In this document: piece after piece, positions 1-41,447 of the stretch
How the letters are laid out: each line of letters starts with the position of its first letter
Numbering within the stretch: position 1 is the first letter of the stretch
Source: Thioalkalivibrio sulfidiphilus
GTDB lineage: Bacteria; Pseudomonadota; Gammaproteobacteria; Ectothiorhodospirales; Ectothiorhodospiraceae
Assembly (NCBI RefSeq): GCF_000377945.1
Contig: NZ_KB898924.1
Coordinates: 30,639 to 72,085, forward strand
DNA: 41,447 nt
Reading direction: 5' to 3'
Position numbers and translations under genes: made by a program
Notes under the pieces: generated by a model
Databases searched by the model: none
What the model saw: the letters and a program-made list of their open reading frames with translations, nothing else
What the model was told of the DNA's origin: nothing

Positions 1-44
1 AGGAAGAAGAGGATGACCGGGAGGAGGTCATAGAGCAGTTTCAT
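1..44 (-). CDS. yciB: Septation protein A / inner-membrane protein YciB, 5' end only
   Basis: The complement of the first 44 bases starts with ATG (42-44) and reads MKLLYDLLPVILFF before leaving the window. This is the characteristic N-terminus of the YciB/IspZ (intracellular septation protein A) family of small multi-pass inner-membrane proteins involved in cell-envelope synthesis and division. Only 14 residues are visible, so the call rests on this short signature and on context: yciB often lies near yciO, trpS and scpAB in gammaproteobacteria. The gene is divergent from yciO across a repeat-filled gap. No clear Shine-Dalgarno is visible upstream. Confidence 0.75.
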   Translation of the reverse strand, partial: MKLLYDLLPVILFF

Positions 45-120
45 GGGGGGTAGTTTGGCGGGTTTTGTGGGGTGGGTGCAAAGCCTCGTTTTGAGGTTTG
101 GGGTTGAGTCGGTCAACGTT

Positions 121-782
121 AAAGTCAAAGTCAAAGGCTTCCGATCCCCGTTGCACGGGGCTCGGGTTACTTTTCTTGCTTGTCCAAGAAAAGTAACCAA
201 AAGAAGGACACCCCGATGCCGCACCCGCTGTTCGCGGGTGCCCTGCGTTGCTCGGCTTCGAGGGGGTCGCCTGACAGGCCGTCCCTGGCCTGGCAGGCGA
301 CGCGCCGCATCCCTGCGGCGCCCCTTCGGGCTTTTTCCCTCGAAGCCTGCGCTACTCGGTGCGGCATAAGGGGGCAGGCAGGTCAAAACCGCTTCGATCT
401 GCCTTGGGTTTTCCTGGTAGGAGCCCTGACCCCGGGGCGAATGGTGGGAAATTCGCCCCGGGGTCGGGGCTCCTACGAAACCAGGCAAGACTACCTACCT
501 TGTGGAGGTTGCTGCCTTTGACGTTCCCCCCCGTTTTTCTCGCCGAGCACGGGGGTGTTCCGGGGTTAAAGCCCGATAGGGGCGCCGCAGGGATGCGGCG
601 CGTCGGCTGCCAGGCCATGGACGGCCTGTCAGCCGACCTCCCCGGAACCCCCCCGCGCGCAGGGCACCCCGCAGGGGCGAGAAACTCGGGTGTCTTTTCT
701 TTGGTTACTTTCTTTGGACAAGCAAAGAAAGTAACCCGAGCCGGCTGCAAGCCGGATCGGAAGCCTTTGACTTTGATTTTTT
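121..782. repeat. Large (~660 bp) imperfect inverted repeat filling the yciB-yciO gap
   Basis: The two ends mirror each other. The left end has AAAGTCAAAGGCTTCCGATC, a short GC hairpin, then a stem-loop GGTTAC...GTAACC (165-198) followed by ACAC. The right end is the reverse complement of the same order, with stem-loop 703-736 and a mirrored CTTTGACTTT at 764-775. Inside are two further mirrored blocks around a small-subunit palindrome (GCGCCGCATCCCTGCGGCGC at 301-320, counterpart 585-602) and a central REP-like palindrome. Open frames crossing it are made by the repeat and have no family resemblance. Together with 45-120 and 783-887 this gap holds no gene I can support. Confidence 0.8.
417..476. 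repeat. REP-like palindrome at the centre of the large inverted repeat
   Basis: GTAGGAGCC at the left and GGCTCCTAC at the right enclose two long complementary arms meeting at a short TGGTGGGAA loop (roughly 443-451). The GTAGGAGC...GCTCCTAC ends resemble the REP elements of Pseudomonas and related gammaproteobacteria. A second element with the same ends lies at 24132-24209. Confidence 0.75.
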
Positions 783-826
783 GACATTAGGACGCTGCAA
801 AGAAAATCTGGCCAATCCACACCAAA

Positions 827-856
827 TTAACCCTCACCCCCATCCCGCGCTAAAAT
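827..856 (+). promoter_or_regulatory. Possible sigma-70 promoter of yciO
   Basis: TTAACC (827-832) and TAAAAT (851-856) are separated by 18 bp, about 30 bases before the yciO start. The -35 box is weak; this is a pattern match only. Confidence 0.3.
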
Positions 857-887
857 CCCCCTCCCCAAACCCGAAGGACCGCCCCCC

Positions 888-1505
888 GTGACCCGCAGAA
901 TCGAAATCCACCCCGACAACCCACAGGCCCGCCTGATCCGGCAGGCGGTGGACGTGATCCGGGAGGGGGGCGTGATCGTCTACCCGACAGACTCTTGCTA
1001 CGCACTGGGTTGCGGCATCGGCAACAAGACCGGCATGGAGCGTATTCGCCGCATCCGCCAGCTGGACGAGGACCACCACTTCACCCTGGTGTGCCGGGAC
1101 CTGTCCGAGATCGCCACCTACGCGAAGGTGGACAACACCGCCTACCGGCTGCTGAAGAACCTCACCCCGGGGCCCTATACCTTCCTGCTCAAGGCCACCC
1201 ACGAGGTGCCCCGGCGTCTGCAACATGCCAAGCGCAAGACCATTGGCCTGCGGGTGCCGGATCATGCCATCACCCAGGCCCTGCTGGCGGAGCTGGGCGA
1301 GCCGCTCATGAGCACCACCCTGCACCTGCCCGGGGATCATCTGCCCCTGTCCGATCCCTACGACATCGAGGAACGCCTCTCGGCCCACGTGGACCTGATC
1401 CTGCTGGCCGGGTCCTGCGGCGTGGAGCCCACCACGGTGGTGGACCTGGTGGGGGAGGTGCCGGAGGTGGTGCGCCAGGGGCGCGGGGCGGTGGACTGGC
1501 TTTGA
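888..1505 (+). CDS. yciO: YciO, Sua5/YciO/YrdC-family protein
   Basis: 205 residues, the usual YciO length. The protein starts with the YciO hallmark IHPDNPQ (about residues 7-13), then GGVIVYPTDS and a KR-TIGLRVP segment, which belong to the YrdC-like fold. YrdC/TsaC enzymes make threonylcarbamoyl-AMP for the t6A modification of tRNA. YciO is a paralogue with the same fold and a less certain physiological role, so I name the subfamily and not the activity. The start is GTG at 888, chosen because AAGGA at 874-878 lies nine bases upstream and the family N-terminus begins there. It is the first gene of a plus-strand run with the M50 protease, DUF945 gene and trpS. Its TGA stop is the first triplet of a heptamer array. 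Confidence 0.93.
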   Translation: MTRRIEIHPDNPQARLIRQAVDVIREGGVIVYPTDSCYALGCGIGNKTGMERIRRIRQLDEDHHFTLVCRDLSEIATYAKVDNTAYRLLKNLTPGPYTFLLKATHEVPRRLQHAKRKTIGLRVPDHAITQALLAELGEPLMSTTLHLPGDHLPLSDPYDIEERLSAHVDLILLAGSCGVEPTTVVDLVGEVPEVVRQGRGAVDWL

Positions 1506-1541
1506 AGGCAGTGGCCAGTCTCAAGTGGCGAGTGGCAAGGG
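1503..1541. repeat. Degenerate 7-bp tandem array starting at the yciO stop codon
   Basis: Starting exactly at the TGA stop, five successive 7-mers can be read (TGAAGGC, AGTGGCC, AGTCTCA, AGTGGCG, AGTGGCA). It is a single-arm member of the heptamer family described in the findings. Confidence 0.6.
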
Positions 1542-1580
1542 AAAACCTTAAGGCTTTCGCCCGGGGGCGGGGTTTGGCGG

Positions 1581-1586
1581 TATAAT
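1581..1586 (+). promoter_or_regulatory. Consensus -10 box (TATAAT) just upstream of the protease gene
   Basis: A perfect TATAAT lies ten bases before the ATG at 1597. If used, transcription would begin within a few bases of the start codon, giving a leaderless or nearly leaderless mRNA. No good -35 and no Shine-Dalgarno are visible. Confidence 0.4.
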
Positions 1587-1596
1587 CGGCGTCTCT

Positions 1597-2280
1597 ATGG
1601 ATAACATCATCCAGACCATCGCCATCTGGGCGATTCCCGTGTTGTTCGCCATCACCCTGCACGAGGTGGCCCATGGCTGGGTCGCCAAGCTGCTGGGGGA
1701 TACCACCGCCCAGATGCTCGGGCGGCTCACGGTCAATCCCTTCAAGCACATCGACCCGGTGGGCACCGTGCTGGTGCCCGTGGGGCTGCTGATCTTCTCC
1801 GCCATGACCCCGGGGCCACCGTTCGTGTTCGGCTGGGCCAAGCCGGTGCCGGTGAACAGCCGCAACCTGTCCCGGCCCCAGCGGGACATGGCCATCGTGG
1901 CGGCGGCCGGACCCATGGCGAATCTCATCATGGCCCTGTTCTGGGCGCTGATGATCAAGCTGGGCTTCAGCCTCATGGGCAGCTTCGACTGGGTGGCGGT
2001 GCCCCTGGTCTACATGGGCATCGCGGGCATCGCCATCAACATCCTGCTCATGGTGCTCAACCTGCTGCCCGTGCCGCCCCTGGACGGCGGGCGGGTGGTG
2101 TCCGGCTTCCTGCCGCCGCGCATGGCCGCCACCTACGACCGCATCGAGCCTTATGGGCTGTTCATCGTCCTGGGCCTGCTGGCCACGGGGATGCTGGGCG
2201 CCATCATCGGGCCCTTCTACGGCTTCTTCGTGGAACTCATCGAGCGTCTCTTCGGGCTGCCCTTCCACAAGCTTCGCTGA
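1597..2280 (+). CDS. Site-2 protease family (M50) intramembrane metalloprotease
   Basis: 227 residues, strongly hydrophobic. The zinc-binding HExxH motif is H22-E23-V-A-H26 in the first membrane segment, and the third ligand motif NLLPVPPLDGG (N155 to G165, Asp163) is in a later segment. Both key motifs of the family are intact. This short form has no PDZ domain and is not RseP; it belongs to the group commonly found between yciO and trpS in gammaproteobacteria. Its substrate is not known to me. The DUF945 gene starts 25 bp after the stop, so the two are probably co-transcribed. The start has no Shine-Dalgarno but follows a TATAAT box closely. Confidence 0.9.
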   Translation: MDNIIQTIAIWAIPVLFAITLHEVAHGWVAKLLGDTTAQMLGRLTVNPFKHIDPVGTVLVPVGLLIFSAMTPGPPFVFGWAKPVPVNSRNLSRPQRDMAIVAAAGPMANLIMALFWALMIKLGFSLMGSFDWVAVPLVYMGIAGIAINILLMVLNLLPVPPLDGGRVVSGFLPPRMAATYDRIEPYGLFIVLGLLATGMLGAIIGPFYGFFVELIERLFGLPFHKLR

Positions 2281-2305
2281 TCCACCTCCAAAAGGAATCC
2301 ATGCC

Positions 2306-3682
2306 ATGACGGCAAAACGCCTCCTGCTGCTCCCGCTGCTGCTCATTGCTGTCCTGGCCCTGTTCTGGCCCGTCTGGCTGGGCGGACAGGCCCAGCGCCA
2401 CCTGGACAACTGGCAGGGCGGCAACTTGGGTGACCTGCGCGTGGACCATCGCCTGCAATCCTTCCAGCGCGGCTGGTTCACGTCCACGGCCACCAGTCAG
2501 CTGCGCCTGGTGGTCCAGGGGGAGCCGGTGGAATTCGCCATGCAGCACCGGGTGCGCCATGGCTACGGTGCCCTGACCCTGGTGTCCGAGCCGGTGTATC
2601 CGGATGACGTGGCCGTGCGCCTGGACGCCGTCTTCGGCGGCCAGGTGCCGCTCACCCTGCACACCGTGATCGATCCCATCACCCATGTGGCCGAGCTGCG
2701 CATCGTGTCCCCGTCCTTCGAGGCGGAACTGCCCGACGAGCCGGGCACCTGGCTGCGCTCCGAGGGCCTGCAGGGGGCGTTCCAATGGAGCCGCGAGCGG
2801 CTCGCGGGCAGCCTGGAGCTGCCGGAGATGGAGATGCGGGATGCGGACAGCCACCTGCGGGTCAGCGGCCAGCGCCTGGACCTGGACCTGACGGACCCGG
2901 GCAGCCGGGTGTCGGACGGCTGGTTCGAGTACCGGGTCGCGGTCCTGGACCTGGAGGGCCGCGGGGATCAGGGGCCGCTGCATCTGGAGCGCCTGCGCCT
3001 GCGTTCCGGCCAGAACCGGCAGGGCGAGTACCTGCACCTGTATTTCGACCTGGGCTTCGGCGCCCTGCGCGCCGCCGACTGGGAATCCAGTGGCGGGGAC
3101 CTGCAACTGCGCCTGGGGCCGCTGCACGGGGAGGTCTACGACCTGTTCCTGCAGCGCCTGGAGGTGCTCAATGCGCTGGACGAGGTCCAGGCCGGGGAGA
3201 TGGCGGGCCTGATCCTGCTGCAGAGCCTGCCGGAGATGCTGGTGCATTCCCCGGCCCTGAGCCTGGAGACCCTGCGCCTGCAGATGCCCAAGGGCGAGCT
3301 GGAACTGCAGCTCACCGCGCGCTTCAACGGCCAGGGCTTCGACCCCAACACCGTGGATTACCTGCCGCGCATCGGCCTGGACGGCCGCCTGCAGGGGGGC
3401 AAGGCCCTGCTGGAGGAGCTGGCCGGGGAGATCAGCCTGCGTTCCATGGAGGACGAGGAAGGCACCGCCATGGACCCGGCGCTGCGCGAGATGCTGACCC
3501 GTTCCCTGGGCCGGGGCGTCATGGAGGGCCTGGTGGAACAGGGCTACGTGCTGGCCGGTGAGGACGCCTACCGGGCGGAACTGGAACTGCGCGACAGCCG
3601 CCTGACCCTCAACGGCCAAGACCAGAGCCAGTGGCTGTACCTCCTGCTCATGGGCCTGTTTGCCTCCGGTGGGTTCAACTGA
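2306..3682 (+). CDS. DUF945 (YdgA-like) envelope protein
   Basis: 458 residues. An N-terminal hydrophobic segment (about residues 4-24, LLLLPLLLIAVLALFWPVW) acts as signal or anchor. The following FQRGWFTSTATSQL region (about residues 50-63) is typical of the start of DUF945 proteins, such as E. coli YdgA (about 500 residues), whose function is not established. The rest is a long beta-rich stretch of alternating charged and Leu residues with no catalytic motif that I recognise. The ATG at 2306 is preferred to the out-of-frame ATG at 2301 because it opens this frame and AGGA at 2293-2296 is well placed. It lies between the M50 protease and trpS. An exported protein of unknown role. Confidence 0.82.
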   Translation: MTAKRLLLLPLLLIAVLALFWPVWLGGQAQRHLDNWQGGNLGDLRVDHRLQSFQRGWFTSTATSQLRLVVQGEPVEFAMQHRVRHGYGALTLVSEPVYPDDVAVRLDAVFGGQVPLTLHTVIDPITHVAELRIVSPSFEAELPDEPGTWLRSEGLQGAFQWSRERLAGSLELPEMEMRDADSHLRVSGQRLDLDLTDPGSRVSDGWFEYRVAVLDLEGRGDQGPLHLERLRLRSGQNRQGEYLHLYFDLGFGALRAADWESSGGDLQLRLGPLHGEVYDLFLQRLEVLNALDEVQAGEMAGLILLQSLPEMLVHSPALSLETLRLQMPKGELELQLTARFNGQGFDPNTVDYLPRIGLDGRLQGGKALLEELAGEISLRSMEDEEGTAMDPALREMLTRSLGRGVMEGLVEQGYVLAGEDAYRAELELRDSRLTLNGQDQSQWLYLLLMGLFASGGFN

Positions 3683-3747
3683 GCCACCGGAGCACCGATA
3701 ATGAGCCCCATCCCGTTCAGAGCATCGCATAACATCGAGGAGCGACC

Positions 3748-4965
3748 TTGAGTTCCCTTCCTGCGCAAAACCAGCGCGTGGTGTCCGGCATGCGGCCCAC
3801 GGGCCGGCTTCATCTGGGCCACTATCACGGCGTCCTGAAAAACTGGATCGAACTCCAGCATGCCTACGAGTGCCTGTTCTTCGTGGCCGACTGGCATGCC
3901 CTGACCACCCACTACGAAGACCCCCGCATCCTCTCCGAGAGCGTCTGGGACATGGTGGTGGACTGGCTGGCCGCGGGCGTGAGCCCTGGCGCCGCGAAGA
4001 TCTTCATCCAGTCACGGGTGCCGGAACACGCCGAGTTGCATCTGCTGCTGTCCATGATGACGCCGCTCGGCTGGCTGGAGCGTGTGCCCACCTACAAGGA
4101 CCAGCAGGAGAAGCTGCGCGAGAAGGACCTGGCCACCTACGGCTTCCTGGGCTATCCGCTGCTGCAGAGCGCCGACGTGCTGATCTACAAGGCCGGCCTG
4201 GTGCCGGTGGGCGAGGACCAGGTGGCGCACATCGAGATCACCCGGGAGGTGGCGCGACGCTTCAACCACCTCTACGGCCGCGAGCCGGGCTTCGAGGAGA
4301 AGGCCGAGGCCGCCGTGGACAAGATGGGCAAGAAGAACGCCAAGCTCTACCGCGACCTGCGCCGCCGTTACCAGGAGCAGGGCGACGACCAGGCCCTGGA
4401 CGTGGCCCGGGCCATGCTGGAGACCCAGCAGAACATCTCCCTGGGCGACCGGGAGCGGCTGTTCGGCTACCTGGAAGGCTCCGGCAAGATCATCCTGCCC
4501 GAGCCCCAGGCGCTGCTGACAAAGACCTCCAAGATGCCGGGCCTGGACGGGCAGAAGATGTCCAAGTCCTACAACAACACCATCTCCCTGCGGGAAGACC
4601 CGGCGGAGGTGGAGAAGAAGATCCGCACCATGCCCACGGACCCGGCCCGGGTGCGGCGCACCGATCCCGGCGAGCCGGAGAAGTGCCCCGTGTGGGCCCT
4701 GCACCAGGTGTACTCCGACGAATCCACCTGCCAGTGGGTGCAGGAAGGCTGTCGCAGCGCGGGCATCGGTTGCCTGGAGTGCAAGCAGCCGGTGATCGAC
4801 GCGGTGCGTGCCGAGTTGCGTCCCATCCAGGAACGCGCCCGGGACTACGAGGCGGACCCCGCGGCCGTGCGCACCATCATCAACGAGGGCTGCGAGGCGG
4901 CCCGGGACATGGCCCGCGACACCCTCGACGAGGTGCGTCGCGCCATGGGACTGGCCTACCGATGA
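3748..4965 (+). CDS. trpS: Tryptophan--tRNA ligase
   Basis: 405 residues; a class I aminoacyl-tRNA synthetase that charges tRNA-Trp. The HIGH-type motif is HLGH at residues 22-25 and the KMSKS loop is intact at 270-274. The SGMRPTGRLHLGHY start and the LLQSADVLIYKA segment are typical of TrpS. It is longer than the ~334-residue E. coli enzyme, mainly because of about 65 extra residues before KMSKS (roughly 180-255), rich in charged residues; such long TrpS forms occur in many gammaproteobacteria. The start codon is TTG, with GAGGAG at 3737-3742 five bases upstream. Its TGA overlaps the scpA ATG in ATGA, so the two are translationally coupled. Confidence 0.95.
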   Translation: MSSLPAQNQRVVSGMRPTGRLHLGHYHGVLKNWIELQHAYECLFFVADWHALTTHYEDPRILSESVWDMVVDWLAAGVSPGAAKIFIQSRVPEHAELHLLLSMMTPLGWLERVPTYKDQQEKLREKDLATYGFLGYPLLQSADVLIYKAGLVPVGEDQVAHIEITREVARRFNHLYGREPGFEEKAEAAVDKMGKKNAKLYRDLRRRYQEQGDDQALDVARAMLETQQNISLGDRERLFGYLEGSGKIILPEPQALLTKTSKMPGLDGQKMSKSYNNTISLREDPAEVEKKIRTMPTDPARVRRTDPGEPEKCPVWALHQVYSDESTCQWVQEGCRSAGIGCLECKQPVIDAVRAELRPIQERARDYEADPAAVRTIINEGCEAARDMARDTLDEVRRAMGLAYR

Positions 4966-5789
4966 GCATCGAGATCCACGGCCCCCACCCGGGCGGCGCG
5001 AGTCAGGAGGAGATGCCGTTCGCCATCGTGCGCGGTGAGCCCCTGAGCACCCCGCCCAAGGACCTGTACATCCCGCCGGACGCCCTGGAGGTGTTCCTGG
5101 AGGCCTTCGAGGGCCCGCTGGATCTGCTGCTGTATCTCATCAAGCGCCAGAACCTGGACATCCTCGACATCCCCATCGCCGAGATCACCCGCCAGTACAT
5201 GAGCTACATCGAGCTCATGAAGGACCTGCGCCTGGAGCTGGCGGCGGAATACCTGGTGATGGCCGCCATGCTGGCGGAGATCAAGTCGCGCATGCTGCTG
5301 CCCCGGCCGGGCGCCACCGAGGACGAGGAGGACCCCCGGGCCGAACTCATCCGCCGGCTGCAGGAATACGAGCGCTTCAAGAAGGCCGCCGAGGACATCG
5401 ACGCGCTGCCCCGGGTGGAGCGGGAGATCTTCCCGGTGTCCGCCGAGCCGCCGCCCATGGAGCGTGCGCCGCGCCTGCCCGACGTGGAGCTGAAGGAACT
5501 GCTGCTGGCCTTCCGGGAGGTGCTGTCCCGGGCGGACATGTTCACCCACCACCACATCCAGCGCGAACCCCTGTCGGTGCGCGAGCGCATGTCCCGGGTG
5601 CTGGAGGCGCTCAACGCCGCGCCCTTCGTGGAGTTCCACAAGCTGTTCACCGTGGAGGAAGGTCGCCGGGGCGTGGTGGTGACCTTCCTGGCCATCCTGG
5701 AGATGCTCAAGGGACATCTCATCGACCTGGTGCAGCGGGAACCCTATGCGCCGATCTACCTGAGCCTGGCGGGAAAGGCGCAGGAGTAA
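4962..5789 (+). CDS. scpA: Segregation and condensation protein A
   Basis: 275 residues. ScpA is the kleisin of the bacterial SMC-ScpAB condensin complex, bridging the SMC heads. The conserved N-terminal kleisin segment FEGPLDLLLYLIKRQNLDI is present around residue 50, and the C-terminal winged-helix region (about 200-270) includes FVEFHKLF and VVTFLAILEM. The start ATG overlaps the trpS stop by four bases (ATGA). scpB follows after 81 bp. The TAA stop is the first triplet of a heptamer array lying in the scpA-scpB gap. Confidence 0.95.
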   Translation: MSIEIHGPHPGGASQEEMPFAIVRGEPLSTPPKDLYIPPDALEVFLEAFEGPLDLLLYLIKRQNLDILDIPIAEITRQYMSYIELMKDLRLELAAEYLVMAAMLAEIKSRMLLPRPGATEDEEDPRAELIRRLQEYERFKKAAEDIDALPRVEREIFPVSAEPPPMERAPRLPDVELKELLLAFREVLSRADMFTHHHIQREPLSVRERMSRVLEALNAAPFVEFHKLFTVEEGRRGVVVTFLAILEMLKGHLIDLVQREPYAPIYLSLAGKAQE

Positions 5790-5819
5790 GTGCGAAGTGT
5801 GAATTGGGAAGTGGGAATG
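5787..5819. repeat. 7-bp tandem array starting at the scpA stop codon
   Basis: Reads as TAAGTGC, GAAGTGT, GAATTGG, GAAGTGG, GAATG from the TAA stop. The same unit order recurs at 8966, 13306, 29303 and, on the other strand, near 18010. Only one arm is present here. Confidence 0.75.
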
Positions 5820-5870
5820 AAGGCCGCATCCCCTCGATCTGTTGTTCCTGGATCATGACCCTGGATTGCT

Positions 5871-6581
<711 letters not shown>

Positions 6582-6585
6582 CTAT

Positions 6586-6657
6586 GTAGGATGGGCAAAG
6601 CAACGCGTGCCCATGCTGACAGGGTGTGATGGGTGCGCTGCGCTTCACCCATCCTAC
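6586..6657. repeat. REP-like palindrome downstream of scpB
   Basis: GTAGGATGGGCAAAGC at the left faces GCTTCACCCATCCTAC at the right, with an internal ACGCGTGCCCATG / GGTGCGCTGCG section. It resembles the GTAGGATGGG palindromes scattered in many proteobacterial genomes and could end scpB transcription. Confidence 0.65.
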
Positions 6658-6660
6658 GTC

Positions 6661-6733
6661 ACTAGAGGCAAGATACAAGAGACAAGTCAGACATACTTGT
6701 CTCTTGTATCTTGCCTCTTGTATCTGCGCCTTA
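6661..6733. repeat. Heptamer inverted array between scpB and moaB, reaching the moaB stop
   Basis: A perfect 22-bp inverted repeat (6666-6687 and 6695-6716) with a 7-nt loop. Each arm is built of 7-mers of the CAAGATA / CAAGAGA type. On the minus strand the array reads TAAGGCG, CAGATAC, AAGAGGC, AAGATAC, so the moaB TAA stop (6731-6733) is the first triplet. The hairpin may act as a bidirectional terminator between the convergent genes. Confidence 0.75.
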
Positions 6734-7252
6734 TTTCTCGCCAAGCCGCGGCATCAGCATCACCAGGTTGCAGGGCATGTGGCGGTTGTCCAGCTGCTCC
6801 CTGATCAGGTCTTCCCAGCCGGTGCGGCAGGCGCCGGTGGAGCCGGGCAGGCAGAAGATGAAGGTGGCGTTGGCCACCCCGGCGATGGCTCGTGACTGCA
6901 GGCTGGAGGTGCGGATCTGCTGGTAGGAGATGGCCCGGAACAGCTCGCCGAAGCCCTCGATCTCCTTGTCGAGCAGGGGCGCCACCGCCTCCGGGGTGCC
7001 GTCCCGCCCGGTGATGCCGGTGCCGCCGGTGGTGATCACCGCGTTGACCGCCGGGTCCGCGATCCAGCCTGACACCACCGCGCGGATCTGGTAGATGTCG
7101 TCGGGTACGATGCGTTTTTCCGCCACCCGGTGACCGCTCTCCTGCACCGCCTTCACCAGGTAACCGCCGGAGGTGTCGTCGGCCTCGGTACGGCTGTCGG
7201 AGACGGTGAGCACCGCGATGTTGATGGGGATGAAGGCGCGGGTGTCGGACAT
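6731..7252 (-). CDS. moaB: Molybdenum cofactor biosynthesis protein B
   Basis: 173 residues, MoaB/Mog family. MoaB-type proteins bind molybdopterin and adenylylate it, or act as its homologue in molybdenum cofactor assembly. The hallmark ITTGGTGITGRDGTPEA is present near residues 88-104, with LPGSTGA around residue 140. The start ATG (7250-7252) begins the typical N-terminus, with IAVLTVSDSRT near residue 12. No other molybdenum cofactor gene is in the window. It is convergent with scpB and divergent from rluB, with an AT-rich heptamer array in the shared upstream region. Confidence 0.92.
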   Translation of the reverse strand: MSDTRAFIPINIAVLTVSDSRTEADDTSGGYLVKAVQESGHRVAEKRIVPDDIYQIRAVVSGWIADPAVNAVITTGGTGITGRDGTPEAVAPLLDKEIEGFGELFRAISYQQIRTSSLQSRAIAGVANATFIFCLPGSTGACRTGWEDLIREQLDNRHMPCNLVMLMPRLGEK

Positions 7253-7277
7253 GGAAGGCTCCAGGATTATAACTACG

Positions 7278-7354
7278 ATTCAAAATTCAAGATTCAAAAT
7301 TCAAAGGGGATTATGGGCCAGATTCCATTGAATTTTGAATTTTGAATTTTGAAT
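7278..7354. repeat. AT-rich heptamer inverted array between moaB and rluB
   Basis: ATTCAAA-type units (7278-7305, four in a row, one being ATTCAAG) face AATTTTG-type units (7331-7351, three in a row). The arms are complementary across a 25-bp spacer. Unlike most of the family this copy lies in a divergent 5' region, so it probably surrounds both promoters. Its base composition (almost pure A/T) contrasts with the genome. Confidence 0.8.
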
Positions 7355-7386
7355 CTGACCTTCCAATCGCCGGGAGGCGAATCATC

Positions 7387-8193
7387 ATGACTGAACGACT
7401 GCAAAAACTTCTGGCCCGTCTGGGTCACGGCTCCCGACGGGAGATCGAACGCTGGATCGAGGAAGGCCTCGTCACGGTGAATGGCAAGGTGGCCAGCCTG
7501 GGCGACCAGGCCGGCCCCGATGACAAGGTGGCCATTCGTGGCCGGATGGTGCCCCTGGATGTGGCGCCCAAGCCCCGGGTCATCGCCTACCACAAGCCCG
7601 ACGGGGAACTGACCACCCGCAAGGACCCGGAAGGCCGTCCCACGGTGTTCGAGCACCTGCCGCGACTGCGCAACGGCCGCTGGATCGCCGTGGGGCGCCT
7701 GGACTACAACACCTCGGGGCTGCTGCTGTTCACCACCGACGGCGAACTGGCGGCAAAGCTCATGCATCCCTCCGGCGAGGTGGAGCGCGAGTACGCCGTG
7801 CGCATCCTGGGCGAGGTCTCCCCGGACGCCCTGAAACAGCTCACCACCGGCGTGGAACTGGAAGACGGCCCCGCCCGATTCGAGACCCTCAGGGAGGCCG
7901 GCGGGACCGGCGCCAACCGCTGGTACCACGTGACCCTGCGCGAGGGCCGCAACCGCGAGGTGCGCCGCCTCTGGGAAGCGGTGGGCCTGACGGTGAGCCG
8001 GCTCACCCGGGTGCGTTATGGACCCGTGAGCCTGGGCCGCGACCTGCGCGCAGGCCGCTGGCGGGACCTGGAACCCGCCGAGATGGGTGCCCTGTATGCG
8101 GCGGCGGGCCTGCCCTGGACGCCGCCGAGGATCCGCCGCGAGGAACGCCGCCCGCCCAAGCCGCCGCGCACCGCGAGGCGGCCGAAGCGCTAA
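7387..8193 (+). CDS. rluB: 23S rRNA pseudouridine synthase, RluB type
   Basis: 268 residues. RluB makes a pseudouridine in helix 89 of 23S rRNA (position 2605 in E. coli). An S4 RNA-binding domain covers about residues 1-50 (LQKLLARLG through GLVTVNG), and the catalytic domain carries the GRLDYNTSGLLL motif with the catalytic Asp at residue 106. The C-terminus is basic and Pro/Arg-rich. Start ATG 7387 has GGAGG at 7373-7377 nine bases upstream. Placement after scpAB is the usual gammaproteobacterial order. RluB and RluE/RluF share motifs, but S4 domain, length and context favour RluB. Confidence 0.9.
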   Translation: MTERLQKLLARLGHGSRREIERWIEEGLVTVNGKVASLGDQAGPDDKVAIRGRMVPLDVAPKPRVIAYHKPDGELTTRKDPEGRPTVFEHLPRLRNGRWIAVGRLDYNTSGLLLFTTDGELAAKLMHPSGEVEREYAVRILGEVSPDALKQLTTGVELEDGPARFETLREAGGTGANRWYHVTLREGRNREVRRLWEAVGLTVSRLTRVRYGPVSLGRDLRAGRWRDLEPAEMGALYAAAGLPWTPPRIRREERRPPKPPRTARRPKR

Positions 8194-8212
8194 GGTCTCA
8201 TGGGATGATCAA

Positions 8213-8322
8213 ATGGACAGGATGAACAGGATTTTTCAGGATTAACAAGATCAAAGATGTGAGTTGACTGGACATTTGTCTCGATCCTGTCAATCCATAG
8301 ACATCCTGTTCATCCTGTCCAT
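8213..8322. repeat. Inverted array with a 9-10-bp period (CAGGAT units)
   Basis: A perfect 20-bp inverted repeat (8213-8232 and 8303-8322). Inside the left half CAGGAT recurs every 9-10 bases (CAGGATGAA, CAGGATTTTT, CAGGATTAA, then CAAGAT). It follows rluB by 20 bp. Similar GACAGGATGAACAGGAT repeats occur in many unrelated bacterial genomes. Confidence 0.75.
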
Positions 8323-8346
8323 TGCCTGTAGATCTACGGCACTCCC

Positions 8347-9000
8347 ATGAACTGCCAGCGATTGCACACCGTATACCAGCTGCTGCTTGAGGCCCACGGT
8401 CCCCAGCACTGGTGGCCGGCGCGCACTCGCTTCGAGGTGATGGTTGGGGCGGTGCTGACCCAGAACACCGCCTGGCGCAACGTGGAACGGGCCATCGCCG
8501 CACTGAAGGCAGCGAATGCGCTTTCGCCCGAGGCCATGCTGGCCCTCTCCGATGCCGAGCTTGCCCGGCTCATCCGTCCTTCCGGTTATTTCAACGTCAA
8601 GGCCCGCCGCCTCAAGGCCCTGTGCCGCTGGTACCTGGACCACGGCGGACGGCGGCGCCTGCGCCACTGGCCTACGGAGAAACTGCGGGCATCCCTGCTG
8701 TCGGTGCATGGCATCGGTCCCGAGACCGCCGACGACATCCTGCTCTACGCCTTTGATCGTCCCGTGTTCGTCATCGATGCCTACACGCGGCGCTTGCTCG
8801 GCCGGCTGGGTCATCCATACGCGCAGGCCAGCTACGAGGATTTCAGGGTGTCACTGGAATCGGTCCTCGGCGCCGACACGGAGCTGTTCAACGAATACCA
8901 CGCCCTGATCGTCGCCCATGGCAAGGACGTGTGCAGGCCGAAGCCGCGCTGTGAGCAATGCGTGTTAAGTGCGAAGTGTGAATTGGGATGTGGGACATGA
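8347..9000 (+). CDS. Endonuclease III-like HhH-GPD DNA glycosylase with 4Fe-4S motif
   Basis: 217 residues. The helix-hairpin-helix GIGPETAD is at 122-129, the catalytic Asp of the HhH-GPD fold at 144 (VIDAYTRR), and a 4Fe-4S cluster motif C196-x5-C202-x2-C205-x5-C211 at the end. The Lys used by endonuclease III for Schiff-base chemistry is Glu126 here, so I infer a monofunctional glycosylase, closer to the MagIII-type alkyl-purine glycosylases than to Nth. The last eleven codons (207-217) lie in a heptamer array, so the fourth cluster cysteine and the tail ELGCGT are array-encoded. No Shine-Dalgarno precedes ATG 8347; the start is chosen for domain completeness. Confidence 0.88.
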   Translation: MNCQRLHTVYQLLLEAHGPQHWWPARTRFEVMVGAVLTQNTAWRNVERAIAALKAANALSPEAMLALSDAELARLIRPSGYFNVKARRLKALCRWYLDHGGRRRLRHWPTEKLRASLLSVHGIGPETADDILLYAFDRPVFVIDAYTRRLLGRLGHPYAQASYEDFRVSLESVLGADTELFNEYHALIVAHGKDVCRPKPRCEQCVLSAKCELGCGT

Positions 9001-9160
9001 AGTAAGAAGTGGGAATCCCCACTTCCCACTTCCCACTTCCCACTTCCCACTTCCCACTTCCCACTTCCCACTTCCCACTTCCCACTTCCCACTTCCCACT
9101 TCCTACTTCCTACTTCCTACTTCCTACTTCCTACTTCCTACTTCCTACTTCCTACTTCAA
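8966..9160. repeat. Long heptamer array between the glycosylase gene and aat
   Basis: The left arm (8966-9014) has the degenerate order TAAGTGC, GAAGTGT, GAATTGG seen elsewhere. The right arm is 11 uninterrupted copies of ACTTCCC (9021-9097) followed by 8 copies of ACTTCCT (9098-9153) and ACTTCAA. It fills the whole gap between the two convergent genes, contains the last codons of the glycosylase and the TAG stop of aat. A forward reading gives a repeating HFPLPTS peptide, which is an artefact of 7 x 3 bases. Confidence 0.9.
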
Positions 9161-9862
9161 TTGCGGGTCCACCTGCCAGGGCTCGGGGTGGGGCGGCTGA
9201 TCGCACAGCCGGTCCAGCCATTGGCGGAATTCATTGCGGGGCATGGGCCGGGCGCCCATGCGCGCCAGGTGGGCCGAAGGGGTCTGGCTGTCGATCAGCG
9301 GGTAGCCCCAGCGCTCCAGGTGCCGGCACAGGATGACCAGGGCCACCTTGGAGGCGTCGCTCACCCGGCTGAACATGGACTCGCCGTAGAACATGCGGCC
9401 CAGGGACACCCCGTACAGCCCGCCCACCAGCTTGTCCTCCTGCCAGACCTCCACGGAGTGGGCGAAGCCTGCCTGGTGCATGGCGATGAAGGCCTGCTGC
9501 ATGCCGTAGGTGATCCAGGTGCCGTGCACGCCGCCCCGGGGCTCGGCGCAACCCTTGATGACCTGCTCGAAGGCCTCGTCGAAGCTCACCCGGAAGCGGC
9601 CGCTCCTGAGCGTCTTGGCCAGGCTGCGGCTCACCTTCACCTCGTGGCTGAACAGCACCGTGCGCGGGTCCGGTGACCACCACAGGATGGGTTGGCCGGC
9701 CTCGTACCAGGGAAAGATGCCCTGCCGGTAGGCACGCAGCAGCCGCGGCAGGCTGAGATCGCCCCCGGCGGCCAGCAGGCCGTTGGGTTCGGTGAGTGCC
9801 CGGTCCGGGTGGGGAAAGGGCTCGTCCGCCTGTCCGGGATGCAGCCAGGTGAGGGGATGCAT
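9152..9862 (-). CDS. aat: Leucyl/phenylalanyl-tRNA--protein transferase
   Basis: 236 residues. Aat transfers Leu or Phe from tRNA to N-terminal Arg/Lys of proteins, marking them for ClpAP (N-degron pathway). Family motifs are clear: NGLLAAGGDLS (about 27-37), YRQGIFPWYE, ILWWSPDPR (about 60-68), GTWIT, GLYGVSLGRMFYGESMFS and LIDSQ. The ATG (9860-9862) lies three bases after the stop of the upstream acyltransferase gene, so trxB - acyltransferase - aat form one minus-strand run. The final codons CAA TTG AAG TAG merge into the heptamer array, whose last unit contains the stop. Confidence 0.95.
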   Translation of the reverse strand: MHPLTWLHPGQADEPFPHPDRALTEPNGLLAAGGDLSLPRLLRAYRQGIFPWYEAGQPILWWSPDPRTVLFSHEVKVSRSLAKTLRSGRFRVSFDEAFEQVIKGCAEPRGGVHGTWITYGMQQAFIAMHQAGFAHSVEVWQEDKLVGGLYGVSLGRMFYGESMFSRVSDASKVALVILCRHLERWGYPLIDSQTPSAHLARMGARPMPRNEFRQWLDRLCDQPPHPEPWQVDPQLK

Positions 9863-9865
9863 GGC

Positions 9866-11044
9866 TCAGGCTTCACCAGGCTCGGGCGCGGCATCGCCGC
9901 CCGGGGCGGCGCCTTCGCGAAACGGCGAGAGGCCCATGAGCTGCTGGCAGTGGCGTTGCATGACCTGCTGTTCCCGCAGGCAGAAATCCGCCACCGCCTG
10001 GCCCAGGTCCTGGTTGGCTAGCCAGTGGGCGGACCAGGTGGGGGTGGGCAGGAAGCCCCGGGGGATCTTGTGCTCCCCCTGGGCACCGGGCTCGTAGCGG
10101 CTGAGTCCCTCGCGGATGCAGTACTCGATGCCCTGGTAGTAGCAGGCCTCGAAGTGCAGGCCGTCGTAGTCCCGGGCGCAGCCCCAGTAACGGCCGTAGA
10201 GGGTGTCGTGGCTGCGGTAGCAGAGCGCCGCCGCCACCGGCTTGCCCTCGTGTTCCGCCAGCACCATGACCACGCCCCGGCCCAGGGCGCGTCCGGTCTC
10301 GCGGAAGAACTCAAGGCTCAGGGTGGGGATGCCCATCTTCTTCTCGAAGGTGTCCACGTAGAAGCCGTGGAAGGTGGCCCAGAGGGCATCGCTCACCTCG
10401 TCGCCATGCAGGATGCGCAGGCTCACGCCCTGGTCGGCCACCTTGCGCCGCTCCTGGCGCACGTTCTTGCGCTTCTTCGAGGCAAAGCGCGACAGGAAAT
10501 CGTCGAAGTCCCCGTAGTCGTCGTTGCGCCAGTGGTACTGGCAGCCCATGCGCAGGTTCAGGCCCTCGGCGCGCAGGGCCTCCAGGTCCTCGGCGTCCGG
10601 GAACAGCCAGTGCAGGCCAGAGACCTGGTGCTCCCGGGCAAAGGCAAGGCCCTGCTGGATGAGCAAGCGGCGCAGCACGGGGCCGTCGGCATCCGGATGG
10701 ACCAGCAGGCGGGGGCCGGTGGCGGGGGTGTAGGGGAGCGAGACCACCAGCTTGGGGTAGTAGCGAAGCCCGGAACGTTCCCAGGCGGATTCCCAGGACC
10801 AGTCGAACACGAACTCGCCGTAGCCGTTGGTCTTGGCGTACAGGGGCATGGCGGCCAGCAGCCGGCCGGCCTCGTCCTCGATGAGCAGGTGTCGGGGAAA
10901 CCAGCCGTACTGGCTGCCAAGGCAGCCGTAGCGTTCCAGCCCCGCCAGGAAGGCATGGCTGATGAGCGGGTTTTCATGCCCGCCCAGGGCGTCCCAGGCC
11001 CCGGCGTCCACGGCGTCGAGTCGCTCGACGATGCGCAGGCGCAC
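9866..11044 (-). CDS. FemAB-like / GNAT-fold N-acyltransferase (COG3146, DUF482)
   Basis: 392 residues, matching the family known as predicted N-acyltransferase or peptidogalycan biosynthesis protein. Recognisable parts are NPLISHAFLAGLE (about 25-37), the FSWESAWER-like region, YPKLVVSLPYTPATGPRLL (about 95-115), RFASKKRKNVRQERRKV (about 185-200) and GARDYDGLHFEACYYQGIEYCI-type C-terminal motifs. The substrate is not established. The start is GTG (11042-11044); there is no strong Shine-Dalgarno but this codon opens the domain. It sits 32 bp after trxB and 3 bp before aat, the usual neighbour in gammaproteobacteria. Confidence 0.85.
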   Translation of the reverse strand: MRLRIVERLDAVDAGAWDALGGHENPLISHAFLAGLERYGCLGSQYGWFPRHLLIEDEAGRLLAAMPLYAKTNGYGEFVFDWSWESAWERSGLRYYPKLVVSLPYTPATGPRLLVHPDADGPVLRRLLIQQGLAFAREHQVSGLHWLFPDAEDLEALRAEGLNLRMGCQYHWRNDDYGDFDDFLSRFASKKRKNVRQERRKVADQGVSLRILHGDEVSDALWATFHGFYVDTFEKKMGIPTLSLEFFRETGRALGRGVVMVLAEHEGKPVAAALCYRSHDTLYGRYWGCARDYDGLHFEACYYQGIEYCIREGLSRYEPGAQGEHKIPRGFLPTPTWSAHWLANQDLGQAVADFCLREQQVMQRHCQQLMGLSPFREGAAPGGDAAPEPGEA

Positions 11045-11076
11045 GGGGGCGGGGACTGGGTTCGGGAGATCCGCGC

Positions 11077-12105
<1,029 letters not shown>

Positions 12106-12240
12106 TCAGACAGGGCGGGCCGGGCAGGGTTCTTCCCGCGGCAAAGGGGGAGGGCACCGCATCGCGAAGGCCGTATTATCCGGATAGCCCCCCCTCAAGT
12201 CACCCGCCGCAATCCTGTTGAGGATATCAGGTACGACCCC

Positions 12241-13308
12241 ATGAAGATCGGCATCCCTACCGAGATCAAAGCCCTGGAAGGCCGGGTGGGCCTGGTGCCC
12301 GCCGCCTGCGCGGAGCTGGTGCGCCACGGCCACGAGGTGCTGGTGCAGGCGGGCGCCGGTGCCCGCAGCGGCTACGCTGACGGCGACTATACGGCCGCCG
12401 GAGCCCGGGTGGTGCCCGATGCGGCCAGCCTGTACGGCGAGGCCGGGCTCATCGTCAAGGTCAAGGAGCCCCTGGACGGGGACCTGGCCCACCTGCGCCC
12501 CGACCACATCCTGTTTTGCTACCTGCACCTGGCCGCCAACCGGGATCTGGCAGAACGCCTGCGCGCCTTGGGGATCACCGCCGTGGCCTTCGAGACCGTG
12601 CGGGTGGGCCGGTCGCTGCCCCTGCTGGCGCCCATGAGCGAGATCGCCGGGCGCCTGGCGGTGCAGGTGGGCGCCCACCTTCTGCACCAGCCCCAGGGCG
12701 GCAAGGGCCTGCTGCTGGGCGGTCTGCCCGCCGCCAGCCGGGGGCACGTGGTGGTGCTCGGGGCCGGCGTGGCCGGCAGCGCCGCCGTGGAGGCTGCAGC
12801 CGCCCTGGGGGCCCGGGTCACGGTCTTCGATATCAGCGCCGAACGCATGGACGCCATGCGCCGGGTGGGCGGTAATGTGACCGCCCTCTACGCCTACCAG
12901 CAGGCCATCGGCGAGACTCTGGCCGACGCCGACCTGCTCATCGGCGCCGTGCTCCTGCCCGGCCGCCGGGCACCCCACCTGGTGACCCGGGAGATGTTGC
13001 GCGCCATGGCCCCCGGCAGCGTGGCGGTGGACATCTCCGTGGACCAGGGCGGCTGTCTGGAGACCACCCGGGCCACCACCTACGAGGCGCCCACCTACGT
13101 GGAGGAGGGGGTCACCCACTTCTGCGTCACCAACATGCCCGGCGCTGTGCCCCGCACCTCGTCCCAGGCCCTGTCCGCGAGCCTGATCCCCCACGTGCTG
13201 CGCCTGGCGCAGCCCGACTGGGAGGAGGACATGGCGCTCATGGAGGGGGTGAACGTGCGGGCGGGGGTGTACGTGAATGCGGCGGTGAAGGCGGAAATGG
13301 AGAACTGA
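12241..13308 (+). CDS. ald: Alanine dehydrogenase
   Basis: 355 residues. Ald interconverts L-alanine with pyruvate and ammonia using NAD(H). The N-terminal KIGIPTEIKALEGRVGLVP is typical, as are Lys75 (IVKVKEP) and His96 (CYLHLAA), which match the known catalytic positions; the NAD-binding LGAGVAGSAAVEAAAALGA glycine motif lies around 175-193. The protein is about 15 residues shorter than usual (around 370) because the C-terminal helix ends at AEMEN, where the TGA stop opens a heptamer array. No RNA-binding or regulatory neighbour is evident. It is divergent from trxB and 120 bp ahead of ftsK. Confidence 0.93.
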   Translation: MKIGIPTEIKALEGRVGLVPAACAELVRHGHEVLVQAGAGARSGYADGDYTAAGARVVPDAASLYGEAGLIVKVKEPLDGDLAHLRPDHILFCYLHLAANRDLAERLRALGITAVAFETVRVGRSLPLLAPMSEIAGRLAVQVGAHLLHQPQGGKGLLLGGLPAASRGHVVVLGAGVAGSAAVEAAAALGARVTVFDISAERMDAMRRVGGNVTALYAYQQAIGETLADADLLIGAVLLPGRRAPHLVTREMLRAMAPGSVAVDISVDQGGCLETTRATTYEAPTYVEEGVTHFCVTNMPGAVPRTSSQALSASLIPHVLRLAQPDWEEDMALMEGVNVRAGVYVNAAVKAEMEN

Positions 13309-13380
13309 AGTGGGTAGTGTGAATTGGGAAGTGCGAACTGGTCTTTATTCCCACCTCCCAATTCACACTTCCAACTTCAC
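13306..13380. repeat. Heptamer inverted array between ald and ftsK
   Basis: The left arm begins at the ald TGA (TGAAGTG, GGTAGTG, TGAATTG, GGAAGTG, CGAACTG). The right arm mirrors it with CCCACCT, CCCAATT, CACACTT-type units ending about 13380. After it, ATTGTGAATCATACAAT (13381-13397) is an imperfect palindrome that could be an operator for ftsK, but I cannot assign a regulator. Confidence 0.8.
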
Positions 13381-13428
13381 ATTGTGAATCATACAATTAC
13401 AAAAAATTCCTAAAGACGATACTGAATC

Positions 13429-15738
13429 TTGGCCCAGGCAACCCAGAAGAAAACAGAAGGTAAACCGCTCAGCGCCCACGTGGGGCGCGGGCTGCGCGAG
13501 GGCGCCCTGCTGGTGCTGGGCGCGGCGGCCGTGTACCTGCTCATCGCCCTGGCGAGCTTCAACCCGGCGGACCCGGGCTGGTCCCACACCGGCAGCGGGC
13601 TGCGCGCCAGCAACCTGGGCGGACGGGTGGGGGCCTGGTTCGCCGACGTGTTCTTCTACCTGTTCGGCTACCTGGCCTACCTGGCCCCGGTGATCGTGGG
13701 TTACAGCGGCTGGCTGCTGTACCGGGGCCGCACCGACACCGGCGAGCTGGACCTGCGCACCCTGGGCATCCGCTGGGCCGGCTTCGTCACCACGCTCGCC
13801 GCCGGTTGCGGCCTGGCCACCATGCACTTCGCCCCCGGCAGCCTGCCCCTGAACGCCGGCGGCATCCTCGGCCAGGTGCTCAGCACCCTGCTGATCTCCG
13901 GCTTCGGCATGGTGGGCACCACCCTGCTGCTGCTGGCCCTGTTCCTGGCGGGCGTGACCCTGTTCACCGGGCTTTCCTGGTTCGCGGTCATGGACGGGGT
14001 GGGACGCTACACCCTGCTGTTCATCGACTGGGTCCGGGCGCGCATCGACGAGGCCCTGGAACGGCGCGCCGGGCGCAAGGCCCGGGAGGCCCGGGAGGTG
14101 GTGGTGCGCACCGAGACCGAGAAGGTGCGTGCCCGGCCCAAGCCGCGCATCGAACCGGTGGTGACCAAGCCGGAGGTGAGCGAGCGGGTGCAGAAGGAGA
14201 AGCAGATCCCGCTGTTCACGGGCGAGCCGCGCGCCGATGCCCCGCCGCCCCTGGCCCTGCTGGACGCCGCCCGGCCCCACGAGGGCGGCTACTCCGAGGC
14301 GAGCCTGGAGGCCATGTCCCGCCAGGTGGAGATCAAGCTCAAGGACTTCGGCGTGGAGGTGGAGGTGGTGGCCGTGCACCCGGGGCCGGTGATCACCCGC
14401 TTCGAGCTGCAGCCCGCCGCGGGCGTGAAGGTGAGCCGCATCAGCGCCCTGGCCAAGGACCTGGCCCGGGCGCTGTCCGTGATCAGCGTGCGCATCGTGG
14501 AGGTGATCCCGGGCAAGTCCACGGTGGGCCTGGAGATCCCCAACGAGCAGCGCGAACTGGTGGTGCTCTCGGAGATCCTGCAGTCCAAGGTCTTCGACGG
14601 CGCCGGCTCGCCCCTGACGCTGGCGCTCGGCAAGGACATCGGCGGCGTGCCCATGGTGGCGGATCTCGCCCGCATGCCGCACCTGCTGGTGGCCGGCACC
14701 ACCGGCTCGGGCAAGTCCGTGGCCATCAACGCCATGCTCCTGTCCCTGCTCTACAAGGCGCGCCCCGAGGAGGTGCGCCTGATCCTCATCGATCCCAAGA
14801 TGCTGGAGCTGTCCGTCTACGAGGGCATCCCGCACCTGCTGGCGCCGGTGGTCACCGACATGAAGGACGCCTCCAACGCCCTGCGCTGGGGTGTGGCGGA
14901 GATGGAGCGCCGTTACCGGCTCATGTCCCACATGGGCGTGCGCAACCTGGCCGGCTTCAACCGCAAGGTGAAGGAGGCCGCCGACAAGGGCGAGCCCCTG
15001 CGCGATCCCTTCCACAAGCCGCAGCTGGAATTCGACAACGAGGCTCCGGCGCCCGAACTCAAGCCCCTGCCGTTCATCGTCATCGTGGTGGACGAGTTCG
15101 CCGACCTGATGATGGTGGTGGGCAAGAAGGTGGAGGAGCTGATCGCGCGTCTGGCCCAGAAGGCCCGTGCCGCCGGCATCCACCTGATCCTGGCCACCCA
15201 GCGGCCCTCGGTGGACGTGATCACCGGCCTGATCAAAGCCAACATCCCCACCCGCGTGGCCTTCCAGGTCTCCTCTCGTGTGGACTCGCGCACCATCCTG
15301 GACCAGATGGGCGCCGAACAGCTGCTGGGCCACGGCGACATGCTGTACCTGCCGCCGGGCACGGCCCATCCGGTGCGCGTGCACGGCGCCTTCGTGGCCG
15401 ACCACGAGGTGCACCAGGTGGTGGATTACCTCAAGTCCCTGGGCGAGCCCGACTATTTGGAGGGGGTGCTGGACGAGCCCGAGGCCGGCGCCGCCTTCAT
15501 CCCTGGCCTGGAGCCCATGGGCGAGGGCGATCCCGAGAGCGATCCCCTCTACGACCAGGCGGTGGCCATCGTGCTGGAATCCCGCAAGGCCTCCATCTCC
15601 TACGTGCAGCGGCGCCTGAAGATCGGCTACAACCGGGCCGCGCGCATGATCGAGGACATGGAGGCGGCGGGCCTGGTCAGCGCCCTGCAGTCCAACGGCA
15701 ATCGTGAAGTCCTGGCCCCCGGCGGCCCCAAGGACTGA
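13429..15738 (+). CDS. ftsK: DNA translocase FtsK
   Basis: 769 residues, a short FtsK. It anchors at the septum and pumps DNA to resolve chromosome dimers with XerCD. Four membrane segments occupy about residues 25-190, followed by a short charged linker (about 200-270), far shorter than in E. coli. The motor has Walker A GTTGSGKS at 423-430 and Walker B VVDEFADL with Asp555-Glu556; the C-terminal gamma winged helix (about 705-769) has [20 protein letters not shown], which reads KOPS sites. The start is TTG 13429; a weak AAAGACG precedes it. Followed by lolA and rarA as in E. coli. Confidence 0.95.
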
Positions 15739-15795
15739 GGGACCTTTTCCCCGATTGCCTGTCCAATCCATCGAATCCCGTCAGACGAGAGACCC

Positions 15796-16413
15796 ATGTT
15801 CCGATACCTGCTCGCGCCCCTGCTGGCGCTCCTGCTCGCCACCCCGGCCCTGGCCGCCGACGCCCGCCAGAGCCTGGAGCGTTTCTTTGCCGAGGTGAGC
15901 CGCTTCGATGCCCGCTTCGAGCAGCTGGTGATCAACGAGCAGGACGAGGTCCTGCAGGCCTCGGAGGGTCGCGTGCAGCTGCAGCGTCCGGGCCGGTTCC
16001 GCTGGGATTACGAGCAGCCCTTCCGCCAGCTGATCATCGCCGACGGGCAGTTCCTCTGGACCTACGACGAGGAGCTGGCCCAGGCCACCGCCCAGCCCAT
16101 GGAGCGGGTGCTGGCCGGCGCCCCCATCATGCTGCTCTCCGAACCCCGCCCCCTGGAGCAGGACTTCGAGGTGAGCGTGGTGGGCGAGCGCGGCGAACTG
16201 AACTGGGTGGAGCTGACCCCCAAGGATCGCGACGCCGACTTCACCCGCATCCTCATCGGCATGGACGGCGACCGGGTGGGCATGATGGTGCTCTACGACC
16301 AGTTCGGCCAGCAGACCCGCATCCGCTTCTCCAACATGCGCATCAATCCCAGCATCCCCGCCGCCACCTTCCGTTTCGAGGCGCCGCCGGGGGTGGATGT
16401 GATTCGGCATTGA
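15796..16413 (+). CDS. lolA: Outer-membrane lipoprotein carrier protein LolA
   Basis: 205 residues. LolA carries lipoproteins across the periplasm from LolCDE to LolB. A signal peptide with A-L-A cleavage site after residue 20 is clear; the mature protein has the LolA features FDARFEQLV, GRVQLQRPGRFRWDYEQPF (about 60-78) and QTRIRFSNMRINPSIPAATFRFEAPPGVDV at the end. It lies 57 bp after ftsK and upstream of rarA, the conserved gammaproteobacterial order. Confidence 0.95.
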   Translation: MFRYLLAPLLALLLATPALAADARQSLERFFAEVSRFDARFEQLVINEQDEVLQASEGRVQLQRPGRFRWDYEQPFRQLIIADGQFLWTYDEELAQATAQPMERVLAGAPIMLLSEPRPLEQDFEVSVVGERGELNWVELTPKDRDADFTRILIGMDGDRVGMMVLYDQFGQQTRIRFSNMRINPSIPAATFRFEAPPGVDVIRH

Positions 16414-16431
16414 TGGTCTGGCGCAAAAGGC

Positions 16432-16547
16432 AAAAGCGGACCGCAAAGGGCGCGAAGGTATGCGCGAAGATCGCGAAGTTGAAAAACGTTATATAAACCT
16501 TTGCGCCCTTCGCGCAGACCTTCGCGTACCTTTGTGGTTCGCTTTTG
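16432..16547. repeat. Inverted repeat of CGCGAAG units between lolA and rarA
   Basis: The left arm (about 16432-16478: CAAAAGCGGA, CCGCAAAGGG, CGCGAAGGTAT, GCGCGAAGAT, CGCGAAG) is mirrored on the right (about 16498-16547). The right arm ends in CGCTTTTG, and this includes the TTG that could be mistaken for the rarA start. It resembles the 8-bp-period arrays near 35421. Confidence 0.7.
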
Positions 16548-16571
16548 AATGTTGAGTCAGCTCCAGATTCC

Positions 16572-17915
16572 GTGACCGACGATCTCTTCGATACCGCAGC
16601 CTCCGTCGAAACCGGACGCCCCCTGGCGGACCGGATGCGGCCGCGCAATCTGGACGAGTACGCGGGTCAGTCGCACCTGCTGGCGCCGGGCAAGCCGCTG
16701 CGCCGGGCCATCGAAGAGGACCGCCTGCACTCCATGCTGTTCTGGGGGCCGCCGGGCACCGGCAAGACCACCCTGGCGCGCATGATCGCCCACTACTGCG
16801 GTGCCCAGTTCCTGACGATCTCCGCGGTGCTCTCCGGGGTGAAGGACATCCGCGCCGCTGTCGAGCAGGCGCGGGAATACCGGCGCATGCACGGCAAGCC
16901 CACGGTGCTGTTCGTGGACGAGGTGCACCGCTTCAACAAGTCCCAGCAGGATGCCTTCCTGCCCCACGTGGAGGACGGCACCATCGCCTTCGTGGGTGCG
17001 ACCACGGAAAACCCGTCCTTCGAGCTCAACAACGCGCTGCTGTCGCGGGTACGTACCTACGTGCTCAAGGCGCTCACGGACGGCGACATCCGCGCCATCA
17101 TCGACCGGGCCCTGGCGGACGAGGAGCGGGGCCTGGGTGGACGTCATCTGCACATGGCGGACGAGCTGCGTGACCGGCTGGCCAGGGCCGCCGACGGCGA
17201 CGCGCGTCGGGCGCTCAATCTGCTCGAGATCGCCGCCGACCTGGCGCAGGAGGGGCCGCAGGGCGCCGAGATCACCGAGGCGACCCTCGACGAGGTTACC
17301 AGCCAGGGCCTGCGCCGCTTCGACAAGGGCGGCGAACTCTTCTACGACCAGATCTCCGCCCTGCACAAGTCCGTGCGCGGCTCCAACCCCGATGCGGCCC
17401 TCTACTGGCTGTGCCGCATGATCGACGGCGGCTGCGATCTTGTGTATCTGTCCCGGCGCATCGTGCGCATGGCCAGCGAGGACATCGGCAACGCCGACCC
17501 CCGGGGCCTGACCCTGGCCCTGGAGGCCTGGGACGTCTACGAACGCCTGGGCTCGCCGGAAGGGGAGCTGGCCCTGGCCCAGGCGGTGGTGTACCTGGCC
17601 TGCGCGCCGAAGAGCAACGCCGTGTACATGGCCTACAACCAGGCCATGGCCGAGGTGCGCGAGACGGGCACCCTGGAGGTGCCCATGCACCTGCGCAACG
17701 CGCCCACGAAACTCATGAAGTCCCTGGACTACGGCAAGGGCTACCGCTACGCCCACGACGAGCAGGACGGCTACGCCGCCGGCGAACGCTATTTACCCGA
17801 TGAGATGGGTGAGCGGCACTACTACCGGCCCGTGAACCGGGGGCTTGAGATCCGCATCGCGGAGAAGCTGGAGGAGTTGCGCCGCCGGGACGAGGAGGCG
17901 CGCAAAAAAAAGTAG
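16572..17915 (+). CDS. rarA: Replication-associated recombination protein A (RarA/MgsA)
   Basis: 447 residues from the GTG at 16572, the same length as E. coli RarA. A clamp-loader-like AAA+ ATPase acting at stalled forks. Walker A is GPPGTGKTT (about residues 60-68), Walker [19 protein letters not shown] and sensor 1 GATTENPSF; the C-terminal tetramerisation region with [23 protein letters not shown] is complete. An in-frame TTG at 16545 would add nine residues but belongs to the repeat arm upstream, so I prefer the GTG; neither has a good Shine-Dalgarno. The gene ends in an A-rich run (KKK) and TAG that opens a heptamer array. Confidence 0.93.
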
Positions 17916-18017
17916 GAAGTAGGAAGTAGGAAGTGGGAAAGAAACCACCCTGACCCTCCCCCTGAGGGAGATGGAGCAGGTTTTACTTCGCACTTCCCAA
18001 TTCACACTTCCTACTTA
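17911..18017. repeat. Heptamer inverted array between rarA and mgtE (convergent)
   Basis: The left arm starts at the rarA TAG (TAGGAAG x3, then TGGGAAA). The right arm read on the minus strand starts at the mgtE TAA with TAAGTAG, GAAGTGT, GAATTGG, GAAGTGC. Between them is a CCCTCCCCCTGAGGGAG hairpin. The array therefore runs from stop codon to stop codon. Confidence 0.85.
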
Positions 18018-19397
18018 CAAAAGCACCGCCGTCGCCACCGAGAAATAGATCAGGATGCCGAAGATATCCGCGATGGAGGTGATCAGCGGCGCGCTGGCGG
18101 TGGCCGGATCCATCCCAAGGCGGTTGAGGGCGAAGGGCAGGACCATGCCGAACATGCTGGCCATGACCACCACCAGCACCATCGCCATGGCGACCACCAT
18201 GCCCACGTCCCAGCCGCCGAGCCAGATGCCCCCGGCCCAGACGGCGATGCCCATGGTGATACCCAGGGACAGGGAAACCAGCAATTCCTTGCCCCAGAGC
18301 CGGAACCAGTCCCTGGGCACTACGTCGCCGGTTGCGAGGGCACGCACCATCAGCGTGGAGGCCTGGGTGCCCGCATTGCCCGCCGAGGCGATCACCAACG
18401 GCAGGAAGAACACCAGGGCGACCACCTCCTCGATGGCGGCCTCGAAGATGCCGATGGCGGCACCGCTGAAGACGTTGACCATCACCAGGATCACCAGCCA
18501 GCCGATCCGCTTGCGGTAGAGCAGGCGCGCGCTGGCCTCCTTGAGGCTGAGATTGAGCACGCCCACAGAACCCAGTTTGTGGAAGTCCTCGGTGGTTTCC
18601 TCCTCGACCACGTCCAGGATGTCGTCCACGGTGATGATGCCGACCATGACGCCGTCCCCGTTGAGCACAGGCAGGACTTCCAGGTCATAGTGACGAATCA
18701 GCCGGACCGCTTCTTCCTGATCTTGTTCAGCCCCGATGCTGATGACATCGGTATTGATCAGGGTGTTGACCGGCGTGGCGGGTCTTGACAGGAGCAGGTC
18801 ACGCAGCTGCACCCATCCCAGCAGATTTCCCTTGTCGTTGGTGACGAACAGGGTGTTGAGGGTTTCGCCCTTCTCCGACTCCCGGCGCACGTGATCCAGG
18901 CACTGCCGGGCGTCCCAGTCGGGGCGCAGGGTGATGAACTCAGGCGTCATCAACCGTCCGGCGCTCTCCTCGGGATAGGCCAGCAGGGTCTGCAGGATCT
19001 CCTGGTCCTCGGACGGCAGCATGTCCATGAGCAGCTCGGTATGCTCATCGGGCAGCTCGTCCAGCAGGGCCGCGGCGTCGTCGTAGGACAGTTCCCCGAT
19101 CAGTTGCGCTTTTTCCTCATCGGTGAGGTCGCCGAGCAGATCCGCCTGCTGTTCGGTGCTCAGGTAGGCATACACCGACGCTGCCCGCTCCGGGGGCAGG
19201 AGTTTGAGCAGCAGGACCCAGTCACTGCGCTCCAGTGTTGGGACGACCTTGGCGATGTCCGGATCGGCCATGCCCTCGAAGATCTCCTTGAGGGCATCCC
19301 ACTGGCGTTCGGTCATCAGGCTGGCGATCCTGGATGGATCGGCGGTCTCCACGTTGGCCTGGTTGGTGGTGATCTCGTTGTCTGTCGCTTGTGTCAT
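18015..19397 (-). CDS. mgtE: Magnesium transporter MgtE
   Basis: 460 residues. MgtE is a dimeric Mg2+ channel gated by its cytosolic Mg2+-sensing domains. The N domain (about 25-145) has LSTEQQADLLGDL and LLDELPDEHTELLMDML repeats; two CBS domains follow (about 150-275, with VGIITVDDILDVVEEE), a plug helix, and five membrane helices (about 300-460) with the pore motif SAGNAGTQASTLMVRALATGD. The start ATG overlaps the stop of the small upstream gene (TGA/ATG). Distal gene of the operon; paralogue of the mgtE at 19686. The TAA stop begins a heptamer array. Confidence 0.95.
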   Translation of the reverse strand: MTQATDNEITTNQANVETADPSRIASLMTERQWDALKEIFEGMADPDIAKVVPTLERSDWVLLLKLLPPERAASVYAYLSTEQQADLLGDLTDEEKAQLIGELSYDDAAALLDELPDEHTELLMDMLPSEDQEILQTLLAYPEESAGRLMTPEFITLRPDWDARQCLDHVRRESEKGETLNTLFVTNDKGNLLGWVQLRDLLLSRPATPVNTLINTDVISIGAEQDQEEAVRLIRHYDLEVLPVLNGDGVMVGIITVDDILDVVEEETTEDFHKLGSVGVLNLSLKEASARLLYRKRIGWLVILVMVNVFSGAAIGIFEAAIEEVVALVFFLPLVIASAGNAGTQASTLMVRALATGDVVPRDWFRLWGKELLVSLSLGITMGIAVWAGGIWLGGWDVGMVVAMAMVLVVVMASMFGMVLPFALNRLGMDPATASAPLITSIADIFGILIYFSVATAVLL

Positions 19398-19675
19398 TTA
19401 CGGAACAGTCCTCCAGCCTTGGCAACTGCCAGGGGGGCTGGTGATTCGTCTTTTTCGGGTTCCAGGGTCCAGCTGACGGCCGTGACGGCGTCCTCCAGAC
19501 TGAGCCGGCTGACCAGTTGCTCGAGCACCTTGTTCTGGGCGCCGAAGGCGTGCAATTCGGAATACACCCTGACCTTGTCGGTGCCGTCGATGCTCTCACT
19601 GTGCAGCCCGCGCATCTCGAGCGGACTGTTGCTGATCACGTGCAGCAACAGCGCCATGACAGTGTCGTGAATCAC
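19394..19675 (-). CDS. Small protein resembling the C-terminal ACT-like domain of MgtC/SapB proteins
   Basis: 93 residues from a GTG start with AGGA eight bases upstream, 10 bp after the upstream mgtE stop and overlapping the next mgtE by four bases, so it is tightly coupled between two Mg2+ transporters. The segment VRVYSELHAFGAQNKVLEQLVSRLSLEDAVTAVSW (about 35-69, split here in reading as VRVYSEL and LEQLVSRLSLEDAVTAVSW) resembles the soluble ACT-like domain at the end of MgtC/SapB membrane proteins. No membrane segment is present. I infer a free-standing regulatory domain or a decayed MgtC relic; the good start signals and couplings argue for a working gene. An in-frame ATG at 19657 is an alternative start. 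Function unproven. Confidence 0.7.
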   Translation of the reverse strand: MIHDTVMALLLHVISNSPLEMRGLHSESIDGTDKVRVYSELHAFGAQNKVLEQLVSRLSLEDAVTAVSWTLEPEKDESPAPLAVAKAGGLFRK

Positions 19676-19685
19676 GCGATCCGTC

Positions 19686-21044
19686 CTAGGGTGTGGGGAT
19701 GTGCAGCAGCCAGACGGCGATGCTGAAATAGATCAGGATGCCACCGATGTCCGCCACGGAAGTGACCAGAGGTGTGCTCGCCGTGGCCGGGTCGAGGCGG
19801 ATGCGCGTCAGGATGAAGGGCAGCAACATGCCCACCAGGCTGCCCATCACCACCACCATGGTCATGGCCAGGGCCACCACCAGGGCGATCTCGGGGCCGC
19901 CTCGCCACAGTCCCAGGGCGGAGACCGCCAATGCCATGGTCACGCCAAGCCCCACGGCCACGGTCAGTTCCTTGCCGAGCAGTCGCAGCCAGTCCTTGAC
20001 AGCCACGTCGCCCGTGGCCAGTGCCCGGATCATCAGGGTGGCGGACTGGGCGCCCGCGTTACCGCCGCTGTCGATGATCAGCGGCAGGAAGAACACCAGC
20101 ACCACCAGGGCCTCGATGGTCTCTTCGTACTGGGAGATGAAGAACCCGCCGATCAGGTTCAGGAACACCAGGGCGAGCAGCCAGCCGATACGCTTGCGAT
20201 ACAGCATGCCGGGGCCTGCATCACGCAGACTCAGGTTGAGCATGCCGACGGCACCGATGCGATGGAAGTCTTCGGTGTCCTCTTCCTCAACCACGTCCAT
20301 GACATCGTCCACGGTGACGATGCCCAGCAGGACGTTCTCGTCGTCCACCACCGGCAGTACTTCCAGGTCGTAGTGCTGCATGACACGCACCGCCTCCTCT
20401 CGATCGGCGGTTGCGTTGATGGAGATCACGGGGCCCGATACGAGACTGGAAACGGGGTCCTGGGGTTTGCCCAGGACAAAATGCTTGAGTGGCATGTCCG
20501 TGATCAGGTGGCGATCCTCGTCGGTCACGAAGATCACGTTCACCGGTTCGCCGCGTTCCTTCTGGGAGCGGATGTAGTCGAGGCTCTTTTGGACCGACCA
20601 GTCTTCCCGGATGGAGATGAACTGGGTGGTCATCAGACGGCCGACGCTGTTCTCAGGGTAGCCGAGCAGGGTCAGGGCACGACGGATGGCTCGGAAGGGC
20701 AGGAGTCTGAGCAGGCGACGGACCTCCTCCTGGGGGAGGTCTTCCAGCAGGGCGGTCAGGTCGTCCGGCAGCATTTCCGAGAGGATGTGCCGGGCGTCCG
20801 CGCTGCTGATCCTGGACAGCAACTGGTACTGGTAGCTGGGGTCCAGGTAGGAGAACACGTCCACCTTTCTGCCCCGGGGCAGGCTCGTGAACACCCTGGG
20901 GATCTGCTCATCATCCAGTTCCATGAGGGCATGGGCGATGTCCTGGATGCGCATCAGGTCCAGCACTTCCCGCAGGCGCGGCCAGTCCTGGCGCTCCAGC
21001 AGTTCCCGGATCTCGATCAGATACTGTTCGAATTCGTTGTCCAT
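19686..21044 (-). CDS. mgtE: Magnesium transporter MgtE (second paralogue)
   Basis: 452 residues, first gene of the operon. N domain about 1-130 (LPRGRKVDVFSYLDP, LLEDLPQEEVRRLLRLLP), two CBS domains about 135-265 (LLGIVTVDDVMDVVEEED), then five membrane helices with SGGNAGAQSATLMIRALATGD in the pore region. The overall arrangement is the same as in the downstream paralogue but the N domain sequences differ widely. The ATG at 21044 has AGGA eight bases upstream and starts the domain; the frame continues upstream without family resemblance. A long leader and a strong promoter precede it. Confidence 0.95.
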   Translation of the reverse strand: MDNEFEQYLIEIRELLERQDWPRLREVLDLMRIQDIAHALMELDDEQIPRVFTSLPRGRKVDVFSYLDPSYQYQLLSRISSADARHILSEMLPDDLTALLEDLPQEEVRRLLRLLPFRAIRRALTLLGYPENSVGRLMTTQFISIREDWSVQKSLDYIRSQKERGEPVNVIFVTDEDRHLITDMPLKHFVLGKPQDPVSSLVSGPVISINATADREEAVRVMQHYDLEVLPVVDDENVLLGIVTVDDVMDVVEEEDTEDFHRIGAVGMLNLSLRDAGPGMLYRKRIGWLLALVFLNLIGGFFISQYEETIEALVVLVFFLPLIIDSGGNAGAQSATLMIRALATGDVAVKDWLRLLGKELTVAVGLGVTMALAVSALGLWRGGPEIALVVALAMTMVVVMGSLVGMLLPFILTRIRLDPATASTPLVTSVADIGGILIYFSIAVWLLHIPTP

Positions 21045-21329
21045 GCTAGATCCTGTGCAGGCCGCCCGGCGCATCAGCCATGGCGGCACCGGGATCGGAA
21101 CGCATCCCAAGGGACGCCGTCAACCGGTTCCGGTCGGAATTGATCACTGGAAACGAAGGAAAATGCGCGCCCGGGAGGGCATGTGCGCCAGGTGCTTCGT
21201 TCCCGCCAGTCTGCTTGCAGCGGGAAGGGGCCTGGGTGTCCGAGAGGGGAGGCGGGCCTTACCGCTGAGTGGTGTCAGTTAAGGTACAACTGGAACTTTC
21301 CAAGGTAACGTGACCTCTCGTTTGGGACC
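21045..21329 (-). promoter_or_regulatory. Long (~285 nt) 5' leader of the mgtE operon, possible regulatory RNA
   Basis: The predicted transcript from the promoter at 21336-21363 has about 285 nt before the mgtE start and no gene. It contains several potential stems, the clearest TTCCCGC (21200-21206) with GCGGGAA (21220-21226), a GGAAAGTTCC palindrome near 21292-21301, and GC-rich pairs near 21170. Mg2+ transporter genes are often controlled by M-box riboswitches. I could match only a weak GGCGAGG-like start to that family and not its conserved core, so a known riboswitch is not supported. Confidence 0.35.
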
Positions 21330-21335
21330 TCGCCG

Positions 21336-21363
21336 ATTATATAGACCTGCTGTTGACGGTCAA
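21336..21363 (-). promoter_or_regulatory. Strong sigma-70 promoter of the mgtE operon
   Basis: On the minus strand TTGACC (21363-21358) and TATAAT (21341-21336) are 16 bp apart, close to consensus. The -35 lies in the last codons of the glycosyltransferase gene and the -10 overlaps its TAA stop. Confidence 0.65.
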
Positions 21364-22548
21364 GGCGGAGCCCTCCCGTGAGGCCTGCTTCAGCACGCGC
21401 CGATACAGCGCCAGCATCTTCTCGGCCATGGCGGGTGCCGACCAGCCCTCGGCGAAGTGGCGGGCCTGCACGCCCAGGTTGCGTCGGCGTTCCCCATCGG
21501 TGAGCAGGGCCACCGTCCGGTCGGCGAAACCGGCCTCGTCCTCCGGGCACAGCACCGCGCCCAGTTCGGGCTCCACGATGTCCCGGGTGCCCATGACCGC
21601 CGTGGACACCACCGGCACCCCCAGGGCCATGGACTCCAGCAGCACCAGTCCCTGGGTCTCGGTGCGCGAGGCGAACACGAAGGCATCCCCCGCCCGGTAG
21701 CAGTCCAGGAGGGCGTTGCGCCGGTCCAGGTAACCCACGAAGTGCACGGTCTCGGCCAGCCCCAGTTTGCGTGCCAGGTGCTTCACGTGGGACAGGGCGG
21801 GTCCCTCGCCGGCGACGATCATCTGCGCCTGGGGCAAGGCCTCGCGCACCCGCGCCATCACCCGCAGCAGGAAGTCGATGTTCTTTTCAAAGGCGATGCG
21901 CCCCACGTGCACCAGCACCGGCGTCTCGGCCGGGATGCCCAGCCTTGCCCGGAAGGCGGCGCCGTCGCCGTGATTGAAATCCTCAAGCTCGATGCCCGTG
22001 GGCACGATCTCGCGATGGGTCTTCACCCCGTAGCGGCCGAGCACCTCGGACATGGCCACCGAGGGCACCACGATGGCGTCCATGGCATTGCACTGGCTGC
22101 GGGAGAAGCTGCGGGCGATGGCGCGCATCACCCCGTCGGGCAGCAGGGGGAAGTAGTGAAACAGGTATTCCTGGAAATAGGTGTGGTAGGACTCGATGCG
22201 CGGGATGCCGAGCTTGCGTGCCAGCCACAGTCCCTGGTAGTGGGCGATGAAGGGGGTCTGGATGTGCAGCAGATCGTAGCCGGTCTCGCGCAGCTGCGGC
22301 AGCAGGCGGCGGATGGCGCCGCGCTTCATCATCCGGTCTTCCGGGTCCAGGAACAGGTAGCGCGACGGGATGCGGATGATGTCGTGCTCGTCATCCGTGG
22401 TGCCGGCCGGGTAGGCCGGGGCGATCAGGGTGACCCGGTGGCCCAGGGCTTCCAGTTCCCGCTTGAAGGTGGCGATGGAGGTGGAGACCCCGTTGATGCG
22501 CGGAAAGTACACATCGCTGATCATCAGGATCTTCAAGGGTTCGCCCAT
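21337..22548 (-). CDS. GT4-family glycosyltransferase
   Basis: 403 residues with a GT-B fold. The N-terminal half has KILMISDVYFPRINGVSTSI (about 6-25) and an acceptor region with ESYHTYFQEY; the C-terminal half has the donor-binding HVGRIAFEKNIDFLL (about 223-237), VAGEGP, VGYLDRRNALLDCYRAGDAFVFASRTETQGLVLLESMA with the E-x7-E motif, and VVSTAVMGT. The pattern is closest to lipid-directed GT4 enzymes such as diacylglycerol glucosyl- or mannosyltransferases, but sugar and acceptor cannot be read from the sequence. No membrane anchor is obvious. It runs toward the mgtE operon and carries the mgtE promoter in its 3' end. Confidence 0.9.
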   Translation of the reverse strand: MGEPLKILMISDVYFPRINGVSTSIATFKRELEALGHRVTLIAPAYPAGTTDDEHDIIRIPSRYLFLDPEDRMMKRGAIRRLLPQLRETGYDLLHIQTPFIAHYQGLWLARKLGIPRIESYHTYFQEYLFHYFPLLPDGVMRAIARSFSRSQCNAMDAIVVPSVAMSEVLGRYGVKTHREIVPTGIELEDFNHGDGAAFRARLGIPAETPVLVHVGRIAFEKNIDFLLRVMARVREALPQAQMIVAGEGPALSHVKHLARKLGLAETVHFVGYLDRRNALLDCYRAGDAFVFASRTETQGLVLLESMALGVPVVSTAVMGTRDIVEPELGAVLCPEDEAGFADRTVALLTDGERRRNLGVQARHFAEGWSAPAMAEKMLALYRRVLKQASREGSALTVNSRSI

Positions 22549-22599
22549 GGACAGCCATCATAGGGATGTCATGTGGCGGTTTGATGACAGGCCATCAGG

Positions 22600-22643
22600 T
22601 ACGAAGGATGAATTGGGAGGTGCGAAGTGATTGTCACTTCCCT
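22600..22643. repeat. Degenerate heptamer run in the glycosyltransferase-lipoprotein divergent region
   Basis: Units read about GTACGAA, GGATGAA, TTGGGAG, GTGCGAA, GTGATTG and then turn into CACTTCCC. It is a short, decayed member lying in a 5' region. The rest of 22549-22784 has no gene; AGGGAGG at 22772-22778 is the ribosome-binding site of the next gene. Confidence 0.6.
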
Positions 22644-22784
22644 CTCTACGATCCGCCTATCCGTTCTGTTCGGCCGCGTGTCCTGCGTGAGTCATCGAAA
22701 CCCTGGATTCTTTGGTATTCGTCACAGAATGCCCCTGATGCTACCGGCAGCATCGCCTAGGTCATCATCTCAGGGAGGCATTCC

Positions 22785-23141
22785 ATGGATTGGCGAATTC
22801 CAAGGATCGCGGCGTTGGTGTTGCTGGCATCGAGCCTCGGCGGCTGTATCGGGGATGGGGGAGGGGAGTCGGCCGTTGGCACCGCGACGGTGACCCTGAC
22901 CTGGGTGGCGCCGACCCACCGGGCAGACGGCAGCGCGGTGGCGCTCTCGGACATCTCGGGTTACCGGCTCTACTACGGCCCGACACCGGATCACCTGCCC
23001 CACGTGGTGGAGATCGAGGGGCAGGACACCACCACCTATGAACTGGAGCTGCCCGTGGGCAGCGTCTACTTCCGCATCAGCGCCATGGAGTCGGACGGGA
23101 CAGAGGGCATGAAGACCGAGGCCCTGGCCCACCGGCTTTGA
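22785..23141 (+). CDS. Small lipoprotein with a fibronectin type III-like domain
   Basis: 118 residues. A signal peptide ends in a lipobox (L18-G19-G20-C21), so Cys21 should be lipidated. The mature part is one fibronectin type III-like beta sandwich: TVTLTWVAP, SGYRLYYGPTPDHL and VGSVYFRISAMESDGTEG are typical strands. Such domains act as binding or spacer modules in envelope and exopolysaccharide-linked proteins. AGGGAGG lies six bases before the ATG. The gene for a secreted lyase-like protein follows 18 bp later, so the two are co-transcribed and probably act together outside the inner membrane. Confidence 0.82.
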   Translation: MDWRIPRIAALVLLASSLGGCIGDGGGESAVGTATVTLTWVAPTHRADGSAVALSDISGYRLYYGPTPDHLPHVVEIEGQDTTTYELELPVGSVYFRISAMESDGTEGMKTEALAHRL

Positions 23142-23159
23142 ACCGCAGGGAGCGACCCC

Positions 23160-24068
23160 ATGAGACATATTTTTCCCAGCTTAATCGTCCTCGGCCTGCT
23201 GTCGCTCGGCAGTACCACCCAGGCCGAGATCACCTTCCTGGATTCCTTCGAGTCCGCCGACATGTCCGCACCCCATGGCAACGGCTTTCGCTGGGCGGGC
23301 AACAACCGCACCGCCGTGGTGACCATGGACCCGGGCCCCCGGGAGGTCTGGCGCAATGGACCGCGGGATGTGTCCGGGCCCGCGGGCGCCGACTGGTCGG
23401 CCATCGATGGCGCCCATTCCCTGGCCTTCTTCTATCCCGCGGGTGAGTTCTGGTCGGAGCAGCGTTTCAACCTGGGCCGCGCCTATCCGGAGATCTGGAT
23501 CCGCTACTGGCTGCGGGTACCCAGCAACTTCCGTCACGGGCACACCCCTCCCACCAACAATAAGTTCTTCGCCCTTTGGATGGACGGCTATTCCCAGCAC
23601 GGCGACGGCCCCACCATCGTGTGGAATTTCTGGCGCCAGGGACAGACCGACAGCAGCCGCTTTACCTACAGCCTGAACGAGACTGGGCAGCCGGACGGCG
23701 GGCATCATGCCCATTACGATTTTTTCATCCGTTCTCCCGAGGACCAGGGGCGCTGGATGCAGGTGGTGCTGTACGCGAAGATGTCCACTAACGCCACGAG
23801 CATGGACGGTGAGTCCCGCATCTGGCGGCGCTGGGAGGATGAATCGGAATTCACCCTGATCGGCCAGACCACGGGCAAGAACTTCAGCGCCCCGCCCAAC
23901 GGTCCCAACGGCTGGCACGCCGGCTACATCATGGGCTGGTCCAACCCGGCCTACGCCGAGGATACCGTGTGGCTGCTGGATGGCTTCACGGTATCGGATA
24001 CCAGCCTGCTGGATCCCAATGACACCAGGTCCAGGCTGTCGCCGCCGGGTGGATTTCAGGTGCAATGA
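23160..24068 (+). CDS. Secreted protein with a polysaccharide lyase-like (concanavalin-type) fold
   Basis: 302 residues. A signal peptide is cleaved after TTQA (residue 22). The remainder is rich in aromatic beta strands: SFESADM, EQRFNLGRAYPEIWIRYWLRV (about 100-120), NNKFFALWMDGYSQHG, RWMQVVLYAK, HAGYIMGWSNPAYAEDTVWLLDGFTVSD. This pattern resembles the heparinase I / alginate lyase-like jelly-roll families that bind or cut polysaccharides. I see no defined catalytic set, so the enzyme activity is inferred only. AGGGA at 23147-23151 is the ribosome-binding site. Confidence 0.78.
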   Translation: MRHIFPSLIVLGLLSLGSTTQAEITFLDSFESADMSAPHGNGFRWAGNNRTAVVTMDPGPREVWRNGPRDVSGPAGADWSAIDGAHSLAFFYPAGEFWSEQRFNLGRAYPEIWIRYWLRVPSNFRHGHTPPTNNKFFALWMDGYSQHGDGPTIVWNFWRQGQTDSSRFTYSLNETGQPDGGHHAHYDFFIRSPEDQGRWMQVVLYAKMSTNATSMDGESRIWRRWEDESEFTLIGQTTGKNFSAPPNGPNGWHAGYIMGWSNPAYAEDTVWLLDGFTVSDTSLLDPNDTRSRLSPPGGFQVQ

Positions 24069-24131
24069 GGGTGTGATCTGCTGTCATTGCTGTCCGCCTT
24101 GGTGACCCCTCTCCTGTGTTGGGTTGGAACT

Positions 24132-24209
24132 GTAGGAGGCCCGACTTCGGGCCGAACAGCGATGCCAGTCGAGGCCACGGCGTTTCGCGGCGAGGTCGCC
24201 GGCTCCTAC
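24132..24209. repeat. REP-like element next to the DsrE-like gene stop
   Basis: GTAGGAG at the left and CTCCTAC at the right, with inner hairpin GGCCCGACTTCGGGCC (24138-24153) and a CGGCGAGGTCGCCG hairpin near the right end. It is the same family as 417-476. It lies between the convergent lyase-like gene and the DsrE-like gene, right beside the TAG of the latter. Confidence 0.75.
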
Positions 24210-24210
24210 G

Positions 24211-24810
24211 CTACCAGGCAGGTTGAAGCACGATGGTCTCATACCCCAGGGCCTCGTAGTCCTGATAGGTGGCCGTGCTCGACGGCACCACGTCCAGCTC
24301 GGGTGGAAAATCCCCCGCATCCAGGTTCACGTCGGCGGCGAAGGCGCCGCACAGGTGCAGGTCCACGTTGTCCATCTGCGCCAGGGCCACGGCCTCGTCC
24401 TGCAGGCCCGGGTAGTCGGCGCGCTTGGCATGGGACAGGGCGACCAGTTCCGGGCCATAGCTGATCACCGCCATGTGGGTGCCGGGCAGGCGGGCTTGCA
24501 TGCGCTCGATGTAGTAGCGGGCCCGGGGCAGCAGTTCCACCAGGGCATCCTCACGCTCGTTGCGGATCAGGAACATCACCCCGTGGGGCGGGGGATTTGT
24601 CTCCAGCAGGGCATCCACCTGATGATGTTCGGGATAGAACTCCGGGGGCAGATCCGGGTCTGCCCATAGGCGCGCGGAGAATGCGAGCAGACAAACCAGG
24701 AGGACCTGGAGGAGTGGGGTGCCAGACAGACGAAGTGGATACCGCCATCCGGCACAGGTCGGTGCGCGGCATTGGCTCATGATCCTGAGCATAGCACCCC
24801 GATTGGCCAT
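24211..24810 (-). CDS. Exported DsrE/DsrF-like family protein
   Basis: 199 residues. The N-terminus carries a signal or anchor (LLQVLLVCLLAFSARLWA, ending about residue 42). The mature part is a DsrE-like alpha/beta domain: VMFLIRNEREDALVELLPRARYYIERM, MAVISYGPELVAL, and NVDLHLCGAFAADVNLD with a conserved Cys. Cytoplasmic DsrE proteins handle sulfur in oxidation pathways; exported DsrE-like proteins have less certain roles. The start ATG (24808-24810) has an AGGGG eight bases upstream, which is itself part of a heptamer run; ATGs at 24792 and 24780 are alternatives. Divergent from the ABC transporter genes. Confidence 0.78.
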   Translation of the reverse strand: MANRGAMLRIMSQCRAPTCAGWRYPLRLSGTPLLQVLLVCLLAFSARLWADPDLPPEFYPEHHQVDALLETNPPPHGVMFLIRNEREDALVELLPRARYYIERMQARLPGTHMAVISYGPELVALSHAKRADYPGLQDEAVALAQMDNVDLHLCGAFAADVNLDAGDFPPELDVVPSSTATYQDYEALGYETIVLQPAW

Positions 24811-24840
24811 ATCGTTTCCCCTGACCCCTGACGCCCTACC
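24811..24840. repeat. Short heptamer run between the DsrE-like and ABC ATPase genes
   Basis: CCCCTGA (24818), CCCCTGA (24825), CGCCCTA (24832). On the minus strand it supplies the ribosome-binding site of the DsrE-like gene. The unit is the one used in the array at 31394-31432. Confidence 0.6.
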
Positions 24841-24846
24841 AAGCCC

Positions 24847-25536
24847 ATGACTGATTCTCCACTCATCGAACTGCATGCCGTCACCCGCCGCTACGGGGAG
24901 GGTCAGCAGGCGCGCCGGGTGCTGGACAGGGTCGATGCCCGGGTGATGCCCGGCGAGATCGTCGCCCTGCTGGGGCGCAGCGGCTGCGGCAAGTCCACCC
25001 TGCTGAATCTCATCTCGGGCATCGACTTGCCGGACAGCGGCCGGGTGCTGGTAGAGGGCCTCGACATCGCACGCCTCGACGAGCGCGCTCGCACCCTGTT
25101 CCGCCGCCACCGCATCGGTTTCATCTACCAGTTCTTCAACCTGATCCCGACGCTCACGGTGGCCGAGAACGTGGCCCTGCCCCTGGAACTGGTGGGGCGG
25201 CGCGACGGGGGCGAGGTCGCGCGGCTTCTCGACCGGGTGGGCCTGGCGGGACGGGGCGACGAGGACCCGGACCGGCTCTCCGGTGGCGAGCAGCAACGGG
25301 TGGCCCTGGCCCGGGCCCTGATCCACGCGCCCTCCGTGATCCTGGCCGATGAACCCACCGGCAACCTGGACGCGGAGACCGGCGCCCAGGTCATGGACCT
25401 GCTCAAGGGGCTGGTGCGCGGGCAGGGGGCGACCCTGGTGCTGGTGACCCACAGCGCCGAGGTGGCCTCCGTGGCGGACCGGGTCTGGCGTCTGACGGAC
25501 GGGCGCATCCACGACCAGCGGGACGAGACGCCGTGA
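24847..25536 (+). CDS. ABC transporter ATP-binding protein (LolD/MacB type)
   Basis: 229 residues. Walker [10 protein letters not shown] at 43-51, Q-loop YQFFNLIP, signature [15 protein letters not shown] and Walker [13 protein letters not shown] are intact. The architecture is that of ATPases serving FtsX-fold permeases (LolD, MacB, YbbA). The stop overlaps the permease start in GTGA, so translation is coupled. With the permease and the CrtC-like lipoprotein it resembles the attEFGH-type cluster of proteobacteria, whose substrate is uncertain. Confidence 0.9.
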
Positions 25537-28055
25537 CACTCACCTCGCGCGCCCTGTGGCGGGACGCCCGGCGCCATCCCTGGCAATGGATCCTGGCGGT
25601 GCTGGGCGTGGCCCTGGGGGTGGCGGTGGTGGTGGCCGTGGACCTGGCCAACCACAGCGCCTCACGGGCCTTCGGTCTGTCCCTGGAGGCGGTCTCGGGC
25701 AAGGCCACCCACCAGATCGAGGCCACCGGCCCCGGGGGGCTGGACGAGGCCCTGTTCACCCGCCTGCGCATGGCCGGCATCCGTCCCAGCGCCCCGGTGG
25801 TGGAGGGCCATGTGCGCGTGGACGGCGAGACCTTCCCGCTACTGGGCCTGGAGCCCTTCTCCGAGGCCCCGTTCCGCAGCCACCTGACCGGCGTGCTGGA
25901 TCCGGCGGCGCGGGAACTGGTGTCGCGGCCCGACACCCTGGCGCTCAGCCGTGGCCTCGCCCGCCGGCTCGGCGTCGAGGCCGGGGACAGCCTCACGGTC
26001 ACCGCCGCCTCGGGCAGGCATGTGCTCAGGGTGGGTGCGATCCTCGAGTCCTCGGCACCCGGGGTGGAGGGCCTGCTGCTCACGGACATCGCCACTGCCC
26101 AGGTGCTGCTGGGGCGGGTGGGAAGGCTGGACCGCATCGATCTGATCCTGCCGGAGGGGTCCGATCCCGACGCCCTGCTGGCCGGGTTCCTGCCGCCGGG
26201 CGCCCGGGTGCTGGAGACCGGGGCGCGGGAACAGTCGGCGCGGCAGCTGACCCGGGCCTTTCACATCAACCTCACCGCCATGAGCCTGCTGGCCCTGCTG
26301 GTGGGCGGTTTCCTCATCTACAACACCCTCATGTTCGCGGTGCTGCGACGCCAAGCGCTGCTGGCCGCCCTGCGCACCCTGGGCGTGACCCGGGCCGAGA
26401 TCTTCCGGCTGGTGTTGCTGGAGGCCACGGTGCTGGCCCTGCTGGGGGGGGTGCCCGGGCTGCTGCTCGGACTGCTGGTGGGGCAGGGCCTGGTGCACCT
26501 GGTCACGCGCACCATCAACGACCTCTATTTCGTGCTCTCGGTGACCGGCCTGCACGTCTCCCCCTGGCTGTTGCTCAAGGGATTGGGGTTGGGGCTGGGC
26601 GCGGCCTGGATCGCCGCCCTGGCACCCGCCTGGGAGGCGGCCCGTACCCGTCCCCGGGAAGGTCTACGACGCTCGGGCCTGGAGCGGCGCGCCCACCGGC
26701 TTATGCCCTGGCTGGCGCTGGCGGGCGTGGCACTGATCCTCGCGGGGTATGCCCTAGTGCCGGCCAGTCAGGGGCTGGTGGCCGGATTCATCGCCCTGTT
26801 CCTGATGATCATGGGCTACAGCCTGCTGGTGCCCCTGGGGGTCTGGCTGCTCTCAAGGCTGCTGGCCCGCCCCCTGGGCGGTGTGCTCGGCATCACCGGT
26901 CGTCTCGCGGCACGCGGCCTGGGCGCCGCGCTCAGCCGCACCGGCGTGGCGGTGGCGGCGCTCACGGTGGCGGTCTCGGCCACCGTGGGGGTGGGCATCA
27001 TGGTGGACAGCTTCCGCACCACGGTGCAGGGCTGGCTGGGCCACACCCTGCAGAGCGCCCTCTACGTCACCTCGCCCGCGCCCGGCGACGAGCGTGCCGG
27101 CTCGCTGCTGCCCGAGGGGGTCATGGAACGGGTCGGCGCCGTGGCGGAGGTGGCGGCCTTCAGCACCGGGCGGCGCATCCGGGTGGCCTCCAGCCACGGC
27201 GATGTGGACCTGTTCGTCATGGACCCGGCACCGGCGAGCTTCGAGGGCTTCCGGTTCCGTGCCGGTTCACCGGCCCAGGCCTGGCCCCGCTGGCAGGCGG
27301 GGGAGGCGCTGCTGGTGTCCGAGCCCTTCGCCTGGCACCACCGTGTGTCGGTGGGCGATGAACTCAAGCTCCACACGCCAAAAGGCGAGCGGGTGTTTCC
27401 CGTGGCCGGCATCTATCAGGACTACGGTTCCCAGCAGGGCGTGGTGCTCATGGCCAGAGACCTCTATGAGCAACTCTGGGACGAGCGCCGGGTGGGTTCC
27501 CTCGGTGTCTACCTTGCGCCGGGTGTCGAGGTGTCTACCGGGGTGGAGGCGGTGCGCCGCGCCCTGGCCGATCTGCCCGAATCGTCCGGGCCGGTGCTGG
27601 TGACCGCCGCCGCCGAGATCCGCGAGGCCTCCATGGAGATCTTCGACCGCACCTTCGCCATCACCCACGTGCTGCGCCTGCTCACCGTGGGCGTGGCCTT
27701 CGTGGGCATACTGAGCGCGCTCATGGCCCTGCAGCTGGAGCGGGCCCGGGAGCACGCCGTGCTGCGCGCCACGGGCATGACCGCGGGGCAGGTGACCGGC
27801 CTCGTGACCCTGCAGGGCGCGCTGCTGGGCCTGGCCGCCGGGCTGCTGGCCATCCCCCTGGGCATGATGATGGCCGACGTGTTGATCGATGTGATTAACC
27901 GACGCTCCTTCGGCTGGAGCATGCAGCAGCACGTGCCGCCGGGCGTGCTGGTGGAGGCGGTCTGGCTGGCGGTGATCGCGGCCCTGCTGGCCGGCCTGCG
28001 TCCTGCGTGGCGCATGGGGCGGGTCAGACCGGCGCAGGCCTTGAGGGAAGAATGA
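25533..28055 (+). CDS. FtsX-type ABC transporter permease, two-domain
   Basis: 840 residues. An N-terminal membrane segment (about 17-40) precedes a periplasmic MacB-like domain, then three helices around 245-385, a central pair around 400-460, a second periplasmic domain (about 480-690), and three C-terminal helices ending in a [13 protein letters not shown] tail. This double FtsX arrangement occurs in YbbP-like and AttF/G-like permeases, which usually extract or present lipophilic molecules at the inner membrane. The GTG start overlaps the ATPase stop. The TGA at 28053-28055 opens a heptamer array. Confidence 0.9.
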
Positions 28056-28235
28056 AAGTGGCAAGTGGCAAGTGGCTAGTGGCAAGGGCCCCCACCCCAA
28101 CCCTCCCCCGCAAGCGGGAGAGGGGGCAACAAAGTCGGCTTCCTTTCTCCCTCTCCCTCTCCCTCTCCCTCAGGGAGAGGGCCGGGGTGAGGGTGGTTCT
28201 CCTTGCCACTTGCCACTTGCTACTTGCCACTGCTC
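28053..28235. repeat. Heptamer inverted array between permease and CrtC-like gene, partly coding
   Basis: The left arm at the permease TGA has AAGTGGC at 28056, 28063 and 28070 and TAGTGGC at 28077. The right arm (28202-28231) has the complementary TTGCCAC and TTGCTAC units. Between them lie two further hairpins: CTCCCCCGCAAGCGGGAGAG (about 28099-28119) and a CTCCCT hexamer run (28148-28170) facing GGGAGAGG. The right arm is translated as the signal peptide of the following gene. Confidence 0.85.
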
Positions 28236-29305
28236 TCATTGCCTGTTCACCCCCACCCCCCGACGAATCCCTCGATGTGGCCATCGCCATGGGCGGCGAC
28301 GACACCGTCGGTTTCCTGCGCGCCGACAGCCCCCGGGAATTCCGTTTCCCCGAGGACCACGGGCCCCATCCGGGATTTCGCAACGAGTGGTGGTACGTCA
28401 CCGGCAACCTGGATGGCGAGGATGGCCGGCGCTTCGGTTTCCAGATCACCTTCTTCCGCGTGGCGCTCACGCCGGACGTGCCCGAAAGCCCCTCCGCCTG
28501 GGCCACGGATCATGTGTGGATGGGCCACTTCGCGCTGACCGATGTGGGCGCAGGGCAGCACCATGCCTTCGAGCGCTTCGCCCGTGGCGCGGCGGGGCTT
28601 GCGGGGGCACGATTGGATCCCTTCCGGGTCTGGCTGGAGGACTGGCGACTTGCGGCCGTGGCGGGCAATGACCTGCCCTGGCGCCTGCAACTGGAGGAAG
28701 CGGGCATCAGCCTGGATCTGGAATTCACGCCGCGCAAACCACCGGTGCTCCAGGGCGATGGCGGTATGAGCCAGAAGGGGGCCGGTGAGGGCAACGCCTC
28801 CTACTACTATTCCATGACCCGGCTCGACGCCGTCGGGCATGTGGGCCTGCAGGGACAGCGCCATGGGGTGAGTGGCAGCGCCTGGCTCGACCGGGAATGG
28901 AGCACCAGCGCCCTGGCCGAGGACCAGGCCGGCTGGGACTGGTTCGCGCTGCAGCTGGATGAGGGGCGGGAGCTGATGTACTACCAGATGCGCCGTCAGG
29001 ACGGCAGTGCCGATCCCCACAGCAAGGGCCTGTGGGTGGACACCGACGCCAGCAGCCGGCTGGTGCGGCGTGAGGACGTGGACCTGGAGGTTCTGGATCA
29101 CTGGCGCAGCCCGCAGACTGGCGTGCGTTATCCCGTGGCCTGGCGCCTGCATCTCAAACCCGAGGGCCGGGTATTCGAGGTGCGTGCCGTGCAGCCGGCC
29201 CAGGAGATGCGCCTGACCGTGCGCTACTGGGAAGGGGCGGTGTATGTGTATGAAGGTGGGCAGTCCGTGGGCAGGGGGTATGTGGAGTTGACGGGATACC
29301 GTTGA
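28187..29305 (+). CDS. AttH/CrtC-like (carotenoid hydratase-fold) lipoprotein
   Basis: 372 residues from GTG 28187. GGGAGAGG at 28172-28180 is a good ribosome-binding site, and this start gives a lipoprotein signal peptide ending in L17-I18-A19-C20. The mature protein is a lipocalin-like CrtC/AttH domain pair: NEWWYVTGNL (about 66-75), DHVWMGHFALTD, YYSMTRLDAVGHV, SGSAWLDREWSTSAL and DWFALQLDEGRELMYYQMR. Related proteins partner ABC transporters in attEFGH-type clusters, which fits the two genes upstream. Residues 6-15 of the signal peptide come from the right arm of a heptamer array. An ATG at 28052 is in frame but adds a long Arg/Ser-rich repeat-derived segment, so it is less likely. Confidence 0.87.
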   Translation: MRVVLLATCHLLLATALIACSPPPPDESLDVAIAMGGDDTVGFLRADSPREFRFPEDHGPHPGFRNEWWYVTGNLDGEDGRRFGFQITFFRVALTPDVPESPSAWATDHVWMGHFALTDVGAGQHHAFERFARGAAGLAGARLDPFRVWLEDWRLAAVAGNDLPWRLQLEEAGISLDLEFTPRKPPVLQGDGGMSQKGAGEGNASYYYSMTRLDAVGHVGLQGQRHGVSGSAWLDREWSTSALAEDQAGWDWFALQLDEGRELMYYQMRRQDGSADPHSKGLWVDTDASSRLVRREDVDLEVLDHWRSPQTGVRYPVAWRLHLKPEGRVFEVRAVQPAQEMRLTVRYWEGAVYVYEGGQSVGRGYVELTGYR

Positions 29306-29418
29306 AGTAAGAAGTGTGAATTGGGAAGTGGGAGAGGAAGTACGAAGTGTGAATTGGGAAGTGCGAAGTGAAACGGCCTTTCGTTCGCACTTCCCAATTC
29401 ACACTTCGTACTTCGTTA
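29303..29418. repeat. Heptamer inverted array between CrtC-like gene and corA (convergent)
   Basis: Starts at the TGA of the CrtC-like gene (TGAAGTA, AGAAGTG, TGAATTG, GGAAGTG) and ends at the corA TAA on the other strand (TAACGAA, GTACGAA, GTGTGAA, TTGGGAA). The middle has a second left-hand block, so the GAATTGGGAAGTG motif occurs twice on the plus strand and once in inverse. Confidence 0.85.
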
Positions 29419-30498
29419 GAACCACCCCCGCCGCTTGAACGCATACAACATCCCGCCGGCGACCAGGATCATGATCAGCCACACCACCGGATAGCCGTAG
29501 TAGGCATACAGCTCCGGCATGGCCCAGGGGCTTTCCGGGTGTTCGAAGTTCATGCCGTAGACGCCCACCAGGAAGGTCAGGGGGATGAAGATGGTGGCGA
29601 TCACGGTGAGCACCTTCATCACTTCGTTGAGCCGGTTGTTGACGCTGGAGATGTACACGTCCACCAGGCTCGAGGCCATCTCCCGGTAGGACTCCAGCAG
29701 GTCCATGATGTGCACCGTGTGATCGTAGACATCGCGCAGGTAAGGCATGGTGCCCGCGTCGAACAGCGCCGTGCCTTCGCGCATTAGGCGGCCCAGGGCC
29801 TCCCGGGTGGGCCAGAGCTGGCGGCGCAGGAGCAGCAGCTCCCGGCGCAGGTGATGGATGCGCGCCAGGGTTTCCTTGTCGGCGGAGGCAAGCACGATCT
29901 CCTCCAGTTCCTCGATCAGCGCGCCCAGGTCCTCCATGAGCGGGAACGCCTGGTCCACGACCAGGTCCATGAGGGTGTAGGCCAGGTAGGGGGCACCCAT
30001 CTCGATGAAATTGCGGTTGCGCACCTGCATGCGGCGCCGGACCGGATCGAAGGGGTCTTCGTGACCGGAATGGAAGCTCACCACGTAGTTCTCGCCGACG
30101 AACAGGTTGACCTGATCGAGGGCGATCTCGTCGTTGACCCAGCGGGCGTGGCTCAGGATCACCACCACGTGGTCGTCGTAGACGTCGGACTTCGGCCGCT
30201 GGCCGGTGTTGGCCACGTCTTCCAGGGCCAGGGGGTGCAGGCCGAAGCACTGTCCCAGGTGGTGCAGCTGGTCGTGGGTGGGCGTGCCCTGGACATGCAC
30301 CCAGATCACCTCGTCGGCGGCCGCCTCGGACCAGGTGGGCAGGGCTTCCTCGGGGATCGGCGTGAACTGGTGATCGTGGTAGCGCAGGGCGGTAATGCGC
30401 GCCGCCGGCGCCAGGGCCTCCCCCTCGGCAGGGCGCAGGCCCAGGGTGCCGGGCGCCGTGCCGGGCGGGTGATAGGTCTTACGGAAGAGATCGACCAT
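29416..30498 (-). CDS. corA: CorA-type magnesium/cobalt transporter
   Basis: 360 residues. CorA forms a pentameric Mg2+ channel. The cytoplasmic funnel domain has WVHVQGTP and ALEDVANTGQRPKSDVYDDH (about 95-115), followed by the long stalk helices; two membrane helices near the end hold the selectivity motif YGMN (GMN at 315-317) and the loop FEHPESPWA; the tail is the basic KRRGWF. The ATG at 30498 has GGAGG seven bases upstream; an in-frame ATG 30 bases before it is less likely. The third Mg2+ transport gene in this window after two mgtE. Its TAA opens a heptamer array. Confidence 0.93.
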   Translation of the reverse strand: MVDLFRKTYHPPGTAPGTLGLRPAEGEALAPAARITALRYHDHQFTPIPEEALPTWSEAAADEVIWVHVQGTPTHDQLHHLGQCFGLHPLALEDVANTGQRPKSDVYDDHVVVILSHARWVNDEIALDQVNLFVGENYVVSFHSGHEDPFDPVRRRMQVRNRNFIEMGAPYLAYTLMDLVVDQAFPLMEDLGALIEELEEIVLASADKETLARIHHLRRELLLLRRQLWPTREALGRLMREGTALFDAGTMPYLRDVYDHTVHIMDLLESYREMASSLVDVYISSVNNRLNEVMKVLTVIATIFIPLTFLVGVYGMNFEHPESPWAMPELYAYYGYPVVWLIMILVAGGMLYAFKRRGWF

Positions 30499-30568
30499 GA
30501 ACAAGCCTCCTGACTCTGTGCTCAACAAGGTACAGAGCGCGGGGGGTAAAATGCCAGTGCTTGTTGGC

Positions 30569-30645
30569 CGTGAGGGGCAAGGGGTAAGGCGTGAGGGGGC
30601 ATCCCGACACGCCTACCTCCTCTCTCCTTACGCCTCACGCTCCGT
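30569..30645. repeat. Heptamer inverted array between corA and the HAD gene
   Basis: CGTGAGG, GGCAAGG, GGTAAGG, CGTGAGG (30569-30596) face CTTACGC, CTCACGC-type units (about 30609-30645). It lies in the 5' region shared by the two divergent genes. Confidence 0.75.
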
Positions 30646-30679
30646 GGCACCTTAATGAACTTGCTGGACCGACCCACCC

Positions 30680-31378
30680 ATGACCATCCGCTGCATCACC
30701 TTCGACCTCGATGACACCCTGTGGGACTGCGCCCCGGTGATCGAGGGGGCCGAGAGCCGCTTCTATCACTGGCTCACGGAACACTACCCGCGCATCCCTG
30801 AGCGCTTCACCCCGGAGGCGCTCATCGAGCATCGCAAGGACTGGTTCGGCCGATACCCGGATCTGCACCATGACATGACCCGCCTGCGCAAACGCTGGCT
30901 GAGCGTGCTGGCCCGTGAAACCGGCTACGACGAATCACTGGTGGAACCCGGGTTCCGGGTGTTCTGGGAGGCGCGCAACCAGGTGTGCCTCTACGACGAC
31001 GTGCTGGAGACCCTTGAGCGCCTGCGCGGCCGCTACCTGCTGGGCAGCATCACCAACGGCAATGCCGACGTGCACCACATCGGCATCGGTCATTACTTCG
31101 ACTTCTCCATCACCGCCGCCGGTGCCGGCGTGGCCAAACCCCATCCGGCGATCTTCACGGCGGCGCTCGACGAGGCCGGCGTCGCGGCCCACGAGGCCCT
31201 GCACGTGGGCGACGACCCGGAGCGGGACGTGATCGGCGCGGCCCGGGTGGGGCTCAGGACGCTGTGGGTCAACCCGCAGGATCTGCCGGCACCGGAGGGC
31301 TGCCGGCCGGATGGGGTGGTCAGACGGGTGGGGGAGATACCGGAGTGGATCGAGGGATGGGTGAGAAGTGAGAAGTGA
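30680..31378 (+). CDS. HAD-family hydrolase, YigB-like phosphatase
   Basis: 232 residues. Motif I FDLDDTLWD (Asp9, Asp11), motif II SITNGN (about 118-123), Lys in VAKPHPAIF and motif IV HVGDDPERDVIGA are all intact, so a phosphatase of the HAD superfamily. The alpha-helical cap between motifs I and II matches the YigB subgroup, which hydrolyses FMN and related phosphates. The C-terminal residues VRSEK and the TGA stop are encoded by GTGAGAA heptamers and probably add a tail outside the fold. Confidence 0.9.
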   Translation: MTIRCITFDLDDTLWDCAPVIEGAESRFYHWLTEHYPRIPERFTPEALIEHRKDWFGRYPDLHHDMTRLRKRWLSVLARETGYDESLVEPGFRVFWEARNQVCLYDDVLETLERLRGRYLLGSITNGNADVHHIGIGHYFDFSITAAGAGVAKPHPAIFTAALDEAGVAAHEALHVGDDPERDVIGAARVGLRTLWVNPQDLPAPEGCRPDGVVRRVGEIPEWIEGWVRSEK

Positions 31379-31432
31379 GAAGTGATGATGTTACCCCTCA
31401 CGCCTGACCCCTCACGCCCGACCCCTCACGCA
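31361..31432. repeat. Heptamer array between the HAD and GGDEF/EAL genes, coding at both ends
   Basis: GTGAGAA occurs at 31361, 31368 and 31375, then GTGATGA. The facing arm has CCCCTCA (31394, 31408, 31422) alternating with CGCCTGA and CGCCCGA, giving a 14-bp double unit. The stops of both convergent genes lie inside the arms. Confidence 0.85.
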
Positions 31433-34295
31433 AGAGCGGTTTCGGCCGGTCGATGCCGTATCCCTGGGCATAATCGACGCCCAGTTCCCGCAGGCTTGCC
31501 AGGATCTCGTCGTTCTCCACGAACTCGGCCACGGTGTGGATGCCCATCACCTGGCCGATGCGGTTGATGGCATCCACCATGGCCCGGTCGATGGGATCGG
31601 TGACGATGTCCTTGACCAGGCTGCCGTCGATCTTCAGGTAATCCACCGGCAGGTTCTTCAGGTAGCCGAACGAGGACACGCCGGTGCCGAAGTCGTCCAG
31701 GGAGAAGCGGCAGCCCCGCTTGCGCAATTCGTTGATCAGGTTCATGGCGCGGGTGAGGTTGGCGATGGCGGCCGTCTCGGTGATCTCGAAGCAGATGGAG
31801 GTCGGGGGGATGCGGTGCGTCTCCAGCTGCTCGGTGACGAAACCCAGGAAGGTCTCGTCGTTGATGGAGGCACCTGAGAGGTTGATGGCATAGAGGCAGC
31901 CGGCGGCGGTGCCCCCGGCGCCATCCACGCCGCATTCTTCCCGGATGTGCTGTGCCATGGTGCTGAAGAAGCGCCGTATCACCCAGCGGTCGATGGCGGG
32001 CATGAGGTCGTAGCGTTCCGCAGCGGGGATGAAGGCGCCGGGCGGCACCAGGTCGCCCTTCTCGTCCACCATGCGCAGCAGGATCTCCATGTGCTCGCCC
32101 CCGCCGTCGGGGCCCGCCACGCCGGTGGCGACGATGCGCTGGGTGTAGAGGACGAACCGGTCATGGGTGAGGGCATCGGTGATGCGGTTGATGGCCTGCA
32201 TCTCCACGTGACGCCGCTGCAGGTCCGCGTCTTCGGCGTGATAGACGTGGATGCGGTCGCGGCCCAGGTCCTTGGCCGCGTAGCAGGCCATGTCGGCGGC
32301 GCTCAGGACCTCGGCCAGATCCAGATTGCCGTCGCTGATCATCACCAGGCCGATGCTGATGCCGATCTGGAAGCTCTTGCCCTTCCAACTGAAGCGGAAG
32401 TCGCGCACCGTCTGACGCAGTTCCTGGGCGATCTCCCGGGCCTTGTCCAGGGGACAGTTCTCCAGCAGCACGCCGAACTCGTCACCGCCCAGCCGCGCCA
32501 GGGTGTCGCTCTCGCGCACCTTGCCCATGAGCAGGTAGGCGAGCTGTTTGAGCAACTCATCGCCGGCGCTGTGGCCGCAAGTGTCGTTGACCACCTTGAA
32601 CTGGTCCAGGTCCATGTACAGCACCGCGTGATGGGCCAGACGGTCCCGCGCCTGGGCCAGGGCCTGGGCCAGGCGCTGCTCGAACTCGTAGCGGTTGAAC
32701 AGGCCGGTGAGCGCATCGTGGGTGGCCTGCCAGGAGAGCTGGCGCGCCATCTGCCGGGTCTTGCTCACGTCGTGGAACACCAGTACCACGCCCAGGATCA
32801 GCCCGTTGCGGTCGCGGATGGGTGCGGCGGAATCCTCGATGGCCCGGGTGGCGCCGTCCCGGCTCATGAGCACCGTGTGGTTGGTCAGGGCCACGATGCG
32901 CCCTTCCTCGAGGCAGGTCTTCACCGGGTTCTGGGTGGGTTGCAGGGTGAACTCGTTGAAGATGCGGAACACCTTGTCCAGGGGCTGGCCGGCGGCATCC
33001 TCGTTGCGCCAGCCGGTGAGGCCTTCGGCGACTGGATTGAGGTAGGTGACAACGCCCTGGGCATCGGTGGTGATCACCGCGTCGCCGATGGAATGCAGGG
33101 TCACCTGGGCCCGTTCCTTGGCCTCGAACAGGGCAGCCTCCGCCTGCTTGCGCTCGGTGACATCGAGCACGGTGCCTCTCAGGCCGGTGATGCGGCCATC
33201 GGCATCGCGCAGCGCCTCCCCCTGGACCTGGATCATGTGCAGACTGCCATCGGGCCAGAGGATGCGTTGATCCAGTCGGTAGGGCTCCCCGTGCGTGCGG
33301 GCGGCCTCCACGGTTGCCAGCATCGCCACCCGGTCCTCGGGATGCACGAGGCTCAGGTAGCTGTCATAGCTGGGTGTGAACGACGCGGGAGACACCCCAA
33401 AGATGCGGTAGACCTGGGCAGACCAATACAGCTCGCCGGTCTGGATATCCCATTCCCAATCCCCCATCTGCCCCATGGCCTGGGCCCGTTCCAGGCGCTC
33501 GGCATTGTCCTCCAAGGCCTTGCGCGCGGCCTGGATCTGCTCGGCCATGCGGTCGAAATCCTGGCCAAGCCTGGCCAGTTCATCCCGTCCGCTCAGCCCG
33601 GTACGGACGCCCAGCTCGCCTTGTCCGAGCCGTCGCGTGGCCTGCAGCAGGCGGTCCATGCGACGGGTGACCAGCCGGTGGCTGAGGAACCCGCCCAGCA
33701 GCGCCACCAGCAGCATCACACCCACGAAGGTCAGGGCCTGGCGTTCCACCAGATGCCGTGCCATCTGCTGGTAGCGGCCCAGATCCGCCTGCACCACCAG
33801 CAGGCCTACCTGGGTGGGACGCAACTCGCCGGGTTCGCTGCCGAGCACCAGGGGATAGAGTCCGAGCAGGGTCGTCCCGTCCGCAGAGACCCGCACCGTA
33901 CCGGCGGTGATCTGGCCGGGCGCCTTCAGCCAGTCCGCGGCCTCGTCCTGCCACTGGGGCAGGAGCCGTTCATTCAGCAGCTCGGCAGCCGTGCGGACCT
34001 GGTCCGCCCGATGCATGGAGCCCAGCACCCGGCCCTGCGTGTCGGTCACCAGGGCGAGATTCAGGTGCGGTTCGACGCTCAGCGCCGCCATCTCCTCCTG
34101 GACCCGGTGCCTTCCGTCATGGCGCAACAGGTATTCCAGGTTTTCCTGCAGCCGGTTCATCAGCCGGCGCAGGTTCTCCGTCTCGCTGGCCTGTACCTGC
34201 GCCAGGGCCGCGTGGGTGCCGCTCTGATATGAGAGCAGTCCGGCCACCAGGGCAAGACCCACCAGAAGCGCAGGGATCAGGGTGCGCAGCGGCAT
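31398..34295 (-). CDS. HAMP-PAS-PAS-GGDEF-EAL sensor for cyclic di-GMP
   Basis: 965 residues from ATG 34295. Two membrane helices (about 5-24 and 188-208) flank a periplasmic sensor, then HAMP (about 209-262), two PAS domains (about 280-400 and 410-530), GGDEF (about 540-700) and EAL (about 715-960). GGDEF is intact at 603-607 with an inhibitory RxxD at 594-597, so a cyclase with feedback is likely. In the EAL domain the motif is EILLR (Glu737, ExLxR kept), and [15 protein letters not shown] and the following Lys are present, so phosphodiesterase activity is also plausible. Which dominates cannot be told. The start is one base after the stop of the substrate-binding gene. The last ten residues ([10 protein letters not shown]) are encoded by a heptamer array. 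Confidence 0.93.
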
Positions 34296-34296
34296 A

Positions 34297-35313
34297 TCAG
34301 CGTGCCGCCCGTTGCTGAACGGCGTTGAGCAGATCACCCCGAATCAGCCCGGAGACCTCCACCGGCCCATCCAGCAACCCCTCGCGAATCATCAGCTCCA
34401 TGATCTCCGTGAGTGTCAGCTCCAGGGGCGGGGGATTGCCCTGCATCAGCCGAAGGTTCTGCGCAAGGTCCGGTAACTCCAGCTCGTCCAGTGCGCGTGC
34501 GAACTCCGTCTCGCTCATGCTCACCCGGGGCGCCATGCGTTGCACGGAGGATGCCGGGTCGCGACCAAGGTGATCCAGGGCGCCGAACAGTCCGGTGAGG
34601 AGGTGGGCCACGGACTCACCCCGGTCATCGAGGACGCGTTTTCTGACCACCAGCAAATCCACGATCTCGCCGGGGATCAGGCTGCTGTCGAACAGCTGAT
34701 GCGCCCCCAGGACCATCAAGGCCTCACGTTGCGGGGCAAAGGTGATGACCGCATCCACCCGGCCATCCTCGTAGGCCCGGCTGTGCTCGCTCAGTTCCGT
34801 GGGTACCAGCTGCACGTCATCCTTGGTCAGCCCCGCGAAGTGCAGCACCCGGCTCAGGAAATAGGCCCCCAGGGCGGTGTTCTCCACACCGATGCGCTGT
34901 CCGCGCAGGTCCGACAGGGACGTGATCTCCGGACGGGCCATGACCACGTCGATGCCATTGGACACATCCAGCACCGCCACGATCCTCGGGTTGTAGCCCT
35001 GCCGGGCCAGCAGCAGCACCTCGTCGGCGGTCAGCGCCGCTCCATCCACCACGCCGTTGCGGTAGGCCCGCAGGCTCTGGGAGCCGGGCGCGTACTCCAC
35101 CAGCCGGACCTGATCCGGATCCAGCAGGCCCAGCTCCCGGGCCAGGTACAGGGGTTCGTAGCCGGGGAAGGGGCCGGCGGCGATGCGTAAGGGTTCGCTC
35201 GGGGCAGGGGTGCAGGCGATCAGGACGAACAGCAGGGTGATCAGAAGGCCGAACAGTCCCAACTGTCGTGACGGTGATGCTGGGTAGCGTGCTGGGTGCT
35301 TGGCCGCAGCCAT
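34297..35313 (-). CDS. Substrate-binding lipoprotein, NMT1/THI5 (SsuA-ThiY) family
   Basis: 338 residues from ATG 35313, with AGGA five bases upstream. A signal peptide with lipobox LIAC places lipidated Cys34 after a Pro/Ala-rich N-terminus. The mature protein matches ABC-type solute-binding proteins for nitrate, sulfonate or pyrimidine ligands: [59 protein letters not shown] (about 150-171). No permease or ATPase is adjacent. It is co-transcribed with the cyclic di-GMP gene, one base apart, so I infer it senses a ligand for that enzyme and does not feed transport. Confidence 0.9.
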
Positions 35314-35420
35314 GGGTCCTGTCCGGGAAGAATGGGGGAATGGCTCTAACATGCAGGGAAACGCCCTGACAGGCAAGGGTTTGGGGGATGCCTTGGGGTG
35401 TGAGGTGAAAGGACAAAGGC

Positions 35421-36486
35421 ATTTCTCTCGCAGAGGCGCGGGGGCGCGGGGGAAAAGCGCTTTGAATAGGCCTTCCCCGTGCCTCCGTGGCCCCGTGAGA
35501 GGACCGGTTTAGGCCTCAAGTGTCTGTAAATTCAAAGGCCTGGGTCTCTCGCCAAGCCGCAAAGACGCGAAGGAAAGATATAGAACTGGGTTTCTTGGCG
35601 CCTTCGCGCCTTCGCGAGAGATCAAGCTTTTGCCTTTCCCTCGCGCCCCTGCGCCTCTGCGAGAGGATGGTTTTGACTTTGGGTTTCGGCGGGACAAAGG
35701 CTAAAGGCGATCCTCTCACGGAGCCACGGGGACACGGAGGAAACCCTTTGCAAATAAGCCTTCCCCGTGTCTCCGTGCCCCCGTGAGAGGACCGGTTTCG
35801 GCCCAAGATGACGGCAAAACCCAAGGCCTGGGTCTCTCGCCAAGCCGCGAAGCCGCAAAGGAAAGACATTCGAAATGGGGTTTCTTGGCGTCTTCGCGCC
35901 TTCGCGAGAGATCAAGATTTTGCCTTTCCTCCGCGCCCCTGCGCCTCTGCGAGAGGATGGTTTTGACTTTGGGTTTCGGCTGGTCAAAGGCGAAAGGCGA
36001 TCCTCTCGCGGAGGCGCTGGGACGCGGAGAAAAGCTGTTTGAATAGATCCTCCCCGTGCCTCCGTGGCCCCGTGAGAGGACTGGTTTAGGCCCTGGTGAC
36101 GGAAAAACCAAAGACCCGGATCTCTCGCCAAGCCGCGAAGCCGCAAAGGAAAGACATTCGAAATGGGGTTTCTTGGCGTCTTCGCGCCTTCGCGAGAGAT
36201 CAAGATTTTGACTTTCCTCCGCGCCCCCGCGCCTCTGCGAGAGGATGGTTTTGACTTTGGGTTTCGGGGGAAGACGAAAGGCGATCCTCTCACGGGGCCA
36301 CTGAGGCACGGGGAAGGCATATTTGAACAGGATTTCCTCCGTGCCCCCGTGGCTCCGTGAGAGGACAGGTGTTGACCTCAGGCGACGGTAAAACCAAATG
36401 CCTGGATTTCTCGCCAAGCCGCAAAGACGCAAAGGAAAAACATTCAAAATGGGTTTCTTGGCGGCTTCGCGGCTTGGCGAGAGATC
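35421..36486. repeat. Tandem 288-bp macro-repeats built of 8-bp-period hairpins (copies 1-4)
   Basis: Three recurring blocks alternate. Block A is a hairpin of CTCTCGCGGAGG... facing ...CCGTGAGAGG; block B is a hairpin from TCTCTCGCCAAGCCGC to CGCGAGAGAT; block C is a single arm GCGCCTCTGCGAGAGG plus TGGTTTTGACTTTGGG. Block B starts at 35545, 35833, 36121 and 36407, a spacing of 288, 288 and 286 bp. Inside the arms 8-mers can be read (CGCGGAGG, CGCTGGGA; GTGCCTCC, GTGGCCCC; GCCAAGCC, GCAAAGAC). No open frame here has family resemblance; 35314-36538 is otherwise empty. Confidence 0.85.
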
Positions 36487-36538
36487 GGTTTTTGCCCTGT
36501 CCAGTGTCTCGGTGCCCCCGCGAGAGAAGCGTCCAGGG

Positions 36539-36832
36539 TCACAGTGCCACCCCGGTCTCGCGGGCGATCCGGACGATCGGACGGTTGTCGCCCGGCGTCT
36601 CCACCACCACATCCACCTTGCGCTCGCCCAGGCGCAATTCAAGCAGGGTCAGCATACGCAGTTTGCGGCGCAGCAGATCATCTGCGCGAGCAGGGTGCAC
36701 CAGCAGGTCGATATCTCCGCCCCGCTTGTGATCGTCTACCCGGGATCCGAACAGGGTCACGGTCGACCCCTCCCCGAAGGCCTCCTCGGCGCTTTTGCGG
36801 ATGATGTCGATCTGTTCTGTGGTCAGGCGCAT
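36539..36832 (-). CDS. MNT-type nucleotidyltransferase domain protein
   Basis: 97 residues. The motif TLFGSRVDDHKRGGDIDLLVH (about 25-45; quoted key residues G-S and D-x-D) is the hallmark of minimal nucleotidyltransferases, with the C-terminal KVDVVVET supplying the third acidic residue. Such proteins usually pair with a HEPN protein as a toxin-antitoxin system in which MNT is the antitoxin, AMPylating the partner. No HEPN gene is beside it. The gene sits alone between copy 4 and copy 5 of the 288-bp repeats. Start ATG 36832; no clear Shine-Dalgarno. Confidence 0.8.
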   Translation of the reverse strand: MRLTTEQIDIIRKSAEEAFGEGSTVTLFGSRVDDHKRGGDIDLLVHPARADDLLRRKLRMLTLLELRLGERKVDVVVETPGDNRPIVRIARETGVAL

Positions 36833-36840
36833 GGGGCCAT

Positions 36841-37125
36841 TATAGACGGTGAAAGGCATTTCTCTCGCGCGAGCGATCAAGCTTTTGCCTTTCCTCCGCG
36901 CCCCCGCGCCTCTGCGAGAGGATGGTTTTGACTTTGGCTTTCGGCTGGTCAAAGGCGAAAGGCGATCCTCTCGCGGAGGCGCAGGGACGCGGAGAAAAGC
37001 TGTTTGAATAGATCCTCCCCGTGCCTCCGTGCCCCCGTGAGAGGACCGGTTTCGGCCCAAGATGACGGCAAAACCCAAGGCCTGGGTCTCTCGCCAAGCC
37101 GCGAAGCCGCAAAGGAAAGACATTC
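36841..37125. repeat. 288-bp macro-repeat, copy 5
   Basis: Repeats the C, A and B blocks in the same order (GCGCCTCTGCGAGAGG near 36905-36920, CTCTCGCGGAGG near 36968, TCTCTCGCC at 37087). Block B here has only its left half and stops at the GACATT before the toxin remnant. It is separated from copy 4 by about 390 bp containing the MNT gene. Confidence 0.8.
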
Positions 37126-37176
37126 CAGTTGCTGGCCGACTTCTGGTCCGATGTGGACCAGTGGAGACGACCATGA
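37126..37176 (+). pseudogene. C-terminal remnant of a toxin-like gene
   Basis: A frame reading QLLADFWSDVDQWRRP and TGA is followed by an ATGA overlap with the next gene, the standard junction of a toxin-antitoxin pair in which the toxin comes first. Upstream the frame runs into the macro-repeat, so the 5' part of the gene appears to have been lost to repeat insertion or recombination. DUF6516/TumE-type toxins pair with antitoxins like the following gene, but 16 residues are too few for a family assignment. Confidence 0.45.
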
Positions 37177-37517
37177 GCACCGTCACCCTGTCCGTTGCCA
37201 AGCGTGAAGACGTCACCCGCCGTGCCCTGGCCGCCTTCGAGGGCAAAAAGCAGGGGGACCGCATCACCTTCACCTCGGTCGAACTTCTCTGGCAGACCCT
37301 GACCGGCAAACGCTGGGCCTTGCTCAAGGCCATGACTGGCCAAGGCGCCATGAGCATCCGCGAGGCCGCCCGGCGCGTGGCCCGCGACGTGAAGAGCGTG
37401 CATCGGGATGTTCACGTGCTGCTGGATGCGGGCATCCTGGATCGTACCGAGGACGGCAAGATCATCTTTCCTTACGATGCCGTGCACGTGGATTTCACTC
37501 TGACAGCCGCTGCCTGA
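37173..37517 (+). CDS. HVO_A0114-like winged-helix DNA-binding protein (probable orphan antitoxin)
   Basis: 114 residues from ATG 37173. The central region LLKAMTGQGAMSIREAARRVARDVKSVHRDVHVLLDAGILDRTEDGKIIFPYDAVHVDF (about 50-108) is a winged helix of the HVO_A0114 type, found as an antitoxin in small bicistronic systems. The start overlaps the toxin remnant's stop in ATGA, so it was the second gene of a pair whose toxin is now broken. An earlier in-frame ATG at 37062 lies in the repeat and is rejected. Confidence 0.75.
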   Translation: MSTVTLSVAKREDVTRRALAAFEGKKQGDRITFTSVELLWQTLTGKRWALLKAMTGQGAMSIREAARRVARDVKSVHRDVHVLLDAGILDRTEDGKIIFPYDAVHVDFTLTAAA

Positions 37518-37582
37518 TTGGCTCTCAGTGGCAGAGGTTACAGAGTTAGCACTTGCCACGAAGGGCACGAAGAGAGCAATTT

Positions 37583-37683
37583 TCTCTCGCCAAGTCCGCC
37601 AAGCGCGCCAAGAACCTCCAAGGGATCTCCTTTCATAAGGCATTAAGGTTTTCCTTTGCGTGCTTAGCGGCTTCGCGAGAGAT
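37583..37683. repeat. Solitary inverted repeat of the CCAAG/CTTCGCG type
   Basis: TCTCTCGCCAAG, GCGCGCCAAG at the left face CTTAGCGG, CTTCGCGAGAGAT at the right. Related to block B at 35545 but diverged. Just upstream CACGAAGGG CACGAAGAG (37556-37574) is a 9-bp-period pair. The gap 37518-37817 has no gene. Confidence 0.65.
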
Positions 37684-37817
37684 ATCCTGCCCCGTTCGGA
37701 TGGACAGAATCGGGAAACTTGCTGAATAATGGCACAGGCCAAGCACGTGCTCCTGTACCGGTGTTTCGGAGCGATAAGCGAGTCCGGCATCCGTGATCAA
37801 GTTTCGAGGTCCTTGCG

Positions 37818-38024
37818 ATGATTGAATTGAAAGATATCCATCCTCAGTTCATCACGGACGAGAATGGCCGCAAAACTTCCGTCGTACTCCCCATAGACGC
37901 ATTCGAAGCCCTGATCGAGGACATCGAGGACTTGGCCGTGGTTGCGGAAAGGCGGGATGAGCCGACGGTGTCTCATGAAGAGATGGTTGCAGAGCTGAAA
38001 AGGGATGGCCTCATACAGGATTGA
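37818..38024 (+). CDS. Small Phd/YefM-like antitoxin
   Basis: 68 residues, acidic. VVLPIDAFEALIEDIEDLAVVAER (about 22-45) is a typical helix of prevent-host-death/YefM-type antitoxins, which bind DNA at the N-terminus and cover the toxin with the C-terminus. The ATG has GAGG about eight bases upstream. It overlaps the RelE/ParE-like gene by 20 bp, as expected for a type II toxin-antitoxin operon. Confidence 0.8.
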   Translation: MIELKDIHPQFITDENGRKTSVVLPIDAFEALIEDIEDLAVVAERRDEPTVSHEEMVAELKRDGLIQD

Positions 38025-38274
38025 ATGGAAGCAGTCGGCCAGGAAGGAATTGAGAAAGCTTGATCGGCCCCTTGTCTCGCGGCTACTCAAAGCTATCGAG
38101 TCCTTGGCCAAGGAACCCCGTCCGCCAGGTAGCAAGAAGCTTCTCGGGAGCGATCATACCTACCGGGTCCGGATCGGGGAGTACCGAGTCGTCTATTCGG
38201 TCCTCGACAGTATTCTGATCGTTCAGATCGTTGCCGTAGGACATCGCAGGCAGATCTATCGAAGGCTCCCGTAA
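38005..38274 (+). CDS. RelE/ParE-type toxin
   Basis: 89 residues. YRIEWKQSARKELRKLDRPLVSRLLKAIESLAKEP (about 4-38), then LLGSDHTYRVRIGEYRVVYSVLDSILIVQIVAVGHRRQIYRR: the RVRIGEYRVVY strand and the VGHRR tail are characteristic of RelE/ParE-fold mRNA interferases or gyrase inhibitors. It overlaps the antitoxin, so the pair looks intact. The genes upstream in the same island suggest horizontal acquisition. Confidence 0.88.
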   Translation: MASYRIEWKQSARKELRKLDRPLVSRLLKAIESLAKEPRPPGSKKLLGSDHTYRVRIGEYRVVYSVLDSILIVQIVAVGHRRQIYRRLP

Positions 38275-38563
38275 CGGGGAACAAGCCCATCCGCATTACC
38301 TTGGAACGTCGATTTGGGGGCAGAAATTGCGGCTTTAAGACCTCATTGCGGCCGATTTTCCGGCTCTTTATCAAGCGAATCAGTCGGTTGCCGTGGTCCG
38401 ACCCGGTCATCCGGAGCACAAGGCCTTGGCCGAGGCACAAGCGCGTATAGAACGCTTGTTGCCCTGAAGTGATAACACGCCGTTGGTTCGGCTCGTCCAC
38501 TGGCTGAGAGCGAACGATGGTCATCAGGCCCCGATGAGCGGCGCTCTTCCCCGAAATCATCCC
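38275..38563. other. Gap before the first flagellin promoter, no gene recognised
   Basis: About 290 bases after the RelE/ParE-like toxin without a supported gene, repeat array or RNA. A small frame on the minus strand spans it but has no family resemblance. Confidence 0.5.
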
Positions 38564-38590
38564 TAAAGATTTCCCCCAAGCGGCCGATCA
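38564..38590 (+). promoter_or_regulatory. Sigma-28 (FliA) promoter of the first flagellin gene
   Basis: TAAA (38564-38567), a 15-bp spacer, then GCCGATCA (38583-38590), a near-perfect FliA promoter (TAAA-N15-GCCGATAA). It lies 93 bp before the start codon. Confidence 0.9.
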
Positions 38591-38683
38591 ATGCCCTGTA
38601 AGCGGCAAAGTCTTGCCGCCAAGGGGCCCGCCAGTGTGGCCGGCGGGCTGGACCAAGGCTCTGGATAGACGCGGGAAACCACG

Positions 38684-39928
38684 ATGGCCCAGATCATCAA
38701 CACCAACGTGTTGTCGCTCAATGCCCAGCGCAACCTGACCAACTCCCAGAGCGCCCTGCAGGCCTCCCTGCAGCGGCTGTCCTCGGGTCTTCGTATCAAT
38801 AGTGCCAAGGACGATGCCGCCGGTCTGGCCATCTCCGAGCGCTTCACCACCCAGATCCGCGGTACCAACCAGGCGATCCGCAATGCCAACGACGGCATCT
38901 CCTTCGCCCAGACGGCTGAAGGCGCCCTGTCCACCGTGGGTGATGCCCTGCAGCGTATGCGCGAGTTGGCGGTGCAGTCCGCCAACGACTCCAACAGCGC
39001 CTCCGACCGCCAGGCCCTGAACAACGAGGTGCAGCAGCTGATCGCCGAGATCGTCCGGGTGGCCAATGCGACCGAGTTCAACGGCCAGCGGGTGCTGGAT
39101 GGCAGCCTGCAGGATCTGTTCTTCCAGGTGGGTGCCAACCAGGGGCAGACCATCGCCGTGAGCGGCGTGGATGCCCGCACCACCCAGCTGGGCGCCTCGG
39201 AAGTGGCTGGTGTAGCAGGTCTGACCCAGACCCAGATCAACGACGTGGGTATCGCCAGCATCGCTGATATCGCGATCGACTTTGATGGTACAGTTTCCAC
39301 AATCCTGGTAGACATGACCGGTGTGACCTCCCTCGAGGATGCCGTGCGCGAGATCAACAGCGCCATCCGGACGGGCGCGGCTGTTGATACGGTCATCTCC
39401 GACGCCAACCTGACCGCCTCCCTGCGGGTGGACAATGAGGGCAACACCACCATCGTGATCAACGGCAAGTTCGAGGAGAATACGGAGGACACGGCGCTGT
39501 TCACCGTCGAGGGCGGAGCGGTCGAACTGGCCGACGGTGACCCCGACGCTGACCCCGCCGTCTCCGGCACCGTGATTGAGTTGTTCGGCGATCAAGCGGT
39601 GGACTCTACGCAGGTGAATCTCACCGAGCTCAATGTTTCCACCCGCATGGATGCCTTCAAGACCATCGCCGCGGTGGACGGTGCCCTGACCCAGATCAAC
39701 GGCCTGCGCGCCGAACTGGGTTCCGTGCAGATCCGCTTCGAGAACACCATCGCCAACCTGGGGGTCTCCGCGGAGAACCTCGCGGCCGCCCGGTCCCGTA
39801 TCCGGGATGCGGACTTCGCCGCCGAGACCGCCGAGCTGACCCGCGCCCAGATCCTGCAGCAGGCCGGTATCTCGGTGCTGGCCCAGGCCAACGCGGTGCC
39901 CCAGAGCGTGCTGGCCCTGCTGCAGTAA
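38684..39928 (+). CDS. fliC: Flagellin
   Basis: 414 residues. The N-terminal D0/D1 region (about 1-165) starts MAQIINTNVLSLNAQRNL and has the flagellin signatures QRLSSGLRINSAKDDAAGLAI and RNANDGISFAQTAEGAL; the C-terminal D0/D1 (about 320-414) ends with SRIRDADFAAETAELTRAQILQQAG and NAVPQSVLALLQ. The middle (about 185-320) is a short, acidic variable part with a DADPDADPAV-type stretch, including ENTEDTALFTVEGG. It has a FliA promoter and is followed by a terminator and by a second flagellin. No chaperone FliS or cap gene is visible in this window. Confidence 0.95.
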   Translation: MAQIINTNVLSLNAQRNLTNSQSALQASLQRLSSGLRINSAKDDAAGLAISERFTTQIRGTNQAIRNANDGISFAQTAEGALSTVGDALQRMRELAVQSANDSNSASDRQALNNEVQQLIAEIVRVANATEFNGQRVLDGSLQDLFFQVGANQGQTIAVSGVDARTTQLGASEVAGVAGLTQTQINDVGIASIADIAIDFDGTVSTILVDMTGVTSLEDAVREINSAIRTGAAVDTVISDANLTASLRVDNEGNTTIVINGKFEENTEDTALFTVEGGAVELADGDPDADPAVSGTVIELFGDQAVDSTQVNLTELNVSTRMDAFKTIAAVDGALTQINGLRAELGSVQIRFENTIANLGVSAENLAAARSRIRDADFAAETAELTRAQILQQAGISVLAQANAVPQSVLALLQ

Positions 39929-39976
39929 GCGACCGGGCCTCACGCCAAACTGGATCGACAGCAGTGGCAAGGCAAT

Positions 39977-40013
39977 AGGGGCGCACCCGGACTCCGGATG
40001 CGCCCCTCATTGT
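39977..40013 (+). terminator. Rho-independent-like terminator after the first flagellin
   Basis: AGGGGCGCA (39977-39985) and TGCGCCCCT (39999-40007) form a 9-bp stem with an inner GGACTCC/CCGGA loop, followed by CATTGTTTG. The stem is strong, the T tail is short. Confidence 0.65.
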
Positions 40014-40130
40014 TTGTGGCCAACAGAAGTCGTGTCGCTCAAGTACAGGACTGATTGAGTCGCGCGATCATGATGGTCCTTGCGGCAACCCCGTGTTCTT
40101 GGGGCGGTGATCAATGGCGTAAATATGTAC

Positions 40131-40210
40131 TCTCGCGGAGGCGCAGGGGCGCGGAGAAAGGCCTATTGAATAGGCCTTCCCCGTGCCTCCGTGGCCCCGT
40201 GAGAGGACCG
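40131..40210. repeat. Solitary block-A hairpin between the two flagellins
   Basis: CTCTCGCGGAGGCG...CCTCCGTGGCCCCGTGAGAGG is the same 8-bp-period hairpin as in the 288-bp macro-repeats, including GAATAGGCCTTCCCC in its right half. It lies between the terminator of the first flagellin and the FliA promoter of the second. The rest of the 39929-40420 gap holds nothing else that I recognise. Confidence 0.75.
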
Positions 40211-40301
40211 GTTTTGCTTCTTTCCCGAGGCCGCCGGCGACGAACGGCCGGATTGCCGGTACGAACGGCACCTGAGACGCAAAATTTTTCCTAAATCCCC
40301 C

Positions 40302-40328
40302 TAAAGCTTCCCCACGAGCCGCCGATAC
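40302..40328 (+). promoter_or_regulatory. Sigma-28 (FliA) promoter of the second flagellin gene
   Basis: TAAA (40302-40305), a 15-bp spacer, GCCGATAC (40321-40328), 92 bp before the start codon. Confidence 0.9.
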
Positions 40329-40420
40329 ATGGCCTGAAAGCGGCACAGTCTCGCCGCCCGGACACCCGCCAACGAGGGCGGTGGACTGAACCAACTCTCT
40401 GATTAAGAAGGGGAACTGTC

Positions 40421-41447
40421 ATGGCCCAGATCATCAACACCAACGTGCTGTCGCTCAACGCCCAGCGCAACCTGACCAACTCCCAGAGCGCTCTGCAGAC
40501 CTCCCTGCAGCGGCTGTCCTCGGGTCTTCGCATCAACAGCGCCAAGGACGATGCCGCCGGTCTGGCCATCTCCGAGCGTTTCTCCACCCAGATCCGCGGC
40601 CTGAACCAGGCCATCCGCAACGCCAACGACGGCATCTCCTTCGCCCAGACGGCGGAGGGTGCCCTGTCCACCGTGGGCGATGCCCTGCAGCGCATGCGTG
40701 AGCTGGCGGTGCAGTCCGCCAACGACTCCAACAGCGCCTCCGACCGCCAGGCCCTGAACAACGAGGTGCAGCAGCTGATCGCCGAGATCGGCCGCGTGGC
40801 CAACGCCACCGAGTTCAACGGTGGGCGTATCCTGGACGGCAGCCAGACGGACCTGTTCTTCCAGGTGGGTGCCAATCAGGGCCAGACCATCGCCGTGAGC
40901 GGTGTGGATGCCCGCACCACCCAGCTGGGCGCCTCGGAAGCGGAAGGCACGAGCGGTCTGACCCAGGCGCAGATCAACGATGTGGGTATCACCAGCATCA
41001 CCAACATCACGATCGATGTTGATGGTACAGCTACCACAATCACGGCCAACATGACCGATGTCACCTCACTTGAGGATGCCGTGCGCGAGATCAACAGCGC
41101 CATCCGGACGGCTGCGGCTCTTGATACGGTCATCTCCGACGCCAACCTGACCGCCTCCCTGCGGGTGAACAACGAGGGTGAGACCACCATCGTGGTCAAC
41201 GGCAAGTTCGAAGAGAACACCGATGGCACGGATCTGTTTAGAGTTGTCGGTGGCCAGGTCACGCTGGTTGGCGGCACCACGGTTGATCTGTTCGGAGCAG
41301 GTGTTGATTCCGAGCAGGTCAACCTCACCGAACTCAACGTGTCCACCCGCGAGGATGCCTTCAAGACCATCGCCGCGGTGGACGGTGCCCTGACCCAGAT
41401 CAACGGCCTGCGCGCCGAACTGGGTTCCGTGCAGATCCGCTTCGAGA
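40421..41447 (+). CDS. fliC: Flagellin, second tandem copy, truncated by the window end
   Basis: 342 residues are visible before the edge; no stop is reached. The N-terminal 165 residues are nearly identical to the first flagellin, with small changes such as SLQTSLQ for QASLQ and EIGRVANATEFNGGRILDGSQTD. The variable middle differs (VVGGQVTLVGGTTVDLFGAG replacing VEGGAVELADGDPDADP), then homology resumes at VNLTELNVSTREDAFKTIAAVDGALTQINGLRAELG. AAGGGG six bases before ATG 40421 is the ribosome-binding site. Recent duplication with diverging surface-exposed part is likely. Confidence 0.95.
   Translation, partial: MAQIINTNVLSLNAQRNLTNSQSALQTSLQRLSSGLRINSAKDDAAGLAISERFSTQIRGLNQAIRNANDGISFAQTAEGALSTVGDALQRMRELAVQSANDSNSASDRQALNNEVQQLIAEIGRVANATEFNGGRILDGSQTDLFFQVGANQGQTIAVSGVDARTTQLGASEAEGTSGLTQAQINDVGITSITNITIDVDGTATTITANMTDVTSLEDAVREINSAIRTAAALDTVISDANLTASLRVNNEGETTIVVNGKFEENTDGTDLFRVVGGQVTLVGGTTVDLFGAGVDSEQVNLTELNVSTREDAFKTIAAVDGALTQINGLRAELGSVQIRFE

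Follow-up and report, generated by a model that had tools for sequence, protein, structure and literature searches.

In the accessible portions of the literature cited here, short repeats at the ends of bacterial genes take several forms. The GGGNATC heptamer repeats of Xanthomonas and Nostoc lie near or across stop codons and form inverted pairs (70 and 75 cases in two Xanthomonas; PMC4692102), and the TAACTGA heptamers of Beggiatoaceae overlap the ends of ORFs, with stop codons lying within the repeat (PMC4679880). Small inverted repeats are also reported to supply C-termini (PMC5896051, PMC2759123); QMITE1 and QMITE2 of Coxiella burnetii, wherever they affect a functional annotated gene, are inserted at its 3' end, and one insertion provides 33 C-terminal residues (PMC5896051). 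REPs are defined as short repeats (20–40 bp) that seldom overlap coding sequence (PMC3733652, PMC12306157), and those situated ≤15 nt from a stop codon affect translation (cited in PMC12306157). REPs with GTAG and CGTC tags from two other Thioalkalivibrio isolates are described as palindromes in high copy number that lie close to the 3' ends of ORFs in convergent and tandem arrangement, with slightly more than 10% of the intragenic copies placed at the end of a CDS (PMC3733652).

The window analysed here, a stretch of 41,447 nucleotides from Thioalkalivibrio sulfidiphilus, carries a DNA glycosylase gene whose last codons lie in repeat DNA (Table 1). The protein ends in ...C196RPKPRC202EQC205VLSAKC211ELGCGT* and thus contains the motif Cys196-x5-Cys202-x2-Cys205-x5-Cys211. 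It shows the HhH-GPD domain, the fold and the four-cysteine C-terminal motif of the endonuclease III class. The AlphaFold model, for which the target was aligned with 38 of the 80 available locus proteins (39 sequences in all), has a mean pLDDT of 95.5, with values of 94 at residues 201–210 and 65 at residues 211–217. Structural alignment to endonuclease III structures gave Z scores of 20.2–23.3 over 199–216 aligned residues, and in a phmmer alignment to an endonuclease III of D. radiodurans (8a5f), the match extends to residue 212 and includes the cysteine loop. Membership of the MagIII-like class is not indicated, the protein scoring 105.7 bits against a cut-off of 192 bits for the 3-methyladenine glycosylase model PRK13913; it also falls below the NCBIfam cut-off for nth. 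Cys211 is predicted to bind the [4Fe-4S] cluster. Between the upstream pseudouridine-synthase gene (Pfam) and the start of the glycosylase, inverted repeats of the ATGAACAGGAT / ATCCTGTTCAT type are found at 8213–8325.

Table 1. Features of the glycosylase locus and copies of the element in the window.
Feature	Position	Strand	Evidence and remarks
HhH-GPD DNA glycosylase (endonuclease III superfamily), 217 aa	8347-9000	+	ORF; Pfam/NCBIfam matches; AlphaFold; structure alignment
Left arm of palindromic element, five heptamers (TAAGTGC GAAGTGT GAATTGG GATGTGG GACATGA), translated including stop	8966-9000	+	Element consensus; array model; R1; null tests
Cys211 codon TGT, predicted fourth [4Fe-4S] ligand	8977-8979	+	Inside GAAGTGT 8973-8979
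Further left-arm unit and centre (AGTAAGAAGTGGGAATC)	9001-9017	+	Sequence; array model; comparison with G004
Right arm, expanded to ~20 CCCACTT/CCTACTT units	9018-9159	-	9018-9158: 20.1 copies, 99% matches; array model 216.7 bits
aat (leucyl/phenylalanyl-tRNA--protein transferase), convergent	9152-9862	-	Pfam Leu_Phe_trans, E 1.4e-74
23-nt element head TAAGTGCGAAGTGTGAATTGGGA, identical to that in the glycosylase	5787-5809	+	Supplies TAA stop (5787-5789) of gene 4962-5789; remainder downstream of that gene
Element copy at 3' end of gene 12241-13308	13306-13381	.	Array model; consensus; R1 list
Element copy between convergent genes, holds stop of gene 16572-17915	17910-18016	.	Array model; R1 list
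Element copy between convergent genes	29303-29414	.	Array model; consensus; R1 list
Single heptamer arm giving C-terminal '...VRSEK*' of gene 30680-31378	31361-31384	+	Array model; not an R1 match

As the initial annotation had stated, the glycosylase is read through the array from codon 207 to its stop, with the Cys211 codon contained in a GAAGTGT unit: codon 207 (TTA) begins at 8965, and the five heptamers fill the remainder of the gene exactly, placing the TGA stop inside the fifth. At this point, GC3 drops from 0.82 (codons 1–206) to 0.33 (codons 207–218). The tail contains codons that are rare among the genes called in this genome (TTA 0.12, TGT 0.91 and ACA 1.09 per 1000), TGT on its own proving nothing, since it also encodes Cys202. 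Arrays were scored with a cyclic seven-position model trained on heptamer arrays from the window and from 38 stretches of this genome, leaving out those in 8900–9160. This model returned a match of 59 bits at 8967–9016 and, again trained without this locus, 36.8 bits for the 36-nt tail of the glycosylase. The latter score was reached by 0 of 5,954 internal CDS windows (maximum 15.7), 0 of 5,000 synonymous recodings of the tail peptide based on genome codon usage (maximum 26.9) and 0 of 5,400 recoded orthologue tails (maximum 16.1). Because no control window or recoded tail peptide attains it, the resemblance of the tail to the array is not due to chance. The underlying PWM merges the element with look-alike heptamer families, and the scores alone do not name the family. 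The 23-nt head of the element (8966–8988) has four exact occurrences in the genome, including the target, and 64 at ≤2 mismatches, compared with none for a reversed-pattern control. The same 23 letters yield a TAA stop at 5787 in one gene and the peptide L-S-A-K-C-E-L-G at 8966 in the glycosylase.

The consensus of 24 copies other than the target reads GAAGTGn GAAGTGT GAATTGG GAAGTGC GAAGTGA, followed by a short AAGGCC-type centre and then the inverse complement, giving an element of ~80 bp. The five coding heptamers of the glycosylase represent its complete left arm, unit for unit and in order. The right arm at the target, unlike that of the consensus element, is a simple array, within which lies the AAG-TAG end of aat (9152–9157). 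A covariance model built from the 24 copies with the target left out, termed R1, matched the target at 8963–9056 (E 3.5e-13). Its 147 matches in this genome correspond to at least 75 sites, of which 72 were found on both strands and 3 on a single strand; the count is a minimum because 150 of 815 candidates were scored. When 58 genomes were searched, with the stricter filters used for large sets, matches were obtained in all five genomes of the genus, including its own, and in none of the 53 genomes outside it. An Rfam search of the window produced no match. The idea of a simple heptamer tandem repeat (SSR) was dropped, as the consensus shows the units in a set order in which GAATTGG, counted from the outside, is the third. 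The element is a genus-specific, high-copy palindromic repeat that occupies the 3' ends of genes. No description of it was found in the literature searched, Thioalkalivibrio included, most subscription papers lying outside this coverage.

The position of the element relative to genes was determined in two samples, with genes called by a codon-usage script that fixes 3' ends by stop codons and chooses starts by coding score, and with array borders uncertain by a few nucleotides. The first sample comprised 45 arrays overlapping R1 matches in stretches picked by motif alone, 24 of which had also been used to build R1; the second comprised 41 of the 42 R1 sites outside these stretches (one on contig C27 was left out), analysed with the same fixed models. 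In the first, 59 of 65 3' flanks lay ≤20 nt from the element or overlapped it, 29 of them by ≥4 nt, placing the stop in the element, and 16 by ≥10 nt. The second gave 56 of 59, with 29 and 16 overlaps at the same thresholds, and in 17 of its 19 tandem pairs the element was nearer to the 3' end of the upstream gene. Both samples together yield 115 of 124 3' flanks within 20 nt, 58 overlapping by ≥4 nt and 32 by ≥10 nt, and of the 86 elements, 40 lie between convergent, 44 between tandem and 2 between divergent genes. Among 5' flanks, 6/25 and 7/23 (13/48 in total) were found within this distance and none overlapped, the 5' figures being less reliable than the 3' figures and the zero overlap partly built in, because starts were chosen by coding score. 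A broader sample of 93 arrays with families mixed (91 with both flanks in view) gave 92/109 for 3' and 14/73 for 5' flanks, and the 48 arrays in it that are not R1 matches (46 with both flanks) followed a weaker pattern of the same kind (33/44 and 8/48).

The array had been regarded as noncoding outside the glycosylase, which does not hold. At locus L160, two convergent genes both end in an array peptide (...SKKCELGGAK* and ...SEQCELGSGN*), and other unrelated genes obtain the ends ...LKCEV*, ...QKCEV* and ...EKCEV* from the element. A cysteine in the frame used by the glycosylase is an ordinary product of the element; the special point is that it lands on a conserved ligand position. In the window, overwriting is visible also at gene 4962–5789, which we take to be scpA-like: its orthologues in three congeners that lack the element there (G001–G003) each possess 12 more native C-terminal residues. 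In the present genome (G000) and in the congener G004, these 12 residues are missing; the stop is provided by the element in G000, and the element begins a few nucleotides after the stop in G004. A further copy adjoins gene 12241–13308, which presumably is alanine-dehydrogenase-like. Directly after the stop of gene 25533–28055, a sister family occupies 28056–28231; it is built of CAAGTGGC units, and its inverted arms are set apart by a long spacer. About 3.6 copies of a 288-bp tandem repeat with octamer motifs are located at 35452–36486.

The element could serve as a functional 3'-end RNA hairpin (in termination, in protection of the 3' end or in the control of stop codons) or be a selfish repeat that is tolerated; the question is fairly balanced, and we lean slightly against a function. 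A hairpin role would suit the position at gene 3' ends, yet tolerated insertions also survive best there. It would likewise suit the distribution of arrays of all families in array-selected stretches, where 28 of 39 convergent, 49 of 171 tandem and 9 of 38 divergent pairs contain one. The fold of 8950–9165 is strong (-60.4 kcal/mol, z -9.0), but folding is built into any palindrome, and there is hardly any covariation (a double change in 1 of 21 pairs). Moreover, an intrinsic-terminator scan of 8700–9400 detected no terminator (0.4 expected) and no terminator-like U-run. A bolder reading treats the palindrome as a stop-codon cassette with active copying into the gene ends of the genus; such a cassette would replace the native termini and stops of dozens of genes, stamp recurring peptides (…KCEV*, …SEG*, …SGK*, …KCELG…) on unrelated proteins and once have taken over an essential metal ligand. 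We regard this as unlikely.

Orthologues of the glycosylase were compared to trace the history of the fourth cysteine. Four cysteines are present in 100 of 106 distinct orthologues with ≥50% identity (target included), spaced 5-2-5 in 90, 6-2-5 in 8 and 5-2-7 in 2; the fourth is absent from the other six, and in the wider family it is not absolutely required. The proteins of G001–G003, 72–74% identical to the target, are free of the element at the coding end and have different, mostly GC-rich tails (8.5–12.0 bits, as against 36.8 for the target), ending in ...LAKGCAARKKER, ...LAKGCAARKDEG and ...LKRGCAFQKGKGSSDF, respectively. In each of them, the fourth cysteine is a TGC codon at the same spacing and is preceded by Gly, never by Lys. 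Because these three element-free congeners share TGC at this spacing, the position of the cysteine is ancestral, so the ligand would have been preserved or re-supplied and not newly gained.

The orthologue of G004, the closest relative by identity, is 90% identical, and its tail again consists of element DNA (LSTKCEFGSGT, 41.5 bits), followed after the stop by a second left arm of ~3 units and a right arm of ~5 units. Since G000 and G004 both have an element-coded tail, the overwrite of the Cys211 codon by repeat DNA predates their split; the 20-copy right arm is most simply explained as a later expansion. Their tails differ by three amino-acid changes (A209T, L213F and C215S) and no silent change, with Cys211 kept, and constraint on the tail seems weak except at this residue; in the bodies of the two genes, 26 codons differ silently and 18 by replacement. 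These comparisons support one of the two alternatives in the initial annotation, that the array replaced a natural C-terminus. An array-free orthologue with the identical last eleven codons, named beforehand as the finding that would speak against it, does not occur at any of the 111 matching loci, which encode 106 distinct proteins of ≥50% identity: an identical tail would score 36.8 bits, and no tail apart from those of the target and G004 exceeds 12.9 bits. The annotation recognised the array-coded tail and offered the replacement as one alternative; it missed the palindromic unit, its spread through the genome, the aat stop inside the element and the ancestral cysteine.

Heptamers of other kinds were observed near the same junction. 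The glycosylase of G002 ends in AAGGATGAAGGATGA, comprising two GGATGAA units, and TTCATCC heptamers lie downstream of the gene in G003, both being units of heptamer families other than the element. In a Chromatiales MAG (L046:3640–3663), the tail after the fourth cysteine of the orthologue is coded by unrelated CAGAGGA heptamers, and at locus L015 the corresponding tail (EYRTTEARRR) seems by eye to be coded by CACGGAGG-type octamers, TRF reporting the octamer only downstream. The own genome contains a second endonuclease III-like (Nth-like) gene (L002, contig C26), whose tail after the last cysteine (KTEKQETRSKRQ...) overlaps a weak AGGCAAG-type array with low TRF scores and an inverted counterpart just downstream. 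The assumption of one heptamer family at all orthologue ends was dropped in view of the CAGAGGA units in the CDS end of L046 and the weak AGGCAAG-type units of L002.

All in all, we consider it probable that the glycosylase gene lost its original end to a copy of the element, which survived because a cysteine at the required spacing came with its GAAGTGT unit. In the common ancestor of this species and G004, the copy would have replaced the gene end from about codon 207, after which the ribosome would read the entire left arm in the K-C-E-L-G frame and stop at the TGA within the fifth unit. The Cys of GAAGTGT, located at the ancestral x5 spacing, would take the place of the original fourth cluster ligand, so that purifying selection could keep the copy at the glycosylase. 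The element may have arrived by insertion or by copying, the intergenic DNA up to the aat stop may have been replaced in the same event, and selection may have filtered for the copy that bears Cys211.

The insertion event was caught in no intermediate species, and the Cys codon need not have been copied directly from the element; recombination at an ancestral AAG-TGY could be another route to this sequence. The gene might thus already have ended in AAG-TGC/TGT (Lys-Cys) and the element have attached there by homology, in which case the Cys codon would be ancestral and only its flanks repeat-derived. The cysteine position is indeed old (100/106), its exact spacing would be easier to obtain if the cysteine had served as the anchor, and element ends elsewhere often coincide with gene ends of the AAG-stop type. 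However, the Cys codon lies 11 nt inside the stretch of element identity, which begins at 8966 and runs on through the codon for 23 identical nucleotides in total, so that attachment would need conversion of a tract on both sides, and 0 of 3 element-free congeners have a Lys directly before the cysteine. We therefore judge this course of events improbable, and overwriting by an element copy remains the preferred explanation. It is far less probable still that the array grew outward from the glycosylase end, as had been offered in the initial annotation, and spread later. Heptamer copy number does vary at the locus (~20 right-arm copies here vs ~5 in G004), but this change affects the right arm, away from the coding one, and growth from this gene is rejected as the origin of the family, the full ordered element being present in 5/5 genus genomes, three of which (G001, G002 and G003) lack it at the glycosylase. 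Codon drift with chance resemblance, and no repeat in the coding sequence at all, would fit the glycosylase family, whose usual form has C-x5-C-x2-C-x5-C and a short tail, but it is virtually discounted by the three control sets (0/5,954, 0/5,000 and 0/5,400) and by a 23-mer shared exactly with three further genomic sites.

Gene-end repeats are usually taken to alter tails that are dispensable. In the present case, it is a conserved residue of a DNA-repair enzyme, predicted to be a metal ligand, that is encoded in repeat DNA. The end of the glycosylase gene can serve as a natural experiment on the ways in which coding sequence is overwritten by repeats and on the residues that they must keep under selection; parallel cases, comparable with orthologues free of the element, exist within the genus. 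For annotators, it follows that the 3' ends of genes in such genomes can be element-derived.

Among the systems described, the GGGNATC repeats share with the element heptamer units at stop codons, whereas the element has a different unit, a fixed order and a centre; the accessible text mentions no repeat-encoded functional residue (PMC4692102). The TAACTGA repeats, unlike the element, are mostly situated just upstream of start codons and are direct, with one inverted case, as far as the report is accessible (PMC4679880). QMITE1 and QMITE2 are, like the element, small inverted repeats, and the element has the inverted terminal repeats of a MITE, its ends being too variable to define a target-site duplication; the sequences are unrelated, and the portions of the report available mention no cofactor ligand for QMITEs (PMC5896051). 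With REPs, the element has in common the palindromic structure, a common consensus (24 copies) and many copies (at least 75 sites). REPs are, however, 20–40 bp long, tagged and RAYT-linked in the accessible description (PMC3733652) and seldom overlap coding sequence, whereas the element is ~80 bp long and heptamer-built and overlaps the CDS by ≥4 nt at 58 of 124 3' flanks. A RAYT link was dropped: the genome has three Y1_Tnp matches, none of these RAYT-type genes is flanked by the element, and their 3.3-kb loci contain no array of ≥15 bits. The endonuclease III and MagIII glycosylases have the fold and the HhH-GPD domain in common with the target, whose four-cysteine loop is as in endonuclease III; the target differs in that its fourth cysteine codon is repeat DNA. 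Measured against the accessible literature, repeats at gene ends and repeat-coded C-termini are already known, and what is new is a conserved position of a predicted iron-sulfur ligand that is encoded by a repeat.
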